From the NCBI RefSeq assembly GCF_014696925.1, contig NZ_JACJQY010000026.1:1-64000 (forward strand): a DNA stretch of 64,000 nucleotides, written 5' to 3'. Origin of the DNA: Phormidium tenue FACHB-1050 (GTDB lineage: Bacteria > Cyanobacteriota > Cyanobacteriia > Pseudanabaenales > Pseudanabaenaceae). Both the position numbers and the translations under genes were made by a program. The notes under the pieces were generated by a model that did not search any database, had not been told where the DNA came from, and worked only from the letters and a program-made list of their open reading frames with translations. Positions within the stretch are counted from its first letter, which is position 1, and each line of letters begins with the position of its first letter. Below, piece after piece: positions 1 through 64,000 of the stretch.

Positions 1-116
1 TCTCTGTCTCAAGTTCTTCGCTGTAATAACCCAAAATTATTCCTTTTCTTTCTTTGTCTGAGATTATCCTAATTTGCACAAGTTATTTGTTTTTCATTCC
101 TAATTAAAAAGTCACT

Positions 117-380
117 CTATTTTTTATAGTGAAATTTGCCACTCAAAATGATCACTGCATCCTCACTCACCTTATAAACCAAACGGTGTTCATCCGTAAT
201 CCGCCTTGACCAACAACCCTTCAATTCATACTTGAGTGGTTCAGGCTTCCCAATACCTGTAAATGGATTGCGTAACGTATCATCAATCAGTTCCACAATT
301 TTGGCATAGACCTTTTTATATTCCTTCACCCAGCCATTAAACTGTTGGAAAGCTTTTTGCTCAAATATGATATTTCTCAT
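117..380 (-). CDS. yoeB: YoeB/Txe-family toxin (ribosome-dependent mRNA interferase)
   Basis: This is a RelE-superfamily toxin of the YoeB type, expected to cleave mRNA in the ribosomal A site. The sequence has the family signature: a [12 protein letters not shown] block, then [15 protein letters not shown], and a C-terminal KFHYKK that matches the conserved terminal His-Tyr. The longer frame starts at 428, but MRNIIFEQ at 380 gives the usual family length of about 87 residues. It also overlaps the end of the antitoxin-like frame by about 20 bases, the usual translationally coupled toxin-antitoxin layout. The toxin looks intact while the antitoxin looks broken. Confidence 0.85.
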
Positions 381-508
381 GCCATTCCTCTGCCGAGAAA
401 GAAACCAAATTTTCGCCACGCTCCACATTGGCGATCGCAGCTAAAAGGCGATCGCGATATAATTTCAAATACATCGTCAGCCATAAACTCAGGGACAGCA
501 TAAGATTC
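361..508 (-). pseudogene. Remnant of the cognate antitoxin, truncated and frameshifted
   Basis: The minus-strand frame ending at 361 reads [20 protein letters not shown] then [11 protein letters not shown], which looks like the C-terminal half of a small antitoxin. Upstream, the sensible reading ([16 protein letters not shown]) lies in a neighbouring frame. Removing one A in the ATTATAT stretch near 460-466 would join the two into one reading. No start codon with a plausible N-terminus exists, because the divergent adhC begins at 509. The antitoxin family was not identified. I infer an antitoxin that lost its 5' part and acquired a one-base shift. Confidence 0.5.
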
Positions 509-1618
509 ATGGACGTAAAAGCCGCAGTCGCCTTCGCCGCAGGACAACCCCTCAAAATCGAGACAGTCCAACTAGATCACCCCAGAGCAGGAGAAGTCCT
601 CGTTGAGATCAAAGCCACAGGAGTCTGTCACACCGACGCATTCACCCTCTCAGGCGATGACCCCGAAGGACTATTTCCCGCCATCCTCGGACATGAAGGC
701 GCAGGTGTCGTCGTCGAAGTCGGCGCAGGTGTAACATCTCTCAAAGCAGGCGATCGCGTCATTCCCCTCTACACCCCCGAATGTCGCAACTGCTCATACT
801 GCCTCAGTGGTAAAACCAATCTCTGCCAAGCAATCCGCGTCACCCAAGGTCAAGGCTTAATGCCCGATGGAACCAGTCGCTTCTCCATCAATGGCGAAAA
901 AATCCATCACTATATGGGAACCTCCACCTTCGCGAACTACACCGTTCTCCCTGAAATTGCCTTAGCCAAAATCCGCGATGATGCCCCCTTCGAGAAGGTC
1001 TGCTATATCGGCTGCGGTGTCACGACAGGCATCGGCGCAGTAATTAACACCGCCAAAGTCGAAGTGGGTTCCAATGTCGTTGTCTTTGGTCTAGGTGGCA
1101 TTGGCTTAAATGTGATCCAAGCATGTCGGATGGTCGGAGCAAACATGATCGTCGGCGTAGACATTAATCCCAAAAAACGCGCTCTTGCCGAAAAAATGGG
1201 CATGACCCATTTTGTGAATCCTTTAGAAGTAGAAGGCGATCTCGTTCCCTATCTCGTTGACCTGACTAAAGGCGGTGCAGACTACACTTTTGAATGTATT
1301 GGCAGAACCCAAACTATGCGCCAAGCCCTCGAATGCTGTCATAAAGGATGGGGTGTCAGCGTAATTGTCGGTGTCGCAGGTGCAGGTCAAGAAATCAGCA
1401 CCCGTCCCTTCCAATTAGTCACAGGTCGAGTCTGGAAAGGCACAGCCTTTGGTGGCGCAAAGGGACGTACTGATGTTCCCAAAATTGTTGATTGGTATAT
1501 GGAAGGTAAAATCGATATCGATAGTTTGATCACCAACGTGATGCCAATTGAGCAAGTTAATGAAGCTTTCGATATGATGCACAGAGGCGATGCCATTCGC
1601 ACAGTCCTAACGTTCTAA
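509..1618 (+). CDS. adhC: S-(hydroxymethyl)glutathione dehydrogenase / class III alcohol dehydrogenase
   Basis: A zinc-dependent medium-chain dehydrogenase that oxidises the glutathione adduct of formaldehyde and can act as GSNO reductase. Visible features are catalytic zinc ligands C40 and H62-E63 (GHEGAG), four structural-zinc cysteines C92, C95, C98 and C106, C169 in the [12 protein letters not shown] block, and the NAD-binding GLGGIG near 195-199. I start at [12 protein letters not shown] (509), which gives 369 residues, the usual class III length. The frame open from 428 adds 27 unrelated residues that overlap the antitoxin remnant. Confidence 0.95.
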
Positions 1619-1630
1619 AGGCTTTGCCAT

Positions 1631-1663
1631 AAATATGATGGCGCGATGAAGCCGCACCATCAT
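1631..1663. terminator. Imperfect hairpin downstream of adhC
   Basis: ATGATGGCGCGAT pairs imperfectly with GCCGCACCATCAT across a GAA loop, just after the adhC stop. It resembles the hairpin at 39229-39259 and may act as a terminator. Confidence 0.45.
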
Positions 1664-1703
1664 AAATCGCCACAATGTTTCCCTGTCATCTTATAAAGAG
1701 GAT

Positions 1704-1755
1704 TTGGAGACCAAATCCCTACATATTTTTGTAAAGGTAGGGGCTTGGTCTCCAA
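1704..1755. repeat. MITE-like inverted repeat
   Basis: TTGGAGACCAAATCCCTAC (1704-1722) is complementary, with few mismatches, to GTAGGGGCTTGGTCTCCAA (1737-1755). It lies between convergent adhC and hemW and contains no gene. Confidence 0.55.
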
Positions 1756-1786
1756 GCCCCAATCTCATCGTTCCTCCTAACTTCAG

Positions 1787-3019
1787 TTATACATGTAAAT
1801 TCTCGTATAAGTCAGCAATGACGATATTAGAAAATAACCAACCATCAGGAGGAACCAACATAATGCGAACATCCTCTGGCTGTTCCACAAACCTGACCCA
1901 ATCCTGCCCACGATAGCGATCAAGAATCTGCAAAGCGCGATCGCATAGATCTTGACCATAGGTTTCTTGCAAAGCTTTCAAGCTCAAACCTTCTGCTATT
2001 CGTAAACCCTGCATCAGAGTATCCATTAACTCTTCCGCAGCATCAATAATCGGAGCCGTAAAACCAATTCCTGAACTTTGCCAAAGCGCGATCGCCTCAA
2101 GATATTCGCGCATTTTCCGAGGACGATCAATTCTTTGGCGATTAATATAACTGGTTGCACCCATACCCATTCCATAGAAGGGTTGATTATGCCAATAGGT
2201 CAAATTATGTTTTGCTTGATAACCAGATTGAGCATAATTCGAGATTTCATAATGGACATAACCGACAGATGGCAGTAACTCATGGGCAGTCCTATACATC
2301 TCGACCGTATGGGATTCCGTTGGCAATGGATTATCACCTGCTTGATAGCGCTTACCAAAGGCAGTTCCCTCTTCAATGGTGAGATCATAAATTGATAGAT
2401 GGGTAGGTTGTAAAGCGATCGCTTCCTTTAGCGAAAAATCCCAATCTGCCATTGATTGATGGGGAAGCCCTGAGATCAAATCCAAACTGAAGTTCTCAAA
2501 ACCAGCATTTTTAATCGCATCTACGGCTTCATATATTTCCTCCACGCTGTGACCTCGTCCACAGACATCCAATAGTTCTTGCTGAAAAGCCTGTGCGCCC
2601 AGACTAATGCGATTGATCCCTAAACTGCGATAACCTTGCAAACTCTCCAAACTCACTGTGCCTGCATTTGCCTCAAGAGATATTTCCGCATTAGAGGCGA
2701 TCGCAAAGTATTTAGCGATCGCCTCTAGGATTTGCTCAACCTGTGGAACTGATAGCAAAGATGGCGTACCACCACCAAAAAATATAGTTTGCAAAGTCTC
2801 TACAGGCGGAATCTCAGCGACGGTGAGCGCAATTTCTTGACAGAGAACATCGACATATTGCTGTTTGAGATTCTCTCCCCCTGTCGTAATTGCGAAGTCA
2901 CAATAGAAACAGCGTCTTTTGCAAAAGGGAATATGTAGATATAGCGATTTGGGAAATGTTTGGCTCAAGGTAGCAATGGGATGATTAATTGAAGATTGGC
3001 GCTTCGCGCCAATCTTCAA
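1787..3019 (-). CDS. hemW: Radical SAM protein HemW (coproporphyrinogen III oxidase-like haem chaperone)
   Basis: A radical SAM enzyme of the HemN/HemW group. The 4Fe-4S motif is C33-KRR-C37-FY-C40 after LYLHIPF, followed by the glycine-rich FFGGGTPS segment and the C-terminal HemN domain. Cyanobacterial proteins of this length with this CxxxCxxC spacing are usually HemW, a haem-binding chaperone, rather than true HemN. The open frame's start is a TTG at 3019 that lies inside a perfect palindrome (2986-3022). The first residues (MKIGAKRQSS) are therefore repeat-encoded, and the real start may be a later non-ATG codon such as TTG at L18. Confidence 0.88.
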   Translation of the reverse strand: MKIGAKRQSSINHPIATLSQTFPKSLYLHIPFCKRRCFYCDFAITTGGENLKQQYVDVLCQEIALTVAEIPPVETLQTIFFGGGTPSLLSVPQVEQILEAIAKYFAIASNAEISLEANAGTVSLESLQGYRSLGINRISLGAQAFQQELLDVCGRGHSVEEIYEAVDAIKNAGFENFSLDLISGLPHQSMADWDFSLKEAIALQPTHLSIYDLTIEEGTAFGKRYQAGDNPLPTESHTVEMYRTAHELLPSVGYVHYEISNYAQSGYQAKHNLTYWHNQPFYGMGMGATSYINRQRIDRPRKMREYLEAIALWQSSGIGFTAPIIDAAEELMDTLMQGLRIAEGLSLKALQETYGQDLCDRALQILDRYRGQDWVRFVEQPEDVRIMLVPPDGWLFSNIVIADLYENLHV

Positions 3020-3022
3020 TTA
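2986..3022. repeat. Self-matching hairpin overlapping the hemW start
   Basis: The 16-base arms AATTGAAGATTGGCGC and GCGCCAATCTTCAATT flank a TTC loop. It belongs to the dispersed GC-core hairpin family. The right arm contains the TTG start of the hemW frame. Confidence 0.8.
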
Positions 3023-3051
3023 TTGGATAAAGAGATTATATAATTAGATTT

Positions 3052-3160
3052 ATACCAATTCACAAAAGTGTAACGACACTTTTGTGAATTAAAAACCAAA
3101 CCCAGTAAGGGTTTTAAAAGCACAAAATGGCTACGCTATTTTGTGCTTTGATGTTAGCTG
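3052..3160. repeat. Double-hairpin dispersed repeat, copy A
   Basis: Hairpin ACAAAAGTGTAACGACACTTTTGT is followed by the spacer CCAAACCCAGTAAGGGTTTT and a second hairpin, CACAAAATGGCTACGCTATTTTGTG. Related copies occur at 20546-20645 (inverted) and 37020-37130. No ORF lies inside. Confidence 0.75.
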
Positions 3161-3205
3161 CTTGGCGATCGCGAATTTACCAATCCCAAATACCGATCCA
3201 AAACT

Positions 3206-3877
3206 ATGACCAACGCCATCTCCACATTAGAAACCATCTATCCTAGTAGCGATGGGCAACCTATGGCTGAGAGTACCGAACATTATCAATGGATTGTGAC
3301 GATCGCAGGTGGGTTAGAAGATCTATTTAAAGATGACGATAATGTCTTTGTCGCAGGGGATTTACTCTGGTATCCCATTGAAGGACAGGCAGAAATTCGT
3401 CGCGCTCCCGATGCGATGGTGGTATTTGGCAGACCAAAGGGCGCAAGAGGTTCCTACATTCAACACCTCGAAGCAGGAATTGCACCTCAAGTTGTATTTG
3501 AGGTCTTGTCTAGGGGAAATCGGATTTCGGAAATGGCGCGGAAGTTTGAGTTCTATCAAACCTATGGCGTGGAAGAATATTATGTTTATGATCACCTTGC
3601 TAATGATCTAGTCGGTTGGATAAGAAATCCCGAAGATCATCACCTAGAACCAATTGCCGACATCCAAAACTGGATAAGCCCCCGTTTAGGAATCCGTTTT
3701 GAACTTACCGATGAAACTCTTAAAATTTTTAAACCTGATGGGACAAGGTTTTTAACCTATCTTGAACAGCCTGAACAAGCTACTGCGGAAAGAGTTGCTA
3801 AAGAACAGGCGCTAGATACGATCGCCAAATTTGCGGCTAAACTCCGTGAAATGGGTGTTGATCCAGAAAACCTTTAA
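3206..3877 (+). CDS. Uma2-family (DUF820) putative restriction endonuclease
   Basis: A 223-residue protein of the Uma2/DUF820 family, which has a PD-(D/E)XK nuclease fold and is greatly expanded in cyanobacteria. The recognisable blocks are RRAPDAMVVFGRPKG (acidic residue of the fold), APQVVFEVLSRGNRI (the E-x-x-S block) and the MARKFEFYQTYGVEEYYVYD segment. The C-terminus is a short charged helical tail (EQATAERVAKEQALDTIAKF) common in this group. No partner gene is adjacent. The biological role of the family is poorly established; nuclease activity is inferred from fold alone. Confidence 0.85.
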   Translation: MTNAISTLETIYPSSDGQPMAESTEHYQWIVTIAGGLEDLFKDDDNVFVAGDLLWYPIEGQAEIRRAPDAMVVFGRPKGARGSYIQHLEAGIAPQVVFEVLSRGNRISEMARKFEFYQTYGVEEYYVYDHLANDLVGWIRNPEDHHLEPIADIQNWISPRLGIRFELTDETLKIFKPDGTRFLTYLEQPEQATAERVAKEQALDTIAKFAAKLREMGVDPENL

Positions 3878-4028
3878 CCTCAAAAATAAATAGGGCGCAA
3901 AGCACCGTATTTATTTTTGAGTAATTCTACTCATTGAAAATCCCATAAAATAACTGCCAAGAGTTGCCTTGAATCGGTTTTAATTAAAGGAGCGATCGCA
4001 AAAAAACAAAGGAATTCACGGCAGAAAT

Positions 4029-6239
4029 ATGGGGATTGCACGGCGACAATTCTTGCAGGCAGGGTTGACCAGTCTGATCGGATGGCAATTTCTCACCCGC
4101 GATCGCGTGGCTTTTGCCGCAGAGCAGTATGTGCGTCAAACGACTGCATCCAATCAACGTAAACGAGCGCTATTGATTGGGATTAATCAATATGATGCTA
4201 AAGAGGAATCCCAAAATGCTGCTGCAACAACCAATGGATGGCTGCCTTTGCATGGTTGTGTTAACGATGTGGAGTTACAAAAGGAACTACTAATTCATCG
4301 ATTTAGGTTTGCACCCCAAGATATTGTGACTCTGACCGATCGCGAAGCGACTCGCAGTAATATTGCCGATGCGATCTCCACCCATTTAGTAGCCCAGACC
4401 TTGCCCAATGACTTGGTAATCGTTCACTTTAGCGGACATGGTTCGCGACTGGGTAATTACAATACACTCGTACCTGTAGATAGTGGCTTGCCTCAAAATT
4501 TAGAAAATCTACGGGACATTACAGAACAGGAATGGCAGGGTTGGCTGCAAGCGATCGCCACAGATCGGATTTTGAATGTGATCGATGCAGGTTTTTACTA
4601 TCCGAATGTATCGGCGATCGGCAATTTCCGTCTGCGATCGAGGGTTGGATTAAAAAACTGGCAACCAACAGCAGAATCCCTTGAGAATCAACCCCAAACC
4701 AAACCCATCAGCACAACTTTACGCGCCGCCTCAGGCGATATGCTCTGTGCCGATGCTCAATGGTCTGGCTTTAGTAGTGGCGCATTCACCTACGCCCTAG
4801 TGCAGCAATTGTGGCAAAGCACTCCTGCGACCACGATCCATGTGGTAATGAGTGATTTGGCAACCACCCTCGATCGCCGCGCTTTACACAATGACAATCT
4901 CACAATCGAGAAACAAGTTGCGAATATGTGGGAAGTTGAGGCAACCAAACAAAAGGTGATCGCCACGACTACTTTTGCCGAGATGTTACCAATTCCTGAC
5001 TTTGGTTCCGATGGCGTGATTATTAATAGCACTGGCGATCGCCACACAGCAGATGTCTATCTGGCGGGTTTACCAATCGCTGTTTTAAGTAATTATGCGG
5101 CAGGAGCCATTTTGAATGTAACGGCAGCAAGTACTTCAGAAATAGCTAGTGCATCAGAAACCCATTCTGTTCTCAAATCAATTCCCGCAAACCCACAAGC
5201 TACAGTGCAATTGAAATCCCGTAATGGATTTAATGGCAAAGTTGAAGTTTTAAACGAACACAGCATCAATCCCAAATTAGAAACAGGGCAATTACTTCAG
5301 GAAGTAATGCGCGCCATTCCGCACAATGTCAAATTAGCGATCGCCCTTGATGTGGGCTTGAGCAAAATTGAGCGCGTTGATGCAACTAGTGCCTTCTCGA
5401 CTTTGCCAAATATGTTCGGCGTAAATGCCAATGAACAATGTGCCGATTGTTTATTTGGAGTGCAGTCAGCAAGCTACGGCTTATTTACCGTTGGACATAC
5501 ACCGATTCTTGGTTCCTTTGGCTCCGTGGGCGAGTCGGTGGGCGTAGCCATTAAACGCTTACAACCTTTTCTAGAAAGCCTCCTCGCCGCTAAACTAATC
5601 CGCACTACCGAAAATCAAGCCGCAACCCATCTAGATGTACGGGTCACCCTCAAGGCGATGATCGGTGTTGATGAGCGATCGGTCACCTTAGCCAGTCAAT
5701 CTGCGGCAAGGGCTTCTCTAATTCCTGCTAATAATGCCAGCAACACCGTACGGACTAAACCGATTAATATCAGCGATCGCCTCGAATGTCAGATCGAAAA
5801 CTTTAGCGATCAACCTCTGTATATGCGAATCTTTTGCCTCGATCCACGTAGCAAGATTCTCACACCCAACTTTATCGCCACTCCCTACGCCAATGATGGC
5901 ATCATTCCCGCATCGGAAACTCTCACGGTTCCCTATCCCAAAGCGCCGATGAATTGGGCAGTCTCTGCACCTAAAGGCATGGTCGATGTGTACATTGTGA
6001 TTAGCCGATCGCCACTTTTACAGGTTGCCAAAATCCTTGAAGCTTCACAACGTCAAGCATCCTCTTTAAATGGATTAATTTCTATTCCCAATCCCTTACA
6101 AGTCGCTCAATCTCTACTAGCGGATCTCGATCGCGCAGGTAAGCCTTCAGATTTTGGGAATGCTGCTAATGTAAATGATGCATGGATGCTAGATATGCAA
6201 CAATGGGCAACCTTCAGTTTCAATTATCAAGTTGCTTAA
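4029..6239 (+). CDS. Secreted caspase-fold (peptidase C14) protein lacking the catalytic cysteine
   Basis: A 736-residue protein with a twin-arginine signal (R5-R6-Q-F-L, then a hydrophobic stretch ending AFAA), so export by Tat is expected. Residues 45-190 form a caspase p20-like domain: RALLIGINQYD, the GCVND block and HFSGHGS with the catalytic-type H137. Where active metacaspases have D-S-C-H-S-G, this protein reads D186-A-G-F-Y-Y, so the cysteine position is glycine 188. It is therefore probably a pseudo-protease. The C-terminal 450 residues contain a DUF4384-like region (LECQIENFSDQPLYMRIFCL; family name from memory). An AT-rich gap and a HIP1 site precede the start. Confidence 0.82.
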   Translation: MGIARRQFLQAGLTSLIGWQFLTRDRVAFAAEQYVRQTTASNQRKRALLIGINQYDAKEESQNAAATTNGWLPLHGCVNDVELQKELLIHRFRFAPQDIVTLTDREATRSNIADAISTHLVAQTLPNDLVIVHFSGHGSRLGNYNTLVPVDSGLPQNLENLRDITEQEWQGWLQAIATDRILNVIDAGFYYPNVSAIGNFRLRSRVGLKNWQPTAESLENQPQTKPISTTLRAASGDMLCADAQWSGFSSGAFTYALVQQLWQSTPATTIHVVMSDLATTLDRRALHNDNLTIEKQVANMWEVEATKQKVIATTTFAEMLPIPDFGSDGVIINSTGDRHTADVYLAGLPIAVLSNYAAGAILNVTAASTSEIASASETHSVLKSIPANPQATVQLKSRNGFNGKVEVLNEHSINPKLETGQLLQEVMRAIPHNVKLAIALDVGLSKIERVDATSAFSTLPNMFGVNANEQCADCLFGVQSASYGLFTVGHTPILGSFGSVGESVGVAIKRLQPFLESLLAAKLIRTTENQAATHLDVRVTLKAMIGVDERSVTLASQSAARASLIPANNASNTVRTKPINISDRLECQIENFSDQPLYMRIFCLDPRSKILTPNFIATPYANDGIIPASETLTVPYPKAPMNWAVSAPKGMVDVYIVISRSPLLQVAKILEASQRQASSLNGLISIPNPLQVAQSLLADLDRAGKPSDFGNAANVNDAWMLDMQQWATFSFNYQVA

Positions 6240-6247
6240 ATAGCTAG

Positions 6248-6283
6248 ATCAATAAAGGCGGCGCTTCGCGCCGCCTTTATTGA
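6248..6283. repeat. Self-matching GC-core hairpin
   Basis: ATCAATAAAGGCGGCGC and its complement flank a TTC-type loop 8 bases after the caspase-fold gene. It is followed by ATGTCCTAAGCAAAACTT (6294-6311), one of the two outer-end motifs of this repeat family. It may double as a terminator. Confidence 0.8.
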
Positions 6284-6375
6284 TTTGGGTTTTATGTCCT
6301 AAGCAAAACTTTCATTGCTATAGAAAACGCTATAGTTTCATAATGAAAATAGCTGTTTATAGCTAATAAAAAGCC

Positions 6376-6750
6376 ATGCCAACCAAACGAATTTTGATTG
6401 TTGACGATGAAGAAAGCATTCAAACTGTTGTGCAGTTTGGCATTCAGATGGTCGCCGATTGGGATGTGCTAATTGCCAGTTCTGGTCCCCAAGGGATTAA
6501 AACCGCTTGTGACGAGAGTCCTGATGCCATATTGCTCGATGTGATGATGCCAGATATGGATGGTATTGCCACATTTAAAGCGCTTCAGTCCGATCCACAA
6601 ACGTCCCAGATTCCTGTAATCTTTTTGACAGCTAAAGCTCAAACTTCTGAAAGAAGGCAATTTAACGATTTAGGAGTCAGTGGGGTAATTACCAAACCTT
6701 TTAATTCTCTTGATCTCCCTGATCAGATTGTCAAAATGCTGGATTGGTAA
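6376..6750 (+). CDS. Single-domain response regulator (CheY-like)
   Basis: A 124-residue receiver domain with no output domain. The acidic pocket is D10-D11, the phospho-acceptor is D55 (AILLDVMMPD), T85 lies in the FLTAKA strand and the invariant lysine is in ITKPFNS. It ends 4 bases before the ATG of the next response regulator, so the two are probably co-transcribed and act in one phosphorelay. The sensor kinase is not in the window. Confidence 0.92.
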   Translation: MPTKRILIVDDEESIQTVVQFGIQMVADWDVLIASSGPQGIKTACDESPDAILLDVMMPDMDGIATFKALQSDPQTSQIPVIFLTAKAQTSERRQFNDLGVSGVITKPFNSLDLPDQIVKMLDW

Positions 6751-6754
6751 AGTT

Positions 6755-8296
6755 ATGAAGATACTTCTTATAGAAGACGATGACGTATTAATTGCGGTCT
6801 TAACTAAGAATCTGAAAGACAATCACTACATTGTCGATGTGGTCAAAGATGGCGAGATGGGGTGGACATATGGCTCTACCTTTGAGTATGACTTGATCGT
6901 ACTCGATATTGTTTTACCGAAGTTAGATGGCATCCGTCTATGTCAACGCTTTCGAGCGGAAGGTTATACTATGCCAATTCTGTTACTAACCGCCCAAAAT
7001 GCTAGTACGGCAAAGGTTAGTGGATTAGATGCAGGTGCAGATGATTATGTCGTTAAGCCCTTTGATGTACCCGAATTAATCGCAAGGATTCGTGCCTTAT
7101 TGCGACGCAGTAATTCTAGTTCTTTTCCCTTATTAGTTTGGGGAGATTTACTACTAAATCCAAGTACCTGTGAAGTTTCTTACAATAACCGTCCCCTCAC
7201 CCTTACCAATAAAGAATATGAGTTGTTAGAGCTTTTATTGCGTGATAGTCAGCATTTATTAAGTGCGGATGAAATCCTCGATCGCCTTTGGTCTTCCGAT
7301 GAATTTCCATCCGAAGCAACGGTGCGATCACATATTCGGCGATTACGGCATAAGTTAGTAGAGTCGGGCGCTCCATCAGATTTTATTGCGACTGTTCATG
7401 GGCGCGGCTATTACCTCAAAGCACCAGATAAAGCCGCTGAAATAGATCTACCAAATCCAATTGAGTCTGTTATTCCAAATTCGCTGAAGTTACCCAACTC
7501 TAACTCTCAAGATACTCAACAAAAGCAATACTTAGAATTTTTAAACCAGCTTTGGATTAACACTAAACCAAAAAGTCTGGAGCAGTTAGAAGTGTTATTT
7601 GAAGCGGTCAGCAAATTGCAATCTGGAGATCTCGATCCGCAATTACAAGCTCAGGCTCAACAAACATCGCACAAATTAGCGGGAACTCTAGGAACGTTTG
7701 GGTTAATGATCTCTATGCAGTTAGCGAGTCAGCTAGAAAGTTTACTCCAAAGCCAACCATTACTCAAAAAACAACAGTTAGAAGTTTTGGAAGCCTTAGT
7801 AACTTCCTTGCAAAAGTCAATTGAGAATACCTATGTAATCGAAAGCGCTCCCATAGGGACAAATACGACCATATCATCGTCAGGATTGCATCTGGATCAT
7901 GCTCAAATCGAGGCAAAGGTGATGATTGTCGATGATGATGTGGATTGTTTGCGATCGCTTCCTAAACTCCTCAAGCCTTGGGGCTTTAAAGTAACGACCT
8001 TGGCAGACCCACAGGATTTTTGGACGGTGTTACAGTCGGTTAGCCCTGATGTCTTGGTGTTAGATATCAATATGCCTCAAATCAATGGATTGGAAATCTG
8101 TCAGGCTCTCAGAAACAATCTGGAATGGCAGCGTTTACCCATATTATTTCTCAGTGTGATGACAGATGCGAATACCCAAAACCTCGCTTTTAGTGTGGGT
8201 GCGGATGACTATTTATGTAAGCCAATCGTAGGGCTAGATCTAGCTAATCGGATTCATAATCGTCTGCAACGGGTGAGAGCCTATCAATACAAGTAA
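6755..8296 (+). CDS. Hybrid response regulator: REC, OmpR-type winged helix, Hpt, REC
   Basis: I start at MKILLIEDDD (6755), not at the longer frame from 6710 that runs into the preceding gene. Domains in order are: receiver (phospho-acceptor D51), an OmpR/PhoB winged-helix DNA-binding domain at about 125-222 (LTNKEYELLELLL, then RSHIRRLRHKL), a histidine phosphotransfer domain at about 255-355 with H306 in SHKLAGTLGTFG, and a second receiver at about 388-510 (D437). One polypeptide thus holds relay, receiver and transcriptional output. The last five codons and stop lie in the left arm of a perfect palindrome. Confidence 0.92.
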   Translation: MKILLIEDDDVLIAVLTKNLKDNHYIVDVVKDGEMGWTYGSTFEYDLIVLDIVLPKLDGIRLCQRFRAEGYTMPILLLTAQNASTAKVSGLDAGADDYVVKPFDVPELIARIRALLRRSNSSSFPLLVWGDLLLNPSTCEVSYNNRPLTLTNKEYELLELLLRDSQHLLSADEILDRLWSSDEFPSEATVRSHIRRLRHKLVESGAPSDFIATVHGRGYYLKAPDKAAEIDLPNPIESVIPNSLKLPNSNSQDTQQKQYLEFLNQLWINTKPKSLEQLEVLFEAVSKLQSGDLDPQLQAQAQQTSHKLAGTLGTFGLMISMQLASQLESLLQSQPLLKKQQLEVLEALVTSLQKSIENTYVIESAPIGTNTTISSSGLHLDHAQIEAKVMIVDDDVDCLRSLPKLLKPWGFKVTTLADPQDFWTVLQSVSPDVLVLDINMPQINGLEICQALRNNLEWQRLPILFLSVMTDANTQNLAFSVGADDYLCKPIVGLDLANRIHNRLQRVRAYQYK

Positions 8297-8333
8297 AAGG
8301 TGCGCGAAGCGCACCTTTTACTTGTATTGATAG
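8281..8333. repeat. Perfect hairpin covering the 3' end of the response regulator gene
   Basis: Two 25-base arms, perfectly complementary, flank a GAA loop. The left arm starts CTATCAATACAAG, which is coding sequence for the last residues of the upstream gene, and the same bases are mirrored downstream. The core is GGTGCGC. Confidence 0.85.
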
Positions 8334-8439
8334 GCGGCGCGGAGCGACAGCTATAAATTGCACATATTTTGCACAATAAATCAGTCATGGTCACAGAATA
8401 AATACTTTTTTAAAATTCATATACATTGAGATAAATCGC

Positions 8440-9180
8440 ATGACTCAAGCCATACAAGCGTCGTTGCGAGAGCAACAATATCCCCTCATTCATAACCTAG
8501 CCAACTGTATCGAATCTGTATGGCGCGAGAATCTAGATTTGTCTCCCTATCAAGTTCCAGAAGATCTAGGCTATGTGGAAGGCGCTTTAGAAGGTGAGCG
8601 TCTCATCATTGAGAACCATTGCTACAGCACACCCCAATTTCGGAAGCTACATTTGGAACTCGCCAAGGTTGGCAGTGGCTTAGATATTCTGCATTGTGTG
8701 ATGTTTCCTAATCCGTCCTATGGCATTCCTATTTTTGGAGCTGACTTAGTGGGTGGCAGAGGAAGTATCAGCGCAGCGATAGTTGATCTTTCTCCTGTGC
8801 ATCCTGAACGCGCTTTACCTCGCAGTTACCACAATGCTTTGTCGAGCTTGCCTGCGATCGCGTTTGAGCAGACTCGTGAGTTGCCAGCGTGGGGCGATAT
8901 CTTTTCAGATTTTTGTTTGTTTGTGCGTCCAATGGGCGATCGCGAGGAGGCGGCTTTTTTACAAAGAGTGCGTGACTATTTGACTTTGCATTGTCAGCTT
9001 GCGGTGGCAACTGAGCCGTTAACGACTTCTGTGGAGATCGATCAGATTTTGGCGGGTCAGCGCTATTACTGCGAGAAGCAACAGCAGAATGATAAAACTC
9101 GCCGTGTTCTCGAAAAGTCTTTTGGCACAGAATGGACTGAGCGTTATATGACAACAATGCTTTTCGATTTTGCCACCTAG
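8440..9180 (+). CDS. pcyA: Phycocyanobilin:ferredoxin oxidoreductase
   Basis: A ferredoxin-dependent bilin reductase that converts biliverdin IXalpha to phycocyanobilin, the chromophore of the phycocyanin encoded at 17.3 kb. The 246-residue length is typical. Residues equivalent to the known catalytic E76, H88 and D105 are E73 (HLELAKVG), H85 (DILHCVMF) and D102 (FGADLVGG). The C-terminal RRVLEKSFGTEWTERYM block is also conserved. It stands alone, with the same orientation as the cpc operon. Confidence 0.95.
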   Translation: MTQAIQASLREQQYPLIHNLANCIESVWRENLDLSPYQVPEDLGYVEGALEGERLIIENHCYSTPQFRKLHLELAKVGSGLDILHCVMFPNPSYGIPIFGADLVGGRGSISAAIVDLSPVHPERALPRSYHNALSSLPAIAFEQTRELPAWGDIFSDFCLFVRPMGDREEAAFLQRVRDYLTLHCQLAVATEPLTTSVEIDQILAGQRYYCEKQQQNDKTRRVLEKSFGTEWTERYMTTMLFDFAT

Positions 9181-9420
9181 AGCTTCGTTAGAAAAAGTCG
9201 GGGATCTGTGCATTTAATGACGAATTACTACCGCATGATCTCAAAGGAATAAACAAGCGATCGCATGGGCACCAGCTCCACCTTAAGAGATCACAACCCT
9301 TTCTCGATTCCACAGGAAAAATCAAATAGCACCTTCCCGATCTTGCTACCTTTCCTCCTCTACAATCTGAAGCCAGTGATTAAAGCACACACCGAGTTGG
9401 ATATCGAATAGGCAAAGGAT
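9181..9420. other. Intergenic gap between pcyA and the LuxR-type regulator
   Basis: This gap lies between two genes that point at each other. The only recognisable element is AGAAAAAGTCGGGGATCTG (9189-9207), half of the 65-bp inverted-repeat element found twice around the NACHT gene at 41-44 kb. No terminator was seen. Confidence 0.4.
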
Positions 9421-10074
9421 TTACTTTGCATCAGTTGGCTTGTTGAGATGTTGTTGTGCCCAGAGTGCGGCTTGAGTGCGATCGCTCACTCCTAGCTCGT
9501 TCAAAATGCGGCTAATATGGTTTTTCACAGTGCCATGGGCAAGATGGAGAATTTGAGCCATTTCCTGATTTGTTTTTCCTTTCCCCAATAGTTGCAGAAT
9601 CTCCAATTCGCGATCGCTAAACCGATGCTGATATTCTGCGTTAGCAGCTAGAGAAGTGGAATTGAGCTGAGCAAAAAGTTTGGATGCGATGGTCGCGCCT
9701 AGCTGGCTATAGCCCTGGTTTAAAGTACGAATGGCTGCCGCGACTTGTTTTGAGGTAGCACTCTTGAGAATATAGCCCAACGCCCCAGCCTGAAGCGATC
9801 GCCAGATGTATTCATCTTGGTCAAATGTGGTTAGAACCAGAATGCGAATCCAAGGAAAGCGCTGATGGATTTCGCGAGTGGCAACAACACCATCACATAT
9901 TGGCATTTGCACGTCCAGTAGAACAATGTCAGGTTGTAATTCTTCTGCCAAGGCGATCGCCCTTTGTCCGTCACCCGCCTGACCGACGACCTCCAAGTCA
10001 TCTTCCAAGCTCAGCAACGCCGCCAACCCCTCGCGAAACATCTCTTGATCATCTACCAGTAACAGTCGAATCAT
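9421..10074 (-). CDS. NarL/FixJ-family response regulator (LuxR-type HTH)
   Basis: A 217-residue two-domain regulator. The receiver has D8-D9, phospho-acceptor D54 (IVLLDVQMP) and the lysine in YILKSAT. The LuxR-type helix-turn-helix lies at about 150-212 (FSDRELEILQLLGKGKTNQE, then GTVKNHISRILNELG). It sits downstream of a histidine kinase of the matching HisKA_3 class, separated by a hairpin. It probably controls the exporter cluster that extends to 15.4 kb on the same strand. Confidence 0.93.
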   Translation of the reverse strand: MIRLLLVDDQEMFREGLAALLSLEDDLEVVGQAGDGQRAIALAEELQPDIVLLDVQMPICDGVVATREIHQRFPWIRILVLTTFDQDEYIWRSLQAGALGYILKSATSKQVAAAIRTLNQGYSQLGATIASKLFAQLNSTSLAANAEYQHRFSDRELEILQLLGKGKTNQEMAQILHLAHGTVKNHISRILNELGVSDRTQAALWAQQHLNKPTDAK

Positions 10075-10094
10075 ATAAGTAGCTCACCATAATT

Positions 10095-10149
10095 AAAACC
10101 TAAAAAGCTGTTCCGCCCGCTACGCGGGCGGAACAGCTTTTTAGGTTTT
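10095..10149. repeat. Perfect hairpin between regulator and kinase genes
   Basis: The 26-base arms (AAAACCTAAAAAGCTGTTCC, then GCCCGC) flank a TAC loop. It has AAAACC ends and a GC core like other members, but a different arm sequence. Inside the operon it could attenuate expression of the downstream regulator. Confidence 0.8.
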
Positions 10150-10194
10150 TAGTTTACTTATGCCTAGGAACCCTTCACAACCAATTCAGAATTG

Positions 10195-11376
10195 CTATAG
10201 CGGAGTCATTACCCGAATTCGAGTGCCTTTTCCGATCGCACTGATGATCTGCAATTCACCACCCAGCAGATGTACCCGCTCCTGCATCCCTTTCAGCCCA
10301 TAACCATTGTAAGTCAAGGTTGGATCAAATCCTTGACCATCATCTTCTAGCTCTAGAAGAATGGCTTCTGAAGTCATCTGACTGCTTAAGTGAACCTTAG
10401 TGGCATGGGCATGTTTCTGGATATTGGTAAAACCCTCTTGGACAACGCAATACAATTGATGACTCGTTTGCAGTGTCAGAGGAGGTAAGATGACCTCGAC
10501 TTGAATGGTGAAGGTATGGTTCTGCCGAACTTGATCGATCAGCCTTTGCAACGCCGTGGTTAAATCAAACTCTTCCCGCACCGCCTGGACAGCTTGCCGT
10601 ACAGATTCTAAACATTGACTCGCCAGTTGTCGAGAGTTGTTAAGAGCTTGATTCGCTTGATCAGGATTCCGTTGACCCATTGCCTGTGCTAACTCCAATT
10701 GAATGTTTAGAGTCGTTAGAGAATGTCCGAGGGAGTCATGAATGTCTCGAGCAATGCGCGATCGCTCCAGTGCCGCTGCCAAGGATTCAATTTCCAGACT
10801 GAGGGCTTCTGCTCGCTGACGGCTACGGCGTTCTTCCACAATCACAAAGCCCAGCAAGATCACAAACAAGCTAATGCCAACATACTCGATCAGGCTACTG
10901 ACAACCATGATTTGAGGTTTATACAGTTCTTCCCAATGATTGGGACGGATAGTTTCAGCAAACTGTTCACCCAACAATGGCAGTGTCCAGAGAACGGTGA
11001 ATAAATAAGCAACCCCAGTACTGATGACAGTGAAAAAAACTTCCCGGCGACTCAACAAAAAGCAGCTTTTAATCAAAAAAAAGTAAAGTAGGATATCAAA
11101 ATCAATCCAAAGCAGTTGAGCAACCAAGATTAATACAATTTCGATCGCAACATAAACCCGTCGCTGCCAATGAGGACGCTCAAGGGGAAAGATAAAACTA
11201 AGAACGAAAAAAATAACAATAAAGATTGCAGCTCTGAAAAATAGATTGGGCAAGAGCTGAATCTTATAAAAATACTGATCGATCGCGTAGAGCAGTAACA
11301 TCATCAGCAGTAATGCCCACTCGGCATACCGCAGTGTTCGCTGAAGAGATGAGGAGGGGAGGGTAAGTAAGTTCAT
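10195..11376 (-). CDS. Membrane sensor histidine kinase (DesK/NarX class, HisKA_3)
   Basis: A 393-residue kinase with about five or six hydrophobic segments in residues 18-180 and no large periplasmic domain, so an intramembrane-sensing type is likely. The phospho-acceptor is H213 in RIARDIHDSLGHSLTTLN, the HisKA_3 signature. The C-terminal ATPase domain has DDGQGFD and GYGLKGMQERV. Its start overlaps the stop of the CPBP protease gene by 4 bases, which indicates one transcript. The likely partner is the LuxR-type regulator downstream. Confidence 0.92.
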   Translation of the reverse strand: MNLLTLPSSSLQRTLRYAEWALLLMMLLLYAIDQYFYKIQLLPNLFFRAAIFIVIFFVLSFIFPLERPHWQRRVYVAIEIVLILVAQLLWIDFDILLYFFLIKSCFLLSRREVFFTVISTGVAYLFTVLWTLPLLGEQFAETIRPNHWEELYKPQIMVVSSLIEYVGISLFVILLGFVIVEERRSRQRAEALSLEIESLAAALERSRIARDIHDSLGHSLTTLNIQLELAQAMGQRNPDQANQALNNSRQLASQCLESVRQAVQAVREEFDLTTALQRLIDQVRQNHTFTIQVEVILPPLTLQTSHQLYCVVQEGFTNIQKHAHATKVHLSSQMTSEAILLELEDDGQGFDPTLTYNGYGLKGMQERVHLLGGELQIISAIGKGTRIRVMTPL

Positions 11377-12149
11377 TGCCTCTCTAGACTCTGAAAGTCA
11401 ATCGTAGCTATGACAACGTGAAACACCATGTGAGCAATCATTGCTGACTCAAGTCCTTTTTGCCAGTAAAGATACCCGGCAATCAATCCAAACAATGTGT
11501 TTCCGACAACGATATAAATCGTCAATGGAGTCGTTACTTGAGGGCTGATCTCGAATGCTAGGGGTAAGTGTCCTAATCCAAAGATCAACGCAGAAATGGT
11601 GATGGCAAGCACAACGTATTGAACATTAGGAGTGCCTTCAGCTTTTTGTAGAAAACGCCACAATAGCCATACCAGAACTGTTAAAAGTCCCCATCTCAGC
11701 ATGATCTCTTCTGTAATTCCACCGTACAGCAGGCGCATCAACAAGGGGCTACCTTTAGAAAACTGCTCAGCCTTGGTCAGGAAGTCTGAGGGCAGGGATG
11801 GCTTCCATAGGAGAGACCACACAGAGATGACAACAGCTCCCAGCACTCCACCCAACAAACCAGGAATGACTTGAGCATGAATGACCGCTAGTTTTTGTGA
11901 ACTGCCACTGGCAACGGCTTCAGCAAACGGGGCTGAAAAGCCAACCTGAGGAGCCAGGTTAACTCCAGCGAGCACTGCAATGGATAACAGAAAAGTAGGT
12001 GAGATCAGATTCAGCAGCTTAGCCACTGGCAGGGGAATGTCTTCCTCAGGAATGGGTAGGTTGATCCAAAGGAGGGAGAGTACACCTATCATGCCAGCAC
12101 ACCAGAGAAGGGCAAATAACATTTTTTTAGAAACCATAATGTGTATCAA
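11373..12149 (-). CDS. CPBP-family intramembrane metalloprotease
   Basis: A 258-residue polytopic protein of the CPBP/Abi family (CAAX-protease and bacteriocin-processing related). Motif 1 is E147-E148-I-M-L-R152, motif 2 is in FGLGHLPLAF and a C-terminal His lies in HMVFHVVIA. Within bacteriocin or ABC-export clusters such proteases are linked to processing or self-immunity. Here it lies between an ABC exporter and its two-component system, 3 bases after the ATPase gene, so a role in export or signalling of the same substrate is inferred. Confidence 0.88.
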   Translation of the reverse strand: MIHIMVSKKMLFALLWCAGMIGVLSLLWINLPIPEEDIPLPVAKLLNLISPTFLLSIAVLAGVNLAPQVGFSAPFAEAVASGSSQKLAVIHAQVIPGLLGGVLGAVVISVWSLLWKPSLPSDFLTKAEQFSKGSPLLMRLLYGGITEEIMLRWGLLTVLVWLLWRFLQKAEGTPNVQYVVLAITISALIFGLGHLPLAFEISPQVTTPLTIYIVVGNTLFGLIAGYLYWQKGLESAMIAHMVFHVVIATIDFQSLERQ

Positions 12150-12152
12150 GGC

Positions 12153-12866
12153 TTAATTGACTAACTGATGAAGGTCTTGAGGTGCTAAGTTTGGGTTTAT
12201 CACCTGACCATCTTTGAACCAAATCACTCGTTTTGTGGTGAGAGCCACATCGGCTTCATGGGTCACCATAACCACGGTCATGCCGCTGCGATTCAGTTCA
12301 GTAAAGATATCCAGAATTTCTTGAGTGGTATGGGAGTCTAAGGCTCCAGTCGGTTCATCAGCCAGTAGCAACAGAGGTTCATTAACAATTGACCTAGCGA
12401 TCGCCACGCGCTGTTGCTGCCCACCAGAAAGCTGAGTCGGCTTGTTCTGCAACCGATTTTCTAGCCCGACGCGCACCAGTGCAGCGGTGGCTCGTTTGAG
12501 TCTCTCGGTTGGCGGGACATTAGCATACACCATTGGCAGCATCACATTTTCTAGTGCCGTTAACTGCGGCAACAGATGGAATTGCTGAAACACAAACCCT
12601 AATTTGAGGTTGCGGATCCGAGCGAGATCTGTCTTGGTAAGCTCCGCGACATTCTCGCCATCCAAATAATAGGCTCCCTTGGTCGGGCGATCTAAACAGC
12701 CAATCAGGTTCATCATTGTGGATTTACCAGAACCCGACGCGCCCATAATGGCGCAGTATTCTCCCTGTTCAATGCTGAGATCAACCCCAGCCAGAGCGTG
12801 AATGAGGGTTTCACCCATGCCGTAGACTTTTGAGATGCCCTCTAAACGAATCATCACATTCGCCAT
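12153..12866 (-). CDS. ABC transporter ATP-binding protein, MacB/LolD type
   Basis: A 237-residue ABC ATPase with Walker A GASGSGKS (42-49), signature LSGGQQQR, Walker [10 protein letters not shown] and the switch-region histidine in MVTHEAD. Sequence and length match the MacB/LolD-type ATPases that work with FtsX-like permeases. The start is one base from the permease stop. Together with the two upstream genes it forms a tripartite-type exporter of the MacAB class. Confidence 0.95.
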
Positions 12867-12867
12867 A

Positions 12868-14073
12868 TTAAGACCTCCTCAATGAGACAATCGGATCGAG
12901 TTTTGCTGCCTGACGCGCGGGAACTACCCCAAAAATTAGCCCAATGCCACCAGAAACACCCGTTGCCAGCACAATGGCGCTAAGGGGTACAGTGGGTTTT
13001 AGAGGGGTAAACATTCCCACTAACACCGTACTACCCATGCCAATGCTAATGCCGATAATGCCCCCAGCAACTGAGAGAATGACGGCTTCAATCAGAAACT
13101 GTTGCAGGATGGATTGTTCTGGTGCACCGATCGCCTTTCGCAGTCCAATTTCCTCGGTGCGCTCTGTCACCGACACCAGCATGATGTTCATAATACCGAT
13201 ACCGCCCACCAGCAGAGAAATTCCGGCGATCGCCGCCAGCAGAATACTCAGCGCTCCCGTAATCTGACCCAGCAAATCCTGTACTGACTTATTCGCCACA
13301 ACTAGAAAGTCTTTCTTGCCATGCAAACGGGTCAGAATATTGGTGACTTGAAACGCCGCCGCTCGAATGCTAGCTCGGTCTTTAGCAGAAAACTCAATCT
13401 CATCAATGGACACTCCACCGGGAACGCTGCGCCCTACCAATTGGTTTGCCATAGTCGTGATGGGAATAAAGGCGTTGACATCAGGATTTACCCCCAAAGC
13501 CCCTCCTTTGCGTTGCAGTACCCCAATCACCTGAAAACTGCGATCGCCAATCTGAATCTCTTGTCCGATGGGGTTGGCGCGATTGAACAATTTTTGGGAC
13601 AGCTCGTCACCCAACACCACGACAGTTGCATCCTGCCGTTGAGCCATTTCATCCCAAAAGCGACCCGTCCTAACTCGCATGTTCCTGACTGGCAGAAAGC
13701 TGGGCGTGACACCCTGCACCGTTGCTCTAGTCGTTTGACTTTGATAATTTACCGTCAGACTAGAGGAAATTATTGGTGAGACAAGCTTCACCGCCTGAGC
13801 CTGATCTGCGAGCGCCTCCGCATCAGACAGCAGTAACTGGGGTGGATCTCCAGTTACTGCTTCGCTCCCCTGCCAATCCCTGTACACATATAGCAGATTT
13901 GACCCTAAGGATTCGATGCTTTCTTGCGTAAAGGTTTGTGCCCCCTGCCCAATGCCGATCATGGCAATGACAGATGCATTGCCAATTACAATTCCCAGCA
14001 CGGTCAGGGTACTACGAAGTTTGTTAGCAGCCAAGGTTTTGACCGCCATTTTGACGTTCTCTAAGAGATGCAT
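12868..14073 (-). CDS. ABC transporter permease, MacB/FtsX type
   Basis: A 401-residue permease with an N-terminal membrane segment (LRSTLTVLGIVIGNASVIAM), a MacB_PCD-type periplasmic domain at about 50-240, and three C-terminal membrane segments with the FtsX-family block VTERTEEIGLRKAIGAP. Its last bases abut the ATPase gene, and its start shares one base with the stop of the adaptor gene. The substrate is unknown; MacB homologues export macrolides, peptides or lipids. Confidence 0.94.
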   Translation of the reverse strand: MHLLENVKMAVKTLAANKLRSTLTVLGIVIGNASVIAMIGIGQGAQTFTQESIESLGSNLLYVYRDWQGSEAVTGDPPQLLLSDAEALADQAQAVKLVSPIISSSLTVNYQSQTTRATVQGVTPSFLPVRNMRVRTGRFWDEMAQRQDATVVVLGDELSQKLFNRANPIGQEIQIGDRSFQVIGVLQRKGGALGVNPDVNAFIPITTMANQLVGRSVPGGVSIDEIEFSAKDRASIRAAAFQVTNILTRLHGKKDFLVVANKSVQDLLGQITGALSILLAAIAGISLLVGGIGIMNIMLVSVTERTEEIGLRKAIGAPEQSILQQFLIEAVILSVAGGIIGISIGMGSTVLVGMFTPLKPTVPLSAIVLATGVSGGIGLIFGVVPARQAAKLDPIVSLRRS

Positions 14074-15431
14074 TACATTCCTGTTCCTTGTGTGTTGTCT
14101 ACACCTGGAATGATTTGATTCGCAGGTGGGCTGATGAGAATGCGATCGCCTGCTTTTAGCCCTTCTAGAATTTGCGCCTGGCTACCGTTCTCAGAACCGA
14201 GGCGAATAAGCTGGAAGCGAATCTCTCTGTTTGCATCAAGCAGCCATATTCCCCTCTGTCCATCTTTTTGCGTCACCACAGCGGACAGGGGCACCACCAA
14301 GGCGTTCTGGATAGGTTCTGCAATAAATGCCAGTTTTACATTCATTCCAGCTTTCAGTTGCTCCAAGCCGGTCTCTAACTTCACCTTGACTCGAAAGGAC
14401 GTGATGCTGTTTTCCTTTACTGCTCTAGGGGCGATCGACTGCACCTGTCCTTTAAATACCTGATCGGGGTAACTGTCGCTCCGCACCTCAACCGATTGCC
14501 CTTGTTTAATCCCAGCAATGTTGGCTTCTGGCACTTTGGCTTCCACTTCCAGTCCACTCGATAATTCGGCAATTGAGGCCGAGGTGGCACCGTCGCTGCT
14601 GGATGCAGAGGTGGTGGGAGCAACAAAATCCCCTACGTCAGTAAAGCGACGGGTAATGATACCGCCAAAGGGCGCTCGCACAAGGGTATTGTTTAGCTGG
14701 ATCTGAAAACTTTGGAGTTGAGCGTTGGCTTCCGCGACCTGAGCACGAGTTTGGGCGATTTCTTCTGCCCGAAAGCCGCTGCGCTGTCGAGCAAGATCCT
14801 GCTGGGAGATCGCAAGGCTAGCTTGGGTCTGGGTCAGATTATCTTCAGCATTGCGCACATCTACTTGCGATTCATTCAGCGCCTCGCGAGTAATGGCTCC
14901 TTCCTTTTGCAGGATTTGCCGACGGTTGAGTTTCTCCTTGGCTAGTTGCAGCCGCGATCTCGCCTCTTGTACCCGCGCCTCCGATCTGATTACATCTGCC
15001 TCCGCTTTAGCAACCTCTTCCTGACGAGATCCAGCTAACCTCTCAGCCAACTGCGCCTGCGATCTATCCAATATGGCTTCATACTGGCTGACCTGCGCCT
15101 GAAGTTGCTCATCGTCCATGCGGGCGATCGCTTGTCCCGCCTGAATGCGATCTCCCTCCCGCACAAACAATTCCATGATTCTCCCCTGTGTGCTTGGGCT
15201 GATGTTAATTTTGCGAATCGATTGTACTAAGCCATTGACCTTAATCTGCAACTGCAAATCTTGAGACTTTACCAGCACCGTATCGGTTTCAATATTGATC
15301 TCTGGTGTGGGTTGAGGGCGAAAAATTATGTAAGCGATCGCGATTGTTCCCACAAGCCCAATCGCTGAGATACCAAGTTTCCAGAAGTTAAACTTGCTAA
15401 TTTTGATCGTCATCAAAGATTGCATAGGCAC
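14073..15431 (-). CDS. Periplasmic adaptor (membrane fusion) protein, HlyD/MacA type
   Basis: A 452-residue adaptor. It has an N-terminal membrane anchor (FWKLGISAIGLVGTIAIAYI), a split biotinyl-lipoyl-like domain (GRIMELFVREGDRIQAGQAI and APFGGIITRRFTDVGDFV) and a long coiled-coil hairpin rich in Gln, Ala and Arg at about 110-240. A beta-barrel and membrane-proximal domain form the C-terminus. It is the first gene of the minus-strand cluster; the promoter should lie in 15432-15600. The start could also be the internal Met at position 7. Confidence 0.94.
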   Translation of the reverse strand: MPMQSLMTIKISKFNFWKLGISAIGLVGTIAIAYIIFRPQPTPEINIETDTVLVKSQDLQLQIKVNGLVQSIRKINISPSTQGRIMELFVREGDRIQAGQAIARMDDEQLQAQVSQYEAILDRSQAQLAERLAGSRQEEVAKAEADVIRSEARVQEARSRLQLAKEKLNRRQILQKEGAITREALNESQVDVRNAEDNLTQTQASLAISQQDLARQRSGFRAEEIAQTRAQVAEANAQLQSFQIQLNNTLVRAPFGGIITRRFTDVGDFVAPTTSASSSDGATSASIAELSSGLEVEAKVPEANIAGIKQGQSVEVRSDSYPDQVFKGQVQSIAPRAVKENSITSFRVKVKLETGLEQLKAGMNVKLAFIAEPIQNALVVPLSAVVTQKDGQRGIWLLDANREIRFQLIRLGSENGSQAQILEGLKAGDRILISPPANQIIPGVDNTQGTGM

Positions 15432-15608
15432 TACAGAATATGACTACGATCAATATAGTCAGAAAGATAAATGGAGGCTTGTAGCTGGAGACATTGGTTA
15501 GCATGACTCTAGTCATGATGCGATCGCTCCTGCCACCTCGCTTAACCTTTCACTAAAATCGTATCTATTTTTGTCAAAGAAAAACCAGGTCAACTCCTAT
15601 TCTTTAAC

Positions 15609-16539
15609 ATGAGCGATCGCAAACAAGTAGCTAGTCTTACCCTCCCTGGTATTGGTCCTGATAGTATTGCCATTACCCCTGATGGGAAAAAATTAGTAGT
15701 TGCGATTGAAGATGAAGAAAATACCGATAAGTTGCCAGGTAAAAGACTGGGAACAGTTGCGATCATTACCCTCGATTACAATAACTTATCCAAGTCATCC
15801 ATTCAAAACATCGCCATCAACCTCAAGGGAATTTCTGGGGTGAATTTCCCTAACGCTCCTCAGCCAGAATACGTGGCAATTTCTCCCGATGGCAAAATGG
15901 CTGCTGTAACCTTACAAGAAAATAATGCGATCGCCTTGATTGATATTAAATCAGCCAGCGTAACTCGGATTTTTTCAGCTCGCACAAGTTACTCAACTTG
16001 CAGACCTGAGCGACGATGACAAAGCTAGCTTGACTGAGAAATTCACTAGCCGGCGCGAACCCGATGGGATTGCTTTTACTGCTGATGGTCTTTTTTTTGT
16101 TACAGCCGATGAGGGAGATACGGAGCGCAAAACTTTTGGTGATAATGTCTACTCTGGTGGACGAGGCTGGACTATTTTTGATCTACAAGGTGCAGTCGTT
16201 TATGAAAGCGGCAACTCTGTAGAAGCGATCGCTATTAAAAATAGTTTTTATCCTCTCAAACGCTCTTCAAAGAGAGGTATTGAATTGGAAAGTGCAGTAG
16301 TTTCAGTTGTAGCCAACAAACAGGTTGCTTTTCTAACCTCAGAGCGGGGCAACTTTTTGTTGGCTTATGACATTTCGTCGATTCGTATGCCGGTTCTTTT
16401 AGGGGTTGTGCCGACTGGCAAAAATCCAGAAGGATTAGTAGTGATTCCTAGTCGGAATTTGGTTTTAACTGCCAATGAAGGGGACGGTACAATCGATATC
16501 ATTAAGATTAAGCCACAGATATATAGGGCTTTAAGTTAA
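15609..16539 (+). pseudogene. Frameshifted fragment of a beta-propeller (choice-of-anchor I-like) protein
   Basis: Two adjacent frames (15609-16019 and 16030-16539) read as one protein if a single T is removed from the TTTTTT run near 15969-15974. The joined reading becomes IFQLAQVTQLADLSDDDKAS and continues into TSRREPDGIAFTADGLFFVT. Repeated units such as PDSIAITPDGKKLVV and PEYVAISPDGKMAAV show a WD40/NHL-like propeller. It lacks a signal peptide and is far shorter than the extracellular propeller or phosphatase-like proteins it resembles, so it looks like a decayed internal piece. A sequencing error in the T run remains possible. Confidence 0.6.
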
Positions 16540-17336
16540 ATCATAGACAGAGGAACTGGTAGATCTAAACATTGAAAGTTTCTCTGTTTCTTTATCTATA
16601 CTTTGCTTCTTGGTCGAGGATGACTCTGCTGAACAGATACTTACGCAACCATCGCCTAGCACTAAGAATATACTTTTTAAAGATTTTTATTGCGGCTATT
16701 CTCAATAGTTGCCGCCAGATCAATACAAAGTTTTCATAATGAGAGTTACTGGTAGATGACGAATTACCAGCCAACAATAAATAATTGTTAAGCAGATTAT
16801 GTCGCAATGTTCTTAACAATTACCAATACATCGGTTTAATTTTTAATTTCCGTAAGTGAAGTCACACCTCGCAAATTGGCATTACGGACAATTCCTATAA
16901 ATGAGAATGGCTAAAAATATTAGTTTGTTATCAATCTTTATATTAAGAAATAAGATCAAATAAAACGAATACTTTACAATTACTGATTAAGTAGAAATCC
17001 CTAGAGCGATTAGCTGATAAAGGCTTGCAGAACTCCCTCGAATTTTAAATTAACTCCATAAACGACACTTCTTGATTTGCACAAAAACTGCACAAATTAG
17101 TTGTTTTAATCTTTTTAATTCCAAAGCCGCTAAGCCAAAATACTTATCGAAATTAAGATTTGGTTCCCTTGGTTTAGCTCCATTAAGTAAGCCTGATATA
17201 AATTGATTGTCGTTTAATCAAGCATGACCGAGGATTCTATTCGTGTTGGATATTTGCATAAATTGATATCCAAAACAATAGCTAGGTTAGGAATAGTTCG
17301 CTTTTATACATCTTTAAAAAAAAGGAGATTCTTTAA
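16540..17336 (+). promoter_or_regulatory. Long AT-rich leader and promoter region of the phycocyanin operon
   Basis: About 800 bases without a convincing gene, directly upstream of cpcB. Long upstream regions are usual for phycobiliprotein operons, which are strongly and light-dependently transcribed. A strong ribosome binding site (AAAAGGAG) ends about 10 bases before the cpcB ATG. I could not assign -35 and -10 elements with confidence. A minus-strand frame at 16592-16819 has no recognisable features. Confidence 0.5.
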
Positions 17337-17855
17337 ATGCTAGATGCTTTTACTAAAGTAGTTGCTCAGGCAGATACTCGCGGAGCTTTTGTAAGTGATT
17401 CTCAAATTGATGCTTTGAAGCAAGTAGTTGCAGATGGCACCAAGCGCTTGGATGTCGTTAACCGCATCACCGCTAGCTCTTCATCGATCGTTACAGATGC
17501 AGCTCGTGCTTTGTTTGAAGATCAGCCTCAATTGATCGCTCCTGGTGGAAACGCTTACACCCATCGTCGTATCGCCGCTTGTATGCGCGACATGGACATC
17601 ATCCTTCGCTATGTAACCTACGCCATCTTCTCTGGCGACGCTAGCGTATTGGAAGATCGTTGCCTCAATGGCTTGCGTGAAACCTACAGCGCATTGGGCG
17701 TACCTGGTGGATCTGTAGCAGTTGGCATCGACAAGATGAAAGCAGCAGCGATCGCACTTGCTAACGATCCTAATGGCGTAACCCGTGGCGACTGTAGCGC
17801 TCTTATCGCAGAACTAGCTAGCTACTTCGACAAAGCCGCAGCATCCGTAGGTTAA
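17337..17855 (+). CDS. cpcB: C-phycocyanin beta subunit
   Basis: A 172-residue beta subunit of phycocyanin in the phycobilisome rods. Bilin-attachment cysteines are C82 (AACMRD) and C153 (RGDCSAL). N72 in GGNAYTHRR is the usual methylated asparagine. The length, the lack of the extra loop of phycoerythrin beta, and the [17 protein letters not shown] block support CpcB rather than CpeB or PecB. It is the first gene of the operon, with a strong Shine-Dalgarno sequence. Confidence 0.95.
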
Positions 17856-17954
17856 TCATTAAATTTTTTGCATTAACTTTTTGCAATATTTTATTTTTTT
17901 CTTTTTCTCGCAATTTCAAAACTTCTCATATAAATTCCTAGAGGTACATTAAGT

Positions 17955-18443
17955 ATGAAAACTCCTTTAACCGAAGCAGTTGCTACCGCCGATTCTCAAG
18001 GGCGCTATCTCAGTGTTCCCGAAATGCAAGCCGCATTTGGTCGTCTACGCACAGCCGCAGCTAGCCTTGATGCTGCTAAAGGATTGAGCGCTAAAGCTTC
18101 TAGCTTGGCTGAAGGTGCAGCAAATGCTGTTTACCAAAAATATCCCTACACCACCCAACAACAAGGCAACAACTTCGCTTCTACCCCTCGTGGTAAAGCT
18201 AAGTGCGTTCGTGACATCGGTTACTACATCCGCATGATCACCTACTGCCTCATTGCTGGTAGCACAGGTCCTATGGATGATTATCTAGTAAGTGGTTTGA
18301 CCGAAATCAACCGCGCATTCGACCTAGCTCCTAGCTGGTATGTTGAAGCTTTGAAATCCATCAAAGCTAATCATGGCTTGAGCGGAGATGCAGCTTTAGA
18401 AGCTAATTCCTACATTGATTACGCAATCAATGCCCTCAGCTAA
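17955..18443 (+). CDS. cpcA: C-phycocyanin alpha subunit
   Basis: A 162-residue alpha subunit that pairs with CpcB to form the phycocyanin monomer and then hexamer discs. The single bilin-attachment cysteine is C84 ([14 protein letters not shown]). The N-terminal [13 protein letters not shown] and the C-terminal [10 protein letters not shown] are characteristic. It lies 99 bases after cpcB in the usual cpcBA order. Confidence 0.96.
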
Positions 18444-18528
18444 GATTTTCTTGAGCCAGTAATGAATTGAGAAGCTTTGCAACTCAGTTCATTACACCAA
18501 AATCATCTCAATAAAGAAAATCCCGAAG

Positions 18529-18563
18529 ACGGTAAGTACACCCTGAGGGGACGTGCTTACCGT
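18529..18563 (+). terminator. Hairpin between cpcA and cpcC1 (partial terminator candidate)
   Basis: ACGGTAAGTAC pairs with GTGCTTACCGT around a GC-rich CCCTGAGGGG, followed by TTTT. In cpc operons a hairpin here can reduce read-through into linker genes, giving more subunit than linker transcript; that role is inferred. Confidence 0.6.
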
Positions 18564-18681
18564 TTTCTGCATTAAGGCTGTGATTGATTCGTGTTGGTTA
18601 GAATGGTCGGCAGTCTAAGCCGCCTATATAGCTAAGAAAATTTTAAAAAATCATTAAAAAAATTTATTAAGGAGCTTCGAT

Positions 18682-19500
18682 ATGACAAGTTCTGCAGCAG
18701 CAATCCGTTTAGGATTTGAGCCTTTCGTTAATTCTTCTCCAGTAGAATTGCGGACAAATTGGAGTGATTCTGACGTTCAATCAGTTATCTCTGCAACCTA
18801 CAGACAGGTATTTGGCAACGAGCATCTGATGTTGTCAGAACGCTTAACTAGTGCTGAATCTCTACTTGCTAGTGGCAATATTTCTGTGCGTGAGTTTGTC
18901 CGCGCTCTAGCTCAGTCTGAGTTGTATCGGACTAAGTTTTTCTCCTCCACACCACAAGTTCGTTTTATTGAATTGAACTTTAAGCATCTTTTGGGACGCG
19001 CTCCCCATGATGAAGCAGAGATTACAGAGCATGTCAATCGCTATATTGATCATGGATATGAAGCAGAAATCAATTCCTACATTGATTCAATCGAATATCA
19101 AGAGAATTTTGGCGAAGCGATCGTTCCTTATTACCGTGCCTTTGAAACTCAACGTGGCAGTAGAAACGTAGATTTCAATCGCATGTTCCAGCTTTATCGT
19201 GGCTATGCTAACAGCGATCGCGCTCAAGGCAAAAACAAATCGACATGGCTAACTGCTGATCTTGCTCAAAATTCTGCTAATCCAATCCGCACTCCTCATT
19301 TTGGTCAAGCACTCGCTGGCTCGACTGGTGACGATCGCGGACAAGTGTATCGCGTCAGAGCAGTCCAATCTGATCGCGGACGCACTACCCAAATTCGTCG
19401 CAGTGTCAGTGAGTACTTAGTCTCCTACGATCAACTCTCGGCTACATTGCAAAGACTAAACCAACGCGGTAGCCGCATTACCCAAATTGCACTTGCTTAA
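18682..19500 (+). CDS. cpcC1: Phycobilisome rod linker polypeptide CpcC (first copy)
   Basis: A 272-residue rod linker that sits in the centre of phycocyanin hexamers and joins discs. An N-terminal PBS linker domain covers about 18-150 ([20 protein letters not shown], then [16 protein letters not shown]). A C-terminal CpcD-like domain lies at about 217-270 ([20 protein letters not shown], then [13 protein letters not shown]). A ribosome binding site (AAGGAGCT) precedes the ATG. The second linker gene follows. Confidence 0.93.
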
Positions 19501-19510
19501 TGCGATCGCC

Positions 19511-19560
19511 TAAATTATGTTAAATGTAATGTATTGATGCAATATCTTTAACATAATTTA
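19511..19560. repeat. Inverted repeat after cpcC1
   Basis: TAAATTATGTTAAA (19511-19524) and TTTAACATAATTTA (19547-19560) are exact complements and flank 22 bases. AT-rich; possible processing or stability element between the linker genes. Confidence 0.5.
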
Positions 19561-19596
19561 GATTCTAATTTAGCGCCAAGCGCTCTCAGGTTTTCG

Positions 19597-19637
19597 CCTT
19601 TTTTTATAGCTTGACTTTGCCAAGCTATAAAAAAAGG
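19597..19637 (+). terminator. Hairpin between cpcC1 and cpcC2
   Basis: CCTTTTTTTATAGCTTG is exactly complementary to CAAGCTATAAAAAAAGG across a 7-base loop. It may stabilise or attenuate the operon transcript ahead of the second linker gene. Confidence 0.55.
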
Positions 19638-19681
19638 TTTAAAACCTAACTTGCTTAAACATCAAAGGAGAAAAAAATATA

Positions 19682-20545
19682 GTGATTACAAATGCTGCTT
19701 CCCGTTTGGGAACTTCTGCTTACAGTGAGACCAGCCCCACCGAACTTCGTCCTAACTGGACTCCAGAGAATGCTCAAGCAGTGATTAAGGCTGTTTACCG
19801 TCATGTATTGGGCAATGACTACATCATGGCATCAGAGCGCCTAACAGCATTAGAATCTCTGCTGTGCAATGGTCAAATCACCGTCCGTGAATTTGTCCGT
19901 GGGCTCGCCAAGTCAGAGCTATACAAGACTAAGTTTCTCTACCCAAATTTTCACACCCGCGTCATTGAACTAAACTTCAAGCATCTTTTGGGACGCGCTC
20001 CCTATAGCGAAGCTGAAGTAATTGAGCATCTTGATCGCTATCAAAATGAAGGTTTTGATGCTGATATTGATTCCTACCTTGATTCTGCTGAATACGAGGC
20101 CAATTTTGGTGACGCGACCGTACCTTACTATCGTGGTTTCGAGAATAAAGTTGGCGATAGAACCGTTGGCTTTACTAGAATGTTCCGCCTCTATCGTGGA
20201 TACGCTAACAGCGATCGCGCTCAACTCGAAGGCAATAATTCGAGATTAGCAACTGAGCTTGCTCAAAATAGTGCTTCTGCGATCGTTGGTGCTTCTGGCA
20301 GTACTGAAGGATGGGCTTATCGTCCAGCCAGAGGTTCCATGCCTACTCGCGCTTTTGGTCGTTCCTCTACAGGATCAAGCGATCGTCTCTATCGCATCGA
20401 AGTTGCCGCAGCCACTTTACAAAGATATCCAAAAGTTCGCCGCGTCAATAAAGAATACATCGTTTCCTATGAGCAGTTGAACAGCACCTTGCAACGCATC
20501 AATAAGATGGGCGGCAAAGTTGCCAGTGTAACGATCGCTCAGTAA
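19682..20545 (+). CDS. cpcC2: Phycobilisome rod linker polypeptide CpcC (second copy)
   Basis: A 287-residue paralogue of the preceding linker, with the same PBS linker domain ([20 protein letters not shown], then [16 protein letters not shown]) and C-terminal CpcD-like domain ([20 protein letters not shown]). The start is GTG at 19682 with an upstream AAAGGAG. Two successive CpcC linkers suggest rods at least two or three phycocyanin discs long, with each linker occupying a different position; that is inference from other cyanobacteria. Confidence 0.93.
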
Positions 20546-20645
20546 TACCAAAACACAAAATGGCATAGCCATTTTGTGTTTTAAAACCCTTAATGGGTTT
20601 GGCTTTCAACCCACAAAAGTTTCGTTACACTTTTGTGGATTGTTA
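20546..20645. repeat. Double-hairpin dispersed repeat, copy B (inverted)
   Basis: Reverse orientation of the element at 3052 and 37020: CACAAAATGGCATAGCCATTTTGTG, then AAAACCCTTAATGGGTTTGG, then CACAAAAGTTTCGTTACACT and TTTGTG. It lies between cpcC2 and cpcD and is probably transcribed with the operon. Confidence 0.75.
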
Positions 20646-20721
20646 TAATATTTTGGTTTTTTACGTTGTCATAGACAACGTAAAAACCACTTAAACAATT
20701 TACAACTAAAAATTTATTTTT

Positions 20722-20952
20722 ATGACACCTTCTACTTCCACCACAGATACTCGCTTTTTTGTCTATGAAGTATCTGGGCTTAATCAGTACAAGCAACCTA
20801 CAAACTTTAACTACACGATGCGCCCTATGGATAATGTCTTTATCCAAGTGCCATACAACCGCATGAACGAACAAATGCGTAGTATTGCTCGGATGGGTGG
20901 CACAATTGTAAATATTCGCCCCCTCAATGAAAGTTTGCCTGAAAGCGAGTAA
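20722..20952 (+). CDS. cpcD: Phycobilisome rod-capping small linker CpcD
   Basis: A 76-residue CpcD-type linker that terminates rods. The FFVYEVSGLNQYKQP start and the NRMNEQMRSIARMGGTIVNI block match the family. It closes the operon; a hairpin follows the stop. Lyase genes cpcE and cpcF, often next in other genomes, are absent here. Confidence 0.93.
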   Translation: MTPSTSTTDTRFFVYEVSGLNQYKQPTNFNYTMRPMDNVFIQVPYNRMNEQMRSIARMGGTIVNIRPLNESLPESE

Positions 20953-20967
20953 TACATAGCAATATTT

Positions 20968-21018
20968 AAACCCCAATAATAAAGGCGGCGCTACGTGCCG
21001 CCTTTATTATTGGGGTTT
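20968..21018. repeat. GC-core hairpin after cpcD (operon terminator candidate)
   Basis: Arms AAACCCCAATAATAAAGGCG, then GC, pair with their complement around a TAC loop with one G-T pair. It is followed by TTTTATTTTAA and ends the cpc operon. Confidence 0.75.
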
Positions 21019-21064
21019 TATTTTAAACTCAACACAAAAAACTTATTTAGGGTAATTCCCATGA

Positions 21065-21517
21065 TTACCACAAGGCAGGAACAGGACGCGAAGGGACGAT
21101 AACAGGAGCTTCAATCCTAGGCATAGGAACCGCAGGAGCAGGCTCTTCAGGAGCAGCACAAGCATTAAATCCTTCACTTAGCAAAGACGAGCAGTAAGAA
21201 CTAGGCAAATCACGAGTGCGAATAGTCGCATCACTAAGAGTTTGCAAGTCCATCATTTCTCGATTCATGGCTCTAAAAGCGTTAGATTGCCGCTCAATCC
21301 ATTGATCCCTAAATGTGGTTTGAATATAGGCATTGGGTAAATTAGGATCAGAGGTCATATCTAAAACTTTATTCTGAGCCTGAGGGTAGGTAGCAGGAAA
21401 GTTTCGAGGATATTGATCTTGATCCGTAAGTAGGGGATCGGCAAAAGCTGCACCGCTAGCTAGCAGTGTTGATGCTGCAACTAGGGATGAAGCTAGCCAC
21501 GAGAACTTAGTACTCAT
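21065..21517 (-). CDS. Secreted hypothetical protein
   Basis: About 150 residues from the Met at 21517 (MSTKFSWLASSLVAASTLLA), a clear Sec signal peptide with cleavage after ASGAAFA. The mature part has a conserved-looking YPQAQNKVLDMTSDPNLPNA segment, two cysteines (YCSSLL and NACAAP) that may form a disulfide, and a Pro-rich C-terminus. The frame open from 21571 adds 18 residues without a signal-like character. I do not recognise the family. Confidence 0.65.
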   Translation of the reverse strand: MSTKFSWLASSLVAASTLLASGAAFADPLLTDQDQYPRNFPATYPQAQNKVLDMTSDPNLPNAYIQTTFRDQWIERQSNAFRAMNREMMDLQTLSDATIRTRDLPSSYCSSLLSEGFNACAAPEEPAPAVPMPRIEAPVIVPSRPVPALW

Positions 21518-21591
21518 ATAAGTATGAATCCTCACAGTTTGGACGCTGACTAATGTAGCAGATCCAGTCATAAATTGACTGATTTCAGAAG

Positions 21592-21656
21592 CAAACCCTA
21601 AGATTTTTGTTGAAAGTATTTCTTTGCAACACGTTCAACAAAAATCTTAGGGTTTG
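21592..21656. repeat. Long AT-rich hairpin between the secreted protein gene and pyrE
   Basis: CAAACCCTAAGATTTTTGTT and its complement (ending AAAATCTTAGGGTTTG) flank an imperfect GTATTTCTTTGCAACAC core. It has the same AAACC/GGTTT outer ends as the GC-core hairpins. Confidence 0.6.
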
Positions 21657-21660
21657 TCTG

Positions 21661-21746
21661 TATAGATAGCAAAGCAAGTTTTGCTTAGGACATAAAACCA
21701 GAAAATGAGTGGCGGCGCTTCGCGCCGCCACTCATTTTCTGGTTTT
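21661..21746. repeat. GC-core hairpin with outer TATAGATAGCAAAGC end motif
   Basis: The left outer segment TAGCAAAGCAAGTTTTGC, then TTAGGACAT, is followed by a perfect hairpin (21694-21746, 25-base arms, GTGGCGGCGC core, TTC loop). The same outer segment occurs inverted at 6294 and 52141. Confidence 0.75.
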
Positions 21747-21816
21747 GGATCGAAAGGGATAAGCAGCCTTTACACTAAAAAAGTATTTATTAAGCTCAAA
21801 AAACGAAATCAAAGTT

Positions 21817-22377
21817 GTGGAACAGTCAAATCGTGAAAAGTTACTGGATCTATTTTGCCGTCTTGCTTACAAAAGCGGTGACTTTACGCTATCTTCTGGA
21901 AAAAAAAGCACCTATTACATCAATGGCAAGTTAGTTACACTGCATCCCTTTGGCGGATTGTGGACTGGACAAGTGCTATTAGAAATGTTGCCATCAGGCA
22001 CAGGAGCAGTTGCAGGACTGACCCTAGGTGCAGACCCAATTGTGAGCGCAGTCAGTGTCGTCTCCGCATATGAAAACAAACCAATTCCCGCATTGATTAT
22101 TCGCAAACAACCCAAAGGACATGGAACAGCCGCTTGGATCGAGGGACCAGAGCTTGCACCAAATACGAATGTGGTAGTACTAGAGGATGTGGTGACCACG
22201 GGGCAATCAGCATTATTTGCTGTCGAAAAGTTACGTAATGCAGGTTATACGGTAACCCATGTATTAACGCTAGTCGATCGCCAACAGGGAGGGGCTGAGC
22301 TTTACGCCAAGGAAGGGTTAAAGTTCGGGGCAGTATTTAATATTGATGAAATTCAGAGCTACGCCAAGGGGCTCTAG
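21817..22377 (+). CDS. pyrE: Orotate phosphoribosyltransferase
   Basis: A 186-residue enzyme that makes OMP from orotate and PRPP in pyrimidine synthesis. The PRPP-binding loop is VVVLEDVVTTGQSALF. The N-terminal FTLSSGKKSTYYINGK segment is the orotate-binding region. The start is GTG at 21817 after AAAGTT. It is monocistronic, with an imperfect CCCCG/CGGGG hairpin after the stop (around 22388-22410). Confidence 0.95.
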   Translation: MEQSNREKLLDLFCRLAYKSGDFTLSSGKKSTYYINGKLVTLHPFGGLWTGQVLLEMLPSGTGAVAGLTLGADPIVSAVSVVSAYENKPIPALIIRKQPKGHGTAAWIEGPELAPNTNVVVLEDVVTTGQSALFAVEKLRNAGYTVTHVLTLVDRQQGGAELYAKEGLKFGAVFNIDEIQSYAKGL

Positions 22378-22476
22378 TAATGAATCACCCCGCCGCGAGC
22401 GGACGGGGTATCAAATTCTTTTTTAGCAGAATTTACTCACACCGCAGAGCGGTGGGGTATTTACCCTCTTAGTTCA

Positions 22477-22513
22477 AATAAACAAGAGTGCGCGAAGCGC
22501 ACTCTTGTTTATT
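22477..22513. repeat. GC-core hairpin touching the stop codon of the SPFH gene
   Basis: AATAAACAAGAGTGCGC and its complement flank a GAA loop; the right arm overlaps the first bases of the SPFH gene's stop codon. Likely terminator for the convergent pyrE and SPFH genes. Confidence 0.75.
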
Positions 22514-23321
22514 ACTTTTGAGATTTTGTAATATCTAGGTTAAGAAAGGGAACCGCACCATTTCCTCCTAATACTTGAGGAAACTTACCATCCCATTTTT
22601 CGATCGCTTGTTTCTGCAACAACTCTGATGTCAGAGTTTCACGCAATAGTCGCTGTGCTTCGGCTTGCCCCTTAGCACGGTTAATGGTTGCTTCAGCTTC
22701 TTGCTCTGCTTCTCTAGCAATATATACAGCTCGCTGAGCGCGTTGTTCAGCAATTTGCTTCTCTTCTACCGCCTTAGAGAATTCAGTCGAGAAATTCAAA
22801 TCAACAACGCTAGTATCCAAAACAATAATGCCGTATTTACTCAGTCGTTGACTCAAAGCCTCATCAAAATCCAGCTTGAGTTCATCACGCTTAGTGATCG
22901 CCTCTTCCACAGTGCGCCTTGCTGCGGCAACTTTAAAAGACTCTTGGGTTTGGGGAGCAATAATTTTGGAGACAATATTTTGCAAAGTCCCTTGAGTACG
23001 ACGAATCGTGACCACTTCAATCGGATCAAGGCGAAAGTTAATCGCAAAACTTGCTGTGAGCTGTTGCAAATCCTTGGTAGAACTTTGGGCTGGCACTTCA
23101 AACTTCTGCACAGTCAAGTCATAGACATCGACTTGAGAAATGACAGGCGGCTTAAAATGCACTCCTTCTAGCAATACTCCATCCTTGGCTTTCCCCAATA
23201 TGCTCAAAACCCCTGCTTCACCAGGGTTAATAATCACGAATGAGTTAAAACTGATAACCGCAAGAATTCCTAATATGGCAACTAGGACTAAGGATTGCCA
23301 GCTTGTTTCTTGGTCTTGCAT
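22512..23321 (-). CDS. Prohibitin-like SPFH/band 7 membrane protein
   Basis: A 269-residue protein with one N-terminal membrane segment (SLVLVAILGILAVISFNSFV), an SPFH domain (GEAGVLSILGKAKDGVLLEG to about residue 170) and an Ala/Glu-rich coiled coil (about 175-235, REAEQEAEATINRAKGQAEA). This architecture matches prohibitin and PHB1 homologues, which form ring assemblies and associate with FtsH proteases in membranes. It is monocistronic. Confidence 0.9.
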   Translation of the reverse strand: MQDQETSWQSLVLVAILGILAVISFNSFVIINPGEAGVLSILGKAKDGVLLEGVHFKPPVISQVDVYDLTVQKFEVPAQSSTKDLQQLTASFAINFRLDPIEVVTIRRTQGTLQNIVSKIIAPQTQESFKVAAARRTVEEAITKRDELKLDFDEALSQRLSKYGIIVLDTSVVDLNFSTEFSKAVEEKQIAEQRAQRAVYIAREAEQEAEATINRAKGQAEAQRLLRETLTSELLQKQAIEKWDGKFPQVLGGNGAVPFLNLDITKSQK

Positions 23322-23419
23322 TACTTTTTCCTATAGTTTACGGCTTTCGATCATATAGCAATCAACATCCTATTGCAGTTTTTAGATAAGTCCGTTACAG
23401 GCATCAGTTTCAAAGGATT

Positions 23420-23470
23420 TAAACAGGTAAGGATAGGCGGCGCGAAGCGTCGCCTATCCTTACCTGTTTA
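23420..23470. repeat. GC-core hairpin between the SPFH and monooxygenase genes
   Basis: TAAACAGGTAAGGATAGGCG, then GCGC, pairs with its complement around a GAA loop, with one G-T pair. Confidence 0.75.
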
Positions 23471-23500
23471 GCACTACCTCAAACTCATGTCCTATTAATT

Positions 23501-25111
23501 TCATGCACGGGGCTTTGATTTAAAAATAGGTCTCCATTGTTCCTTTTTATCTTTTGCGAACTGACTCTTAAACCAGAATAGAAATAAATTCTTTAAGGAA
23601 CCTTTATATGCTGACAGTTTTAACTTTAATGGATCCGTGGAATTGAAAAGACTTGTCGGTGCAAGAGTCCATTTTTCATGAGCAGATTCTCTTGAGCTAG
23701 GTCCAATAAGTCTGTACTGACATGGCCAAACATGGTGAAACCAATATACACAGAATTTGATCGGAGATTTAATAAAAAGAGGACGTGGAGGTCTACATCC
23801 AATTAGCTCAGCTATACCATCGTTATAACGAACTCCGTTCACTAACCCAAAAACATTAGGAGTCTCGTAAAACTCATTTTTCCATTTTGCTTTATCTTGT
23901 TGAGCTAAGATTTCCAAGTTTTCTGGTAATGATCTTTTAGCAGATAAAACTAATGCATAATACCGAGCTTGAAGTTCAGAAATTAACGGAATTCCTCCTT
24001 GTGTAGGTCTAATAAAACCAATAAAAGCTATTTTATCCCGAAAACTAGGGTGAAAGACTTGCAAATAGCAATCTCTAATATCTTCAAAGTAAAGTTCTGA
24101 ATTTAAAAAAGGAAGGTGAAATTTAAATCCAGTACAGAAGACAATAACATCAAACTCTTCCTTTCGCCCAGAGTTAAATAAAACAGTAGATCCAGAAATC
24201 TCTTGGATTCCACCGATGTCTATTTCCATTCCTTTAGCAACTGCATCAAAAATACGTTCTGTTTTTGTAACAACTGAACCGGGCTCGTCAGGAGCTGCAA
24301 GCATATGCTGTGCAGATAGTTTATCTGGTTCATATTGAGAGGTAAGGAAATATCTCCAACTATCACGAACAAGTGATGATTTTTTATTTGCTGGCAAGCT
24401 ATGCCAAAATCGAGTTTGAAGAACATCTATAGGTTTATCTTTATCAATGTATTTTGGAGCAAAAAGATGATACCTTCTCAATGATAAGGTCGTATTTCCA
24501 GCTATTTCAGCTATCTCAGTTACGATGTCTGCTGCAGATTCACCCATTCCCAAACATAAAACTCTTTTCCCTCCTAGAAGACTTTTGCATTGCTCGGGGT
24601 TCTTGTATTCACTAGAATGTAGTACTTTACCAGGAAATTTATTAAGCCCTATTATTTCTGGTATATTAGGTTTTTGAAATTGACCTGAACAAACAGCTAA
24701 ACTATCAAAATACTGTGTTTCACAAGCTCCAGTAGTTATATCTTTTACGGTGAGTGATAATCCATTATCTAAAAGTTTTACTTCTTCAACTAAGTAGTTG
24801 AATTTAATATTCTTCAATAAATCAAAATGTATAGAATATTGATCTAGATACTCTTTATATTCTTGCCTCGTCCAAAAGCGAATTTTTTCATGATACGGCA
24901 TAAAATCAGAATATGCCATAAAGTAGTTAGAAGCAGTCAGATGTAGAGAGTCATAGTTAGTACCTAGATCAGAAAACACTCCACCAATATCGTTATTCTT
25001 CTCAAAACAAACTACATCATGTCCTTCTTCAACAAGCTCTTTTATCGTAGCGAGTCCAGATAGTCCTGCTCCTATTACAGCAATTTTTTTACCCATAATC
25101 TTTTCGCTCAT
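23501..25111 (-). CDS. Flavin-containing monooxygenase-like oxidoreductase
   Basis: A 536-residue FAD/NAD(P)H two-dinucleotide-binding flavoprotein. The FAD motif is GAGLSG near residue 14. The NADP-binding motif is GMGESAADI near 195, in the position found in FMO and Baeyer-Villiger-type enzymes. VIVFCTGFKF is the conserved late block of the family. It resembles bacterial FMO-like proteins that oxidise N or S atoms; the substrate is unknown. Its base composition is more AT-rich than its neighbours, which may indicate transfer. No linked biosynthetic genes. Confidence 0.82.
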   Translation of the reverse strand: MSEKIMGKKIAVIGAGLSGLATIKELVEEGHDVVCFEKNNDIGGVFSDLGTNYDSLHLTASNYFMAYSDFMPYHEKIRFWTRQEYKEYLDQYSIHFDLLKNIKFNYLVEEVKLLDNGLSLTVKDITTGACETQYFDSLAVCSGQFQKPNIPEIIGLNKFPGKVLHSSEYKNPEQCKSLLGGKRVLCLGMGESAADIVTEIAEIAGNTTLSLRRYHLFAPKYIDKDKPIDVLQTRFWHSLPANKKSSLVRDSWRYFLTSQYEPDKLSAQHMLAAPDEPGSVVTKTERIFDAVAKGMEIDIGGIQEISGSTVLFNSGRKEEFDVIVFCTGFKFHLPFLNSELYFEDIRDCYLQVFHPSFRDKIAFIGFIRPTQGGIPLISELQARYYALVLSAKRSLPENLEILAQQDKAKWKNEFYETPNVFGLVNGVRYNDGIAELIGCRPPRPLFIKSPIKFCVYWFHHVWPCQYRLIGPSSRESAHEKWTLAPTSLFNSTDPLKLKLSAYKGSLKNLFLFWFKSQFAKDKKEQWRPIFKSKPRA

Positions 25112-25456
25112 GTCGGTATTTAGGTGAAACTTGATTTCATGTTACTGAGTATGTCTTCTAAGTATAAATTCTTAGATGTCCTCTTGAGATGGCTTCACCT
25201 ACTTACTCAGATGAGGGAATCTTTTTGTAAAAAGTATCTATGACAATTAGATACTAGTGATCTCATCATATTAGGATGCATCTCAGTCTGACAATAAGTA
25301 AATAAGCTTAGAATGAGAAAAAAAGCCATTAAGATACTCCTTTCACACCCAAGAATTAGTGATGCAGCACTTCGTGCCGCACCACTAATTCTTGAGTTTT
25401 AATGTCTATTATTAGACTGGGAAGGGAGTAGCTAAAGTGGCTATAGCTATATCTGT
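25112..25456. repeat. Intergenic gap with GC-core hairpin (25348-25396)
   Basis: The hairpin arms CACCCAAGAATTAGTGATGC and complement surround GCACTTCGTGC, with a few mismatches, so it appears older than other copies. The rest of the gap is AT-rich, with no recognisable ORF. Confidence 0.65.
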
Positions 25457-28400
25457 CTAATCCTTAAGACACATTTGTTTTTGTTCTAGAGGCAATGAGG
25501 GTGATGATTCAAGGTAGTTCTCTAATAGGACACAGCCTCTCCGCACTAATTCGTCAAAGCTCAAAGTCTCTGCATTCCATAATTTGAGACTATTGTCGCG
25601 ACTAGCGGAAACAATTTTTTTACCATCAGGACTATAGGTGAGAGCATAGGCTTCGGCGGTATGTCCAGATAGGGTTTTGAGCAGTTTACCACTAGCCCGA
25701 TCCATGATTTTGACAGTTTTATCAGCATTTGCTGTAGCGATCGCCTTACCGTCTGGACTAAAAGCCATCCCAAAAATCCAAGAATCAGGAGTCACAATGA
25801 TGATTTGTTCAAGCACACCAGTTTGGGCATTCCATAGTTTTAATTTGCCATCCTTACCCACCGAGCCAATCTGCTTACCATCGGGGCTATAGGCTACTGC
25901 CAGACCTCCATTCACATGGGCTTCCATAGTATGCACATTCTGACCACTGTTCACATTCCAAACTTTCACGGTTTGATCATTGCTAGTCGAAGCTATTGAC
26001 TGACTATCAGGACTAAAGGCGATCGACCAGACCGTGCCTGTATGTCCCTCTAGCACATGCAATAGCTTAGGATTATCAGTATTGTTCCATTGCCATATTT
26101 TAATTTTGTTATCCCAACCAAGAGTTGCTAACAGCTTTTGATCAGGGCTAAAGGTGGCATAGATGAGCTTCGCTCCATGAATATTAAGTGAATGTAATAG
26201 TTGCCCCGTAGCACTATTCCAGATTTTTACAGTTTGGTCATCACTAGCCGTGACAAGCTTTGTGCCATCAGCACTAAAACTAACTCCATAGACAGTATCT
26301 AAATGCCCTTTGAGTTCTTGTCTAAAAGTTCCATCGGCATTCCAAAGACGAACAGTTTTATCAACACTACCTGAGGCTAACATTTTCCCGTCAGGGCTAA
26401 AATTCACTGACCAAATACTGCTCGTATGTCCATAGAGAGTATTGAGCAAGGTAGCTTTGAGATCCCAGAGCCTGACTGTGCGATCTTTGCTAGCTGATAG
26501 AAGATATTGACCATTAGGACTGAAGTTAACATCAAAAATACCATCGGTATGTCCTCCTAATTTCATTTCTATGATGCCAGCAGAATTGAGGATTTGGATT
26601 GTACTATCTTGAGAACCAAGCGCAATTCTCTCACCGTCAGCACTGAAGTTTAAGCTCAACACATCAGTTGAGGTTCCTTTGAATATCCGCATTAATTGAA
26701 TTTGACGATTTTGATCGGTAATCTGCCAAAGCTTTACCATTTCATCTCGTCCCGAAGTTAACAACTGCTTCCCATTGGGATGAAACTTGACGCTATAGAG
26801 TTCTTGATCATGGGCGATCGCACTGGAGAGTAAGTTACCTTGCAAATCCCAGAGTGCGATCGTGGTGTTTTTAGCCGTCACAATCAAATTACCATCGGGG
26901 CTAAAACTTGTATCTTGGATCGCGCCAGATTCTTTATTGGGAGAGTTATTACCAACATTTTTAGGGTTTAAAGTCAGCAGTTCAACGCCGCGATAACTAT
27001 CCCAAAGCTTAACACTGCCATCCTTACTACCAGTCAGTAACTTTCTCCCATCAGGATGAAAATCCACTCTTAAAATATCATCTTGGTGAGCATAAAACTT
27101 CCCAATTAATTTACCAGACTCAACATCCCAAATCCTAACACTTTTGCCTTTTCCCGTCGAAGCAATTCTTTTACCATCAGGACTAAAACTTAAACCGCGA
27201 ATATCTCGCGTCTGCATACCAGTTAACTGCGCGATCAGCTTACCATTACTTTGATATAGATACACACTTCCATCAAAGCTCCCAAGGGCGAACATATTAC
27301 CATCGGGACTAAATTTCGCGGCATAAAATGGAGAATCTCTTTTGGCTGAGTGAAACCGATAGCGTTCACGAATACTATAGACAATTGTTTGCAGATTTTC
27401 AAAGGATGATTGAGTAATCCTAGTTTTATCAATTCCTTCATCTGTATCATTTAATTTCTTTGCAGATTGGACAATTGTTGCCAAAGATTCCAATTGACGA
27501 TTGAGCAAAAAGCTAGAGTTTGCTGAAGAAATCAATGCTTCAATTTCCCCAAATTCGGCAAGCTGGCGCTGACGATTTGCTTGAAGGGCTAAACCTGCCA
27601 TCACAAACAATCCCACTACTGTTCCTACCAAAGCAAACTTAATCAGTCGATTGAGATTGGCTTGACTACGTTGAGCGGAGGATCGGACTTTGCGTAGCTC
27701 GTTCAATAGACCCGCTTCTTGGTTAGCACGTATAAATGAAACGAGATAATCATGGACTAGTTGGTAGCGGTTGCTCGGCACTTCAGGCAATTGGAAGATT
27801 AAACCCGAGCCAATTAAAATTTCTAAAACTAAGTCAAGATCTACAGTATTGCTAGAGTAAGACAGCAATCCTGTTCGCAATTCATTATAAGTAAGCATAG
27901 GACGCTTACCTTGCTCATCGGTGAGTAAAATCAATACCTGCTGAGCAATAAAGGAAGCATTACCACAGGCTTGAATTACTTCTTCAACGGATTGTTCGAC
28001 AAGGCGTTGCTTACCTCCAGCCGCCAAATAAGCCGCAAGTGTGGTGATATTGCGATCTTGAATTTGGGAGCCAACTAGTTGCAGTTCGATCGGGCGAACT
28101 GATCCGCGATCGCCTGCTAGATCCTTCACCAACTCATCAACGAGGATCGGCTCAAGGGTAAAATTGGCATGTTCGGTGAGATTTTCGATTAGAGATTTCG
28201 CATCCGATGGGGAGAGATTTCCCAATACATAACGAAAATTACGGCTTAAGATATCGACTTCTGGATGAGCCGATTCTAATTCTAGGAGTAAATAGAGATA
28301 ATCTTCACGGAGTGAAATTACGATTTTGAGGAGGGGGATTTTTAGACAATTTTGCCAAAAATCAATAAAAGTTTGTCTTTCCCCTGATTGGGTACAAGTA

Positions 28401-30460
28401 GAAAAGAATTCTTCAAACTGGTCAAGGATTAACACAATCTGAGTGCCTTGAGCCGCTAGTTGTCGAAATTTTTGTAGTAAATGTTGAGCATCACGATCGC
28501 TCGATAAAACATCTGCTCTGCGAAAGCCATTGGTATGAGGATGGAGGCCCTTATAAATAGCCGCAGAGATAACACTAATCCAATTGGTATAAACATGGAT
28601 CTTGATCGGTAGTAACTCTTGTCCTGAGAGCGATCGCTGCAATAGCGCAGGAATCAAACCAGCATTTACCAATGAACTTTTACCAACTCCTGATTCGCCA
28701 TGAATTACCGTGAGTTGATGCTCAATGGAGAGTATCCTTTCCACTAAGCGTTCCACATCTTGCGTGCGTCCTGATGCGGCAATTTCACCAGCATTGATGT
28801 CAAACTTACTGGCATCTAGCTCCGAAATATTGGAATTAGGAGAAGTTTGTTTCGGTTGGAGCGTACCGGCACCAATAAAGGCTCTCAGCCCATATTGCTG
28901 CTCTAGCGATCGCTGTCTTTGCCTTGTTTGAAAAGCTTGGAGATAGCGACCTTGGGCAAAGGCAATATCATGAAAAGTATCAAGAAATCGAATATAAAGT
29001 TTTGGTTCATAATTAAGATTAAAGTTAGAGAGCGTAGCTTCAATTACATTTGAGGCTAGTTCTAGTTCCTTAAGCTGAAGATAACTCTGGGTGAGTAAAA
29101 GTTGATATTGCCCTCTCTGAATATGACACATCCGCAACCAATTATGGGTGAGGCTTTCTTCATAAAAAGCAGGAACTTGCTCTAATGTAGACAGAGCTTT
29201 ACAGGCATAATCCTTAACTTGCGACCATAAGCCTCTTTCTACAGCAATTTTAGCCAAGTATCCATAATCTTGAGCCAGTTCAAGGGGCATCTGTTGATGC
29301 AGTAGCAACAATGCTCTAATCCATATTTCTAGTTCTTGCCATTGCTTGAGTTGTTCGAGGACTCCACTATAGGCTCGGCTATATTTTGCAATTAAGTCCC
29401 ATTGATTGGCTTCCTTCAAAGCCGCGATCGCTTCTTGAAAAAATTGTTTTGCCTTGAGCCAAGAAGCTTGAGCCTGCCGACCATTCACAAAGGAATTATG
29501 CCACCATAAATTCCCTAGATAAAATAAAACGATCCCACACTCAATTGGTCGGTCTACTCTTTGCCAATAGGCAAGACTGCATTGATAGTATATTTGCGAG
29601 ACGCTATGGACTTCGCCTTGAGATTCTACATACACATCACTGGCTATTGCCTCAGCCGATCTCCACAATAGCCGCCCTAATGCAAAATCCAGTTTTGCTT
29701 CTAATTCTAAGGAAATCTCTTGATTAGTGTTGTACTGAGCAATTCTCAACTCTCGCCTTGCCAACTCTAGCTCACTGTAGGAGAAGGATTCCCGATCAGC
29801 ATCGATTTTGGTATCTTGCCAAAATAGAGGGATTTCAGGATCTCTAGTGATATCCAATAATCGATCTACTTGTTGATTAACTTCTGTATTTAATTCCACA
29901 GGTGTCAATCCAAATTTGATCGGCGGTGCTGCCAAATTTGCGATCTCAGGACTGCTAATCCATAATTGTTGCAGTTCCCGATCATTCAGCCACAATACTA
30001 GTGGGCAGTTAATTTGCTGCTTTAGGCGATCGCGAAATAGACTAGCTTCTACAAATAAATCTTCTAAGTTTTCAGGACTAGTTTGCTCGAACCCCAAACA
30101 CATTAAGGCGGAAATATTTTCAATCTGAGCATCACGCCAAAGTCCTTGCAATTTGCCATATAAAGTCTCTTGGGATTGCCACCAGATCTCACGATATGGC
30201 AATTTTGTTTGTGAGGCTAGAGCAGTTAGCAGCTTTTGCCTGAGACTACGGTAATTACAATTAACAATAATCAGCGAAAAAGATCCCTGAAAAAGATTGA
30301 TCGCTCTAGCTAATATTTCTAGCGATCGCCCATTCTGGGAATCTATATCTTTTAAAGGCTTGATCGACGACTGTTCGACCTGAATCACCTGTTTTGTTTT
30401 ACCGCGATCGCGATACCGTAATCTACACAGACATACTACTACAGCTATAGCTGTAGCCAC
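25457..30460 (-). CDS. Giant STAND-type NTPase with 14 WD40 repeats
   Basis: A 1667-residue protein. The N-terminal 550 residues are helical and TPR-like (NQWDLIAKYSRAYSGVLEQL; SYLQLKELELASNVIEATL). An nSTAND-type P-loop ATPase follows, with GESGVGKSS near residue 585 and Walker B VLILDQFEEFF. A membrane-like segment (FALVGTVVGLFVMAGLALQ) precedes 14 WD40 units from about 1065 (for example FSPDGKMLASGSVDKTVRLW), enough for two seven-bladed propellers. The C-terminal tail (SFDELVRRGCVLLENYL) is typical of cyanobacterial WD40/STAND proteins. The frame opens with GTG at 30460 inside a dispersed repeat, so the true start may be later, for instance the GTG of VIQVEQ. Confidence 0.85.
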   Translation of the reverse strand: MATAIAVVVCLCRLRYRDRGKTKQVIQVEQSSIKPLKDIDSQNGRSLEILARAINLFQGSFSLIIVNCNYRSLRQKLLTALASQTKLPYREIWWQSQETLYGKLQGLWRDAQIENISALMCLGFEQTSPENLEDLFVEASLFRDRLKQQINCPLVLWLNDRELQQLWISSPEIANLAAPPIKFGLTPVELNTEVNQQVDRLLDITRDPEIPLFWQDTKIDADRESFSYSELELARRELRIAQYNTNQEISLELEAKLDFALGRLLWRSAEAIASDVYVESQGEVHSVSQIYYQCSLAYWQRVDRPIECGIVLFYLGNLWWHNSFVNGRQAQASWLKAKQFFQEAIAALKEANQWDLIAKYSRAYSGVLEQLKQWQELEIWIRALLLLHQQMPLELAQDYGYLAKIAVERGLWSQVKDYACKALSTLEQVPAFYEESLTHNWLRMCHIQRGQYQLLLTQSYLQLKELELASNVIEATLSNFNLNYEPKLYIRFLDTFHDIAFAQGRYLQAFQTRQRQRSLEQQYGLRAFIGAGTLQPKQTSPNSNISELDASKFDINAGEIAASGRTQDVERLVERILSIEHQLTVIHGESGVGKSSLVNAGLIPALLQRSLSGQELLPIKIHVYTNWISVISAAIYKGLHPHTNGFRRADVLSSDRDAQHLLQKFRQLAAQGTQIVLILDQFEEFFSTCTQSGERQTFIDFWQNCLKIPLLKIVISLREDYLYLLLELESAHPEVDILSRNFRYVLGNLSPSDAKSLIENLTEHANFTLEPILVDELVKDLAGDRGSVRPIELQLVGSQIQDRNITTLAAYLAAGGKQRLVEQSVEEVIQACGNASFIAQQVLILLTDEQGKRPMLTYNELRTGLLSYSSNTVDLDLVLEILIGSGLIFQLPEVPSNRYQLVHDYLVSFIRANQEAGLLNELRKVRSSAQRSQANLNRLIKFALVGTVVGLFVMAGLALQANRQRQLAEFGEIEALISSANSSFLLNRQLESLATIVQSAKKLNDTDEGIDKTRITQSSFENLQTIVYSIRERYRFHSAKRDSPFYAAKFSPDGNMFALGSFDGSVYLYQSNGKLIAQLTGMQTRDIRGLSFSPDGKRIASTGKGKSVRIWDVESGKLIGKFYAHQDDILRVDFHPDGRKLLTGSKDGSVKLWDSYRGVELLTLNPKNVGNNSPNKESGAIQDTSFSPDGNLIVTAKNTTIALWDLQGNLLSSAIAHDQELYSVKFHPNGKQLLTSGRDEMVKLWQITDQNRQIQLMRIFKGTSTDVLSLNFSADGERIALGSQDSTIQILNSAGIIEMKLGGHTDGIFDVNFSPNGQYLLSASKDRTVRLWDLKATLLNTLYGHTSSIWSVNFSPDGKMLASGSVDKTVRLWNADGTFRQELKGHLDTVYGVSFSADGTKLVTASDDQTVKIWNSATGQLLHSLNIHGAKLIYATFSPDQKLLATLGWDNKIKIWQWNNTDNPKLLHVLEGHTGTVWSIAFSPDSQSIASTSNDQTVKVWNVNSGQNVHTMEAHVNGGLAVAYSPDGKQIGSVGKDGKLKLWNAQTGVLEQIIIVTPDSWIFGMAFSPDGKAIATANADKTVKIMDRASGKLLKTLSGHTAEAYALTYSPDGKKIVSASRDNSLKLWNAETLSFDELVRRGCVLLENYLESSPSLPLEQKQMCLKD

Positions 30461-30503
30461 TTAAATTAAGCCCTAACATCAGCAATTTTGGTTTTTATTG
30501 TTT

Positions 30504-30610
30504 CTATAGCTGTCGCCATTCTTGTTAGGACATCATGTGAGGCGGCGCTTCGCGCCGCCTCACACTATTTGGGTGTTTATGTGTCCTGATACAGGTGGCT
30601 ATAGCTATAG
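30504..30610. repeat. Composite dispersed repeat with GC-core hairpin and both outer ends
   Basis: Left end TATAGCTGTCGCCATTCTTG, then TTAGGACA; hairpin GTGAGGCGGCGC-TTC-complement at 30537-30563; right end TGTCCTGATACAGGTGGCTA, then TAGCTATAG. The same arrangement is present inverted at 56691-56807. Here the left hairpin arm is shortened, so only the right side keeps ACTATTTGGG. Confidence 0.75.
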
Positions 30611-30630
30611 CACCAAAGGCGCTATAAACA

Positions 30631-30689
30631 ATAAAAACCGATTTTTGGAAAGCCTGCCAACAGCTGGCTTTCCAAAAATCGGTTTTTAT
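30631..30689. repeat. Long near-perfect hairpin
   Basis: ATAAAAACCGATTTTTGGAA, then AGCC, pairs exactly with its complement around a TGCCAACAGCT loop region. Part of a cluster of hairpins filling 30461-30849. Confidence 0.7.
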
Positions 30690-30712
30690 AATGAGCATTA
30701 CTACTCCAACAG

Positions 30713-30760
30713 ACACCAAAAGATTAAGAGGCAAAGCTTTGCCTCTTAATCTTTTGGTGT
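30713..30760. repeat. Perfect 48-bp palindrome
   Basis: ACACCAAAAGATTAAGAGGC, then AAAG, is followed directly by its complement with no loop. It lies upstream of the DUF4079 gene. Confidence 0.7.
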
Positions 30761-30849
30761 AATTCAGCAAAAACCGCTACAATCATTAAAAATTGTAAAG
30801 ATTTTTTGCAGTTTTCAAACAATTTTCTATCTTAGTTACTCCCAAATCT

Positions 30850-31341
30850 ATGACTGCATTTGCCACTAAACTCACTGAGTCACTTCAGCCAATTTCCGAT
30901 CAATTTCAATCCCTGCATATCCCTGAACCAATTACCCACTGGGGTCATCCATTTTTTATGGGGATCGTCATTGTGGCAATGGGATCATTTGTGGCGATTT
31001 CAGGATGGCGCAGTCGCACGACTACAGATACTGAAGTTGCTAACAAGAACAAAGCGGATCATCGCAAAGTTGCACCATTGATGACCGTATTTTTAGCCAC
31101 GGGATATACAGGCGGCTTACTGTCATTAGTAATGCAGGGTAAACCGTTGCTAGAGAGTCCCCATTTCATTACAGGCTCAGTTGTTTTGACCTTGCTAGCC
31201 ATCAATGGCACAATTTCGCTCACTGGATTTGGTGGTAATCAACCATTACTTCGCAATGCCCATGCCTATCTAGGCAGTGCGATCGTGGTGCTTTTGGTAG
31301 CCCATGCTTTGCTAGGACTTAAACTCGGTCTTTCTATCTAA
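30850..31341 (+). CDS. DUF4079-family membrane protein
   Basis: A 163-residue protein with four hydrophobic segments (FFMGIVIVAMGSFVAI, APLMTVFLATGYTGGL, ITGSVVLTLLAING, HAYLGSAIVVLLVAHALLG). Histidines near membrane faces (THWGHPFF, RNAHAYLG, VAHALLG) recall cytochrome b561-like folds. DUF4079 proteins are widespread in cyanobacteria and plastids; a haem-binding role is only a suggestion from the histidine pattern. Monocistronic. Confidence 0.8.
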   Translation: MTAFATKLTESLQPISDQFQSLHIPEPITHWGHPFFMGIVIVAMGSFVAISGWRSRTTTDTEVANKNKADHRKVAPLMTVFLATGYTGGLLSLVMQGKPLLESPHFITGSVVLTLLAINGTISLTGFGGNQPLLRNAHAYLGSAIVVLLVAHALLGLKLGLSI

Positions 31342-31346
31342 TTATG

Positions 31347-31437
31347 AAACCGATTTTAGTGTTTCCCGCGCCTGCGGCGCGGGAAACACTAAAATCGGTT
31401 TTTTGAAAGCCCGCCAACGGCGGGCTTTCAAAAAACC
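31347..31437. repeat. Two tandem hairpins after the DUF4079 gene
   Basis: The first hairpin is AAACCGATTTTAGTGTTTCC, then CGCGCC, with a TGC loop and an exact complement (31347-31402). A second, GGTTTTTTGAAAGCCCGCC-AAC-complement, follows in overlap (31397-31437). The second core GAAAGCC recurs at 30648. Confidence 0.75.
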
Positions 31438-31544
31438 AATATTTGTAATGAGAATTGCTGGCATCTTTAAACACAATTGCTATACAAACCTAGATCGGTT
31501 AGTATTTGCCATAACTAAGCACACTTAACCCGCGATCGCCGAAT

Positions 31545-34055
31545 ATGGAAAACTGGGAGTTTTTGCTACAACGCAAAGGTGACAAGTCCTGGTTGCCCTT
31601 AGAATCTCCAACCGTAGAGATTTTGGAAGGGCAGTACCGACTTGCTGCACGCTCTGCTATAGCAAATGCGCTAGTTGGAATTGCGATCGCCTATCGCCCC
31701 CTTGCCGATGTGCGGCATCAGCCTTTTCAACAAAAAATTGCCAAGCGGATCAGCCATGATGGATTGCTGATCGTGATGCCCTACACTAATTTTGTGCCAG
31801 GGCTATGGCAGATCGATTGTCTAGCAACAGAATCAGACACGGAATCTGGTCAAGACTCGGCAGATACTATTGATAATACTGGTGCGAATAACAATTTAGC
31901 TCCTGCCAATTTAGCTCCCGCATGGAAAAAAACCGTCAAGTTTGATGTTATTCAAATTTCATCAGAAGCAGGTTCAGAATGGCAATATAGCGATATTGAA
32001 GAAGATTTAGATAATCCCACCGAGCTTGCCAATGAAGCCCATACCAATGCCTTGGGAATCATCCAAACAGAACCAACACCAATAATTTATAGTTCGCCAA
32101 TTCTCGACATTGCCGAGCAGAGATCAACGGAACTTGTCCAATCAATGTTTGAAGAGTTTGCACTCTTTAATGACGAAGATGAAATTGATGAAGTAAGTGA
32201 TAGCGACGCTCCAGAAAGAGAACTGTCCAATGAGCACCCCAATCTATTGGAACAGGGAGAAACATCTAGTGAAAACATTTTCACAGAAATAGACTCCCTA
32301 CTTCAGCCTCGTATTTTATTGCGCTTAAAACAGCCACAATATATTCTCAACGAAGATAATAGCTTCAATCTTACAGGGGAGGTCTATACACAAGGAGAAC
32401 TCGAAGTCAGCCTCAAAGATCCTCAAACCCTTGATGTTGTGGTCAATCAGCGCTTCGCGATCGCCAACTCTAGCGATCGCCATCCCACAACTGGCGCAAT
32501 ACCATTTAATTATCAAATTATTGTGCCGCCGCCTTCAGAGATTCAAGTCCTGATTGGTGATGTGCAAATCCGTCCCCGTCAAGACTTTCCGCAAGATATA
32601 GATTTATTTGTAGCACAACAGGCGATCGCTGTTTCCTATCCTGCATCAAGAGTCCTACCTGAACTCATCAAAGAAGCTCAGCAATATTCGACTCAAGAGA
32701 ATACTTTCCCTAATTCTCAACCTACAGAAACATTGGTGGAGCCACCTAGTTACCCACAATTTCCACAGGGTTTTCCACAGGTGTCTTCACCAACGGAAAG
32801 TCAGCCTGAAAATCTATCACCAAAAACAAAATCAGCCAATTCGCTTAGTCTCCCACCCATACCTTCTAACAGATCTAAAGCCAGTCAGGAAAAGGGATTA
32901 GAGCAGCAAAAGCCCACCACTGCTTTATCATTACCTCCTTTACCATCCGTACAAAATAAAGCAGGAAGTCAATCTTTGAATCTGGTAAATCCAGACATAG
33001 ATGTTCCTAATTCTCAAAGTTTTCCACAGGTAGAGGCAGATGACATTCAGGAAACCGAGCCAGAATTTCAACTGACAAATATTGGTGATTTAGCTGATAT
33101 TGATCGCCCTAATCCATTAGCCGAAGAAGAAGAACCAGAGCTACTTTATAGTTTTGAAGAAGAACTTCCCCAAAACTACGAAGAACTCCTCGAACAACCA
33201 CGTTTAGAAACTTCACAATTCACCAGTAATCCACTGCCGACTCCTAACGATCAGCGTTCCCGCAATCGTAATAATCGTTTTCTGAATAAGCTGCAAACCT
33301 TATCGGCGGAAGCGATCGCTGCCCAAAAAGCCAACCAACGAACGGAAGAACTCTTACTCGATACCTTTGCGCCTAGCGATCCATTACTAGATTCTGACGG
33401 AGCCAATGATGGAAACAATATATCCATCGATCTAGATAGCCCCGAACAAACCCCACGCACGATCGCCGAAGCAACTAGCCTTGCAGAACTCGATCTTGAA
33501 CTTGATGTCGAACTTGATCGATTATTCACCTCCGAACCAGACCTCATTTTAAATGAATATGTTTGGGAAGAATCTATTGATCCTAATAGCTTTCCCATTA
33601 GCAATGTCACAGGCTCTAATTCCACCGCATCCACTTTGTCGGAAACTGCCCAGACTATCCGCAATATCCAAGAATCTACACCACAGGCTTTATCAGATCA
33701 AGAACCAATTCCCATCCCTGAGATCATTATTCCCGCAGGTGAGATGCTTTCAGGAACACCGATGCAAATAACGGTGCGCTTACCTGCGATCGCTCCTAAA
33801 TTCTTCGTGAAGTTCTGGATTAAAGATTTGCAAACTCGCATGATTGTCGATGGACCGCGTTGGTTATTAGATTTTAGTAAGGTTCCTAATGCCGAGTTTA
33901 TTGAAACCCGTACCAATATATCGATTCCACTCAGTAGTATTGATGTAGCCTTTGAAGCGATCGCGATCGAAGCACAAACCCAACGAGAAAGCCATAAAGT
34001 GAGAGTGACTCGCGCTGTTACGCCTCCCAATTTAGCTCAAGATTTTGATGAATAA
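31545..34055 (+). CDS. Large acidic hypothetical protein
   Basis: An 836-residue protein without signal peptide or membrane segment. The N-terminal 80 residues (MENWEFLLQRKGDKSWLPLE) look globular. Beta-rich segments follow at about 255-360 (PRILLRLKQPQYILNEDNSF). There is a long low-complexity Pro/Ser/Gln/Glu region (about 370-690), and a C-terminal beta domain (about 720-830, GTPMQITVRLPAIAPKFFVK). It resembles cyanobacterium-specific proteins of unknown role; I do not recognise a named family. It lies 2 kb from oriC, but no functional link is evident. Confidence 0.75.
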   Translation: MENWEFLLQRKGDKSWLPLESPTVEILEGQYRLAARSAIANALVGIAIAYRPLADVRHQPFQQKIAKRISHDGLLIVMPYTNFVPGLWQIDCLATESDTESGQDSADTIDNTGANNNLAPANLAPAWKKTVKFDVIQISSEAGSEWQYSDIEEDLDNPTELANEAHTNALGIIQTEPTPIIYSSPILDIAEQRSTELVQSMFEEFALFNDEDEIDEVSDSDAPERELSNEHPNLLEQGETSSENIFTEIDSLLQPRILLRLKQPQYILNEDNSFNLTGEVYTQGELEVSLKDPQTLDVVVNQRFAIANSSDRHPTTGAIPFNYQIIVPPPSEIQVLIGDVQIRPRQDFPQDIDLFVAQQAIAVSYPASRVLPELIKEAQQYSTQENTFPNSQPTETLVEPPSYPQFPQGFPQVSSPTESQPENLSPKTKSANSLSLPPIPSNRSKASQEKGLEQQKPTTALSLPPLPSVQNKAGSQSLNLVNPDIDVPNSQSFPQVEADDIQETEPEFQLTNIGDLADIDRPNPLAEEEEPELLYSFEEELPQNYEELLEQPRLETSQFTSNPLPTPNDQRSRNRNNRFLNKLQTLSAEAIAAQKANQRTEELLLDTFAPSDPLLDSDGANDGNNISIDLDSPEQTPRTIAEATSLAELDLELDVELDRLFTSEPDLILNEYVWEESIDPNSFPISNVTGSNSTASTLSETAQTIRNIQESTPQALSDQEPIPIPEIIIPAGEMLSGTPMQITVRLPAIAPKFFVKFWIKDLQTRMIVDGPRWLLDFSKVPNAEFIETRTNISIPLSSIDVAFEAIAIEAQTQRESHKVRVTRAVTPPNLAQDFDE

Positions 34056-34057
34056 CT

Positions 34058-34100
34058 CCCAAAGAGAAAGGCGGTGCAAAGCACCGCCTTTCTCTTTGGG
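34058..34100. terminator. GC-core hairpin between convergent genes
   Basis: CCCAAAGAGAAAGGCGGTGC, AAA loop and exact complement begin 3 bases after the stop of the hypothetical gene. Probably a bidirectional terminator with psb32, and a member of the hairpin family. Confidence 0.75.
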
Positions 34101-34102
34101 GT

Positions 34103-34819
34103 TTAGGGTTGACTTTGCAACCAGTAATAGGTCGCCATCGGTAAAAGTGTCGCCAAAATCAGCAAAATAATTACCACCACATTAGATGAACTAGCCTCTG
34201 TTTCTTCCTTAGTTGCATAATTACTCGTCTCCGTTTCTTCCACCGCCAACAGAGGCGCACCAGGGTCAGGATTACCCTTCAAAACTGTTTCTAAACGAGC
34301 AATTCCCTCATTAACTGCTTGGTTATAGTTTGCCTTACGCGCAGGATAGAGCATCGTCTCATCAGCAATACTATTGGCAATGCTATCGGGCAGAACTTCT
34401 TTAACCTTTGCACCAGTTTGAATCGCCGTGCGGTGGTCTTCTGTTGCCATAAATAATAATACTTGATTCGCCTTTGCTTCCTCCGTAGGGAACCACTTAT
34501 CAAATAGTTCCGAGGTAAACTCCGATGCAGGTTGACCTAAATCAATGCGGCGAATAGCTACCACATGCACTTCGATTCCTGTCAATTCTGCTAGTTTTTC
34601 CGCTTTGCTAGCGATCGCCCCTTTAGTCGAAGCACTCAGTACCTCAGAGTCATCAATTACCCAAGTCTGTTCAGTCAGAGTCTTAATCTCATCTAAGTCA
34701 GGGATATCTGATACCTGCAAAGCTAGAGCCGTACCTATACATAAATTAAAGCTAAATAGTAAGGCGATCGCCCCCAAACATAGGCGACTCAACAAATTTT
34801 TAAGCACAATCTTAATCAC
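34103..34819 (-). CDS. psb32: Psb32 / TLP18.3-like TPM-domain protein
   Basis: A 238-residue protein with an N-terminal signal or anchor (LGAIALLFSFNLCIGTALA), a TPM (TLP18.3-Psb32-MOLO1) domain at about 45-175 (TWVIDDSEVLSASTKGAI; VLLFMATEDHRTAIQTGAKV), and a C-terminal membrane segment (VVVIILLILATLLPMATYYW). In cyanobacteria Psb32 protects photosystem II and helps its repair on the lumenal side. It is convergent with the preceding gene and divergent from oriC/dnaN. Confidence 0.88.
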   Translation of the reverse strand: MIKIVLKNLLSRLCLGAIALLFSFNLCIGTALALQVSDIPDLDEIKTLTEQTWVIDDSEVLSASTKGAIASKAEKLAELTGIEVHVVAIRRIDLGQPASEFTSELFDKWFPTEEAKANQVLLFMATEDHRTAIQTGAKVKEVLPDSIANSIADETMLYPARKANYNQAVNEGIARLETVLKGNPDPGAPLLAVEETETSNYATKEETEASSSNVVVIILLILATLLPMATYYWLQSQP

Positions 34820-35809
34820 AATTTCTAAACCTATATTTAAAATTTAATCAGGCAATTTAACTTTTCATCACTATATCAATCCCCAAGGATGCGTAAAGAA
34901 ATCATAGAGAAAATTTGGCGATCGCCTTGGGGCTAAGTCCACAATCACGATCAAAATACAGTTAAAATTTTAGGTTTATTAAGACGGGATCAACAGATCA
35001 AAATTACTAATCAAGTGGCAATTCCCTAAATCAGGAAATTAGCAAAAGCAATTTTGATCTTTATAAATTCTGATTATTTAAGTATTGTTAAGTTTTCTCG
35101 GATAAATTTCAAAAGAGTTTTTTACAAACATTTTGGTTGTTGATCTGTTGATAAATCTAGTTATTTGTTTTTAGCCTGTGGAAAACCTGTGGAAAACTAC
35201 TATCTTTCTGTGGAAAAGTAGTTAATATCTGGGGAAAACTTTTGAATAAATGTGGAAAACTTTTACTAGGTATTTATACTCTGTGGAAAACTAGCCACTT
35301 TATCCACAGGTTTATCCACAGGTAAAAAACGCTAAAAGTACTATCAAATAAAGTTTTCTCCGAGTTTTCCACATTTTCCACAGCCCCTACTACTACTATT
35401 TAATATTTTTATTCTTTAAAAGAGTAATTATTAGATCGAATGAAAAAACAACGAAATTTTAAATTTGATTTTGATAGTGCAAAAAATTACAACGATGGTA
35501 TGATTGGCTTCCACAAATCAAAAAAATAAAAAGTAAAAAACTTTCATTGAAAAGTTTATTTAGAAATTTTCGTTTTTCTTGCAAAGTAGTTTTAAACACA
35601 TTTCCCGATTTTTATAAAAATCTTTAAACCTTAAAAAATTCTCAAAACTTAAACTCAAATTTAAACTCAAAAATTAAAGCCGCCTAGACAGCAAAAGTCT
35701 AAATTTTTTACATCCTCATAAAAACTTAAAAAGTTTATTTAAAATTTAGTCTTCACGTTCAATCTCACTACTCAGTTTCACTACAGTTTAGAAATCCTCT
35801 TGCCAAACT
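34820..35809. other. Chromosomal origin region (oriC candidate)
   Basis: Nearly 1 kb of AT-rich non-coding DNA directly upstream of dnaN. It contains a dense cluster of DnaA-box-like 9-mers (35177-35382), and AT-rich flanks (about 35030-35160 and 35383-35760) that could include the unwinding element. In several cyanobacteria oriC lies next to dnaN while dnaA is elsewhere, as seems the case here. Confidence 0.85.
35177..35382. promoter_or_regulatory. Cluster of nine DnaA boxes
   Basis: TGTGGAAAA occurs at 35177, 35188, 35209, 35251 and 35282; TTATCCACA at 35300 and 35312; TTTTCCACA at 35365 and 35374. A near match, TGGGGAAAA, is at 35230. The five left boxes share one orientation and the four right boxes the other, so the array is arranged head to head about a point near 35295. 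Confidence 0.88.
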
Positions 35810-36964
35810 ATGCGACTAGTCTGTCCCCAAAATCAACTCGCTGCTAATCTTGCCCTTGTCGGTCGTGCAGTTGCTTCTCGTCCCACACACCCAATCTTGG
35901 CAAATATTCGTTTAGATGCGGATGGCTCCAATCAAAGCCTTGGTATGACGGCTTTTGACCTCAATCTGGGAATTCAGGTGTCCTTTCCTGCTCAAGTCGT
36001 CGAGGCGGGATCGATTACCCTACCTGCGAAGTTGCTCAACGACATTGTGTCACGGTTGCCCGACGAAGACATTACGCTTAGCGTGGACAAGGACAACACG
36101 ATGGTATCGATTATCTGTGGTTCAGGGCGCTACCAAATGCATGGCTTGCCTGTAGAAGAGTTTCCTGAATTGCCTCAAATTGGCGAAGATGGCGAGACTA
36201 CCTATCTGCCAGTTGAGTCGATGCTGAGTGGGCTTGCCTCAACCCTGTTTGCTACGTCGGCTGATGAAACGAAGCGAATTCTAACGGGTGTGCATCTAAC
36301 GGCAAGTGCCGATCGCTTGGAGTTTGCTGCTACCGATGGGCATCGCTTGTCTGTGTTGCAGACAGGCTTTTTGGATGCGGATGAGCCGCCTGTGACAGGG
36401 GATACAGTGACGACTAATCTGGAGGTGACGATCCCTGCTAGAGCCTTACGGGAACTAGAACGAATGCTCAATCAACAGACCGAGGGTGCGATCGCGGTTA
36501 AGTTTGATCGGGCTAACATGATTTTTCAAAGTGCTAGCCAAATCTTAATTTCTCGCCTTTTAGATGGTACTTATCCTAACTACCGTCAATTGATTCCTAG
36601 TCGCTTTGATCGCCAAGTGACCTTAGAGCGCAAATTGTTCTTATCGGCGTTAGAGCGCATTGCTGTATTGGCTGACCAAAAAAACAACATTGTCAAAATT
36701 TCGATTGATTCCACAGGGCAGGAAGTTTCTCTCTCGGTCGAGGCTCCTGATGTAGCCGCAGGACGTGAGTCTTTGCCTGCTCAAGTTTCGGGTGAAGATG
36801 TGGAAATAGCCTTTAATGTTAAATATCTACTGGATGGCTTAAAGGCGTTGCCAAGCAATGAAATTCAAATTCAGATGAATAACCCCACTAGTCCCGCTGT
36901 ACTTGTACCGATTGGGGCAAGCAAAATGACTTATCTTCTTATGCCTGTGCAAATTCGCAACTAG
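35810..36964 (+). CDS. dnaN: DNA polymerase III beta subunit (sliding clamp)
   Basis: A 384-residue processivity clamp. Three clamp domains are visible: the N-terminal MRLVCPQNQLAANLALVGRA, the central ATDGHRLSVLQ block of domain 2, and the C-terminal YLLMPVQIRN, which matches the MPMR-type end. It lies directly downstream of the DnaA-box cluster, supporting a replication-origin locus. A hairpin follows the stop. Confidence 0.96.
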   Translation: MRLVCPQNQLAANLALVGRAVASRPTHPILANIRLDADGSNQSLGMTAFDLNLGIQVSFPAQVVEAGSITLPAKLLNDIVSRLPDEDITLSVDKDNTMVSIICGSGRYQMHGLPVEEFPELPQIGEDGETTYLPVESMLSGLASTLFATSADETKRILTGVHLTASADRLEFAATDGHRLSVLQTGFLDADEPPVTGDTVTTNLEVTIPARALRELERMLNQQTEGAIAVKFDRANMIFQSASQILISRLLDGTYPNYRQLIPSRFDRQVTLERKLFLSALERIAVLADQKNNIVKISIDSTGQEVSLSVEAPDVAAGRESLPAQVSGEDVEIAFNVKYLLDGLKALPSNEIQIQMNNPTSPAVLVPIGASKMTYLLMPVQIRN

Positions 36965-36973
36965 GTAACCCTT

Positions 36974-37008
36974 AGAATAAAAGCGGCGCATCGCGCCGCT
37001 TTTATTCT
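36974..37008. terminator. GC-core hairpin after dnaN
   Basis: AGAATAAAAGCGGCGC-ATC-exact complement begins 10 bases after the dnaN stop; terminator candidate and hairpin family member. Confidence 0.75.
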
Positions 37009-37019
37009 ATTCAGTAGCG

Positions 37020-37130
37020 ATCCTAATTTACAAAAGTGTCGTCACACTTTTGTAAATTGAAAACCAAACCCAGTAAAGGTTTTAAAAACACAAAACAGCC
37101 TAGCCGTTTTATGTTTTGGTATGACTGCTA
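37020..37130. repeat. Double-hairpin dispersed repeat, copy C
   Basis: ACAAAAGTGTCGTCACACTT, then TTGT, is followed by CCAAACCCAGTAAAGGTTTT and an imperfect CACAAAACAGCCTAGCCGTT, then TTATG. Same order and orientation as copy A at 3052. Confidence 0.75.
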
Positions 37131-37166
37131 TATCTCAGAGAAAAATCCTGTAAACTTAGTTGAAGT

Positions 37167-39194
37167 ATGGATTTCTTAACACCGCCTTCAACTCAACTGC
37201 CACCTAGCACCTATGCTGAGGTGAGACAGGCTAGCTCTAGTCAAACGTTGGCATCACCGCCAACGTCGCCTAGCCGTGTTGCTAAATTACCTGCTGAATT
37301 GCCGATAGAGGTCAGAGCGCAGCTACAACTCCTTTTAGAAACATTGCCTGATCCTAAGGCGATCGCTCAGCACTTCAAAGCTGAGCTGCTGGCTCAAGCT
37401 GGCCCAATCAAGCCCAACAGTCTACCTAAACCCAAACCTAACGATAAACCGCGTCCATCCTTGCCGCCGCGTGTAGGTGAAAAGTTAAATGTGGTCAGTG
37501 ATCGCCAAGAATATGACATCAACACACAGGTATTTGTCGCTGAAGGCAATGTGGTCATTAATTACAAAAAATCTGAGCTTAAAGCCGATCGCGTGCAGTT
37601 AAATACCAAAACGCAAGAAGTTGTTGCGGAAGGGAATGTATTTTTTACACGCGGCGATCAGAAGATCCGTGGTTCCAAGCTTACTTATAATTACGGCAAT
37701 GTTAAGGGCGAACTTCTGAATGCATCAGGTGCAGTTGATCTGGGTACTTTGAATAGTTCTGAAGTATCGCGATCGCCTTCACAAACTGACAGTAACTCAA
37801 TTACCCTCTCCCCGATCGGGACTGGGAATTCTAATGATGGGCAAGTACGCCGTCTTGGGTTTATTGCCGAGCGCTTAATTCTAGATGGGGATACTTGGAC
37901 TGCCGAAAATTTGCGCGTGACTAACGATCCCTTCAGTCCACCTGAACTGGAACTAACTACCAGCAAAGCGACCCTAACGCCGATTTCGCCAACCCAAAAC
38001 CGTCTAGATTTAGAATCGCCCCGCATTGTCTTTGATCAAGGCTTCTCACTGCCATTGCCAGTCAATAGTATTACGCTTGATCGTTTTCAGCGCTTTGCTC
38101 CTGCGTTGGTGGGCTTTGATCGGACTGATCGCGGTGGTGTATTTTATCAACAGAGTTTTGATGTAGTTACTGAACCTAACTTGAACTTTCAGTTATCACC
38201 CCAATTGCTACTTCAACGTGCTTTTTCCAGCCAGAGTGGATTTTCAGGATTCGATATTATTGGGGTTGTGGCGACTTTAAGTGGTGCTTTTGATGATGGA
38301 TCTAGTTTATCGGCAAGGGCTAGTTTCTCAGGGTTAGACTTTTCTAGAATTGATTCTCTGTTGCGAGCTAATGCCAGCTATCAGATCCCTGTGTTTGGCA
38401 ACCATACTTTGCTTTCGCAGTACGCTTTTCGCGATCGGGTTTTCAATGGTTCCCTAGGATTTCAAGATGTAAATAACATTTTAGGAACAACTTTGTTATC
38501 CCCCAACTATGTTCTGGGGGATTCTCAAATTTCCTTTAGCTATCAAGCTTCTGTTCAGTTTGTGGGAGCGCAAAGATCTGATCTGCAACCAAGTACAATT
38601 GGTTCCTTAATTCGTGTCCAAGGTGCTGCGGTTTTGAGTCGAGCCTTTCCTCTATTGCGTGGTGAGCCAGCGCCAGCCGAAAAAGAAACAGGACTGCGCT
38701 TTTCTCCAAAACCAATTGTGCCGAAGTTAGATGCTTTTTTAAGCGCTCAAGGGGTGACTTCTTTCTATTCCAATGGAGCTAGTCAAGCAGTTTTATATGG
38801 AACTGTGGGACTAGCGGCGGAAGTCGGTCATTTTGCTAAAGACTTCCTTGATTATACGGCGTTAAGTATGAGCTATACCCAAGCATTTTCTAGTGGAAAG
38901 TCGCCATTCTTCTTTGATCAAGTTTCCGATGTGAAAGTGCTTACAGCCGCGATAATTCAGCAAATTTATGGTCCATTTCGACTTGGCATTCAGCAAAGTT
39001 GGAATCTGGATAGTGGTTCTGTCTTTGACTCTGTATATTCCTTGGAATATGCAAGGCGTACTTATTCTGTATTGGTTCGTTATAACCCTAATCAAGGCTT
39101 AGGGGAGTTTCTGATTCGGATTAGTGATTTTAACTGGACGCGCCCACCTTCCAATGTGACAAATGTTCAAAATGGCATAGAACAGCGTAACTAA
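37167..39194 (+). CDS. OstA/LptD-like outer-membrane envelope protein (DUF3769)
   Basis: A 675-residue protein. After a Pro-rich N-terminus, residues 105-180 form an OstA/LptA-like beta-jellyroll (NTQVFVAEGNVVINYKKSEL; TQEVVAEGNVFFTRGDQKIR). The C-terminal 430 residues have alternating polar and hydrophobic strands ending LVRYNPNQGLGEFLIRISDF, consistent with an LptD-like beta-barrel. Cyanobacterial homologues are annotated DUF3769 and are presumed to deliver LPS to the outer membrane. No clear signal peptide is seen at this start, so the true N-terminus or targeting is uncertain. Confidence 0.78.
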   Translation: MDFLTPPSTQLPPSTYAEVRQASSSQTLASPPTSPSRVAKLPAELPIEVRAQLQLLLETLPDPKAIAQHFKAELLAQAGPIKPNSLPKPKPNDKPRPSLPPRVGEKLNVVSDRQEYDINTQVFVAEGNVVINYKKSELKADRVQLNTKTQEVVAEGNVFFTRGDQKIRGSKLTYNYGNVKGELLNASGAVDLGTLNSSEVSRSPSQTDSNSITLSPIGTGNSNDGQVRRLGFIAERLILDGDTWTAENLRVTNDPFSPPELELTTSKATLTPISPTQNRLDLESPRIVFDQGFSLPLPVNSITLDRFQRFAPALVGFDRTDRGGVFYQQSFDVVTEPNLNFQLSPQLLLQRAFSSQSGFSGFDIIGVVATLSGAFDDGSSLSARASFSGLDFSRIDSLLRANASYQIPVFGNHTLLSQYAFRDRVFNGSLGFQDVNNILGTTLLSPNYVLGDSQISFSYQASVQFVGAQRSDLQPSTIGSLIRVQGAAVLSRAFPLLRGEPAPAEKETGLRFSPKPIVPKLDAFLSAQGVTSFYSNGASQAVLYGTVGLAAEVGHFAKDFLDYTALSMSYTQAFSSGKSPFFFDQVSDVKVLTAAIIQQIYGPFRLGIQQSWNLDSGSVFDSVYSLEYARRTYSVLVRYNPNQGLGEFLIRISDFNWTRPPSNVTNVQNGIEQRN

Positions 39195-39223
39195 ACGAGG
39201 CGGCGCGAAGCGCCGCCTCGTTT
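39193..39223. repeat. GC-core hairpin overlapping the stop codon of the LptD-like gene
   Basis: AAACGAGGCGGCGC-GAA-exact complement; the first two bases are the AA of the TAA stop. Likely terminator. Confidence 0.75.
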
Positions 39224-39228
39224 GGTAA

Positions 39229-39259
39229 TTTGATGGTGCGGCTTTGCCGCACCATCAAA
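39229..39259. repeat. Second hairpin between convergent genes
   Basis: TTTGATGGTGCGGC-TTT-exact complement. The core GATGGTGCGGC also occurs, imperfectly, after adhC at 1635. Confidence 0.7.
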
Positions 39260-39287
39260 CATCGGTTCCTTATTTTAGGGCAAAGCC

Positions 39288-39830
39288 CTAAGCGGGAATG
39301 AATTTAAGAGAAACTCCATTCATGCAGTAACGTTGTCCTGTGGGTTTTGGTCCATCATCAAAGACATGACCTAAATGTCCACCGCATCGGCTGCAATGAA
39401 CTTCAATACGCTTCATAAATAGAGAGGTATCAGTTGTAGTGGCGATCGCACCTTCAATGGGTTGAAAAAAGCTCGGCCAACCCGTGCGGCTATTGAACTT
39501 AGTGTCAGATGTGAATAATGGCTGATCGCAGCCAGCACAGTTATAAGTACCCTTGCTATATTCCTTATCGAGAGGACTGCTAAATGAGCGCTCAGTACCA
39601 TGTTTGCGTAAAACACGAAACTGCTCTGGGGTAAGAATTTGTTTCCATTCATCTTCAGTTTTCATAATTTGATACTTCTTAGTTGCTTTAGTTAAGTCTA
39701 CGGCGATCGCAGAGTCTGTGGGTGTGGAATCTGTGGATGTGGAATCTGTGGATCGCGATCGCCAAAGTTGAAATAGCCATGAACTGCCGATGACGGCTGC
39801 TCCAGTGAGTAATAGATCTCTTTTGGTCAT
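39288..39830 (-). CDS. msrB: Peptide-methionine (R)-S-oxide reductase
   Basis: A 180-residue MsrB with an N-terminal membrane or export segment (DLLLTGAAVIGSSWLFQLW), so it is probably periplasmic or membrane-attached. Zinc-binding CxxC pairs are YNCAGCDQPLF and VHCSRCGGHLGHVF. The catalytic cysteine is in GQRYCMNGVSLKF. It repairs oxidised methionine. A low-complexity STDSTPTDS linker joins anchor and domain. Confidence 0.94.
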   Translation of the reverse strand: MTKRDLLLTGAAVIGSSWLFQLWRSRSTDSTSTDSTPTDSAIAVDLTKATKKYQIMKTEDEWKQILTPEQFRVLRKHGTERSFSSPLDKEYSKGTYNCAGCDQPLFTSDTKFNSRTGWPSFFQPIEGAIATTTDTSLFMKRIEVHCSRCGGHLGHVFDDGPKPTGQRYCMNGVSLKFIPA

Positions 39831-40175
39831 TGTTGATATTCCAACTGGGTATTAGTAGGTATTACTCATAACTTTGTGCTTTTTACAGCAATTACTGAGT
39901 AAAGGAACCACTAGATATTTTTAGAAAGTGTTGCAAAGCAATACTTTCCAAAAATATCTGGGTTTGGGCTTGAGCGTAAATCGTAGTGATAGCTGTAATT
40001 CAATCTACGAAGATCGATAGCTGTATGGATGTGAAATCGGTGAATGGCGATCGCTATGAAAATATGCTTAAAAAAGTTAAAGCTGTAGCAGTTACTACGA
40101 TTTACAATCTAGATTATAATTGTAACAATACTTAAAGCTGAGAAATCACTTCAAACTTTAAAAGGTTAAACAACA
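39831..40175. repeat. Intergenic gap upstream of sodB with two inverted-repeat elements
   Basis: First, a hairpin at 39913-39959 (AGATATTTTTAGAAAGTGTT, then GC, AAA loop, near-exact complement). Second, a 130-bp element at 39976-40105 bounded by GTAAATCGTAGT and ACTACGATTTAC, with internal AGCTGTA repeats, which looks like a MITE. The sodB promoter should lie in 40090-40160. Confidence 0.55.
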
Positions 40176-40778
40176 ATGGCATTTGAACTCCCATCTTTAC
40201 CCTATGCCCAAGATGCTCTTGCAGCTTCGGGTATGTCTGCTGAGACACTATCATTTCACTATGGTAAGCACCATAAGGCTTATGTTGATAACCTCAACAA
40301 CCTGATTAAAGATACTGATCTTGCTGACAAATCCTTAGAAGAAATCATCAAGATTAGCTACAAAGAAGGCAAAGCGGGAATCTTTAATAACGCTGCTCAA
40401 GTTTGGAATCATACTTTCTACTGGAATGGCATTAAGCCTGCTGGTGGTGGTGCTCCTACTGGTGCTTTGTTAGAAGCAATCAATGCTAGTTTTGGTAGCT
40501 TGGATAACTTTAAGACCGAATTTAAAAATGCTGGTGCAACTCAATTTGGTAGCGGCTGGGCATGGCTCGTTGCTGAAGGCGGTAAGTTGAAAATCACTAA
40601 AACCCCTAATGCTGAAAATCCCCTAGTTCATGAAGGTCAAGTACCTTTGTTGACAATGGATGTTTGGGAACATGCTTATTACCTCGACTTCCAAAATAGC
40701 CGTCCTAACTTCATGGCTAACTTTGTCGAAAAACTCATCAACTGGGATTTTGTTGCTGCTAACTTCGCGGCTGTCTAG
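40176..40778 (+). CDS. sodB: Superoxide dismutase, iron type
   Basis: A 200-residue Fe-SOD. Metal ligands by position are H28 ([12 protein letters not shown]), H79 ([11 protein letters not shown]) and the Asp and His of [14 protein letters not shown]. The Gln in AAQVWNH, from the N-terminal half, is characteristic of the iron enzyme rather than the manganese one. No signal peptide, so it is cytosolic and presumably protects photosystem I and iron-sulfur proteins. Confidence 0.95.
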
Positions 40779-40806
40779 TTGTAAACAGCGCATAGCGCTA
40801 TTTTTA

Positions 40807-40842
40807 AAAAAGAGAAGCATTGCTTAGCAATGCTTCTCTTTT
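40807..40842. terminator. Hairpin after sodB
   Basis: AAAAAGAGAAGCATTGC-TTA-GCAATGCTTCTCTTTTT followed by GTTT. A good terminator shape; its loop and GC core resemble the 51149 hairpin. Confidence 0.7.
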
Positions 40843-40894
40843 TGTTTGGAGATCTCTAGTCTGGAGTTTCGTAATTTAGGCGATATCAGCGTTT

Positions 40895-41113
40895 TTACTT
40901 TTTGTCTGACGAAGGGCGATCGAGGATGACTCGAATCAGGACGGCAAGAGCAAGAATTGCGCCGACAGTTGGGCTATTGATTAGGGTAGGAATTGTATTG
41001 GATGCGTCAACGGATGTTGTTGAAGGTATGGATTCGATCGCAGTTTGTTTGTTAGCAGGTGAGCTATTAGTTTGGGCGATCGCTTGAGTTGTGACTGGCT
41101 TTTGAACTGACAT
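40895..41113 (-). CDS. Small hypothetical membrane protein
   Basis: A 72-residue frame with a Ser/Thr/Gln-rich N-terminal half and one C-terminal membrane segment (SPTVGAILALAVLIRVILD) ending in a charged RPSSDKK. The start is ATG without a clear Shine-Dalgarno sequence. The composition is protein-like, and the overlapping plus-strand frame is less so. No family recognised. Confidence 0.5.
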   Translation of the reverse strand: MSVQKPVTTQAIAQTNSSPANKQTAIESIPSTTSVDASNTIPTLINSPTVGAILALAVLIRVILDRPSSDKK

Positions 41114-41216
41114 AATTTTTTGTTCCGAATTAAACTATGCCAACACTATGAAATATGGCTGCTTGACTGACTTTGCATGATTTGCGTGACTTGCGTGCTT
41201 TTACGGTTAGAGATTA

Positions 41217-41281
41217 AGATCTCCGACTTTTTTTGTGCTACCAAAGGGAATCTGCAAGTTCATAGAAAAAGTCGGAGATCT
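41217..41281. repeat. 65-bp inverted-repeat element upstream of the NACHT gene
   Basis: Left end AGATCTCCGACTTTTTTTGT and right end AAAAAGTCGGAGATCT are complementary. A second element of exactly 65 bp with the same ends lies at 43700-43764 on the far side of the NACHT gene; a single half occurs near 9189. MITE-like. Confidence 0.75.
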
Positions 41282-41386
41282 GCGCTGTTAGAGGTTGCCT
41301 GTGCTTGAGTAATCTTTATTTTCATCGTCAAATTTTTGCGTGACTTAAAAAATGTCAAAATGGATTGAGTTGCTTGAGTTTTAGAA

Positions 41387-43666
41387 ATGGCACGATCACT
41401 ACGGGCTTCTCAGAAAGATATAAGTAATATCAAAAAGGCGATGAGGCGCGAGAAGTATACGCAACAGCTTCTTGCTGAACAACTAAAAATTTCGCGATCT
41501 ACTATTACAGCCTTATTTGCTGGGAAACCGATTGACAAAAACAATTTCAACGAAATATGTGAATATCTTGGACTCAGAGAGATACGAGGGGAAGAAGCCG
41601 TAAGTGATGACCTCGATCTCCTAGTCAAAGAGGTGAAGCAAAAAATCGCGGCGGATGTGACCGATCGCTGTGGGACGATGCGGGTATTGGATATGACGCA
41701 ACCTGTCGATCTGGATCGCATTTATACCGATGTGAATATCATTAAGGATGTAATCGGGCGGCGGCGGATTGGCTATGACGAGGTGATGGAGGTATGTACC
41801 CGTGAGCATTTTGATCGCTTTTTGGTAGGAACGATTAAAGAACGGGTGGCGGGATTTGAGGCGGTTGAAGAATTTCAAAAACTAGTGGTATTGGGTAAAC
41901 CGGGGGCAGGAAAAACCACATTTATGAAATATTTGGCTATGTCTTGTCTCAGTGGTAGGTTCCATGGGGAACTTGTGCCGATCTTTGTGACGCTGAAGGC
42001 TTATGCGGAGGAGAGGGGACAGCCAACGCTAGAGAATTACATTTTAAACGAGTTCCAACAGCTTAAAGTATCGCAAGATGTGGTGCAATGCTTACTAGAA
42101 AATGGTAAAGCGTTAATCTTATTGGATGGATTAGATGAAATTAAAGATGAGCACGATTATCAAGTGAAGCAAGATATTAAAAAATTCTCAACACGTTGGC
42201 TTAAAAATAGGTTTGTAATTACTAGTCGAATTCCTGCAAGAGCTAATGAATTTGAGACCTTTACAGATGTAGAAGTTAGTGATTTTGATAATGAGCAAAT
42301 TGAAACATTCATTAATCAATGGTTTTTGAAGAAAAATAAAACAGAAGCAAAAATTTTAATAGAGCAATTGAAATATAATCAACCTGTAAAAGAATTAGCC
42401 AAAACTCCATTACTACTAACTCTAATATGTTATTTGTATGGGCAACGTCAAAACTTACCTGTGAAGCTATCAGAACTTTACAAGGAAGGAGTAGAAGTAT
42501 TAATGAAAACATGGGGGAGTGAACGTAAGGTTAAAGGCGAGGAAATTTATAAAAACTTTTCCCTCCAAAACAAACAGAGTATGTTAGGAAAAATTGCTTT
42601 TAGCGCGTTTGAGAATAGTGAATATTTCTTGCATAAGGATACTTTACAAAAACAAATTGAAGATATGTTTAATCTATCTAACTCAGATTATAGTGAAGTG
42701 ATTTTAGAGGCAATTGAGTATCATCACGGTTTATTAGTTACTCGAGCAAAAAATATTTATTCTTTTTCTCATCTTACTTTCCAAGAATATTTCACAGCAC
42801 GCGAAATTGAACAGAAACAAAAATTTGAAATGCTAGTGCAACATATCACTGACCCTAGATGGAGACATGTTATTTTACTAACTGTGGAATTAAGACAATC
42901 GGATGATATTTTACGATTGATGAAAAAGCAAATAGATGAAATGCTAGCAGTGAACGAGAAGTTTCAATGCTTTTTACTTTGGTTACAGCAAAAAACGAAT
43001 TCTGTACACACTAGGTATAAACACGTTGCTGTTAGAGCTTATTATGCTGATGCTGTAGTTTGTGCGTATGAACTCCCTTATGCACTTGACTATGGACTTG
43101 AAATTGATTTCACTTATGATCTCAATCTTGATATTGATATTGATATTGACCTCAAACTTATTCTTGATATCCATCTCATTCACACGCTGGAAATCCTTTT
43201 CAATATAGACTCTAATCTTAAATCAGTCCTTGAAATCGCCTTTAAACTCTCTCTCAATTTAAACAACAATATTTTTTCGGAAATCTTTTTTGAGATTGAA
43301 TTCTATCTAAAACTAGCTCATGAAATTGCCCTTGAGCTATCTTGTAAAGCCAATATAGCTGATACTGAGTTACAGCAATTAGTACAAACAGTTAAAGATG
43401 AATTGCCATCACCAATTAATGATCTCAAAATATACTTGCAATGGTGGCAAACTAATGGAAGAGAGTGGGTTCAAAAATTCCGTCATGTATGTATTAAGCA
43501 CCGCAATATTGGTCACGATTGGCAGTTTACTAAAGAACAAGTGGAACTTCTCAAAAAATATTACGCAGCCAATCTCCTCCTTGTCGAGTGCATGAACCGC
43601 AGCTACGTCAGCAAACAAGTCCGCGAAGAAATTGAATCAACGATGCTTTTGCCAAGTAAAAAGTAG
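41387..43666 (+). CDS. HTH-NACHT NTPase (candidate bNACHT-type defence protein)
   Basis: A 759-residue STAND ATPase. Residues 15-62 resemble a Xre-like helix-turn-helix (TQQLLAEQLKISRSTITALF). A NACHT domain follows, with Walker A G170-K-P-G-A-G-K-T and Walker B LILLDGLDEI. TSRIPARANEF and HLTFQEYFTAREI match NACHT sensor and C-terminal blocks. Residues about 560-630 have an unusual Asp/Leu/Ile alternation (DLNLDIDIDIDLKLILDIHL), as in the repetitive sensor region of cyanobacterial NACHT proteins. Related bacterial NACHT proteins act in antiphage defence; that role here is inferred. The second half is more AT-rich than neighbours. Confidence 0.85.
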   Translation: MARSLRASQKDISNIKKAMRREKYTQQLLAEQLKISRSTITALFAGKPIDKNNFNEICEYLGLREIRGEEAVSDDLDLLVKEVKQKIAADVTDRCGTMRVLDMTQPVDLDRIYTDVNIIKDVIGRRRIGYDEVMEVCTREHFDRFLVGTIKERVAGFEAVEEFQKLVVLGKPGAGKTTFMKYLAMSCLSGRFHGELVPIFVTLKAYAEERGQPTLENYILNEFQQLKVSQDVVQCLLENGKALILLDGLDEIKDEHDYQVKQDIKKFSTRWLKNRFVITSRIPARANEFETFTDVEVSDFDNEQIETFINQWFLKKNKTEAKILIEQLKYNQPVKELAKTPLLLTLICYLYGQRQNLPVKLSELYKEGVEVLMKTWGSERKVKGEEIYKNFSLQNKQSMLGKIAFSAFENSEYFLHKDTLQKQIEDMFNLSNSDYSEVILEAIEYHHGLLVTRAKNIYSFSHLTFQEYFTAREIEQKQKFEMLVQHITDPRWRHVILLTVELRQSDDILRLMKKQIDEMLAVNEKFQCFLLWLQQKTNSVHTRYKHVAVRAYYADAVVCAYELPYALDYGLEIDFTYDLNLDIDIDIDLKLILDIHLIHTLEILFNIDSNLKSVLEIAFKLSLNLNNNIFSEIFFEIEFYLKLAHEIALELSCKANIADTELQQLVQTVKDELPSPINDLKIYLQWWQTNGREWVQKFRHVCIKHRNIGHDWQFTKEQVELLKKYYAANLLLVECMNRSYVSKQVREEIESTMLLPSKK

Positions 43667-43699
43667 AAAGGCAAAAGGAAAAAGGAAAAGTAAAGACCC

Positions 43700-43764
43700 A
43701 GATCTCCGACTTTTTTTGTGGATTCATAGATCCTTTTTGATAGCGCCCAAAAAGTCGGAGATCT
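43700..43764. repeat. 65-bp inverted-repeat element downstream of the NACHT gene
   Basis: Same terminal sequences and same length as 41217-41281 (AGATCTCCGACTTTTTTTGT ... AAAAAGTCGGAGATCT), with a different middle. Confidence 0.75.
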
Positions 43765-43801
43765 TTAGACACTACATTAACCGATATAACCAATATCTCG
43801 T

Positions 43802-43871
43802 AGGGGTTAAGCATTTGCGTCACAAATTTTAAACCCATCACAGAGACATCATTCCGCAAATGCTTAACCCT
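43802..43871. repeat. 70-bp MITE-like inverted repeat
   Basis: AGGGGTTAAGCATTTGCG (43802-43819) is complementary to CGCAAATGCTTAACCCT (43855-43871). Short non-coding centre. Confidence 0.65.
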
Positions 43872-43904
43872 CTTCGCTTTCACAAATAAATTGTCCCTGC
43901 GTTA

Positions 43905-43986
43905 CGAGGTTTAGGGCAAAGCATTCCCAAATGAAGGGAATCTGTAAAATCATAAATCTCTGCGGGAATGCTTTGCCCCTACGAGA
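43905..43986. repeat. MITE-like inverted repeat
   Basis: AGGGCAAAGCATTCCC (43913-43928) and GGGAATGCTTTGCCCCT (43964-43980) are complementary, with ACGAG near both outer ends. Third different element in a row in this 367-base gap. Confidence 0.6.
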
Positions 43987-44033
43987 TCTACATTTATGTC
44001 ACAATTTGCAAGCTCATAATTTAAAATTAACCA

Positions 44034-44291
44034 TTGTTTGACCAACCTTTACCCCGCGATCCCAGAACAGGGCTACCAATTCCCGACTCTCCCTATCCTC
44101 ATACTCAAATTGGTTCACGAACCAGTCGGCGCACAGGAGACACATATCGCCAAGCCAGAGAATTTGGCTATGATGGCGAAATTATTAGAGACATTGATTT
44201 TACCAATCATCGCCGTGCTGACCATACTAACCCACATCAACATCGCTATAATCAACTTACAGGAAAGCGACAGTCCGCCGAACCACTATAG
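44034..44291 (+). CDS. Orphan polymorphic-toxin-like C-terminal module (type 24-like)
   Basis: An 85-residue frame with TTG start at 44034; a stop codon at 44028 blocks any upstream extension. The sequence PYPHTQIGSRTSRRTGDTYR then QAREFGYDGEIIRDIDFTNH and RADHTNPHQHRYNQLTGKR resembles the toxin domain at the C-terminus of polymorphic toxins (bacterial toxin 24 group, from memory). Such domains are normally attached to long secreted proteins; here the module stands alone. The next gene, 18 bases on, is a candidate immunity protein. It may be an orphan cassette left by recombination or a displaced toxin tip. Confidence 0.6.
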   Translation: MFDQPLPRDPRTGLPIPDSPYPHTQIGSRTSRRTGDTYRQAREFGYDGEIIRDIDFTNHRRADHTNPHQHRYNQLTGKRQSAEPL

Positions 44292-44309
44292 CTTTTCAGG
44301 AAAATAAAA

Positions 44310-44792
44310 ATGTCTAATGTAATTGAAATCAAATATCAGAATAGCCAAAATACATCGACAGTCGAACTAATTGACCTGTTAAACCTGATCGAAAGTAACA
44401 AACAGCAACAACTTATCTGGTCAATTTTAGATCTCGAAGCGATCGGCGATATCAGCATGATTTGGGAAAGAGGCATCCTCGATTTAGAAGCAAATATCAA
44501 ATATTTACCCCAAGGATTAATCCTGAGTTGGAAAATGCTAGTTCAATTAGCCCAAAAATTTGATCAAGTAATTAATACCGTCATCGTTGGTTGTCAAAAA
44601 GTATCTAACATTCCATCTTTAGAACCAAACATAGATCTAGATGAACCTTGCGAAATCGTTTTAGAACTAATCGATAGCTCAGTTTGGCGCATCTACACTA
44701 AAGACAAACTTCTATCTGCTAAACTCGCACTGTTCACTCCAGAACCAAGTAATGTTAGGCAATTAGAAGCGATCGCTAAAGCTTTACATTAA
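44310..44792 (+). CDS. Candidate immunity protein
   Basis: A 160-residue acidic, soluble protein (NTSTVELIDLLNLIESNKQQ; CEIVLELIDSSVWRIYTKDK). I do not recognise a named family. Size, acidity, lack of signal and position directly after a polymorphic-toxin-like module are what an immunity protein would show. The C-terminal RQLEAIAKALH is a plausible end. Function inferred from context only. Confidence 0.55.
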   Translation: MSNVIEIKYQNSQNTSTVELIDLLNLIESNKQQQLIWSILDLEAIGDISMIWERGILDLEANIKYLPQGLILSWKMLVQLAQKFDQVINTVIVGCQKVSNIPSLEPNIDLDEPCEIVLELIDSSVWRIYTKDKLLSAKLALFTPEPSNVRQLEAIAKALH

Positions 44793-45021
44793 TCGCTTCG
44801 TACCTAAAATTGTTTTCAAAGTTGCCATATAGTTAGTGGACAAATTGCGATCGCCTTCACCACAACTGATAAAAATACTTTGCTCTAAAGCGATCGCACT
44901 GTAGATATGCTGATAGGCGATCGCAGTCCACAAATACGATCATCATAAAATATAGCTGTTTGCTTAATATTGCGTCATAATGGGGAGTAAACCTTAGCAA
45001 AACTTGACCCAGTTTAGAACA

Positions 45022-47898
45022 ATGACATCCGCTCCTAAAGCCAAATCTGAGAATCCAGCCAGTAATCCCGAATACAAAGACACCGTTAACTTGCCGCAAA
45101 CTGACTTTTCGATGCGGGCAAATGCAATTATTCGTGAACCTGAGATTCAAAAATTTTGGCAAGAGCAAGGTGTTTTTGAAGCCCTTTCCCACAATAACAA
45201 AGGCGATGTGTTTACCCTCCATGATGGCCCCCCCTACGCCAACGGCACATTACACATGGGTCATGCATTAAACAAAGTTTTAAAAGATATCATTAATCGC
45301 TATAAGTTATTGCGCGGCTACAAAGTACGCTACGTGCTGGGTTGGGACTGTCATGGGTTGCCAATCGAGCTTAAAGTTTTACAGAATATGAAGGCAGAGG
45401 AACGCGCTAATTTAACGCCTTTACAATTGCGGAAAAAAGCAAAGGAATTTGCACTGCAAACGATTAATGAGCAAGCAACGGGATTCAAACGTTGGGGTGT
45501 TTGGGGTGACTATGAGAATTCCTATTACACATTGAAGCCTGAATACGAAGCCGAACAAATCAATGTATTCGGACGCATGGCTCTCAAAGGCTATATCTAT
45601 CGTGGTCTCAAGCCCGTATATTGGTCGCCCAGTTCCCATACAGCGCTTGCAGAAGCCGAATTGGAATACCCCGAAAATCATGTTTCGCGCAGTATCTATG
45701 TTGCTTTCCCAGTCACTCAGCCTAGCGATAAGTTGAAGGCGATCTCTGATCTAACCAATCTCCATGCCGTAATCTGGACAACTACACCTTGGACAATTCC
45801 CGCCAACTTGGGCATTAGCGCTAATCCCCATCTCAGCTATAGCATCGTCGCGGCTGGTGACAAGAACTATATCGTGGCAACGGAACTGGTTGAGAAGTTA
45901 GCCGCTACCTTTGAGCAAGCTTTGGAAGTAAAATATACCTTCAAGGGTGATGTTCTCGAAGGCGCGATCGCTAAGCATCCCATTTGCGATCGCCCTAGTC
46001 CCATCGTGCTAGGCGATCACGTCACTGCGGAATCAGGTACGGGCTTAGTGCATACTGCGCCTAATCATGGTCAAGATGACTTTATCGTGGGCAGAAAATA
46101 TCATTTGGGCATGATTTCCCTTGTGGACGATCGCGGTATTTTCAATGAAGATGCTGGCGAAGAATTAGCAGGTTTGAGCGTGCTGAAGGAAGGTAATGCT
46201 AAGGTTGTGGAAATCTTGACCGCCAATGGAACCCTGATTAAAGAAGAAGCCTATAACCATAAATATCCCTACGATTGGCGTACTAAGAAGCCTGTGATTG
46301 TTCGAGCTACGGAGCAATGGTTTGCCTCCGTTGACGGTTTCCGCGAAGAAGCTTTAAAATCGATCAAAGAAGTTAACTGGATTCCTGCGATCGGTGAGAA
46401 TCGGATTACTTCAATGGTGCAAGAGCGATCGGACTGGTGTATTTCCCGTCAGCGCACTTGGGGCGTACCGATTCCTGTATTCTATGACGAAGAAACCAAT
46501 GAGCCTTTGCTCACCGAAGAAACCATTACTCACATTCAAGAACTCATTCGTGAACATGGTTCCGATGTGTGGTGGGAAAGAGAAGTGGAAGAATTACTTC
46601 CTGAAGCCTATCAAAATAATGGTCGCAAGTATCGTAAAGGCACAGACACAATGGATGTTTGGTTTGACTCTGGCTCCTCTTGGGCTGGGGTACTTGGTGG
46701 CGAAAGTCATAATTCGCGCACCGTTCCCTATGCGATGAACTACCCTGCGGATATGTATCTGGAAGGTTCTGATCAACATCGCGGTTGGTTCCAATCTTCG
46801 CTTTTAACTAGTGTGGCAACCAATGGCTATGCACCTTACAAGACTGTGTTAACCCATGGCTTTGTCCTCGATGAAAAGGGACAGAAGATGAGTAAATCCC
46901 TCGGTAACATCGTCGATCCGATGGTGGTAATCAATGGTGGTAAAGATCAGAAGAAAGAGCCGCCATACGGTGCAGATGTGATCCGTCTCTGGGCGGCGAG
47001 TGTCGATTACAACGGTGATGTTCCCATCGGCAAAACCATCTTGGCGCAAATGTCCGATGTATCACGCAAGATTCGCAATACCGCTAGATTTTTGCTCAGC
47101 AACCTCTTTGACTTTCAACCTGCGGAACATCTAGTTCCCTATGCCGATCTTACCGAAAGCGATCGCTATATCCTGCATCGCCTTTACGAAGTCACCAAAG
47201 ACATCACCGAAGCATACGAGAAATTCCAGTTCTCGCGATTCTTCCAAACCATCCAAAACTTCTGCACCGTCGATTTATCTAACTTCTATTTAGACATCGC
47301 CAAGGATCGTCTCTACATCAGTGCGCCTAACGCTCCCCGTCGCCGCAGTTGCCAAACAGTGTTGATGTATTGCTTAGAAGCAATTGCCAAGGCGATCGCT
47401 CCTGTACTTGCCCACACTGCCGAAGATATCTGGCAATACTTGCCCTACCCTGCACCTACTAAGTCTGTCTTCCAATCTGGCTGGTTTATTGTGCATCCTG
47501 AATGGCATAAACCTGAATTGGCAGACAAATGGGAATACTTGCGCGATGTCCGTTCTGAAGTAAACAAAGTTTTGGAATCCGCCAGAACTGGCAAACTCAT
47601 CGGCGCACCCTTAGAAGCGAAAGTTTTACTAGTAGCCACCGATGCAACTCAGAAAGCTTATCTAGAATCATTAGGAGAAGATTTGCGCTATCTCTTTATC
47701 GTGTCACAGGTGGAGCTTGTCGATAGCTTACCTGATGCTGACTTCAAGGGAGAGGCTACCAATTTACAAATTGCGATCGCTAAAGCCGATGGCGAAAAAT
47801 GTCCTCGTTGTTGGAACTACTCCACCCATATCGGTGAGTCGGCTGAGCATCCCCATATCTGCGATCGCTGCGTCGGTGCATTGGCTGGTATTTTTTAG
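45022..47898 (+). CDS. ileS: Isoleucyl-tRNA synthetase
   Basis: A class I aminoacyl-tRNA synthetase of about 958 residues. The HIGH motif is in PYANGTLHMGHALNK and the KMSKS motif in DEKGQKMSKSLGN. The editing domain has the WTTTPWTIPANL block. The C-terminal zinc finger is CPRCWNYSTHIGESAEHPHI, then CDRC. The frame is open from TTG at 45004, but ATG at 45022 (MTSAPKAKSENP) is the more likely start. The last 60 bases of the gene are repeated, with few changes, at 49464-49529. Confidence 0.95.
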   Translation: MTSAPKAKSENPASNPEYKDTVNLPQTDFSMRANAIIREPEIQKFWQEQGVFEALSHNNKGDVFTLHDGPPYANGTLHMGHALNKVLKDIINRYKLLRGYKVRYVLGWDCHGLPIELKVLQNMKAEERANLTPLQLRKKAKEFALQTINEQATGFKRWGVWGDYENSYYTLKPEYEAEQINVFGRMALKGYIYRGLKPVYWSPSSHTALAEAELEYPENHVSRSIYVAFPVTQPSDKLKAISDLTNLHAVIWTTTPWTIPANLGISANPHLSYSIVAAGDKNYIVATELVEKLAATFEQALEVKYTFKGDVLEGAIAKHPICDRPSPIVLGDHVTAESGTGLVHTAPNHGQDDFIVGRKYHLGMISLVDDRGIFNEDAGEELAGLSVLKEGNAKVVEILTANGTLIKEEAYNHKYPYDWRTKKPVIVRATEQWFASVDGFREEALKSIKEVNWIPAIGENRITSMVQERSDWCISRQRTWGVPIPVFYDEETNEPLLTEETITHIQELIREHGSDVWWEREVEELLPEAYQNNGRKYRKGTDTMDVWFDSGSSWAGVLGGESHNSRTVPYAMNYPADMYLEGSDQHRGWFQSSLLTSVATNGYAPYKTVLTHGFVLDEKGQKMSKSLGNIVDPMVVINGGKDQKKEPPYGADVIRLWAASVDYNGDVPIGKTILAQMSDVSRKIRNTARFLLSNLFDFQPAEHLVPYADLTESDRYILHRLYEVTKDITEAYEKFQFSRFFQTIQNFCTVDLSNFYLDIAKDRLYISAPNAPRRRSCQTVLMYCLEAIAKAIAPVLAHTAEDIWQYLPYPAPTKSVFQSGWFIVHPEWHKPELADKWEYLRDVRSEVNKVLESARTGKLIGAPLEAKVLLVATDATQKAYLESLGEDLRYLFIVSQVELVDSLPDADFKGEATNLQIAIAKADGEKCPRCWNYSTHIGESAEHPHICDRCVGALAGIF

Positions 47899-47907
47899 TA
47901 TTGCCCT

Positions 47908-49326
47908 ATGATTAATCTTGAAACCCTTGAGGAATGGTTACTTGCACCCACAGAGACAGAACGGCTTGAATTTAAACAAGCAACACAACAGTATGATTCG
48001 ACGAAACTGCTGAAATATTGTGTTGCGCTGGCAAATGAGGGTGGTGGTTATATCGTTTTAGGGGTTACCGATAAACGACCTCGCCAAGTCGTGGGTTCTC
48101 AAGCTTGGTCAACAGCAGAAGCTCTAAACAAAATTAAAGCCCATATACTTCAAAAACTTAGATTTCGGGTAGACATTACCGAATTACAACATCCGAACGG
48201 GCGAGTACTAGTTTTTGCAGTGCCTCCTCGTCCTGTGGGACAAGCATTGGAATATGAGGGAACCTACTTGATGAGAGTTGGTGAAGAACTACAACCAATG
48301 ACTCCTGATCGACTGAAACAGATTTTTGCAGAAGATCAGGAAGATTGGTTTTCCCAACCTGCCCGACTAGACGCTAGTCCAGATGATGTAATTGCTTTAC
48401 TCGATACCCAAACTTACTTTGAACTCCTAAAAGTTCCTTATCCAACCACCCGTGAGGCTGTTTTAGAGAGATTACAAAGCCAAGATTTAATCAAACAAAC
48501 AACTCAAGGCTGGACAATCACTAATTTAGCCGTGATCGTTTTGGCTAAAAAGCTTGACGCTTTTTCTCTCGCATTAGCTCGTAAAGCTCCCCGTGTCATA
48601 ATTTATGAAGGTTTCAATAAACTACAAACTCGTGATGATAAAACGTGGAACCAAGGATATGCTGTAACCTTTGAAGAATTAATTAGTTTCGTTTACTCAT
48701 CTGCACCGCAAAATCGTTTTATCGAAGAAGCAGTACGCCAAGAAGTAAAGATGTTTCCGATGCAGGCACTAAGAGAACTTATTGCTAATGCCTTGGTGCA
48801 TCAGGATTTTCTAGCAACAGGTGCTTCTGTAATGATTGAAATGTATAGCGATCGCGTTGAGATCGCTAATCCTGGCATTCCACCTATTTCCACTGATCGC
48901 TTCATTGATGAATACCGCTCCCGCAACGAACAAATCGCCGATCTAATGCGCCGTTTTGGTATTTGCGAAGAAAAAGGAAGTGGAATTGACAAGGTTGTAA
49001 GTGCCGCAGAAGGTAATCATCTACCAGCACCAGATTTTCGCGTAGGAGAAACTCGTACCACGACAGTGTTATTTGCTTACCAGACTTTTGATGAAATGAG
49101 TAGATCGGATCGCATTCGAGCCTGTTATCAGCATTGCTGTTTGCTATATGTTAGTAACAAACAGATGTCTAACCAGACTTTACGCGAAAGATTTCGTTTG
49201 AGTGAGTCAAAAACAGCTACTGTTTCTCTGATTATAAAAGCTACGAAAGAAGCTGATTTAATAAAGATCGATGACTCTGAATCAACTTCTACCCGCTATG
49301 CACGCTATCTGCCTTTTTGGGCATGA
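47908..49326 (+). CDS. AlbA_2 (Schlafen-like) DNA-binding domain protein with HATPase_c-like C-terminus
   Basis: A 472-residue protein. Residues 10-150 form an AlbA_2/divergent AAA_4 domain (ETERLEFKQATQQYDSTKLL; LANEGGGYIVLGVTD). Residues about 280-390 match the ATPase-like fold of this RecG-related group (ALRELIANALVHQDF; DRVEIANPGIPP; GSGIDKVV). The C-terminal 80 residues look like a winged helix. Function is unclear; homologues are called transcriptional regulators or RecG-like helicases, and some are found in defence islands. It begins 9 bases after ileS and is enclosed by two copies of the ileS 3' end. Confidence 0.82.
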   Translation: MINLETLEEWLLAPTETERLEFKQATQQYDSTKLLKYCVALANEGGGYIVLGVTDKRPRQVVGSQAWSTAEALNKIKAHILQKLRFRVDITELQHPNGRVLVFAVPPRPVGQALEYEGTYLMRVGEELQPMTPDRLKQIFAEDQEDWFSQPARLDASPDDVIALLDTQTYFELLKVPYPTTREAVLERLQSQDLIKQTTQGWTITNLAVIVLAKKLDAFSLALARKAPRVIIYEGFNKLQTRDDKTWNQGYAVTFEELISFVYSSAPQNRFIEEAVRQEVKMFPMQALRELIANALVHQDFLATGASVMIEMYSDRVEIANPGIPPISTDRFIDEYRSRNEQIADLMRRFGICEEKGSGIDKVVSAAEGNHLPAPDFRVGETRTTTVLFAYQTFDEMSRSDRIRACYQHCCLLYVSNKQMSNQTLRERFRLSESKTATVSLIIKATKEADLIKIDDSESTSTRYARYLPFWA

Positions 49327-49328
49327 AA

Positions 49329-49460
49329 GTGTTTTAACGCAAACCCAAATCAACAGCCTTTGCTTGCTGAACCCCTTATGAAATCGACTAAAAAGTGCTT
49401 TAATGCAAACCCAAAAAAGATAAAATAAAGCTGAAATTACTTTATTGGTTTAGTGTTGAT
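49329..49460. repeat. Short direct repeat downstream of the AlbA_2 gene
   Basis: GTGTTTTAACGCAAACCCAAA (49329 on) is repeated as GTGCTTTAATGCAAACCCAA about 62 bases later. Non-coding. Confidence 0.5.
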
Positions 49461-49463
49461 TGT

Positions 49464-49529
49464 GTCGGCTGAGCATCCCCATGTTAGCGATCGCTGCCTC
49501 GGTGCATTGGCTGGTACTTTTTAGTAGTT
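49464..49529 (+). pseudogene. Displaced duplicate of the ileS 3' end
   Basis: Bases 49464-49529 align to 47838-47903, the last codons, stop and first bases after ileS, with about five substitutions. The copy encodes SAEHPHVSDRCLGALAGTF and a stop where ileS has SAEHPHICDRCVGALAGIF. The zinc-ligand cysteine C is changed to S. It marks the far side of the segment carrying the AlbA_2 gene. Confidence 0.85.
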
Positions 49530-49532
49530 GCT

Positions 49533-49573
49533 CAAATTAAAGAGGCGGCGCTTTGCGCCGCCTCTTTAATTTG
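49533..49573. terminator. GC-core hairpin after the ileS duplicate
   Basis: CAAATTAAAGAGGCGGCGC-TTT-exact complement. It lies between the plus-strand genes and the convergent amidase gene and could have been the original ileS terminator. Confidence 0.7.
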
Positions 49574-49587
49574 GGATTCTAAAGTGT

Positions 49588-50577
49588 TTATGAACAGCCA
49601 ATGGAAATTTCTTTGACTCTGGGATAGGCACTGAGTAACTTTTGGAAAAGATTAAAATTGAAACTGCGAGGATCGATGCGGGAACCTGAGCGATCGACAA
49701 TTTTGTGAGTAGTAATGCGTTCTAACGGTACATCAGTTTTAGCAACTAACCATGCCAGAGACTGATACTGAGCTTCTGTATATCCACTGTGGCTATAACC
49801 ATTATGCATTCCATCCTCAGGAGTTTCTAGAGAAATGTGATAGGCGAAGTTATTGACTGAACTGGAATATCGAGGATTAGTCTGGATTGCTTCTTTACCT
49901 GAAGAACTTACAAAAACAGAATTTCCTGCACCAAAAGCGCGTTTATCAGGTGGTACAAAATAGATAATCGTTCCATCGATCGCAATTAATGTGTGATAAC
50001 TAGCCTGATTATCTTCATCGGTATGGAACTGCTGAAAAAAGTTAATGACACTATTTGCCGAGCCGACGGTTTCATGGAGGACAATAATCGGTGGCAGATT
50101 TGCAGGGTTTCCTGAGAGGTCTTGGAGATAGCGTTCGCCATAGTTGGAAGCCGCCGCCAATGCAATAATTTCTCTAGGACTATAGTTTAGAGATTTTAGA
50201 GAAGAAGGAGCCTTATTTGTATTAGGACTCGGACTCGGATTTGGTTTAGTTTCAGGAGGTGGTAAAGGTTTGCGAAATCTATCCAAAGTAATAGGAATGG
50301 AAGTTAGCTTTGCTGGTAATGAGGGACTGGGTGGATTTGCGGGTGGTTTCAGTTCACAGCCTAAAACGGGAGACGATAGATTTATCTCTGGTGAAAACCT
50401 AATATTTTGGAAATTTTGTTTTAGCTTTGATGGCGTATTTCGCTGCGTAATTTTTGGGTTAGGTTCCGTAAACTTCGCATCAGCGATCGCCTTAGTCTTA
50501 GCTGGTTCAGCATAGATAATTAATATCGTTAAGGTCAGAAAAAAGAAGGCGATCGCCAGTAATCTTTTAAATTGCAT
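49588..50577 (-). CDS. N-acetylmuramoyl-L-alanine amidase (Amidase_2 family)
   Basis: A 329-residue exported peptidoglycan amidase. It has an N-terminal signal or anchor (LLAIAFFFLTLTILIIYA), a Pro-rich linker (PPPETKPNPSPSPNTNKAPS) and an Amidase_2 domain from about 160. Zinc-ligand histidines are likely in IIVLHETVGS and ITTHKIVDRSGSRIDP, with YHISLETPEDG between. It cleaves the amide between MurNAc and L-Ala. A short AT-rich gap with a hairpin (50632-50682) lies upstream. Confidence 0.88.
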   Translation of the reverse strand: MQFKRLLAIAFFFLTLTILIIYAEPAKTKAIADAKFTEPNPKITQRNTPSKLKQNFQNIRFSPEINLSSPVLGCELKPPANPPSPSLPAKLTSIPITLDRFRKPLPPPETKPNPSPSPNTNKAPSSLKSLNYSPREIIALAAASNYGERYLQDLSGNPANLPPIIVLHETVGSANSVINFFQQFHTDEDNQASYHTLIAIDGTIIYFVPPDKRAFGAGNSVFVSSSGKEAIQTNPRYSSSVNNFAYHISLETPEDGMHNGYSHSGYTEAQYQSLAWLVAKTDVPLERITTHKIVDRSGSRIDPRSFNFNLFQKLLSAYPRVKEISIGCS

Positions 50578-50631
50578 AGTTGGTTCTAGAGTTTAGGTCT
50601 AACATAAATCTATTTGGTAATTAAACAAACC

Positions 50632-50682
50632 ACAATATTTATATTGAAAGTGTTGATAAGCAACACTTTCAACATAAATATT
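50632..50682. repeat. AT-rich hairpin upstream of the amidase gene
   Basis: CAATATTTATATTGAAAGTG, then TTG, pairs with a near-exact complement across ATA. The inner GAAAGTGTTG core also occurs at 39924. Confidence 0.6.
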
Positions 50683-50799
50683 GGTTTTTGCTTTTGTGAG
50701 CAATGGTGTGAGGCTGGAGATCACTATATGATGAGATAGATATCTTTACACTCCAAAATTAAGCGATCGCCAATTTTTACAATTAAACAACTAAACTCT

Positions 50800-51150
50800 A
50801 TGGAAATATTGACCGTGCCGACAGAGGTTCGCACTCTCCATCCTGAAAGCACTTTGGGCAAAATATATCTAGACTGGATGCCTCAACCAGGTGACTACAT
50901 TGATTTGGAAGGTCAAACCTATACAGTCCTAGAACGTCGCCATCGATATCAGTTTCGTAGGGGTAAATACAACTTATTTAGAGTTTTAGTTTATGTACAG
51001 ACTGCGCCAGAAAATTTGGAGAGAAGCTTAATCAATGGGCGTTGGGTTTTAGGAGATAGCAACTGTCGATATAACGCTGGCTCAGAGATAATGCGTTGTG
51101 CTGTCAATCCCAATGGTCCATGTCAAGGCTGTCGTTTTTGGGAAGCATAA
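50800..51150 (+). CDS. DUF6464-family protein
   Basis: A 116-residue soluble protein with an N-terminal beta domain (PGDYIDLEGQTYTVLERRHR) and a C-terminal cluster of four cysteines (NCRYNAGSEIMRCAVNPNGP, then CQGCRFW) that suggests metal binding. It belongs to a cyanobacterial family of unknown role (DUF6464, from memory). Monocistronic, with a strong terminator immediately after. Confidence 0.75.
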   Translation: MEILTVPTEVRTLHPESTLGKIYLDWMPQPGDYIDLEGQTYTVLERRHRYQFRRGKYNLFRVLVYVQTAPENLERSLINGRWVLGDSNCRYNAGSEIMRCAVNPNGPCQGCRFWEA

Positions 51151-51180
51151 AAAAAGGAGTCGCTTAGCGACTCCTTTTTT
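51149..51180 (+). terminator. Rho-independent terminator-like hairpin
   Basis: AAAAAAGGAGTCGC-TTA-GCGACTCCTTTTTT starts at the stop of the DUF6464 gene. Adjacent ATAGTTGCAATTTGC/GCAAATTGCAAC forms a second stem at about 51182-51213. Confidence 0.75.
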
Positions 51181-51221
51181 ATAGTTGCAATTTGCCTATA
51201 GCAAATTGCAACTTGCTTTAT

Positions 51222-51722
51222 TTAGAATTGAACGCCTACACCCGCTTGGAGGGAAGTACCTGCTGAACCATTGCTTTGACCATTAAATGGAATTACAGCG
51301 TTGCTATAAAGTAGAACACGCTTGTTAAGGCTGACTTCTACCCCAGGTTGCAAAGCGAAGGAGGTTTGATTGCCTGTTAAGCTGCTATCTCCACCAACTT
51401 TAAATGATGCACCAGCACCAAGATAAACATTAGTGCGATCGCCTACGGGCAAATCGTAGGAAACAGTAGGTACAACAGAAGTTCCACCATTACCAAAGAG
51501 AACAGAACTTCTTGCTGAAATTGGTACACCATCAAATTTGTAGCGACCTGCTAAGTTAGCGCCAACTACAGAAGGATTTGTGGCAAAGCTTTGGAGGGAA
51601 ATACCAGCACCTAAGTAGCTACCAGGTGATTTTACTTCTTCGGCTGAGGCGATCGCACTAAAAGAGGTAAGAACAGAAGTAGCGATCGCAAGTCCTAAAG
51701 AGATTTTTGTAAGAGATTTCAT
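51222..51722 (-). CDS. Small outer-membrane beta-barrel-like protein
   Basis: About 166 residues from MKSLTKISLG (51722), with a Sec signal peptide ending AIASA. The mature part is built of short amphipathic strands (GSYLGAGISLQSF, VVPTVSYDLPVG, TNVYLGAGASFKV, SFALQPGVEVSL) and ends with a terminal aromatic (AGVGVQF), the usual outer-membrane assembly signal. The frame open from 51740 adds six residues. Function unknown. Confidence 0.75.
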   Translation of the reverse strand: MKSLTKISLGLAIATSVLTSFSAIASAEEVKSPGSYLGAGISLQSFATNPSVVGANLAGRYKFDGVPISARSSVLFGNGGTSVVPTVSYDLPVGDRTNVYLGAGASFKVGGDSSLTGNQTSFALQPGVEVSLNKRVLLYSNAVIPFNGQSNGSAGTSLQAGVGVQF

Positions 51723-51740
51723 GAGCTTGAGTTCCTGCAT

Positions 51741-52315
51741 TGGTTTGCTGTTTGATATGCCTCTTTTGACTGGAGAGAATGGGCATTGTTCCCATAGTTC
51801 CCTTAGTACTAAAAAGAGTAGAAATCCTTTCAGGGTAAGGGTTTCTACTCTTTTGAAGAGATTCTATCTCTCTATAATCATGCTAATGGGTGACCCATAT
51901 CTAAGAAACTTCGCCCAAAAAAGATAGGAGATACTTTGTATAGCAAAAAAAGAGTTAGCTAGTACAAACCAAAACCCAAGAATCGAGCGGCGGCGCGAAG
52001 CGCCGCCACTCGATTCTTGGGTTTTATACCAAAACACAAAGTAAAGACGACAGATGGTTATTAAAAAATGCTCGTAAACCCAAACCAATATTTAGAGTGT
52101 GAAAATCCCATCTGTCGCCCTATCTAAGTGATTTGGTATTATGTCCTAAGCAAAACTTGCTTTGCTATATCTCCTATCTTTTTTGGAATCATACAAAACC
52201 CAAACAGTGAGAGGCGGCGCTTCGCGCCGCCTCTCACTGTTTGGGTTTGATGTCCTGATACAGGTGGCTATAGCTATAAAAGTGTAGAGGCAATTCATGA
52301 ATTGCCTCTACACTT
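51741..52315. repeat. Repeat-filled intergenic region
   Basis: From left to right: a CTTTCAGGGTAAGGGTTTCTAC region, a GC-core hairpin at 51971-52025 (arms AAAACCCAAGAATCGAG...), an element bounded by ATACCAAAACACAAAG and TGATTTGGTATTA (about 52026-52140), outer end ATGTCCTAAGCAAAACTTGC (52141 on), a hairpin at 52196-52248 (arms AAACCCAAACAGTGAGAGGC, then GGCGC, TTC loop), outer end TGTCCTGATACAGGTGGC (52251 on), and a palindrome at 52278-52317. No gene recognised. Confidence 0.7.
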
Positions 52316-52317
52316 TT
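52278..52317. repeat. Perfect 40-bp palindrome touching the oxidoreductase stop codon
   Basis: AAAAGTGTAGAGGCAATTCA joined to its exact complement. The centre GGCAATTCATGAATTGCC is shared with 58675-58692, but the flanking arms are different. Confidence 0.75.
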
Positions 52318-53371
52318 AACAGGTTGCAGCAGTAGCTATTTCACGTAGTTGCAAATCACAACTACGCCAAACTTGACCATCGAGAGCCGTTTGCTCAATT
52401 AAACTAGCCAGACGCAAAGTCTTTAAAGCTTGATCGCCGCCAACGGAGGGCTGAGCTTGATCGCGCACACAGGCAACAAAATGTTCTAGTTCCGCGTGTA
52501 GTGGCTCAATATTGCTGGTATAAACTTTTTCGATAAAGCCATCTTGACGATAAAGGACTTGACCATAATCAGTTGTCCAGTTAGCTGTAGTTTGACGATA
52601 AATCAAAATTTCGTTGTTTAGGAAATCAGATTCGGTGAGCGAGTTAGTGCAATGAGCAGTAATTTTGCGTTTTTTGCGGTGTGTCACCTTGCTAGAAGTA
52701 AGCGTGGCAATCACACCATTTTCAAAACCAATTGTGGCAGTTACATAGTCAAGGTACTCAGACTCAGGAGAAACTCGATTACCATGAGCCGAAACACGCA
52801 CAATTGTTGAAGGAACTAACTCTAAAATAATGTCGATATCGTGGATCATCAGATCAAATACGACCGATACATCATTTGCTCTTTGTGAATAGGGACTCAT
52901 GCGATCGGCTTCGATCGCCAAAATTGTCTCATGTTTTAAAACTTTGCTCAGCTCTTGAAACGCAGGATTAAAACGTTCGATATGTCCAACTTGGAGAATG
53001 CGATTTTGTTCAGTGGCAGTCTTAACTAGGGATTCGGCTTCTTCAATGGTGGCAGCGATCGGCTTTTCGATCAGGACATGAACGCCTGCTTTGAGACAAG
53101 TTGTGCCGACATCATAATGTAACCTTGTGGGAACTGCGATACAGACGGCATCAACCAGAGGTAAAAGATCTCGGTAATCTTCAAAGAAAAGCACACGATG
53201 CTTGCTAGCAGTATCTCGTCCACGCTCTATACTTACGTCAGAAACTCCAACAAGCTCTGCATCTTTGAGTAAGCTGAGCACCCTTGCATGATGCTGCCCC
53301 ATATTACCGATACCTATAACACCAACCCTTATGGGATCGTGGAAATTACGATTGGGGCTCATACTCCTCAC
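52316..53371 (-). CDS. Gfo/Idh/MocA-family oxidoreductase
   Basis: A 351-residue NAD(P)-dependent dehydrogenase. The Rossmann motif is VGVIGIGNMGQHHARVL, the family block is VLIEKPIAATIEEAE with catalytic-type Lys, and the C-terminal domain has the DLMIHDIDIILELV segment. Members reduce or oxidise sugar-type substrates; the substrate cannot be read from sequence. It may start at the internal Met at position 4. Divergence from ppc is absent: both lie on the minus strand with a 104-base gap. Confidence 0.88.
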   Translation of the reverse strand: MRSMSPNRNFHDPIRVGVIGIGNMGQHHARVLSLLKDAELVGVSDVSIERGRDTASKHRVLFFEDYRDLLPLVDAVCIAVPTRLHYDVGTTCLKAGVHVLIEKPIAATIEEAESLVKTATEQNRILQVGHIERFNPAFQELSKVLKHETILAIEADRMSPYSQRANDVSVVFDLMIHDIDIILELVPSTIVRVSAHGNRVSPESEYLDYVTATIGFENGVIATLTSSKVTHRKKRKITAHCTNSLTESDFLNNEILIYRQTTANWTTDYGQVLYRQDGFIEKVYTSNIEPLHAELEHFVACVRDQAQPSVGGDQALKTLRLASLIEQTALDGQVWRSCDLQLREIATAATC

Positions 53372-53475
53372 ACACGCTCAGTAAACACGCTCAGTTTGTC
53401 CAAAATCGTAACATGGATGTATAACGCTTTGCGTTCTAAATAGAAAGCACCCCTAGGCTAGGGTGCTTTCTATGG

Positions 53476-56403
53476 TTAGCCTGTATTTCTCATCCCTGCG
53501 GCAATGCCATTGATCGTGAGTAATGCACCACGCAACAATTCATTTTTAGAATAGCGCGATCGCAGATCGACAGTATCAGGACGATGTTGACGCAGACGCT
53601 TGAGCAAAGATGCTTGGATAAAACCGAGCGGCACAATTGAGCCATTTCGCAGCTGTACTGAGCGCTGTAAGTCGCGATCGCTATCCAGCATTTGTTTTTG
53701 ACCAGTGATCGCTTGGATTACTGTGCGAGTACGCTGATACTCGGCAAGAATTTCAGCAAATACATCCACAAAAGCTTCTTCAAAGCCTTCTCTGGTTAGC
53801 TCCCGCATATAGTGATGTGCGATTTGCAAATCCGTTTTGGCGAGAGTCATCTCCACACGGGAGATCGCAGTTTTAAAGAAGGGCCATTTGCTATAAAAAT
53901 ATTGCAACAGTGATAGATGACCCTCAGGATTTTGTTGGAGAAATTCCTCAAGGGCTGCACCAATACCATACCAAGATGGCAATAAAAATCGGCTCTGTGT
54001 CCAACTAAATACCCAAGGAATTGCTCGAAGACTAGCAAGATCGCGTTTGCCTGCCCGTCTAGCGGGACGCGAACTAATTTGTAACTGACTGATTTCTTCG
54101 ATCGGTGTGACTTGATGAAAAAATTCGACTAGATTGGGTTGCTCGTAAATTAACTGGCGATACACTTGGCGCGATCGCACGGAAATTCCCTCCATCGTAT
54201 CTAGCCAGCAGTCGAGCGTATCGGTACTGCTAGGTAATAAAGCCGCTTGAATTACTGCCGTAGCGATCGTCTCTAAATTGTAAAGCGCAATTTCGGGTAA
54301 CGAATATTTGGATGCAAGTACTTCCCCCTGCTCAGTAATCTTGATCCGTCCCTCAATGCTGCGTCCTGGTTGCGCCAAAATCGCCTCATAGGTTGGACCA
54401 CCACCACGACCAACCGAGCCGCCACGTCCGTGAAACATGCGGAGATCGACTTGATATTTTTGGCAAACGTCTTGTAAAGCACGCTGCGCTTTGTAAATTT
54501 CCCAATTACTGCTTAAAAAGCCAGAATCTTTATTGCTATCGGAATAACCCAACATCACCTCTTGGAGATGAGCGTGGCTTTCTAGATAAGCGCGATAAAG
54601 AGGTAACTCAAATAATTCGGACATGATCGGAGGGGCGCTTTGCAAGTCCTCTACCGTCTCAAATAAAGGTGCGATGCTAAGCGAACCTTTACCCGTAGCT
54701 GGATCGTAAAGTCCCGCCTCTTTTGCCAGTAACAATACTTCCAGAATATCGCTGACACTACGGTTCATGCTAATCACGTAGTTATTGCAAATATCGACGG
54801 AAAATTCCTGTTGAACTTTAGCCACCATCCGAAATGTCTCAATAATTTCGTTGGTTTTCGCACTGAAGTTTAGCTTGGCAGGAATCATCGGACGACGAGT
54901 TTTTAGCTCTTGTGTCAGCCATTGCACCTTCTCTGGTTCACTAAGGTCGTCATAGGGTTTATCCAAAAGCTGAAGTGATTCGGCAATTTCGGCGATCGTA
55001 TTGCTATGTTGAGTACTTTCTTGCCGAATATCTAGGTGGGCTAAATGAAATCCATAGACATCAACTTGGCGAATCAGGTTTTCGAGGGGCTTAGGGTTGA
55101 GCCTAGTTTCGATTAAACTCGCTTGGATGAGCTTTAGCTCGGCAAGGAATTCGGAAACATGGGTATAAAGCTGATGTTCTTGCCCCTGTGTGGATAACTC
55201 CATTTCTGAGGCTTGCCAACCACTATGGCGCAGTTTTTGGTTGCGATCGCGGGTACGTTCGAGCCTCTTTTTGACATAGGCTAATTTGAGGCGATAAGGC
55301 TCTTGGCGGAATTTGATCGAATATTTCTCATAAACCTCTGGCAAATGGATTTGGTCATCACCGAGAGAATCTAGCAAGTCTTGAGAAACATCACTGAGAC
55401 TTTGGGATAGTGACAGTAACCGACTGAGGCGATCAACGGACTTAATGTATTTATTTAAGACGAGATTGCGTTGGTAGCAGGCGGTTTGCCATGTGACTTC
55501 GGGGGTGACATAGGGGTTGCCATCGCGATCGCTACCTACCCACGAGCCAAACTTACAAAAATCGTAGCGAGGTAGCTTTAATTTGGGGAAAGTGCTGGAA
55601 ACTGCCGATGCAATGCGATCGTAAAGTACGGGGATCGCATCAAATAAGACCTCTTCAAAATAGTGCAGTGTATAGTCAGCTTCATCTAAAACCGTGGGCT
55701 TGATTTGGTTTAGCTCATCGGTGCGCCACCAGAGGCGAATCTCTTCGGCAATTTGCTCTTGGAGTGAGGCGGATTCCCAGTTTAAGGCGATCGCCTGTGG
55801 CGCTAATTCATCCCCCTTAAAGCCGATCAGTCGATCTAACTCCTTGAGCATTTTGGCGATCGTGCGTTGCTTCTCGCGAATTGTATGCCGCACAATTTCG
55901 GTGGGGTGAGCCGTAAATACCAAGCGAATATCCAGATTATCTAAAATCTTTTGGATTTGTCGTGGTGGCACATTTAGTTTCTTCAGTTCAGGAAAGAGCC
56001 AACGAAATGTACCCACAGGATATTCAGTTTCGCTATTAATCGGGCTAACCCTATATATGCTGGTTTGTTCCTGTTCGTGGTCTTGCTCCACAATATTGAT
56101 CAACTGAAAAAATAAAGCAAAGGCGCGGGCGGCGGTAGTTGCCTCATGCAAGTCAAGGCTTTCGACAACCTTTAAAACTTCTTGAGCAGGATACTCAGGA
56201 GCTTGTCCTTCTGGAGAACACATGGCTCGCAGTTGGCGCAATAGATCGACTAACTCTTGACCGCTTTCTCTTAATAGGACTGATTCCCACAGATCCTCAA
56301 CCAGCTTTAGACGATATCGCAAACGAGAATTAGCGGCACGCAGATCGCTCTCTATATTGACTATCTGTACCAATGATGCTGACAGTGCTGCTGGGGAACT
56401 CAT
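53476..56403 (-). CDS. ppc: Phosphoenolpyruvate carboxylase
   Basis: A 975-residue enzyme that carboxylates PEP to oxaloacetate. The catalytic His is in [20 protein letters not shown]. The [11 protein letters not shown] block carries the catalytic Lys, [14 protein letters not shown] the Arg/Gly loop, and the C-terminal [10 protein letters not shown] is invariant. Length matches other cyanobacterial enzymes. Anaplerotic carbon fixation is the expected role. Confidence 0.97.
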
Positions 56404-56897
56404 CCAACTTTCTCCAAAATTTTCTTTTTAGTCCAAAATCTTCCTACCTTAAGACCTACTCTTCTGTCGCTCAACTAGCAGTTAGCGATTGTTGTGTTAA
56501 ACACTTGTAGTTACAGAGTTTGAAATCTTATGTAGGAATCAAGCGTAAAATCTCTATTGTTTTCTATACCATACCAGCCCACCAGTTTGTTAGTTGTAGC
56601 GGTTTTTGCTAGTAATCTGCATGACTTTTGCTTAATATTCATTAAGGTATAGAGGTAGGCTTGAGAATAATTTAGGGTGCTTCACGCAAACTATAGCTAT
56701 AGCCACCTGTATCAGGACAAATCAAAACCCAAATAGTGTGAGGCGGCGCTTCGCGCCGCCTCACACTATTTGGGTTTTATGTCCCAATAAGAATGGCGAC
56801 ACCTATAACGTTAAAAATATATTTGTTTTTGCAATATTTCTTTACAAAATGACGATAATGAGAAATATAGTAAAAATAATTTTAAAAAGCTTAACCA
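56404..56897. repeat. Intergenic region upstream of ppc with a composite dispersed repeat
   Basis: The divergent ppc and hydroxylase genes share this 494-base gap. It contains the best-preserved composite repeat (56691-56807): outer end CTATAGCCACCTGTATCAGG, then ACA; a perfect hairpin with arms AAAACCCAAATAGTGTGAGG, then CGGCGC and a TTC loop (56724-56778); and the opposite end GTCCCAATAAGAATGGCGAC, then ACCTATA. The remaining AT-rich DNA presumably holds both promoters. Confidence 0.7.
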
Positions 56898-58133
56898 ATG
56901 TTTGATGTGTTGATTGTGGGTGCGGGAATGGTGGGCGCGAGTTTAGCCTGTGCGCTGGGTGATAAAAATTACCCTGCCGATCGCCCACTCAAAGTTGGAA
57001 TTATTGAAGCTAACGGTAATTTTTTACGCGGAGAATTTACTGCCGATGGTCGCGCCAGTGCGATCGCCTATGGCTCCAGCCAAATTTGGCGAAACATCGG
57101 TGTGTGGGGCGGAATGCAAAGCAGGGGCGTAACCCCAATGCATAGGATCCAAGTCTCCGAGGGTGATTTGCCCTATCAGGTGCAGTTGCGGCGCGAAGAT
57201 ATGGGGCAAGAAGCCTTGGGTTATATAGTCGAAAATTCGGTAACTTTGGCTTCGCTCTGGGAATTTGCGCGGGAATGTAGCAATCTCGAATTAATTTGTC
57301 CTGCCAAAATTCTAGATATTGAACTTTTAGATGCTAAATCTGGCAGCGATCGCGATGTCATGCGCGTAAAAATAAGCTCAGATATTGGTGAGCAATATCT
57401 CGAAACCAAATTATTAGTGGGTGCTGATGGTGGGCGATCGCTAGTGCGGCAATTAGCCAATATTGCGATCGATCAACGCCCCTACGAGCAAACCTGCATC
57501 GTCACTACGATTCAGTCAGAACAGCCTCATCACAATTTTGCCCATGAAAGATTTCAGCCCAGTGGACCCTTTGCAATTTTGCCTTTAGGTAGCGATCGCT
57601 CCTGCATCGTTTGGACTGCCACTGCTGAGGAAACACCCCATTTGCTAGCTCTTGATGACTCGACATTCCTGCAAGAGTTAACCAATCGCTTTGGTCATCC
57701 CCTCATGGAAAAGCTCGGCAAGATTAAAGTGATTTCCCGTGAACGCGCTAATTATGTTCCCCGTTGGATGCATAGCCAGACCTATATTCATCCCCGTTTA
57801 GCCTTAATTGGTGATGCGGCGCATACCACGCACCCGATCGCAGGGCAGGGCATGAATCTCGGTATTCGTGATGTTAATGCTTTGGCAAAGGTGTTAAAAG
57901 CTGCCCATCAAAATCATGAGGATCTGGGGGCGATCGCGGTTTTGAAGCGTTATGAAGCTAAACGCAAATGGGATAACTTAGGCGTAATTTGGCTGACTGA
58001 TATTTCTAATCGCCTATTTTCTAATCATAATTGGTTCTTTAAAGTCTTACGCCGCTTTGGTTTGCTGCTTCTGCAAATCTCGCCACTCAAGCGCATTTTG
58101 ATGTACTTTATGATGGGCTTACATCAGGTTTGA
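56898..58133 (+). CDS. UbiH/UbiF-type FAD-dependent hydroxylase
   Basis: A 411-residue class A flavin monooxygenase. The FAD motif is LIVGAGMVGASLACALG at the N-terminus, the DG motif is VGADGGRSLVRQLA, and the GD motif is LALIGDAAHTTHPIAGQGMN with LGIRDVNAL. It resembles ubiquinone-type ring hydroxylases; in cyanobacteria these are candidates for plastoquinone or tocopherol-related ring chemistry, which is inference. The ureidoglycolate lyase gene begins 4 bases later. Confidence 0.88.
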   Translation: MFDVLIVGAGMVGASLACALGDKNYPADRPLKVGIIEANGNFLRGEFTADGRASAIAYGSSQIWRNIGVWGGMQSRGVTPMHRIQVSEGDLPYQVQLRREDMGQEALGYIVENSVTLASLWEFARECSNLELICPAKILDIELLDAKSGSDRDVMRVKISSDIGEQYLETKLLVGADGGRSLVRQLANIAIDQRPYEQTCIVTTIQSEQPHHNFAHERFQPSGPFAILPLGSDRSCIVWTATAEETPHLLALDDSTFLQELTNRFGHPLMEKLGKIKVISRERANYVPRWMHSQTYIHPRLALIGDAAHTTHPIAGQGMNLGIRDVNALAKVLKAAHQNHEDLGAIAVLKRYEAKRKWDNLGVIWLTDISNRLFSNHNWFFKVLRRFGLLLLQISPLKRILMYFMMGLHQV

Positions 58134-58137
58134 GAAT

Positions 58138-58641
58138 ATGGCGATCGCACATTTACCAACTCAGCTAACCCCGCAATTAATTACGCCTGAAAATTTTCAA
58201 CCCTATGGGCAAGTAATTTTTCCGACTGATGACAGTAAGCAATTTGATCTGAATGATGCTCAGCTAATCTTATCGGGGATTCCGCGTTTTTACATCATGC
58301 ACCTCCGCAAAGTTGGACTAAGATTTCACAGCTTGGCGCGGCATCAACAATGCACTCAATGTCTTGGCTCTCTTGCTGGTAAAGAATGGTTTATGGTAGT
58401 TGCTCCAGCCTCAGCCCCAGCGGAAATTGATATAACGCAAATTGCGACATTTCGGATCACAGGCAATTGTTTCATCAAACTAAATGCTGGCACTTGGCAC
58501 GCGGGGCCCCTTTTTGAAGAAGAATTTATCGATTTTTATAATCTGGAATTGCATGACACCAATATCAATGATTATGAGGTCTGTAATTTACGCAAACTTT
58601 ATAACTTGAGTTTTGAGCTACAAATTCGTTATCTTTCTTAG
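58138..58641 (+). CDS. Ureidoglycolate lyase-like (AllA) cupin protein
   Basis: A 167-residue AllA-family protein (LITPENFQPYGQVIFP; HQQCTQCLGSLAGKEWFMVV; KLNAGTWHAGPL). AllA releases urea from ureidoglycolate in purine-derived nitrogen use. Other allantoin genes are absent nearby, so the true substrate is uncertain. It is probably translated with the hydroxylase gene, given the 4-base gap. Confidence 0.85.
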   Translation: MAIAHLPTQLTPQLITPENFQPYGQVIFPTDDSKQFDLNDAQLILSGIPRFYIMHLRKVGLRFHSLARHQQCTQCLGSLAGKEWFMVVAPASAPAEIDITQIATFRITGNCFIKLNAGTWHAGPLFEEEFIDFYNLELHDTNINDYEVCNLRKLYNLSFELQIRYLS

Positions 58642-58644
58642 GGA

Positions 58645-58737
58645 TAGGACTTATGCAAAAGAACGCATCGTAAGGGCAATTCATGAATTGCCCTTACGAT
58701 GTGGTTCGGGTTTAAAGACATTTTTGCGTAAGTCCTA
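58645..58737. repeat. 93-bp MITE with TAGGACTTA termini
   Basis: TAGGACTTATGCAAAA (58645-58660) and TTTTGCGTAAGTCCTA (58722-58737) are terminal inverted repeats with one mismatch. The interior is a palindrome (58666-58701) around GGCAATTCATGAATTGCC. GGACTTACGCA ends are common on cyanobacterial MITEs, from memory. Confidence 0.75.
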
Positions 58738-58745
58738 AGGGACTC

Positions 58746-61700
58746 TTAACTCTGGGAAATTTCAAACTCAGTAAAGACTTTGGCTTGCTCTAAGACTAGC
58801 TCTGTTGCTAGAGCTTCCATATCGGGAGGATAGCCATATTGACGGAGTAAACGTTTCACAGCAACTTTCATTCTGGCTCTGACGCTTTCCTTGAGGTTCC
58901 AGTCGATTGATGCGTTTTTACGTATGCGATCGCATAGGACGATCGCCAGTTCTCGTAATTTATCAACGCCCATAACTTCTTGAGCGCTTTGATTGTTGGC
59001 AAGAGCATCGTAAAAAGCTAGTTCGTAGGGTTCTAGTTTTAATTCTTCACCTCTTGCTTGAGATGCCTTAGTGTCCTTTGCCATGTTCAGCAATTCTTCG
59101 AGGATATCGGTAACGCTGATGACTTGATTACGATAGCGGCGTAGGGCATCTTCGAGAAGATCGGCAAGTTTGCGGCTTTGGACAATGTTGGTACGGCTAC
59201 TTGCTTTGATTTCATCCTTGAGCAGTTTTTGCAGAAGTTCAACGGCGAGGTTTTGATGTTCCATGCCCCGCACTTCTGCCATAAATTCATCGGAGATGAT
59301 TGATATATCAGGGCTTTTTATTCCTGCTTCATCAAAAATATTAATCACTGCATCAGATACGAGAGCCTGATCTACGACCTGACGGATCGCGGTTTCGATG
59401 TCGTGGTTGCTGAGATTTCCGCCTTCTCCTTCGCCTGTAAGTTTACGGAGACTGGCTTGGATGGCTTGGAAAAAGGAGATTTTCTCAGAGGCGGCGATCG
59501 CTTCGGGATGGGGGACAGCTAAGGAATGAGCTTTAGATAGGGCGTTAAGTTCAGAGAAAAACCGATCTTTAATCGTGGGAGTAGCGACATAGTTGGCGGC
59601 GTTTTTGAGGATGTTGAGCTTTTCGCCCGTGCTGCTGTCGAAGTAATGCTCATAGGCAAAGTCCGCCATGATCTGCTCGACTATTTCTAGTTTGGCAAGC
59701 ATTAGCCCCACGGCTACATCTTGATTGAGGGTGAGATCGCCTTTACCGCCACTGTTGGCATAAAAGGATAGAGCTTTTTTGAGTTCGGCGGCGAGTCCGA
59801 GATAGTCCACAATTAAGCCGCCTGTTTTCTCAAAGAAGACACGGTTAATGCGGGCGATCGCTTGCATGAGGTTATGACTTTTAAGCGGCTTGTCGATATA
59901 CATCGTGTGCAGACAAGGGGCATCAAATCCCGTTAGCCACATATCGCAGACTATGACCAGTTCGAGGGAGTTTTCGGGGTCTTTGAGGCGTTGGGCTAGG
60001 GTTTGACGGTTGGCTTTGTTGGTGTGGTGTTTGACCAGATTTTCTTCATCGGAGGCATTGGCAGTGAAAACGACTTTAATTTTGCCTGTGGTCAGCTCGT
60101 CGCTGTGCCAATCGGGACGGAGTCTGACGATCGCATCGTAGAGATTTACAGCAATTCTGCGGGTCATGGTGACGATCATCGCTTTACCTTTGTTGACCTG
60201 TTGCCGCGCTTCAAAGTGGGTCACGATATCTTGGGCGATTTGTTGGAGTCGTTGGGTTGAGCCGACGATCGCTTCAATCCTAGTTTGGTTCGCTTTGGCT
60301 TGTTCCCTCTCCCCTAGCCCCTCTCCCAAAGGGAGAAGGGAATCGAGGTCTTCGTCTAGTTCATCGAGGAGTTGACGACCTGTTTCGTCGAGGTCAACTT
60401 TAACAAGGCGACTTTCGTAATAAATGGGGACGGTTGCACCATCGGCAACGGCTTGGGAGATGTCGTAAATGTCGATGTAGTCGCCAAAAATGGCGGGGGT
60501 ATTTTTATCGCTTTGTTCGATCGGTGTGCCTGTGAAACCGACAAAGCAAGCATTGGGTAGGGCATCACGAATATATTTAGCGAATCCGTAGCGGGTAGCT
60601 TTGCCTGTGATGTTGCCATTTTCATCTTTGATATCGACTTGTTTGGCGGTGAATCCATACTGGCTACGGTGTGCCTCATCAGCAAGGACGATGATATTGG
60701 CGCGATCGCTAATTTTTGGATAGAGACTTTCACCATCGGCAGGGGAGAATTTCTGGACGGTGGTAAAGATAATCCCGCCTGAGTTGGTGTTGAGCAGTTG
60801 ACGCACTCGATCGTGATTATCTGCTTGTTGTGGGTCTTGTCTGAGGAGTTGCTGACAACCTGCGAAGGTGTCGAATAGTTGATCGTCGAGGTCATTGCGA
60901 TCGGTCAGCATAACCACAGTGGGATTATTGAGGTTTGGGTCTAAGACCAGTTTTCCTGCGAGAAATACCATTGAGAGGGATTTGCCGCTTCCTTGGGTAT
61001 GCCAAATTACGCCGCCCTTGCGAGGGTTGCCTTCTTGTAAGGACAAATTGCCCTCTCCCCTAGCCCCTCTCCCAGTGGGCGAGGGGGACAAACTACCCTC
61101 TCCCCTAGCCCCTCTCCCAGTGGGCGAGGGGGACAGGAGATCTAGTAGGTTTTGGAGGACGGTTTCTAGGTTTTGGGAGATTTCTTGATTGGTGAATCTT
61201 AGAACTGTTAGCCCTAACGAGTTTAGATATTCACTGCGTTGGCGATCGCGTTGCTGTTGTTCTGGTTGATTGTGAATCTCGCCATCAAGTTCGATTACTA
61301 ATTTGCGATCGTGACAATAAAAATCAACGATGTAGTTACCGATCTGATGTTGTCGCCGAAATTTTAAGCCTAGAAAGCGTTTTGTTCTAACAATTTCCCA
61401 AAACACTTTTTCCGCAGATGTTTGATTTTTTCGTAATTCTCTAACTTGTTCTAACAGGGTAGTTACTGCTAATCCTCCTTTGTATCCCAAATTTTCGATA
61501 CTTTCTGCCCTCTCCCTAAATCCCTCATTTTCCCTCTCCCTAAATCCCTCTCCCAGAGGGAGAGGGACTTCCAAACTCTTGTCCCCCTCCCTCTGGGAGG
61601 GGCTAGGGGAGGGAAATCCACAAGCTTTAATGATCGATTCAACGGCTTTATTAACTGCGTAGTATTGGTGATAGGCGGCGATTTTTTTAATCGTGGTAAT

Positions 61701-62495
61701 GCTGACTATGCCAGTATTGAGGTCTTCGCTACGGGTTTTTTCAAATACGGTGAAGTGGCGGATCAGGTCTAGAAGAGTTTGTTTGTTGAGCAGTCCTGTG
61801 GTCAAGATTTCTAATTCGTTGATGTGGTTCTCAACCGTGGGTGTTTTCCATGCCGAAAAACGGTTAAAGTCGGCGGTGAGGGAACCTGCACGGGCGGAGA
61901 GTCCATCGGAAATTACTAGCAGGGCGTTGTAGGTAAATAGGCTAGGGATTTCGCTTTTGTAGGTTTGTAGTTGGTTATAGGCGGCGCGAAGGTTGGCTTT
62001 TTCATCGACGGCATTTTTTAGCTCGATGACAACGAGGGGCAAGCCGTTGATAAAGATGACCAGATCGGGGCGGCGGTTGTGGTTATCTTCGATGACGGTA
62101 AATTGATTAACTACTAGAAATTCGTTGTTATCGATGTTGTGCCAGTCGATCGCTTTGACGGGTTCACCTCTGGTTTCGCCGTTTTTCTGATATTCAACGG
62201 TGATGCCTTCGGTGAGGTATTTATGGAATATTTCGTTGTTGTTGAGTAGGTCGGAACTGGCAATATTAAAGATTTCCCGTTGGGCTTGGTTGAGGGCATC
62301 GGCGGGAATGGTGGGATTAAGGCGATGGATCGATTGTTGTAATCGGTCTTTTAAAACCACATCACCGAAGTTTTCGCGCTCTTGGTCTTTGCCTTCGGGT
62401 TGGAGGTCGTAGCCGTGATGGTAGGCATAACCGAGGGTTTGCAAGAGTTGCAGTTGGTATTGTTCGATCTCATCTTCGGTGAGGGTTGATTTCAT
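58746..62495 (-). CDS. hsdR: Type I restriction enzyme HsdR with in-frame DUF559 nuclease insertion
   Basis: A 1249-residue restriction subunit. The N-terminal PD-(D/E)XK nuclease domain is seen in RRPDLVIFINGLPLVVIELK (D144, E158-L-K160). The SF2 motor has Walker A HTQGSGKS (about 499-506), ADEAHRSQYG, FTGTP and QAIARINR. Between them, residues 294-492 are not part of the family core. They hold a complete DUF559 domain (about 345-452; D391, E402-L-D404) bounded by Gly/Arg/Glu/Pro-rich segments translated from CCCTCTCCCC repeats. A further repeat-derived segment (LLPLGEGLGEREQ) lies at about 718-731. The frame stays open. HsdR loops on and cuts DNA when HsdS/HsdM meet unmodified sites; whether this version is active is uncertain. 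Confidence 0.9.
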   Translation of the reverse strand: MKSTLTEDEIEQYQLQLLQTLGYAYHHGYDLQPEGKDQERENFGDVVLKDRLQQSIHRLNPTIPADALNQAQREIFNIASSDLLNNNEIFHKYLTEGITVEYQKNGETRGEPVKAIDWHNIDNNEFLVVNQFTVIEDNHNRRPDLVIFINGLPLVVIELKNAVDEKANLRAAYNQLQTYKSEIPSLFTYNALLVISDGLSARAGSLTADFNRFSAWKTPTVENHINELEILTTGLLNKQTLLDLIRHFTVFEKTRSEDLNTGIVSITTIKKIAAYHQYYAVNKAVESIIKACGFPSPSPSQREGDKSLEVPLPLGEGFRERENEGFRERAESIENLGYKGGLAVTTLLEQVRELRKNQTSAEKVFWEIVRTKRFLGLKFRRQHQIGNYIVDFYCHDRKLVIELDGEIHNQPEQQQRDRQRSEYLNSLGLTVLRFTNQEISQNLETVLQNLLDLLSPSPTGRGARGEGSLSPSPTGRGARGEGNLSLQEGNPRKGGVIWHTQGSGKSLSMVFLAGKLVLDPNLNNPTVVMLTDRNDLDDQLFDTFAGCQQLLRQDPQQADNHDRVRQLLNTNSGGIIFTTVQKFSPADGESLYPKISDRANIIVLADEAHRSQYGFTAKQVDIKDENGNITGKATRYGFAKYIRDALPNACFVGFTGTPIEQSDKNTPAIFGDYIDIYDISQAVADGATVPIYYESRLVKVDLDETGRQLLDELDEDLDSLLPLGEGLGEREQAKANQTRIEAIVGSTQRLQQIAQDIVTHFEARQQVNKGKAMIVTMTRRIAVNLYDAIVRLRPDWHSDELTTGKIKVVFTANASDEENLVKHHTNKANRQTLAQRLKDPENSLELVIVCDMWLTGFDAPCLHTMYIDKPLKSHNLMQAIARINRVFFEKTGGLIVDYLGLAAELKKALSFYANSGGKGDLTLNQDVAVGLMLAKLEIVEQIMADFAYEHYFDSSTGEKLNILKNAANYVATPTIKDRFFSELNALSKAHSLAVPHPEAIAASEKISFFQAIQASLRKLTGEGEGGNLSNHDIETAIRQVVDQALVSDAVINIFDEAGIKSPDISIISDEFMAEVRGMEHQNLAVELLQKLLKDEIKASSRTNIVQSRKLADLLEDALRRYRNQVISVTDILEELLNMAKDTKASQARGEELKLEPYELAFYDALANNQSAQEVMGVDKLRELAIVLCDRIRKNASIDWNLKESVRARMKVAVKRLLRQYGYPPDMEALATELVLEQAKVFTEFEISQS
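60305..60341. repeat. CCCTCTCCCC-type repeat inside hsdR
   Basis: CCCTCTCCCCTAGCCCCTCT, then CCCAAAGGGAGAAGGGA, translated in hsdR as LLPLGEGLGEREQ. Also found at 61051, 61096, 61531, 61582, 63761 and 63828. Confidence 0.8.
61051..61135. repeat. Two identical 40-bp tandem repeats in hsdR
   Basis: Both copies read CCCTCTCCCCTAGCCCCTCT, then CCCAGTGGGCGAGGGGGACA, separated by AACTA. Together they are translated as two copies of LSPSPTGRGARGEG. A nearly identical copy lies outside the gene at 63761-63800. Confidence 0.85.
61531..61613. repeat. Two diverged CCCTCTCC-type repeats on the other side of the DUF559 module
   Basis: TCCCTCTCCCTAAATCCCTC, then TCCCAGAGGGAGAGGGA (61531-61567), and an inverted copy ending GGGAGGGGCTAGGGGAGGGA (61582-61613). 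Confidence 0.75.
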
Positions 62496-62498
62496 GGT

Positions 62499-63689
62499 TT
62501 ATTCCTTAACGCGGAGTTGACCGCTCATTAGTTTTGGTAATAGAGAATCACGGGTTTTAGTTAGGGTTTGAATTTGTTGTCGAATAACACTTATTTTCTG
62601 TGACCAAGCATTATAAAAGCCGCTAAATTTTTCGATTTGTTTTTTTAAAGGAATTATGCACTCAAAATCTTTTATTTGTTGACCGCTAATATGTGGAATT
62701 GAAGTGCCTGTTTTGATGAAATCAACATACTTTTCAAACCTATTATTCATTAGTAAAATGTTTATATAGCCTTGAGTATGCTTGTCTTTTGTTCTAAGTC
62801 TTGCGACTCTCTGAGCCAAAATTAATGGCAAATCAGAATCTAGAATAATTGTTCTATTCCTACCAACTCTTGAACCATCCATGCCTATTACATAATCATT
62901 TACGGACAAGAAATAGTCTGTGTATGAATCTAGATCATATTCCCATCTTTTTTCTGTATCCCATCTCAAAAAACCTAATGAGACATTTTCACCTCTAACT
63001 ACCTTAATCCCTGAGTTAAAACTATACAATTCACTCTTGAATGGATATCCCATAAATACTTCTACAATATCCCCCAATTTCCCAACTTTCCAACCTTCGG
63101 GAATATCGCCGATCGCAGAGGCAACCATCGCACCACCAGATGATTTATAGGGCTTACCGTCTGCATTAGGAAACTCGAAATCTATAAACCAATGCTTAAA
63201 GATCGTCTGCGCTATTTGCTCCAAAGTCTCATTTTGTCGCCTCAAGTTTTCAATCTTTGCATCAAGACAAGATAAAACATCAGCAATTTGTTTTTGTTCC
63301 GTTGTTGATGTAGGAAATTTTATATTAAGTGTATGTATATGATTTCTATTTAGCGTAGGATTAGCGGAACCACAATCATATTGTCCTAAATTTAAAGTTT
63401 TCAAGAAGTAGTAAGCAAACTTAGGATGATTCCCATGAAAATCTTTAACCCATAGTGTTGTATCTGTAGCCCAAAATCGTTTTTCAGAATAAAAAACTGT
63501 TCCAAGTGTTCCCTTTCTTCCTATAACAACTCCGTGTGATTCAACCTTATATTCATTATGTTTGCCACCAAAACCAGATGAAAATATAACATCATATATT
63601 CCATCTTCGACCATTTGCTTTTTTGTAATATCAAAACCTCTTTGAAATGTTAAAAAATCACCTAGTATCGTCTCCTTCCACTCACTCAT
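62499..63689 (-). CDS. hsdS: Type I restriction enzyme specificity subunit HsdS
   Basis: A 396-residue specificity subunit with two target-recognition domains (about 1-125 and 195-340), each followed by a helical conserved region (TEQKQIADVLSCLDAKIENL; PLKKQIEKFSGFYNAWSQKI). SVRQQIQTL-like coiled helices end the protein (KTRDSLLPKLMSGQLRV), as usual. It stops 4 bases before the hsdR start, so the two are co-transcribed. The TRDs are more AT-rich than hsdR, as often seen. hsdM is expected beyond the right edge of the window. Confidence 0.93.
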   Translation of the reverse strand: MSEWKETILGDFLTFQRGFDITKKQMVEDGIYDVIFSSGFGGKHNEYKVESHGVVIGRKGTLGTVFYSEKRFWATDTTLWVKDFHGNHPKFAYYFLKTLNLGQYDCGSANPTLNRNHIHTLNIKFPTSTTEQKQIADVLSCLDAKIENLRRQNETLEQIAQTIFKHWFIDFEFPNADGKPYKSSGGAMVASAIGDIPEGWKVGKLGDIVEVFMGYPFKSELYSFNSGIKVVRGENVSLGFLRWDTEKRWEYDLDSYTDYFLSVNDYVIGMDGSRVGRNRTIILDSDLPLILAQRVARLRTKDKHTQGYINILLMNNRFEKYVDFIKTGTSIPHISGQQIKDFECIIPLKKQIEKFSGFYNAWSQKISVIRQQIQTLTKTRDSLLPKLMSGQLRVKE

Positions 63690-63759
63690 AACTCAAAATT
63701 CAACCTTTACTATTTCCTTAAAACCCAAAACAAAAAACTTTTAACTCAGCGATTATTTG

Positions 63760-63867
63760 CCCTCTCCCCTAGCCCCTCTCCCAGAGGGCGAGGGGGACAA
63801 GAAAAGCCAAGAAAAAATAAATTACTCCCCTTCTCCCTTTGGGAGAGGGGGCAGGGGGGAGAGGGCA
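63760..63867. repeat. Pair of inverted CCCTCTCCCC-type repeats upstream of hsdS
   Basis: One copy at 63761-63800 matches the hsdR copies at 61051 and 61096 almost exactly. A diverged, partly inverted copy follows at 63828-63867 (CTCCCTTTGGGAGAGGGGGC). They lie in a gap with no gene (63690-63903). Confidence 0.8.
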
Positions 63868-63903
63868 GGTCATAACAAAATACAATCCTGCAAAACGCGA
63901 TAC

Positions 63904-64000
63904 TCATAACTCAATATCTCGACCCACAGAGCGATCGCGTAAACCCGCAAAATCTTCATCAGTAAAAACAATATTTTCCTGTTGTATTTTCTGTCTAAAT
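63904..64000 (-). CDS. C-terminal end of an unidentified gene (partial)
   Basis: The minus strand at the window edge encodes about 31 residues, FRQKIQQENIVFTDEDFAGL then RDRSVGRDIEL and a stop. The frame continues out of the window. It lies upstream of hsdS in the type I locus and may be an accessory gene between hsdM and hsdS; the family is not recognised. Positioned by my own reading of the strand. Confidence 0.45.
   Translation of the reverse strand, partial: FRQKIQQENIVFTDEDFAGLRDRSVGRDIEL

Follow-up and report, generated by a model that had tools for sequence, protein, structure and literature searches.

How does the 3' end of ileS, the gene for isoleucyl-tRNA synthetase, come to stand on both sides of one small gene? 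The question is raised by the window analysed here, a 64-kb stretch of Phormidium tenue FACHB-1050, in which the original prediction, made from the letters alone, described a 1.6-kb segment that joined at the ileS end and restored it as integrative elements do, but with no integrase. The duplication itself is borne out by alignment: the final 19 codons of ileS, plus the stop and some further bases, recur at a spacing of 1626 bp, over 66 nt and with 91% identity (Table 1), and six changes separate the copies where about five had been estimated. The local alignment score of the distal tail is 54, and since none of 1,270 further windows across the 64 kb exceeds 16.5, the repeat is not a chance one. 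The loss of a zinc-ligand Cys codon from the copy is also real, with Ser found there instead (SAEHPHVSDRCLGALAGTF in the distal versus SAEHPHICDRCVGALAGIF in the proximal copy); the Cys is retained in the distal tails of G005 and G022, and its loss in the window thus represents drift in a non-coding copy. The statement that the segment contains one gene only is right for the gene, while it overlooked about 135 nt of non-coding DNA with two conserved repeats. The hairpin announced behind the distal copy exists, its arms being fully complementary. A tRNA or tmRNA as the true target is ruled out, none being found within the 64-kb window. Upstream of ileS, at 41387-43666, the sequence reads as an NTPase of the NACHT type with a helix-turn-helix at its N terminus, which may be one more defence gene close to the ileS site.

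Table 1. Features of the ileS locus, in positions of the 64-kb window.
Feature	Position	Strand	Remarks
ileS, isoleucyl-tRNA synthetase	45004..47898	+	Intact C-terminal zinc motif CPRC...CDRC; from the ORF list and the ileS of 25 congeners
Proximal copy of the ileS tail (3' end of the coding sequence, with stop TAG)	47835..47900	+	Contains the stop and the junction of the element side
Bacterial Schlafen gene, 472 aa	47908..49326	+	SLFN_AlbA_2 (16-131), HATPase_c_4 (305-387), winged helix (~399-454)
Repeat 1, AAAGTGTTTTAACGCAAACC	49326..49345	+	Immediately past the Schlafen stop codon
Conserved non-coding right arm of cassette	49327..49463	+	Three cargo kinds
Repeat 2, AAAGTGCTTTAATGCAAACC	49392..49411	+	Exactly 66 bp from repeat 1
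Distal copy of the ileS tail (native tail, displaced; Ser for the zinc Cys)	49461..49526	+	
ileS terminator-like hairpin	49533..49573	+	19-bp arms, 100% complementary; conserved in G005 and G022

We then compared the ileS 3' regions of the window genome (5.6 Mb) and 25 Pseudanabaena congeners, 26 genomes altogether. The gene between the tails, encoding a bacterial Schlafen protein, is present at an identity of at least 82% in seven of them, always directly 3' of ileS, and no copy away from ileS was found in the 26 genomes. Its start lies 10 nt past the ileS stop (134 nt in G020), and all seven carriers possess a distal ileS tail 1.6-1.75 kb downstream, the repeat measuring 66 nt in the window and about 45-65 nt in the relatives. 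A gene copy downstream of ileS that lacks the second tail, the arrangement that would have spoken against the prediction, was encountered in 0 of 7; the tail of G018 is internally part-inverted, between two GCGATCGC (HIP1) palindromes, and that of G004 is interrupted by an insertion. In G019 the Schlafen gene itself is frameshifted.

Empty sites display one ileS tail followed by the flank that elsewhere stands behind a distal tail, as had been foreseen, in three pairings of filled and empty genomes (G018/G008, G020/G002 and G004/G002). At the empty site of G008, the single tail leads into the flank seen behind the distal tail of G018, with 112 of 117 positions identical after the stop, and the two flank alignments overlap in G008 by 51 nt, which is the duplicated tail. 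The flank of the empty G002 site is that behind the distal tails of G020 (111/117) and G004 (103/116). Moreover, the proximal stop is TAG and the distal one TAA in G004, G018, G020 and G022, and TAA is also found at most empty sites. Aggregated, the flank matches and the stop pattern indicate that the distal copy is what was the native tail, now displaced together with its own stop and terminator, and that the proximal junction arrived with the element, congruent with a segment that joined at the ileS 3' end and restored it. For the flank of the window itself, the hairpin of which is shared with G005 and G022, no empty-site relative exists among the 25 congeners. G000, G005 and G022 are close relatives with one common flank, and probably carry one insertion. 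A simple local duplication of the tail or an assembly artefact, with no insertion at all, is an explanation that one genome alone could not have excluded; its likelihood is negligible, since the same arrangement recurs in seven independent assemblies with different flanks, in addition to the empty sites, and these observations together with the alignment score refute it, as they do a chance repeat.

Gene and host histories do not coincide. The carriers are scattered among empty sisters on the rpoB tree, and the Schlafen gene tree is discordant with both ileS and rpoB. At four-fold sites, G019 and G022 diverge by 0.24 in the Schlafen gene, versus 0.92 in ileS and 0.51 in rpoB, and G000 and G004 by 0.21, versus 0.63 and 0.60, respectively. 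The low silent-site divergence and the discordant tree thus point to a cassette that moves between species. It could be argued that one ancestral insertion in the genus was followed by repeated precise losses between the tails, with no recent transfer, since tails forming ~60-bp direct repeats make precise deletion easy, and since the one flank of G000, G005 and G022 is probably that of a single insertion. Between distant hosts, however, the gene has diverged at silent sites a quarter to half as much as ileS, which together with the discordant tree largely refutes losses as the sole explanation and leaves it a very slim chance. Many precise losses of an early insertion do account for some of the patchiness, but leave the silent-site discordance unexplained. 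The C-terminal allele of ileS that G000 and G004 have in common, which may reflect co-transfer, is also present in the gene-free G001 and G002; long co-transfer of ileS and the gene is out as a general rule, since exchange of the C-terminal ileS alleles proceeds without regard to the gene. A longer, divergent allele of the CPRCYNY type, starting at codon ~905, occupies the C-terminal region in G020, G014, G009 and G019 (loci L024-L027), and ileS 3' ends are strongly mosaic across the genus.

The conserved right arm between the Schlafen gene and the distal tail was recovered in 10 Pseudanabaena genomes, within the genus only at ileS, and other restriction-modification (RM) or allied defence cargo may take the place of the Schlafen gene in front of it. 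In G001 and G006 it follows an RM-type pair, a C5 methylase and a partner gene without Pfam match, and in G011 an unrelated two-gene cassette; all three genomes keep short remnants of the Schlafen 3' end. In G017, ileS is immediately followed by another C5 methylase with a BsoBI-like endonuclease, on a contig that ends before any right arm. Furthermore, a third, decayed ileS tail lies between two units in G011 (score 19.5, versus at most 16.0 in 500 shuffles), representing tandem accretion. The swapped cargo and the extra tail indicate that the ileS site accumulates and exchanges small defence units. As a separate observation, the region +2.5 to +4.2 kb past ileS in G006 (L049), behind the RM-type pair, holds three direct repeats of 70-146 nt, which separate MazF-like and MNT/HEPN-like toxin-antitoxin genes.

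Integrative elements of the CIME and IME type reside at 3' ends of housekeeping genes, where the gene end is regenerated, direct repeats flank the element and tandem accretion occurs. The ileS cassette resembles them in regenerating the gene end, in its att-like flanking direct repeats and in tandem accretion, but differs in measuring only 1.6 kb and in having no integrase in or near it among the matches listed. Indeed, the absence of an integrase extends beyond the original claim: there is none in the ORF list of the 1.6-kb segment, and no tyrosine recombinase (PF00589) lies within 30 kb of ileS in the 26 genomes, among the matches listed. Such recombinases are present elsewhere in every genome of the genus, and the tails could in principle be att sites of a CIME- or satellite-like element without its own integrase, served by a tyrosine or serine recombinase in trans. 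The tails flanking precise empty and filled alleles, the accretion in G011, typical of att sites, and the nearly identical start of the distal copy in most elements would suit this arrangement. The shared start probably reflects common descent, however, as it also follows from a common right arm, and the displaced tails differ at several positions; moreover, a pattern search of IMG/VR contigs returned no ileS tail, which together with the lack of listed recombinases near ileS renders the att-site reading unlikely. A protein search of IMG/VR likewise returned no close relative, and a phage or plasmid carrier with the ileS tail was consequently set aside. Nor were features of an integron cassette found, the paired repeats lacking a conserved fold (6 pairs, 0 compensatory changes) and the locus an integrase among the matches listed.

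We consider the 1.6-kb segment likely to be a single-gene defence cassette that spreads horizontally, comprising the Schlafen gene, its paired 3' sites, the right arm and ~60 bp of ileS end, and moving by presumed crossovers in the tails. It lies past the stop codon of ileS and ahead of the terminator, and insertion into the ileS tail is recurrent in freshwater cyanobacteria. Entry and exit would take place by homologous crossovers within the ~60-bp tail copies, either of an excised circle that enters by a single crossover, or of incoming DNA with ileS on its left and the tail on its right. Homologous crossover is the route that we infer to be the likeliest, although 60 bp offers little homology, and the crossovers may instead be the work of a recombinase that acts in trans from another genomic locus. 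As crossovers would fall within the tails, ileS would always be whole and the Schlafen gene read from the ileS transcript; no promoter-like site was found between the two genes.

Among described systems, the cassette is most like insertion with long target duplication, reported for RM genes in Helicobacter pylori and others (Nobusato et al. 2000, as cited in PMC1643837 and PMC3031569). The two share a polymorphic insertion of defence genes, a direct target repeat of tens of bases, an empty allele and the lack of an own integrase. The ileS cassette differs in the repeated use, throughout one genus, of a single fixed site, the 3' end of ileS, with nearly the same start of the repeat in most copies, and in a repeat that travels with the element and is recombined. 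Its cargo differs too, being a solitary Schlafen gene that brings its own sites and is exchanged for type II RM. A single site in a single genus therefore supplies a natural series of empty, filled, cargo-swapped and tandem alleles, which shows small defence genes moving without an integrase via a duplicated housekeeping-gene tail, an old proposal for which few such series are available.

What, then, does the cassette deliver? Pfam assigns the SLFN_AlbA_2 (4e-18) and HATPase_c_4 (5.6e-22) domains, and residues 15-68 match the PDB sequences of SLFN11, SLFN8 and SLFN14. An AlphaFold model of the 472-residue protein (mean pLDDT 83) yielded Foldseek matches to DIP2311 (3lmm), to SLFN N domains (E about 5e-5 to 1e-3 for SLFN11/13/14), to HATPase kinases and to a winged helix. 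The three catalytic carboxylates of SLFN RNases have counterparts in E16, E21 and D55, of which the first two are invariant and the last is an Asn in several homologs. The protein would be a tRNase-type effector of phage defence. Fusions of Schlafen RNases with a minimal histidine kinase and a wHTH are described in a 2026 survey (PMC12839542) as widespread defence-linked effectors, and that survey, with the Taboada 2025 preprint cited there, links bacterial Schlafen RNases of this composition to BREX. The protein encoded behind ileS shares its three-part architecture and its type of defence neighbourhood with those BREX-linked Schlafens, but its gene stands solo, with paired 3' sites. Its nearest annotated relatives, 66-67% identical, are ATP-binding AlbA_2 genes between hsdS and hsdR in type I RM operons, on pAQ3 of Picosynechococcus PCC 7002 and on Acidovorax plasmids; these have the same paired repeats behind the gene, whereas the ileS gene is not inside an RM operon.

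The paired repeats (consensus AAAGTGCTTNAANGCAAATC, 20 nt, directly 3' of the Schlafen stop) turned out to accompany every close homolog of the gene (loci L138-L150, L126, L127, L136 and L137), be it a solo gene or part of an RM operon, in cyanobacteria and on an Acidovorax plasmid. Of 23 arrays, 22 have the repeats exactly 66 bp apart and one has them 67 bp apart, with spacers only 49% identical, and the variable bases agree within an array (1.8 versus 3.7 mismatches; none of 20,000 shuffles as low). In the 5.6-Mb genome the motif has no exact match besides the two window copies, and the repeats were on this ground rejected as operators of a regulon. A structured RNA was also dismissed, as no Rfam family covers the repeats and none of 6 pairs has compensatory changes, as was a CRISPR-like array, the half-conserved spacers being unlike CRISPR spacers.

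Of 150 variable protein columns, those of the recognition helix, residues 433-448, track the variable base of the repeat best (mean z 3.7, versus 0.5 elsewhere; Mann-Whitney p = 1e-5, with shared ancestry controlled only by comparing columns). The strongest are 437 and 441: T occurs with Ala437, A mostly with Val437 and C mostly with Gly437, and A437/T438/L441 would correspond to TTTAACGC sites, as opposed to TTAAAAGC sites for the V/L/Q set of the A-type clade. This co-variation suggests that the Schlafen protein probably binds, through its winged helix, the 66-bp-spaced sites behind its own gene, a reading towards which we incline with some reserve, and its role there may be control, tethering or mobility. 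We found no published description of Schlafen genes with paired 3' sites. A feature of this recently recognised immune family comes to light in the paired, precisely spaced DNA sites that bacterial Schlafens have behind the gene, and with which the recognition helix has evolved in step; the sensing or control step of Schlafen defence proteins becomes directly testable.

Gene and paired sites also occur as a unit at other places. A solo copy is found behind tRNA-Lys in G074. In G142 (contig C1, L138), three methyltransferase 3' ends delimit two intervals, the first with a toxin-antitoxin-like pair and the second with the Schlafen gene, so that a duplicated gene tail with cassettes in tandem is encountered a second time; among the solo copies elsewhere, tail duplication was seen solely there, and does not apply to every solo Schlafen site. 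In G251 (C212, L144), the Schlafen gene and its repeats lie between two DnaE intein halves, the homing-endonuclease position, where its congener G182 (C5, L167) has a LAGLIDADG ORF; the DnaE intein is split in two genomes of that cyanobacterial genus, and 6 others are without intein. Homing-like mobility, in which the protein on its own 3' sites promotes copying of the gene into empty alleles or new gene ends, would account for a unit that turns up at the ileS end, the hsdS-hsdR junction, tRNA-Lys, the duplicated methyltransferase tail and the intein, and for a helix that co-varies with the sites. We nevertheless hold it to be very unlikely, as the known activity of Schlafen domains is that of an RNase rather than a DNA endonuclease, as regulation or tethering would equally account for sites in that position, and as inteins and gene ends may simply be safe landing places; Pfam detected no HEG domain in the protein. 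That gene and sites form a self-contained mobile unit, with the DNA-bound protein helping to move it into gene ends and even the homing-endonuclease position of a split intein, is a doubtful prospect as well, if slightly less so.

Among distant homologs on plasmids and in phages, other short iterated motifs often occupy the same place (TTGCTTGATCG, TTATGTGACTG and TTTTGATCGGG), in blocks 71-129 bp apart and often 98-100 bp; they are absent behind rhizobial homologs and two others. The motifs of distant AlbA_2/HATPase genes (L152-L157, L076 and L178-L196) often form pairs at 11-bp steps, and many of the distances are near multiples of 11.

Follow-up and report, generated by a model that had tools for sequence, protein, structure and literature searches.

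The closest described counterparts of the locus reported here are the REP/REPIN sequences with their RAYT enzymes (TnpA_REP, REPtrons). Cyanobacteria commonly have RAYTs as well as intragenic REPs (PMC3733652, PMC6006769). As in those systems, high-copy paired palindromic hairpins flank the gene of a nuclease thought to spread them, and the repeats are sometimes intragenic and in frame. The enzyme here, however, has a DUF559 domain of the PD-(D/E)XK, Vsr-like kind rather than HUH/Y1, the repeats lack a GTAG foot, and the DUF559 element lies in frame inside genes together with its nuclease. Rickettsia palindromic elements (RPE) resemble our repeats, as do intragenic REPs, in being palindromic inserts that are translated in frame within proteins, but a nuclease-carrying form exists beside the solo form here and none is described for them in the literature searched. 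Vsr-like (EDxHD) homing endonucleases such as I-Bth0305I are small mobile nucleases with the same fold; unlike them, DUF559 is not found in an intron or intein, is accompanied by no Pfam splicing domain and is bounded by its own palindromes. TnsA of Tn7 is likewise a PD-(D/E)XK nuclease, used in transposition, but it acts with TnsB and TnsC, whereas the present element has one 106-residue domain and no partner gene. A link between DUF559 and such repeats was not reported in the open-access literature that we searched, subscription journals being mostly outside its coverage.

The DUF559 unit of hsdR is a recent in-frame insertion

The window is a 64,000-nucleotide stretch of Phormidium tenue FACHB-1050 (contig NZ_JACJQY010000026.1). 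The features that concern us are:

58746–62495, minus strand: hsdR, type I restriction subunit and host gene, 1249 residues (Pfam HSDR_N, SWI2_SNF2, T1R_D3, T1RH_C and DUF559)
60305–60339, minus strand: solo palindromic repeat in frame in hsdR, coding LLPLGEGLGERE, without nuclease (repeat comparison)
61041–61619, minus strand: in-frame insertion made up of left repeats, DUF559 and right repeats; site empty in the G001 orthologue
61041–61085, minus strand: right-end palindromic repeat, copy 1, coding SPSPTGRGARGEG (repeat comparison; absent in G001)
61086–61130, minus strand: right-end palindromic repeat, copy 2, in tandem (repeat comparison)
61134–61451, minus strand: DUF559 nuclease domain, residues 349–454, PD-(D/E)XK/Vsr-like fold (Pfam, residue conservation, predicted fold)
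61508–61613, minus strand: left-end REPIN-like repeat, two hairpins with CCCTCCCCTAGCCCCTCCCA and GGGAGAGGGATTTAGGGAGAGGG, coding FPSPSPSQREGDKSLEVPLPLGEGFRER (sequence comparison)
62499–63689, minus strand: hsdS, type I specificity subunit, same operon as hsdR (Pfam)
63750–63870, strand ".": REPIN-like inverted-repeat pair between hsdS and the next gene (repeat comparison)

DUF559 (PF04480) is matched in HsdR with 125.8 bits against a curated cut-off of 20.6 (E 8.6e-37) and sits between the N-terminal nuclease domain and the ATPase. A preliminary description, made from sequence alone, had claimed a full DUF559 domain with D391 and E402-x-D404; this held, and H408 joins the candidate active-site residues. 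Also upheld was its claim of repeats on both sides, which are palindromic, GC-rich and of a CCCTC type at both ends. The two identical 40-bp downstream repeats it described are indeed two repeats, but were measured as 45-bp units that are 96% alike, and the near-identical copy it placed outside the gene at 63761 was confirmed at 63750–63794 (89% alike). It did not record that the upstream repeat belongs to a different subfamily of the same repeat, and it missed the solo in-frame repeat at 60305–60339. The CCCTCTCCCC 10-mer occurs six times in the window versus 0.06 expected, and 0 of 100 shuffles reach six; a chance origin of the repeats is ruled out by shuffles together with the within-locus controls given below. 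The insert contains no transposase gene, its coding content being DUF559 and repeat-coded linkers only. Pfam finds no protein-splicing (HINT) domain in HsdR or the other hosts scanned, and Rfam returns only weak, sub-threshold and clearly spurious miRNA/sRNA matches to the repeats.

We compared hsdR orthologues in 97 related genomes. In a genome of the same genus (G001), whose hsdR is 95–96% identical, residues 1–292 are joined to 485–1247 with nothing between. The site is also empty in G015, G047, G063, G081, G026, G079, G085 and others, and is filled in G012 and G017. Because so close an orthologue joins cleanly without it, the DUF559 unit is a recent in-frame insertion. Insert-free homologues join at residue 292/about 485, approximately as the preliminary description had proposed (294 and 492). 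It had also held that a DUF559 domain at this place in most HsdR homologues would refute a recent insertion; most lack the domain, and the proposal is not refuted. DUF559 as an ancient HsdR domain is ruled out by the empty sites in most orthologues.

A second hsdR site, at about residue 220, carries a solo repeat in G012, G017 and G015 and none in the window's gene or G001. Two in-frame sites are polymorphic independently of each other within one genus. The left repeat of the G012 insert is expanded in tandem, and the hsdR of G017 (L042) is frameshifted by the loss of one base close to where its DUF559 insert ends, so that the insert site is in flux. No clear target-site duplications were seen by eye at the hsdR site or in two cassette alignments.

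The nuclease itself is under purifying selection: dN/dS is 0.09–0.14 among the hsdR copies and 0.04–0.49 in other pairs. Among 161 sequences, at least 99% retain each of residues D43, E54, D56 and H60 of the domain (the D, E-x-D and H positions), from which nuclease activity is inferred. The predicted fold (pLDDT 87.5) is best matched by 3hrl (Z 15.3), a DUF559 structure without assigned function, followed by the homing nuclease I-Bth0305I (Z 11.4, rmsd 2.6, 90 residues aligned) and Vsr (Z 10.9); the match to TnsA is weak (Z 7.5, rmsd 3.4, 95 aligned). Proteins of the Toxoplasma and Tetrahymena mitochondrial ribosomes show the same fold (Z 9–11), which we take to be, probably, the known Vsr-like RAP domain.

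Palindromic repeats are paired with DUF559 in bacteria and archaea

For each DUF559 locus, the 400 bp before the domain were compared with the 400 bp after it, a shared repeat being a Smith–Waterman score of at least 36; shifted pairs within the same loci served as controls (440 pairs for the cyanobacterial set). Matching repeats lie on both sides in 83% of 77 cyanobacterial loci versus 4.5% of controls, and in 65% of 75 loci from other phyla and archaea versus 2.4%. After thinning to below 70% amino acid identity, the figures are 79% versus 5.9% and 70% versus 2.7%, respectively, and standalone DUF559 genes alone have paired repeats in 68% (cyanobacteria) and 57% (others) of cases. The pairing of DUF559 with such repeats is thus general across bacteria and archaea. 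The flanking repeats follow the CCCTC-CCCTCTCCC-GGGAGAGGG pattern even in lineages as distant as Methanophagales, Brocadiaceae, Nitrospira and Elusimicrobia. The CCCTC-type motif occurs 1–17 times per genome in 15 distant genomes, in many cases as two inverted copies separated by about 400 bp, and the reversed motif pattern has no match in these 15. Elements with inverted ends measure 410–512 bp (median about 448). High copy number is a feature of the repeats in cyanobacteria, not in the 15 distant genomes. Separately, three Bacteroidetes loci (L133, L141 and L158) have long direct repeats around DUF559 (score 200–389) that are possibly duplicated flanks.

Could these be ordinary REPs moved by RAYT (Y1/HUH) transposases, with DUF559 a passenger between two copies? 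In favor of this view are the abundance of intragenic REPs and RAYTs in cyanobacteria noted above and the presence of Y1_Tnp in 218 of 291 genomes. Against it, when 33 RAYT/Y1 loci were run through the same flank test as a positive and negative control, 19 had flanking repeats, which belonged to the GTAG kind wherever they could be read, but none of the 33 had type A or type B repeats, the types that accompany DUF559, on both sides. No Y1_Tnp match was found in G192 or G194, with 152 and 120 type-B repeats, and neither Y1_Tnp nor RAYT in G017 or G024, with 41 and 85 type-A repeats. The DUF559–repeat pairing also recurs across phyla. By eye, the repeat consensus sequences have no GT[AG]G hairpin foot. 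We consider the passenger explanation very unlikely; RAYT as the mobiliser of these repeats is excluded as far as sequence can exclude it.

Repeat type is coupled to DUF559 lineage, and cassettes have moved as a unit; both are shown by comparison. Changes between types A and B number 6 on a tree of 157 DUF559 domains, whereas 300 shuffles gave 21.3 on average and never fewer than 16; the tree rests on a short alignment (107 columns) and many forks are unresolved. Genomes in which DUF559 has B flanks contain a median of 10 type-B repeats versus 0 elsewhere (p 1e-5), and those with A flanks a median of 19.5 type-A repeats versus 2 (p 6e-4), counts that include a few contributed by the DUF559 flanks themselves. 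Repeat abundance is modestly associated with strong DUF559 presence (type B, OR 6.9, p 2e-6; type A, OR 3.0, p 0.001); these odds ratios rest on counts read by hand, are confounded by relatedness and are not relied on alone. Several repeat-rich genomes lack a strong DUF559, among them G007 (62 type A) and G229 (109 type B), and for these a mobile-element reading requires loss of the nuclease.

Near-identical REPIN–DUF559–REPIN cassettes were found in four genomes, with outer flanks that differ, some pairs sharing one side. Cassette L219 matches L235 in its left flank and L206 in its right, a mixture that could stem from recombination at the repeats. G236 has three copies, 89–94% alike, at separate places. 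Their shared unit does not stop at the repeats but continues as far as an outer inverted repeat, AGTACAGGACAAAACT, and the exact ends of the element are therefore unsettled.

Host genes of DUF559 and of solo repeats

The window's genome (G000) has six DUF559 matches. Three of them lie within the reading frames of large restriction–modification (R-M)-type genes and share the repeat-coded linkers; the hosts are HsdR, an MmeI-like enzyme and a methylase-type protein with an NPPW motif. One is standalone, between a DNA methylase-like gene and a type III R-M helicase-like gene, and is flanked by a different repeat family built on the same two-hairpin plan. Type A repeats occupy about 115 sites in this genome, most of them inverted pairs that span about 110 bp. 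Solo repeats lie in frame in the genes for Mfd, LeuRS, a CobQ-like protein, LigA, MnmE, an MmeI enzyme, HsdM, an AMP-ligase and a hydantoinase.

Several further observations were made in this genome. LeuRS, LigA, MnmE and Mfd (L012, L020, L022, L011) are housekeeping genes. An HsdM-type neighbour gene just past the window's end (L029, G000:C19:65175) has an in-frame solo repeat near its C-terminal end. The 1661-residue open frame of a methylase-type gene (L004, G000:C36:18600-26900) holds, besides a DUF559 element, no fewer than two additional in-frame REPIN pairs; with three further pairs on the same contig, at 22.8, 25.0 and 26.8 kb, this is a repeat hot spot. Some solo repeats (L014, L016 and L021) are nested in a larger inverted repeat (TGATGTTACGTGGAA...TTCCACGTAACATCA), possibly reflecting nested or composite elements.

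Across the whole set, 62 of the 66 embedded DUF559 domains with a recognisable host are in R-M genes: HsdR (18), HsdM (12), MmeI-like (11), Eco57I-like (9), type ISP (6), HsdS (3) and DUF1156 (3). DUF1156 proteins are counted as R-M here. The four other hosts are LeuRS, MetH, AcsA and a HisA fusion. The AcsA insert puts 163 residues in place of 6 of 2p20, and the MetH insert places 140 residues between positions 1057 and 1061 of 9ssp; both are clean and in frame. The LeuRS, MetH and AcsA copies (L122, L146 and L159) are from Bacteroidetes and form a clade separate from the R-M-embedded one. Solo repeats differ in host from DUF559 copies (3 of 10 in R-M genes in the window's genome, p 1.5e-5), a comparison limited to few solos and one genome. 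DUF559 ORFs of about 1090–1200 residues may include old helicase fusions.

The R-M bias is a point against a mobile-element reading, as it also fits a domain with a job in R-M proteins. In that alternative, DUF559 is a functional extra nuclease of HsdR, HsdM, HsdS or type IIG proteins that spread with their operons, the repeats being mere linkers. Consistent with it are the 62 of 66 hosts, purifying selection on DUF559, and a supported clade of 31 type I-embedded copies that covers many phyla, with a single favored site in HsdM at about position 235 of the N6_Mtase profile. It is opposed by (i) the absence of DUF559 from most orthologues, one of them 95–96% identical; (ii) the several different insertion sites in HsdR; (iii) the occurrence of the same family standalone between repeats, or within AcsA, MetH and LeuRS and (iv) conservation of the repeat DNA beyond what linkers need. 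Moreover, HsdR, HsdM and HsdS copies are intermixed in one clade across phyla, indicating that DUF559 has moved between these genes. We regard the alternative as unlikely.

A proposed nuclease-encoding mobile element

Our preferred reading, which we consider likely (probability roughly 0.72), is that the hsdR insert is a copy of a nuclease-encoding mobile element of roughly 440 bp that inserts in frame, and that the dispersed palindromes are its non-autonomous form. Mobility is shown comparatively; DUF559 as its driver is inferred. The element would be a gene for a DUF559 nuclease of the Vsr/homing-endonuclease fold with GC-rich palindromic REPIN-like ends. By nicking or cutting either the palindromic ends or the targets, DUF559 may spread both the nuclease form and the solo repeats; no cleavage or transposition has been observed. 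Since the repeats can be read in most frames (4–5 of 6 are open), the element can sit in frame within a gene, where it would become an extra domain of the host protein joined by Pro/Gly/Ser/Arg linkers. Special selection for stop-free repeat frames is unsupported, their openness being mostly about that of shuffled sequence. R-M genes may be favored because an added nuclease is tolerated or used there. The favoring of R-M genes, the outer repeats and the repeat-rich genomes without strong DUF559 are not accounted for by this reading.

The preliminary description had proposed a mobile nuclease cassette that enters genes in frame, and this is supported; whether the cassette is tolerated or used as an extra restriction nuclease is undecided. 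It had added that the link would fail if repeats were absent near other DUF559 genes; repeats flank most of them, and the link is not refuted.

It remains possible that DUF559 is purely a homing nuclease, cutting uninserted alleles and being copied by repair, and that solo repeats spread otherwise. The nearest characterised fold is that of a homing nuclease, I-Bth0305I, and insertion has recurred at matching HsdM and HsdR linkers across phyla. Against this, more than 100 solo repeats per genome lie at unrelated sites and track DUF559 type, and cassettes also occur at unrelated intergenic sites.

A bolder form of the mobile-element reading, on which we find the evidence evenly balanced, makes DUF559 the nuclease dedicated to moving a new class of mobile elements. 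Each would be about 440 bp long, with a 106-residue Vsr-like nuclease between palindromic ends, and would be accompanied by high-copy non-autonomous palindromes. If this is true, few self-encoding DNA elements would be smaller, and these would spread across bacterial phyla and archaea and survive inside essential genes through in-frame translation.

The mobile-element reading gives a concrete, testable role to a widespread nuclease family of unknown function. It offers a candidate mobiliser, unrelated to RAYT, for a large class of orphan palindromic repeats, and a route by which proteins, essential enzymes among them but chiefly restriction–modification enzymes, may gain new domains in frame.
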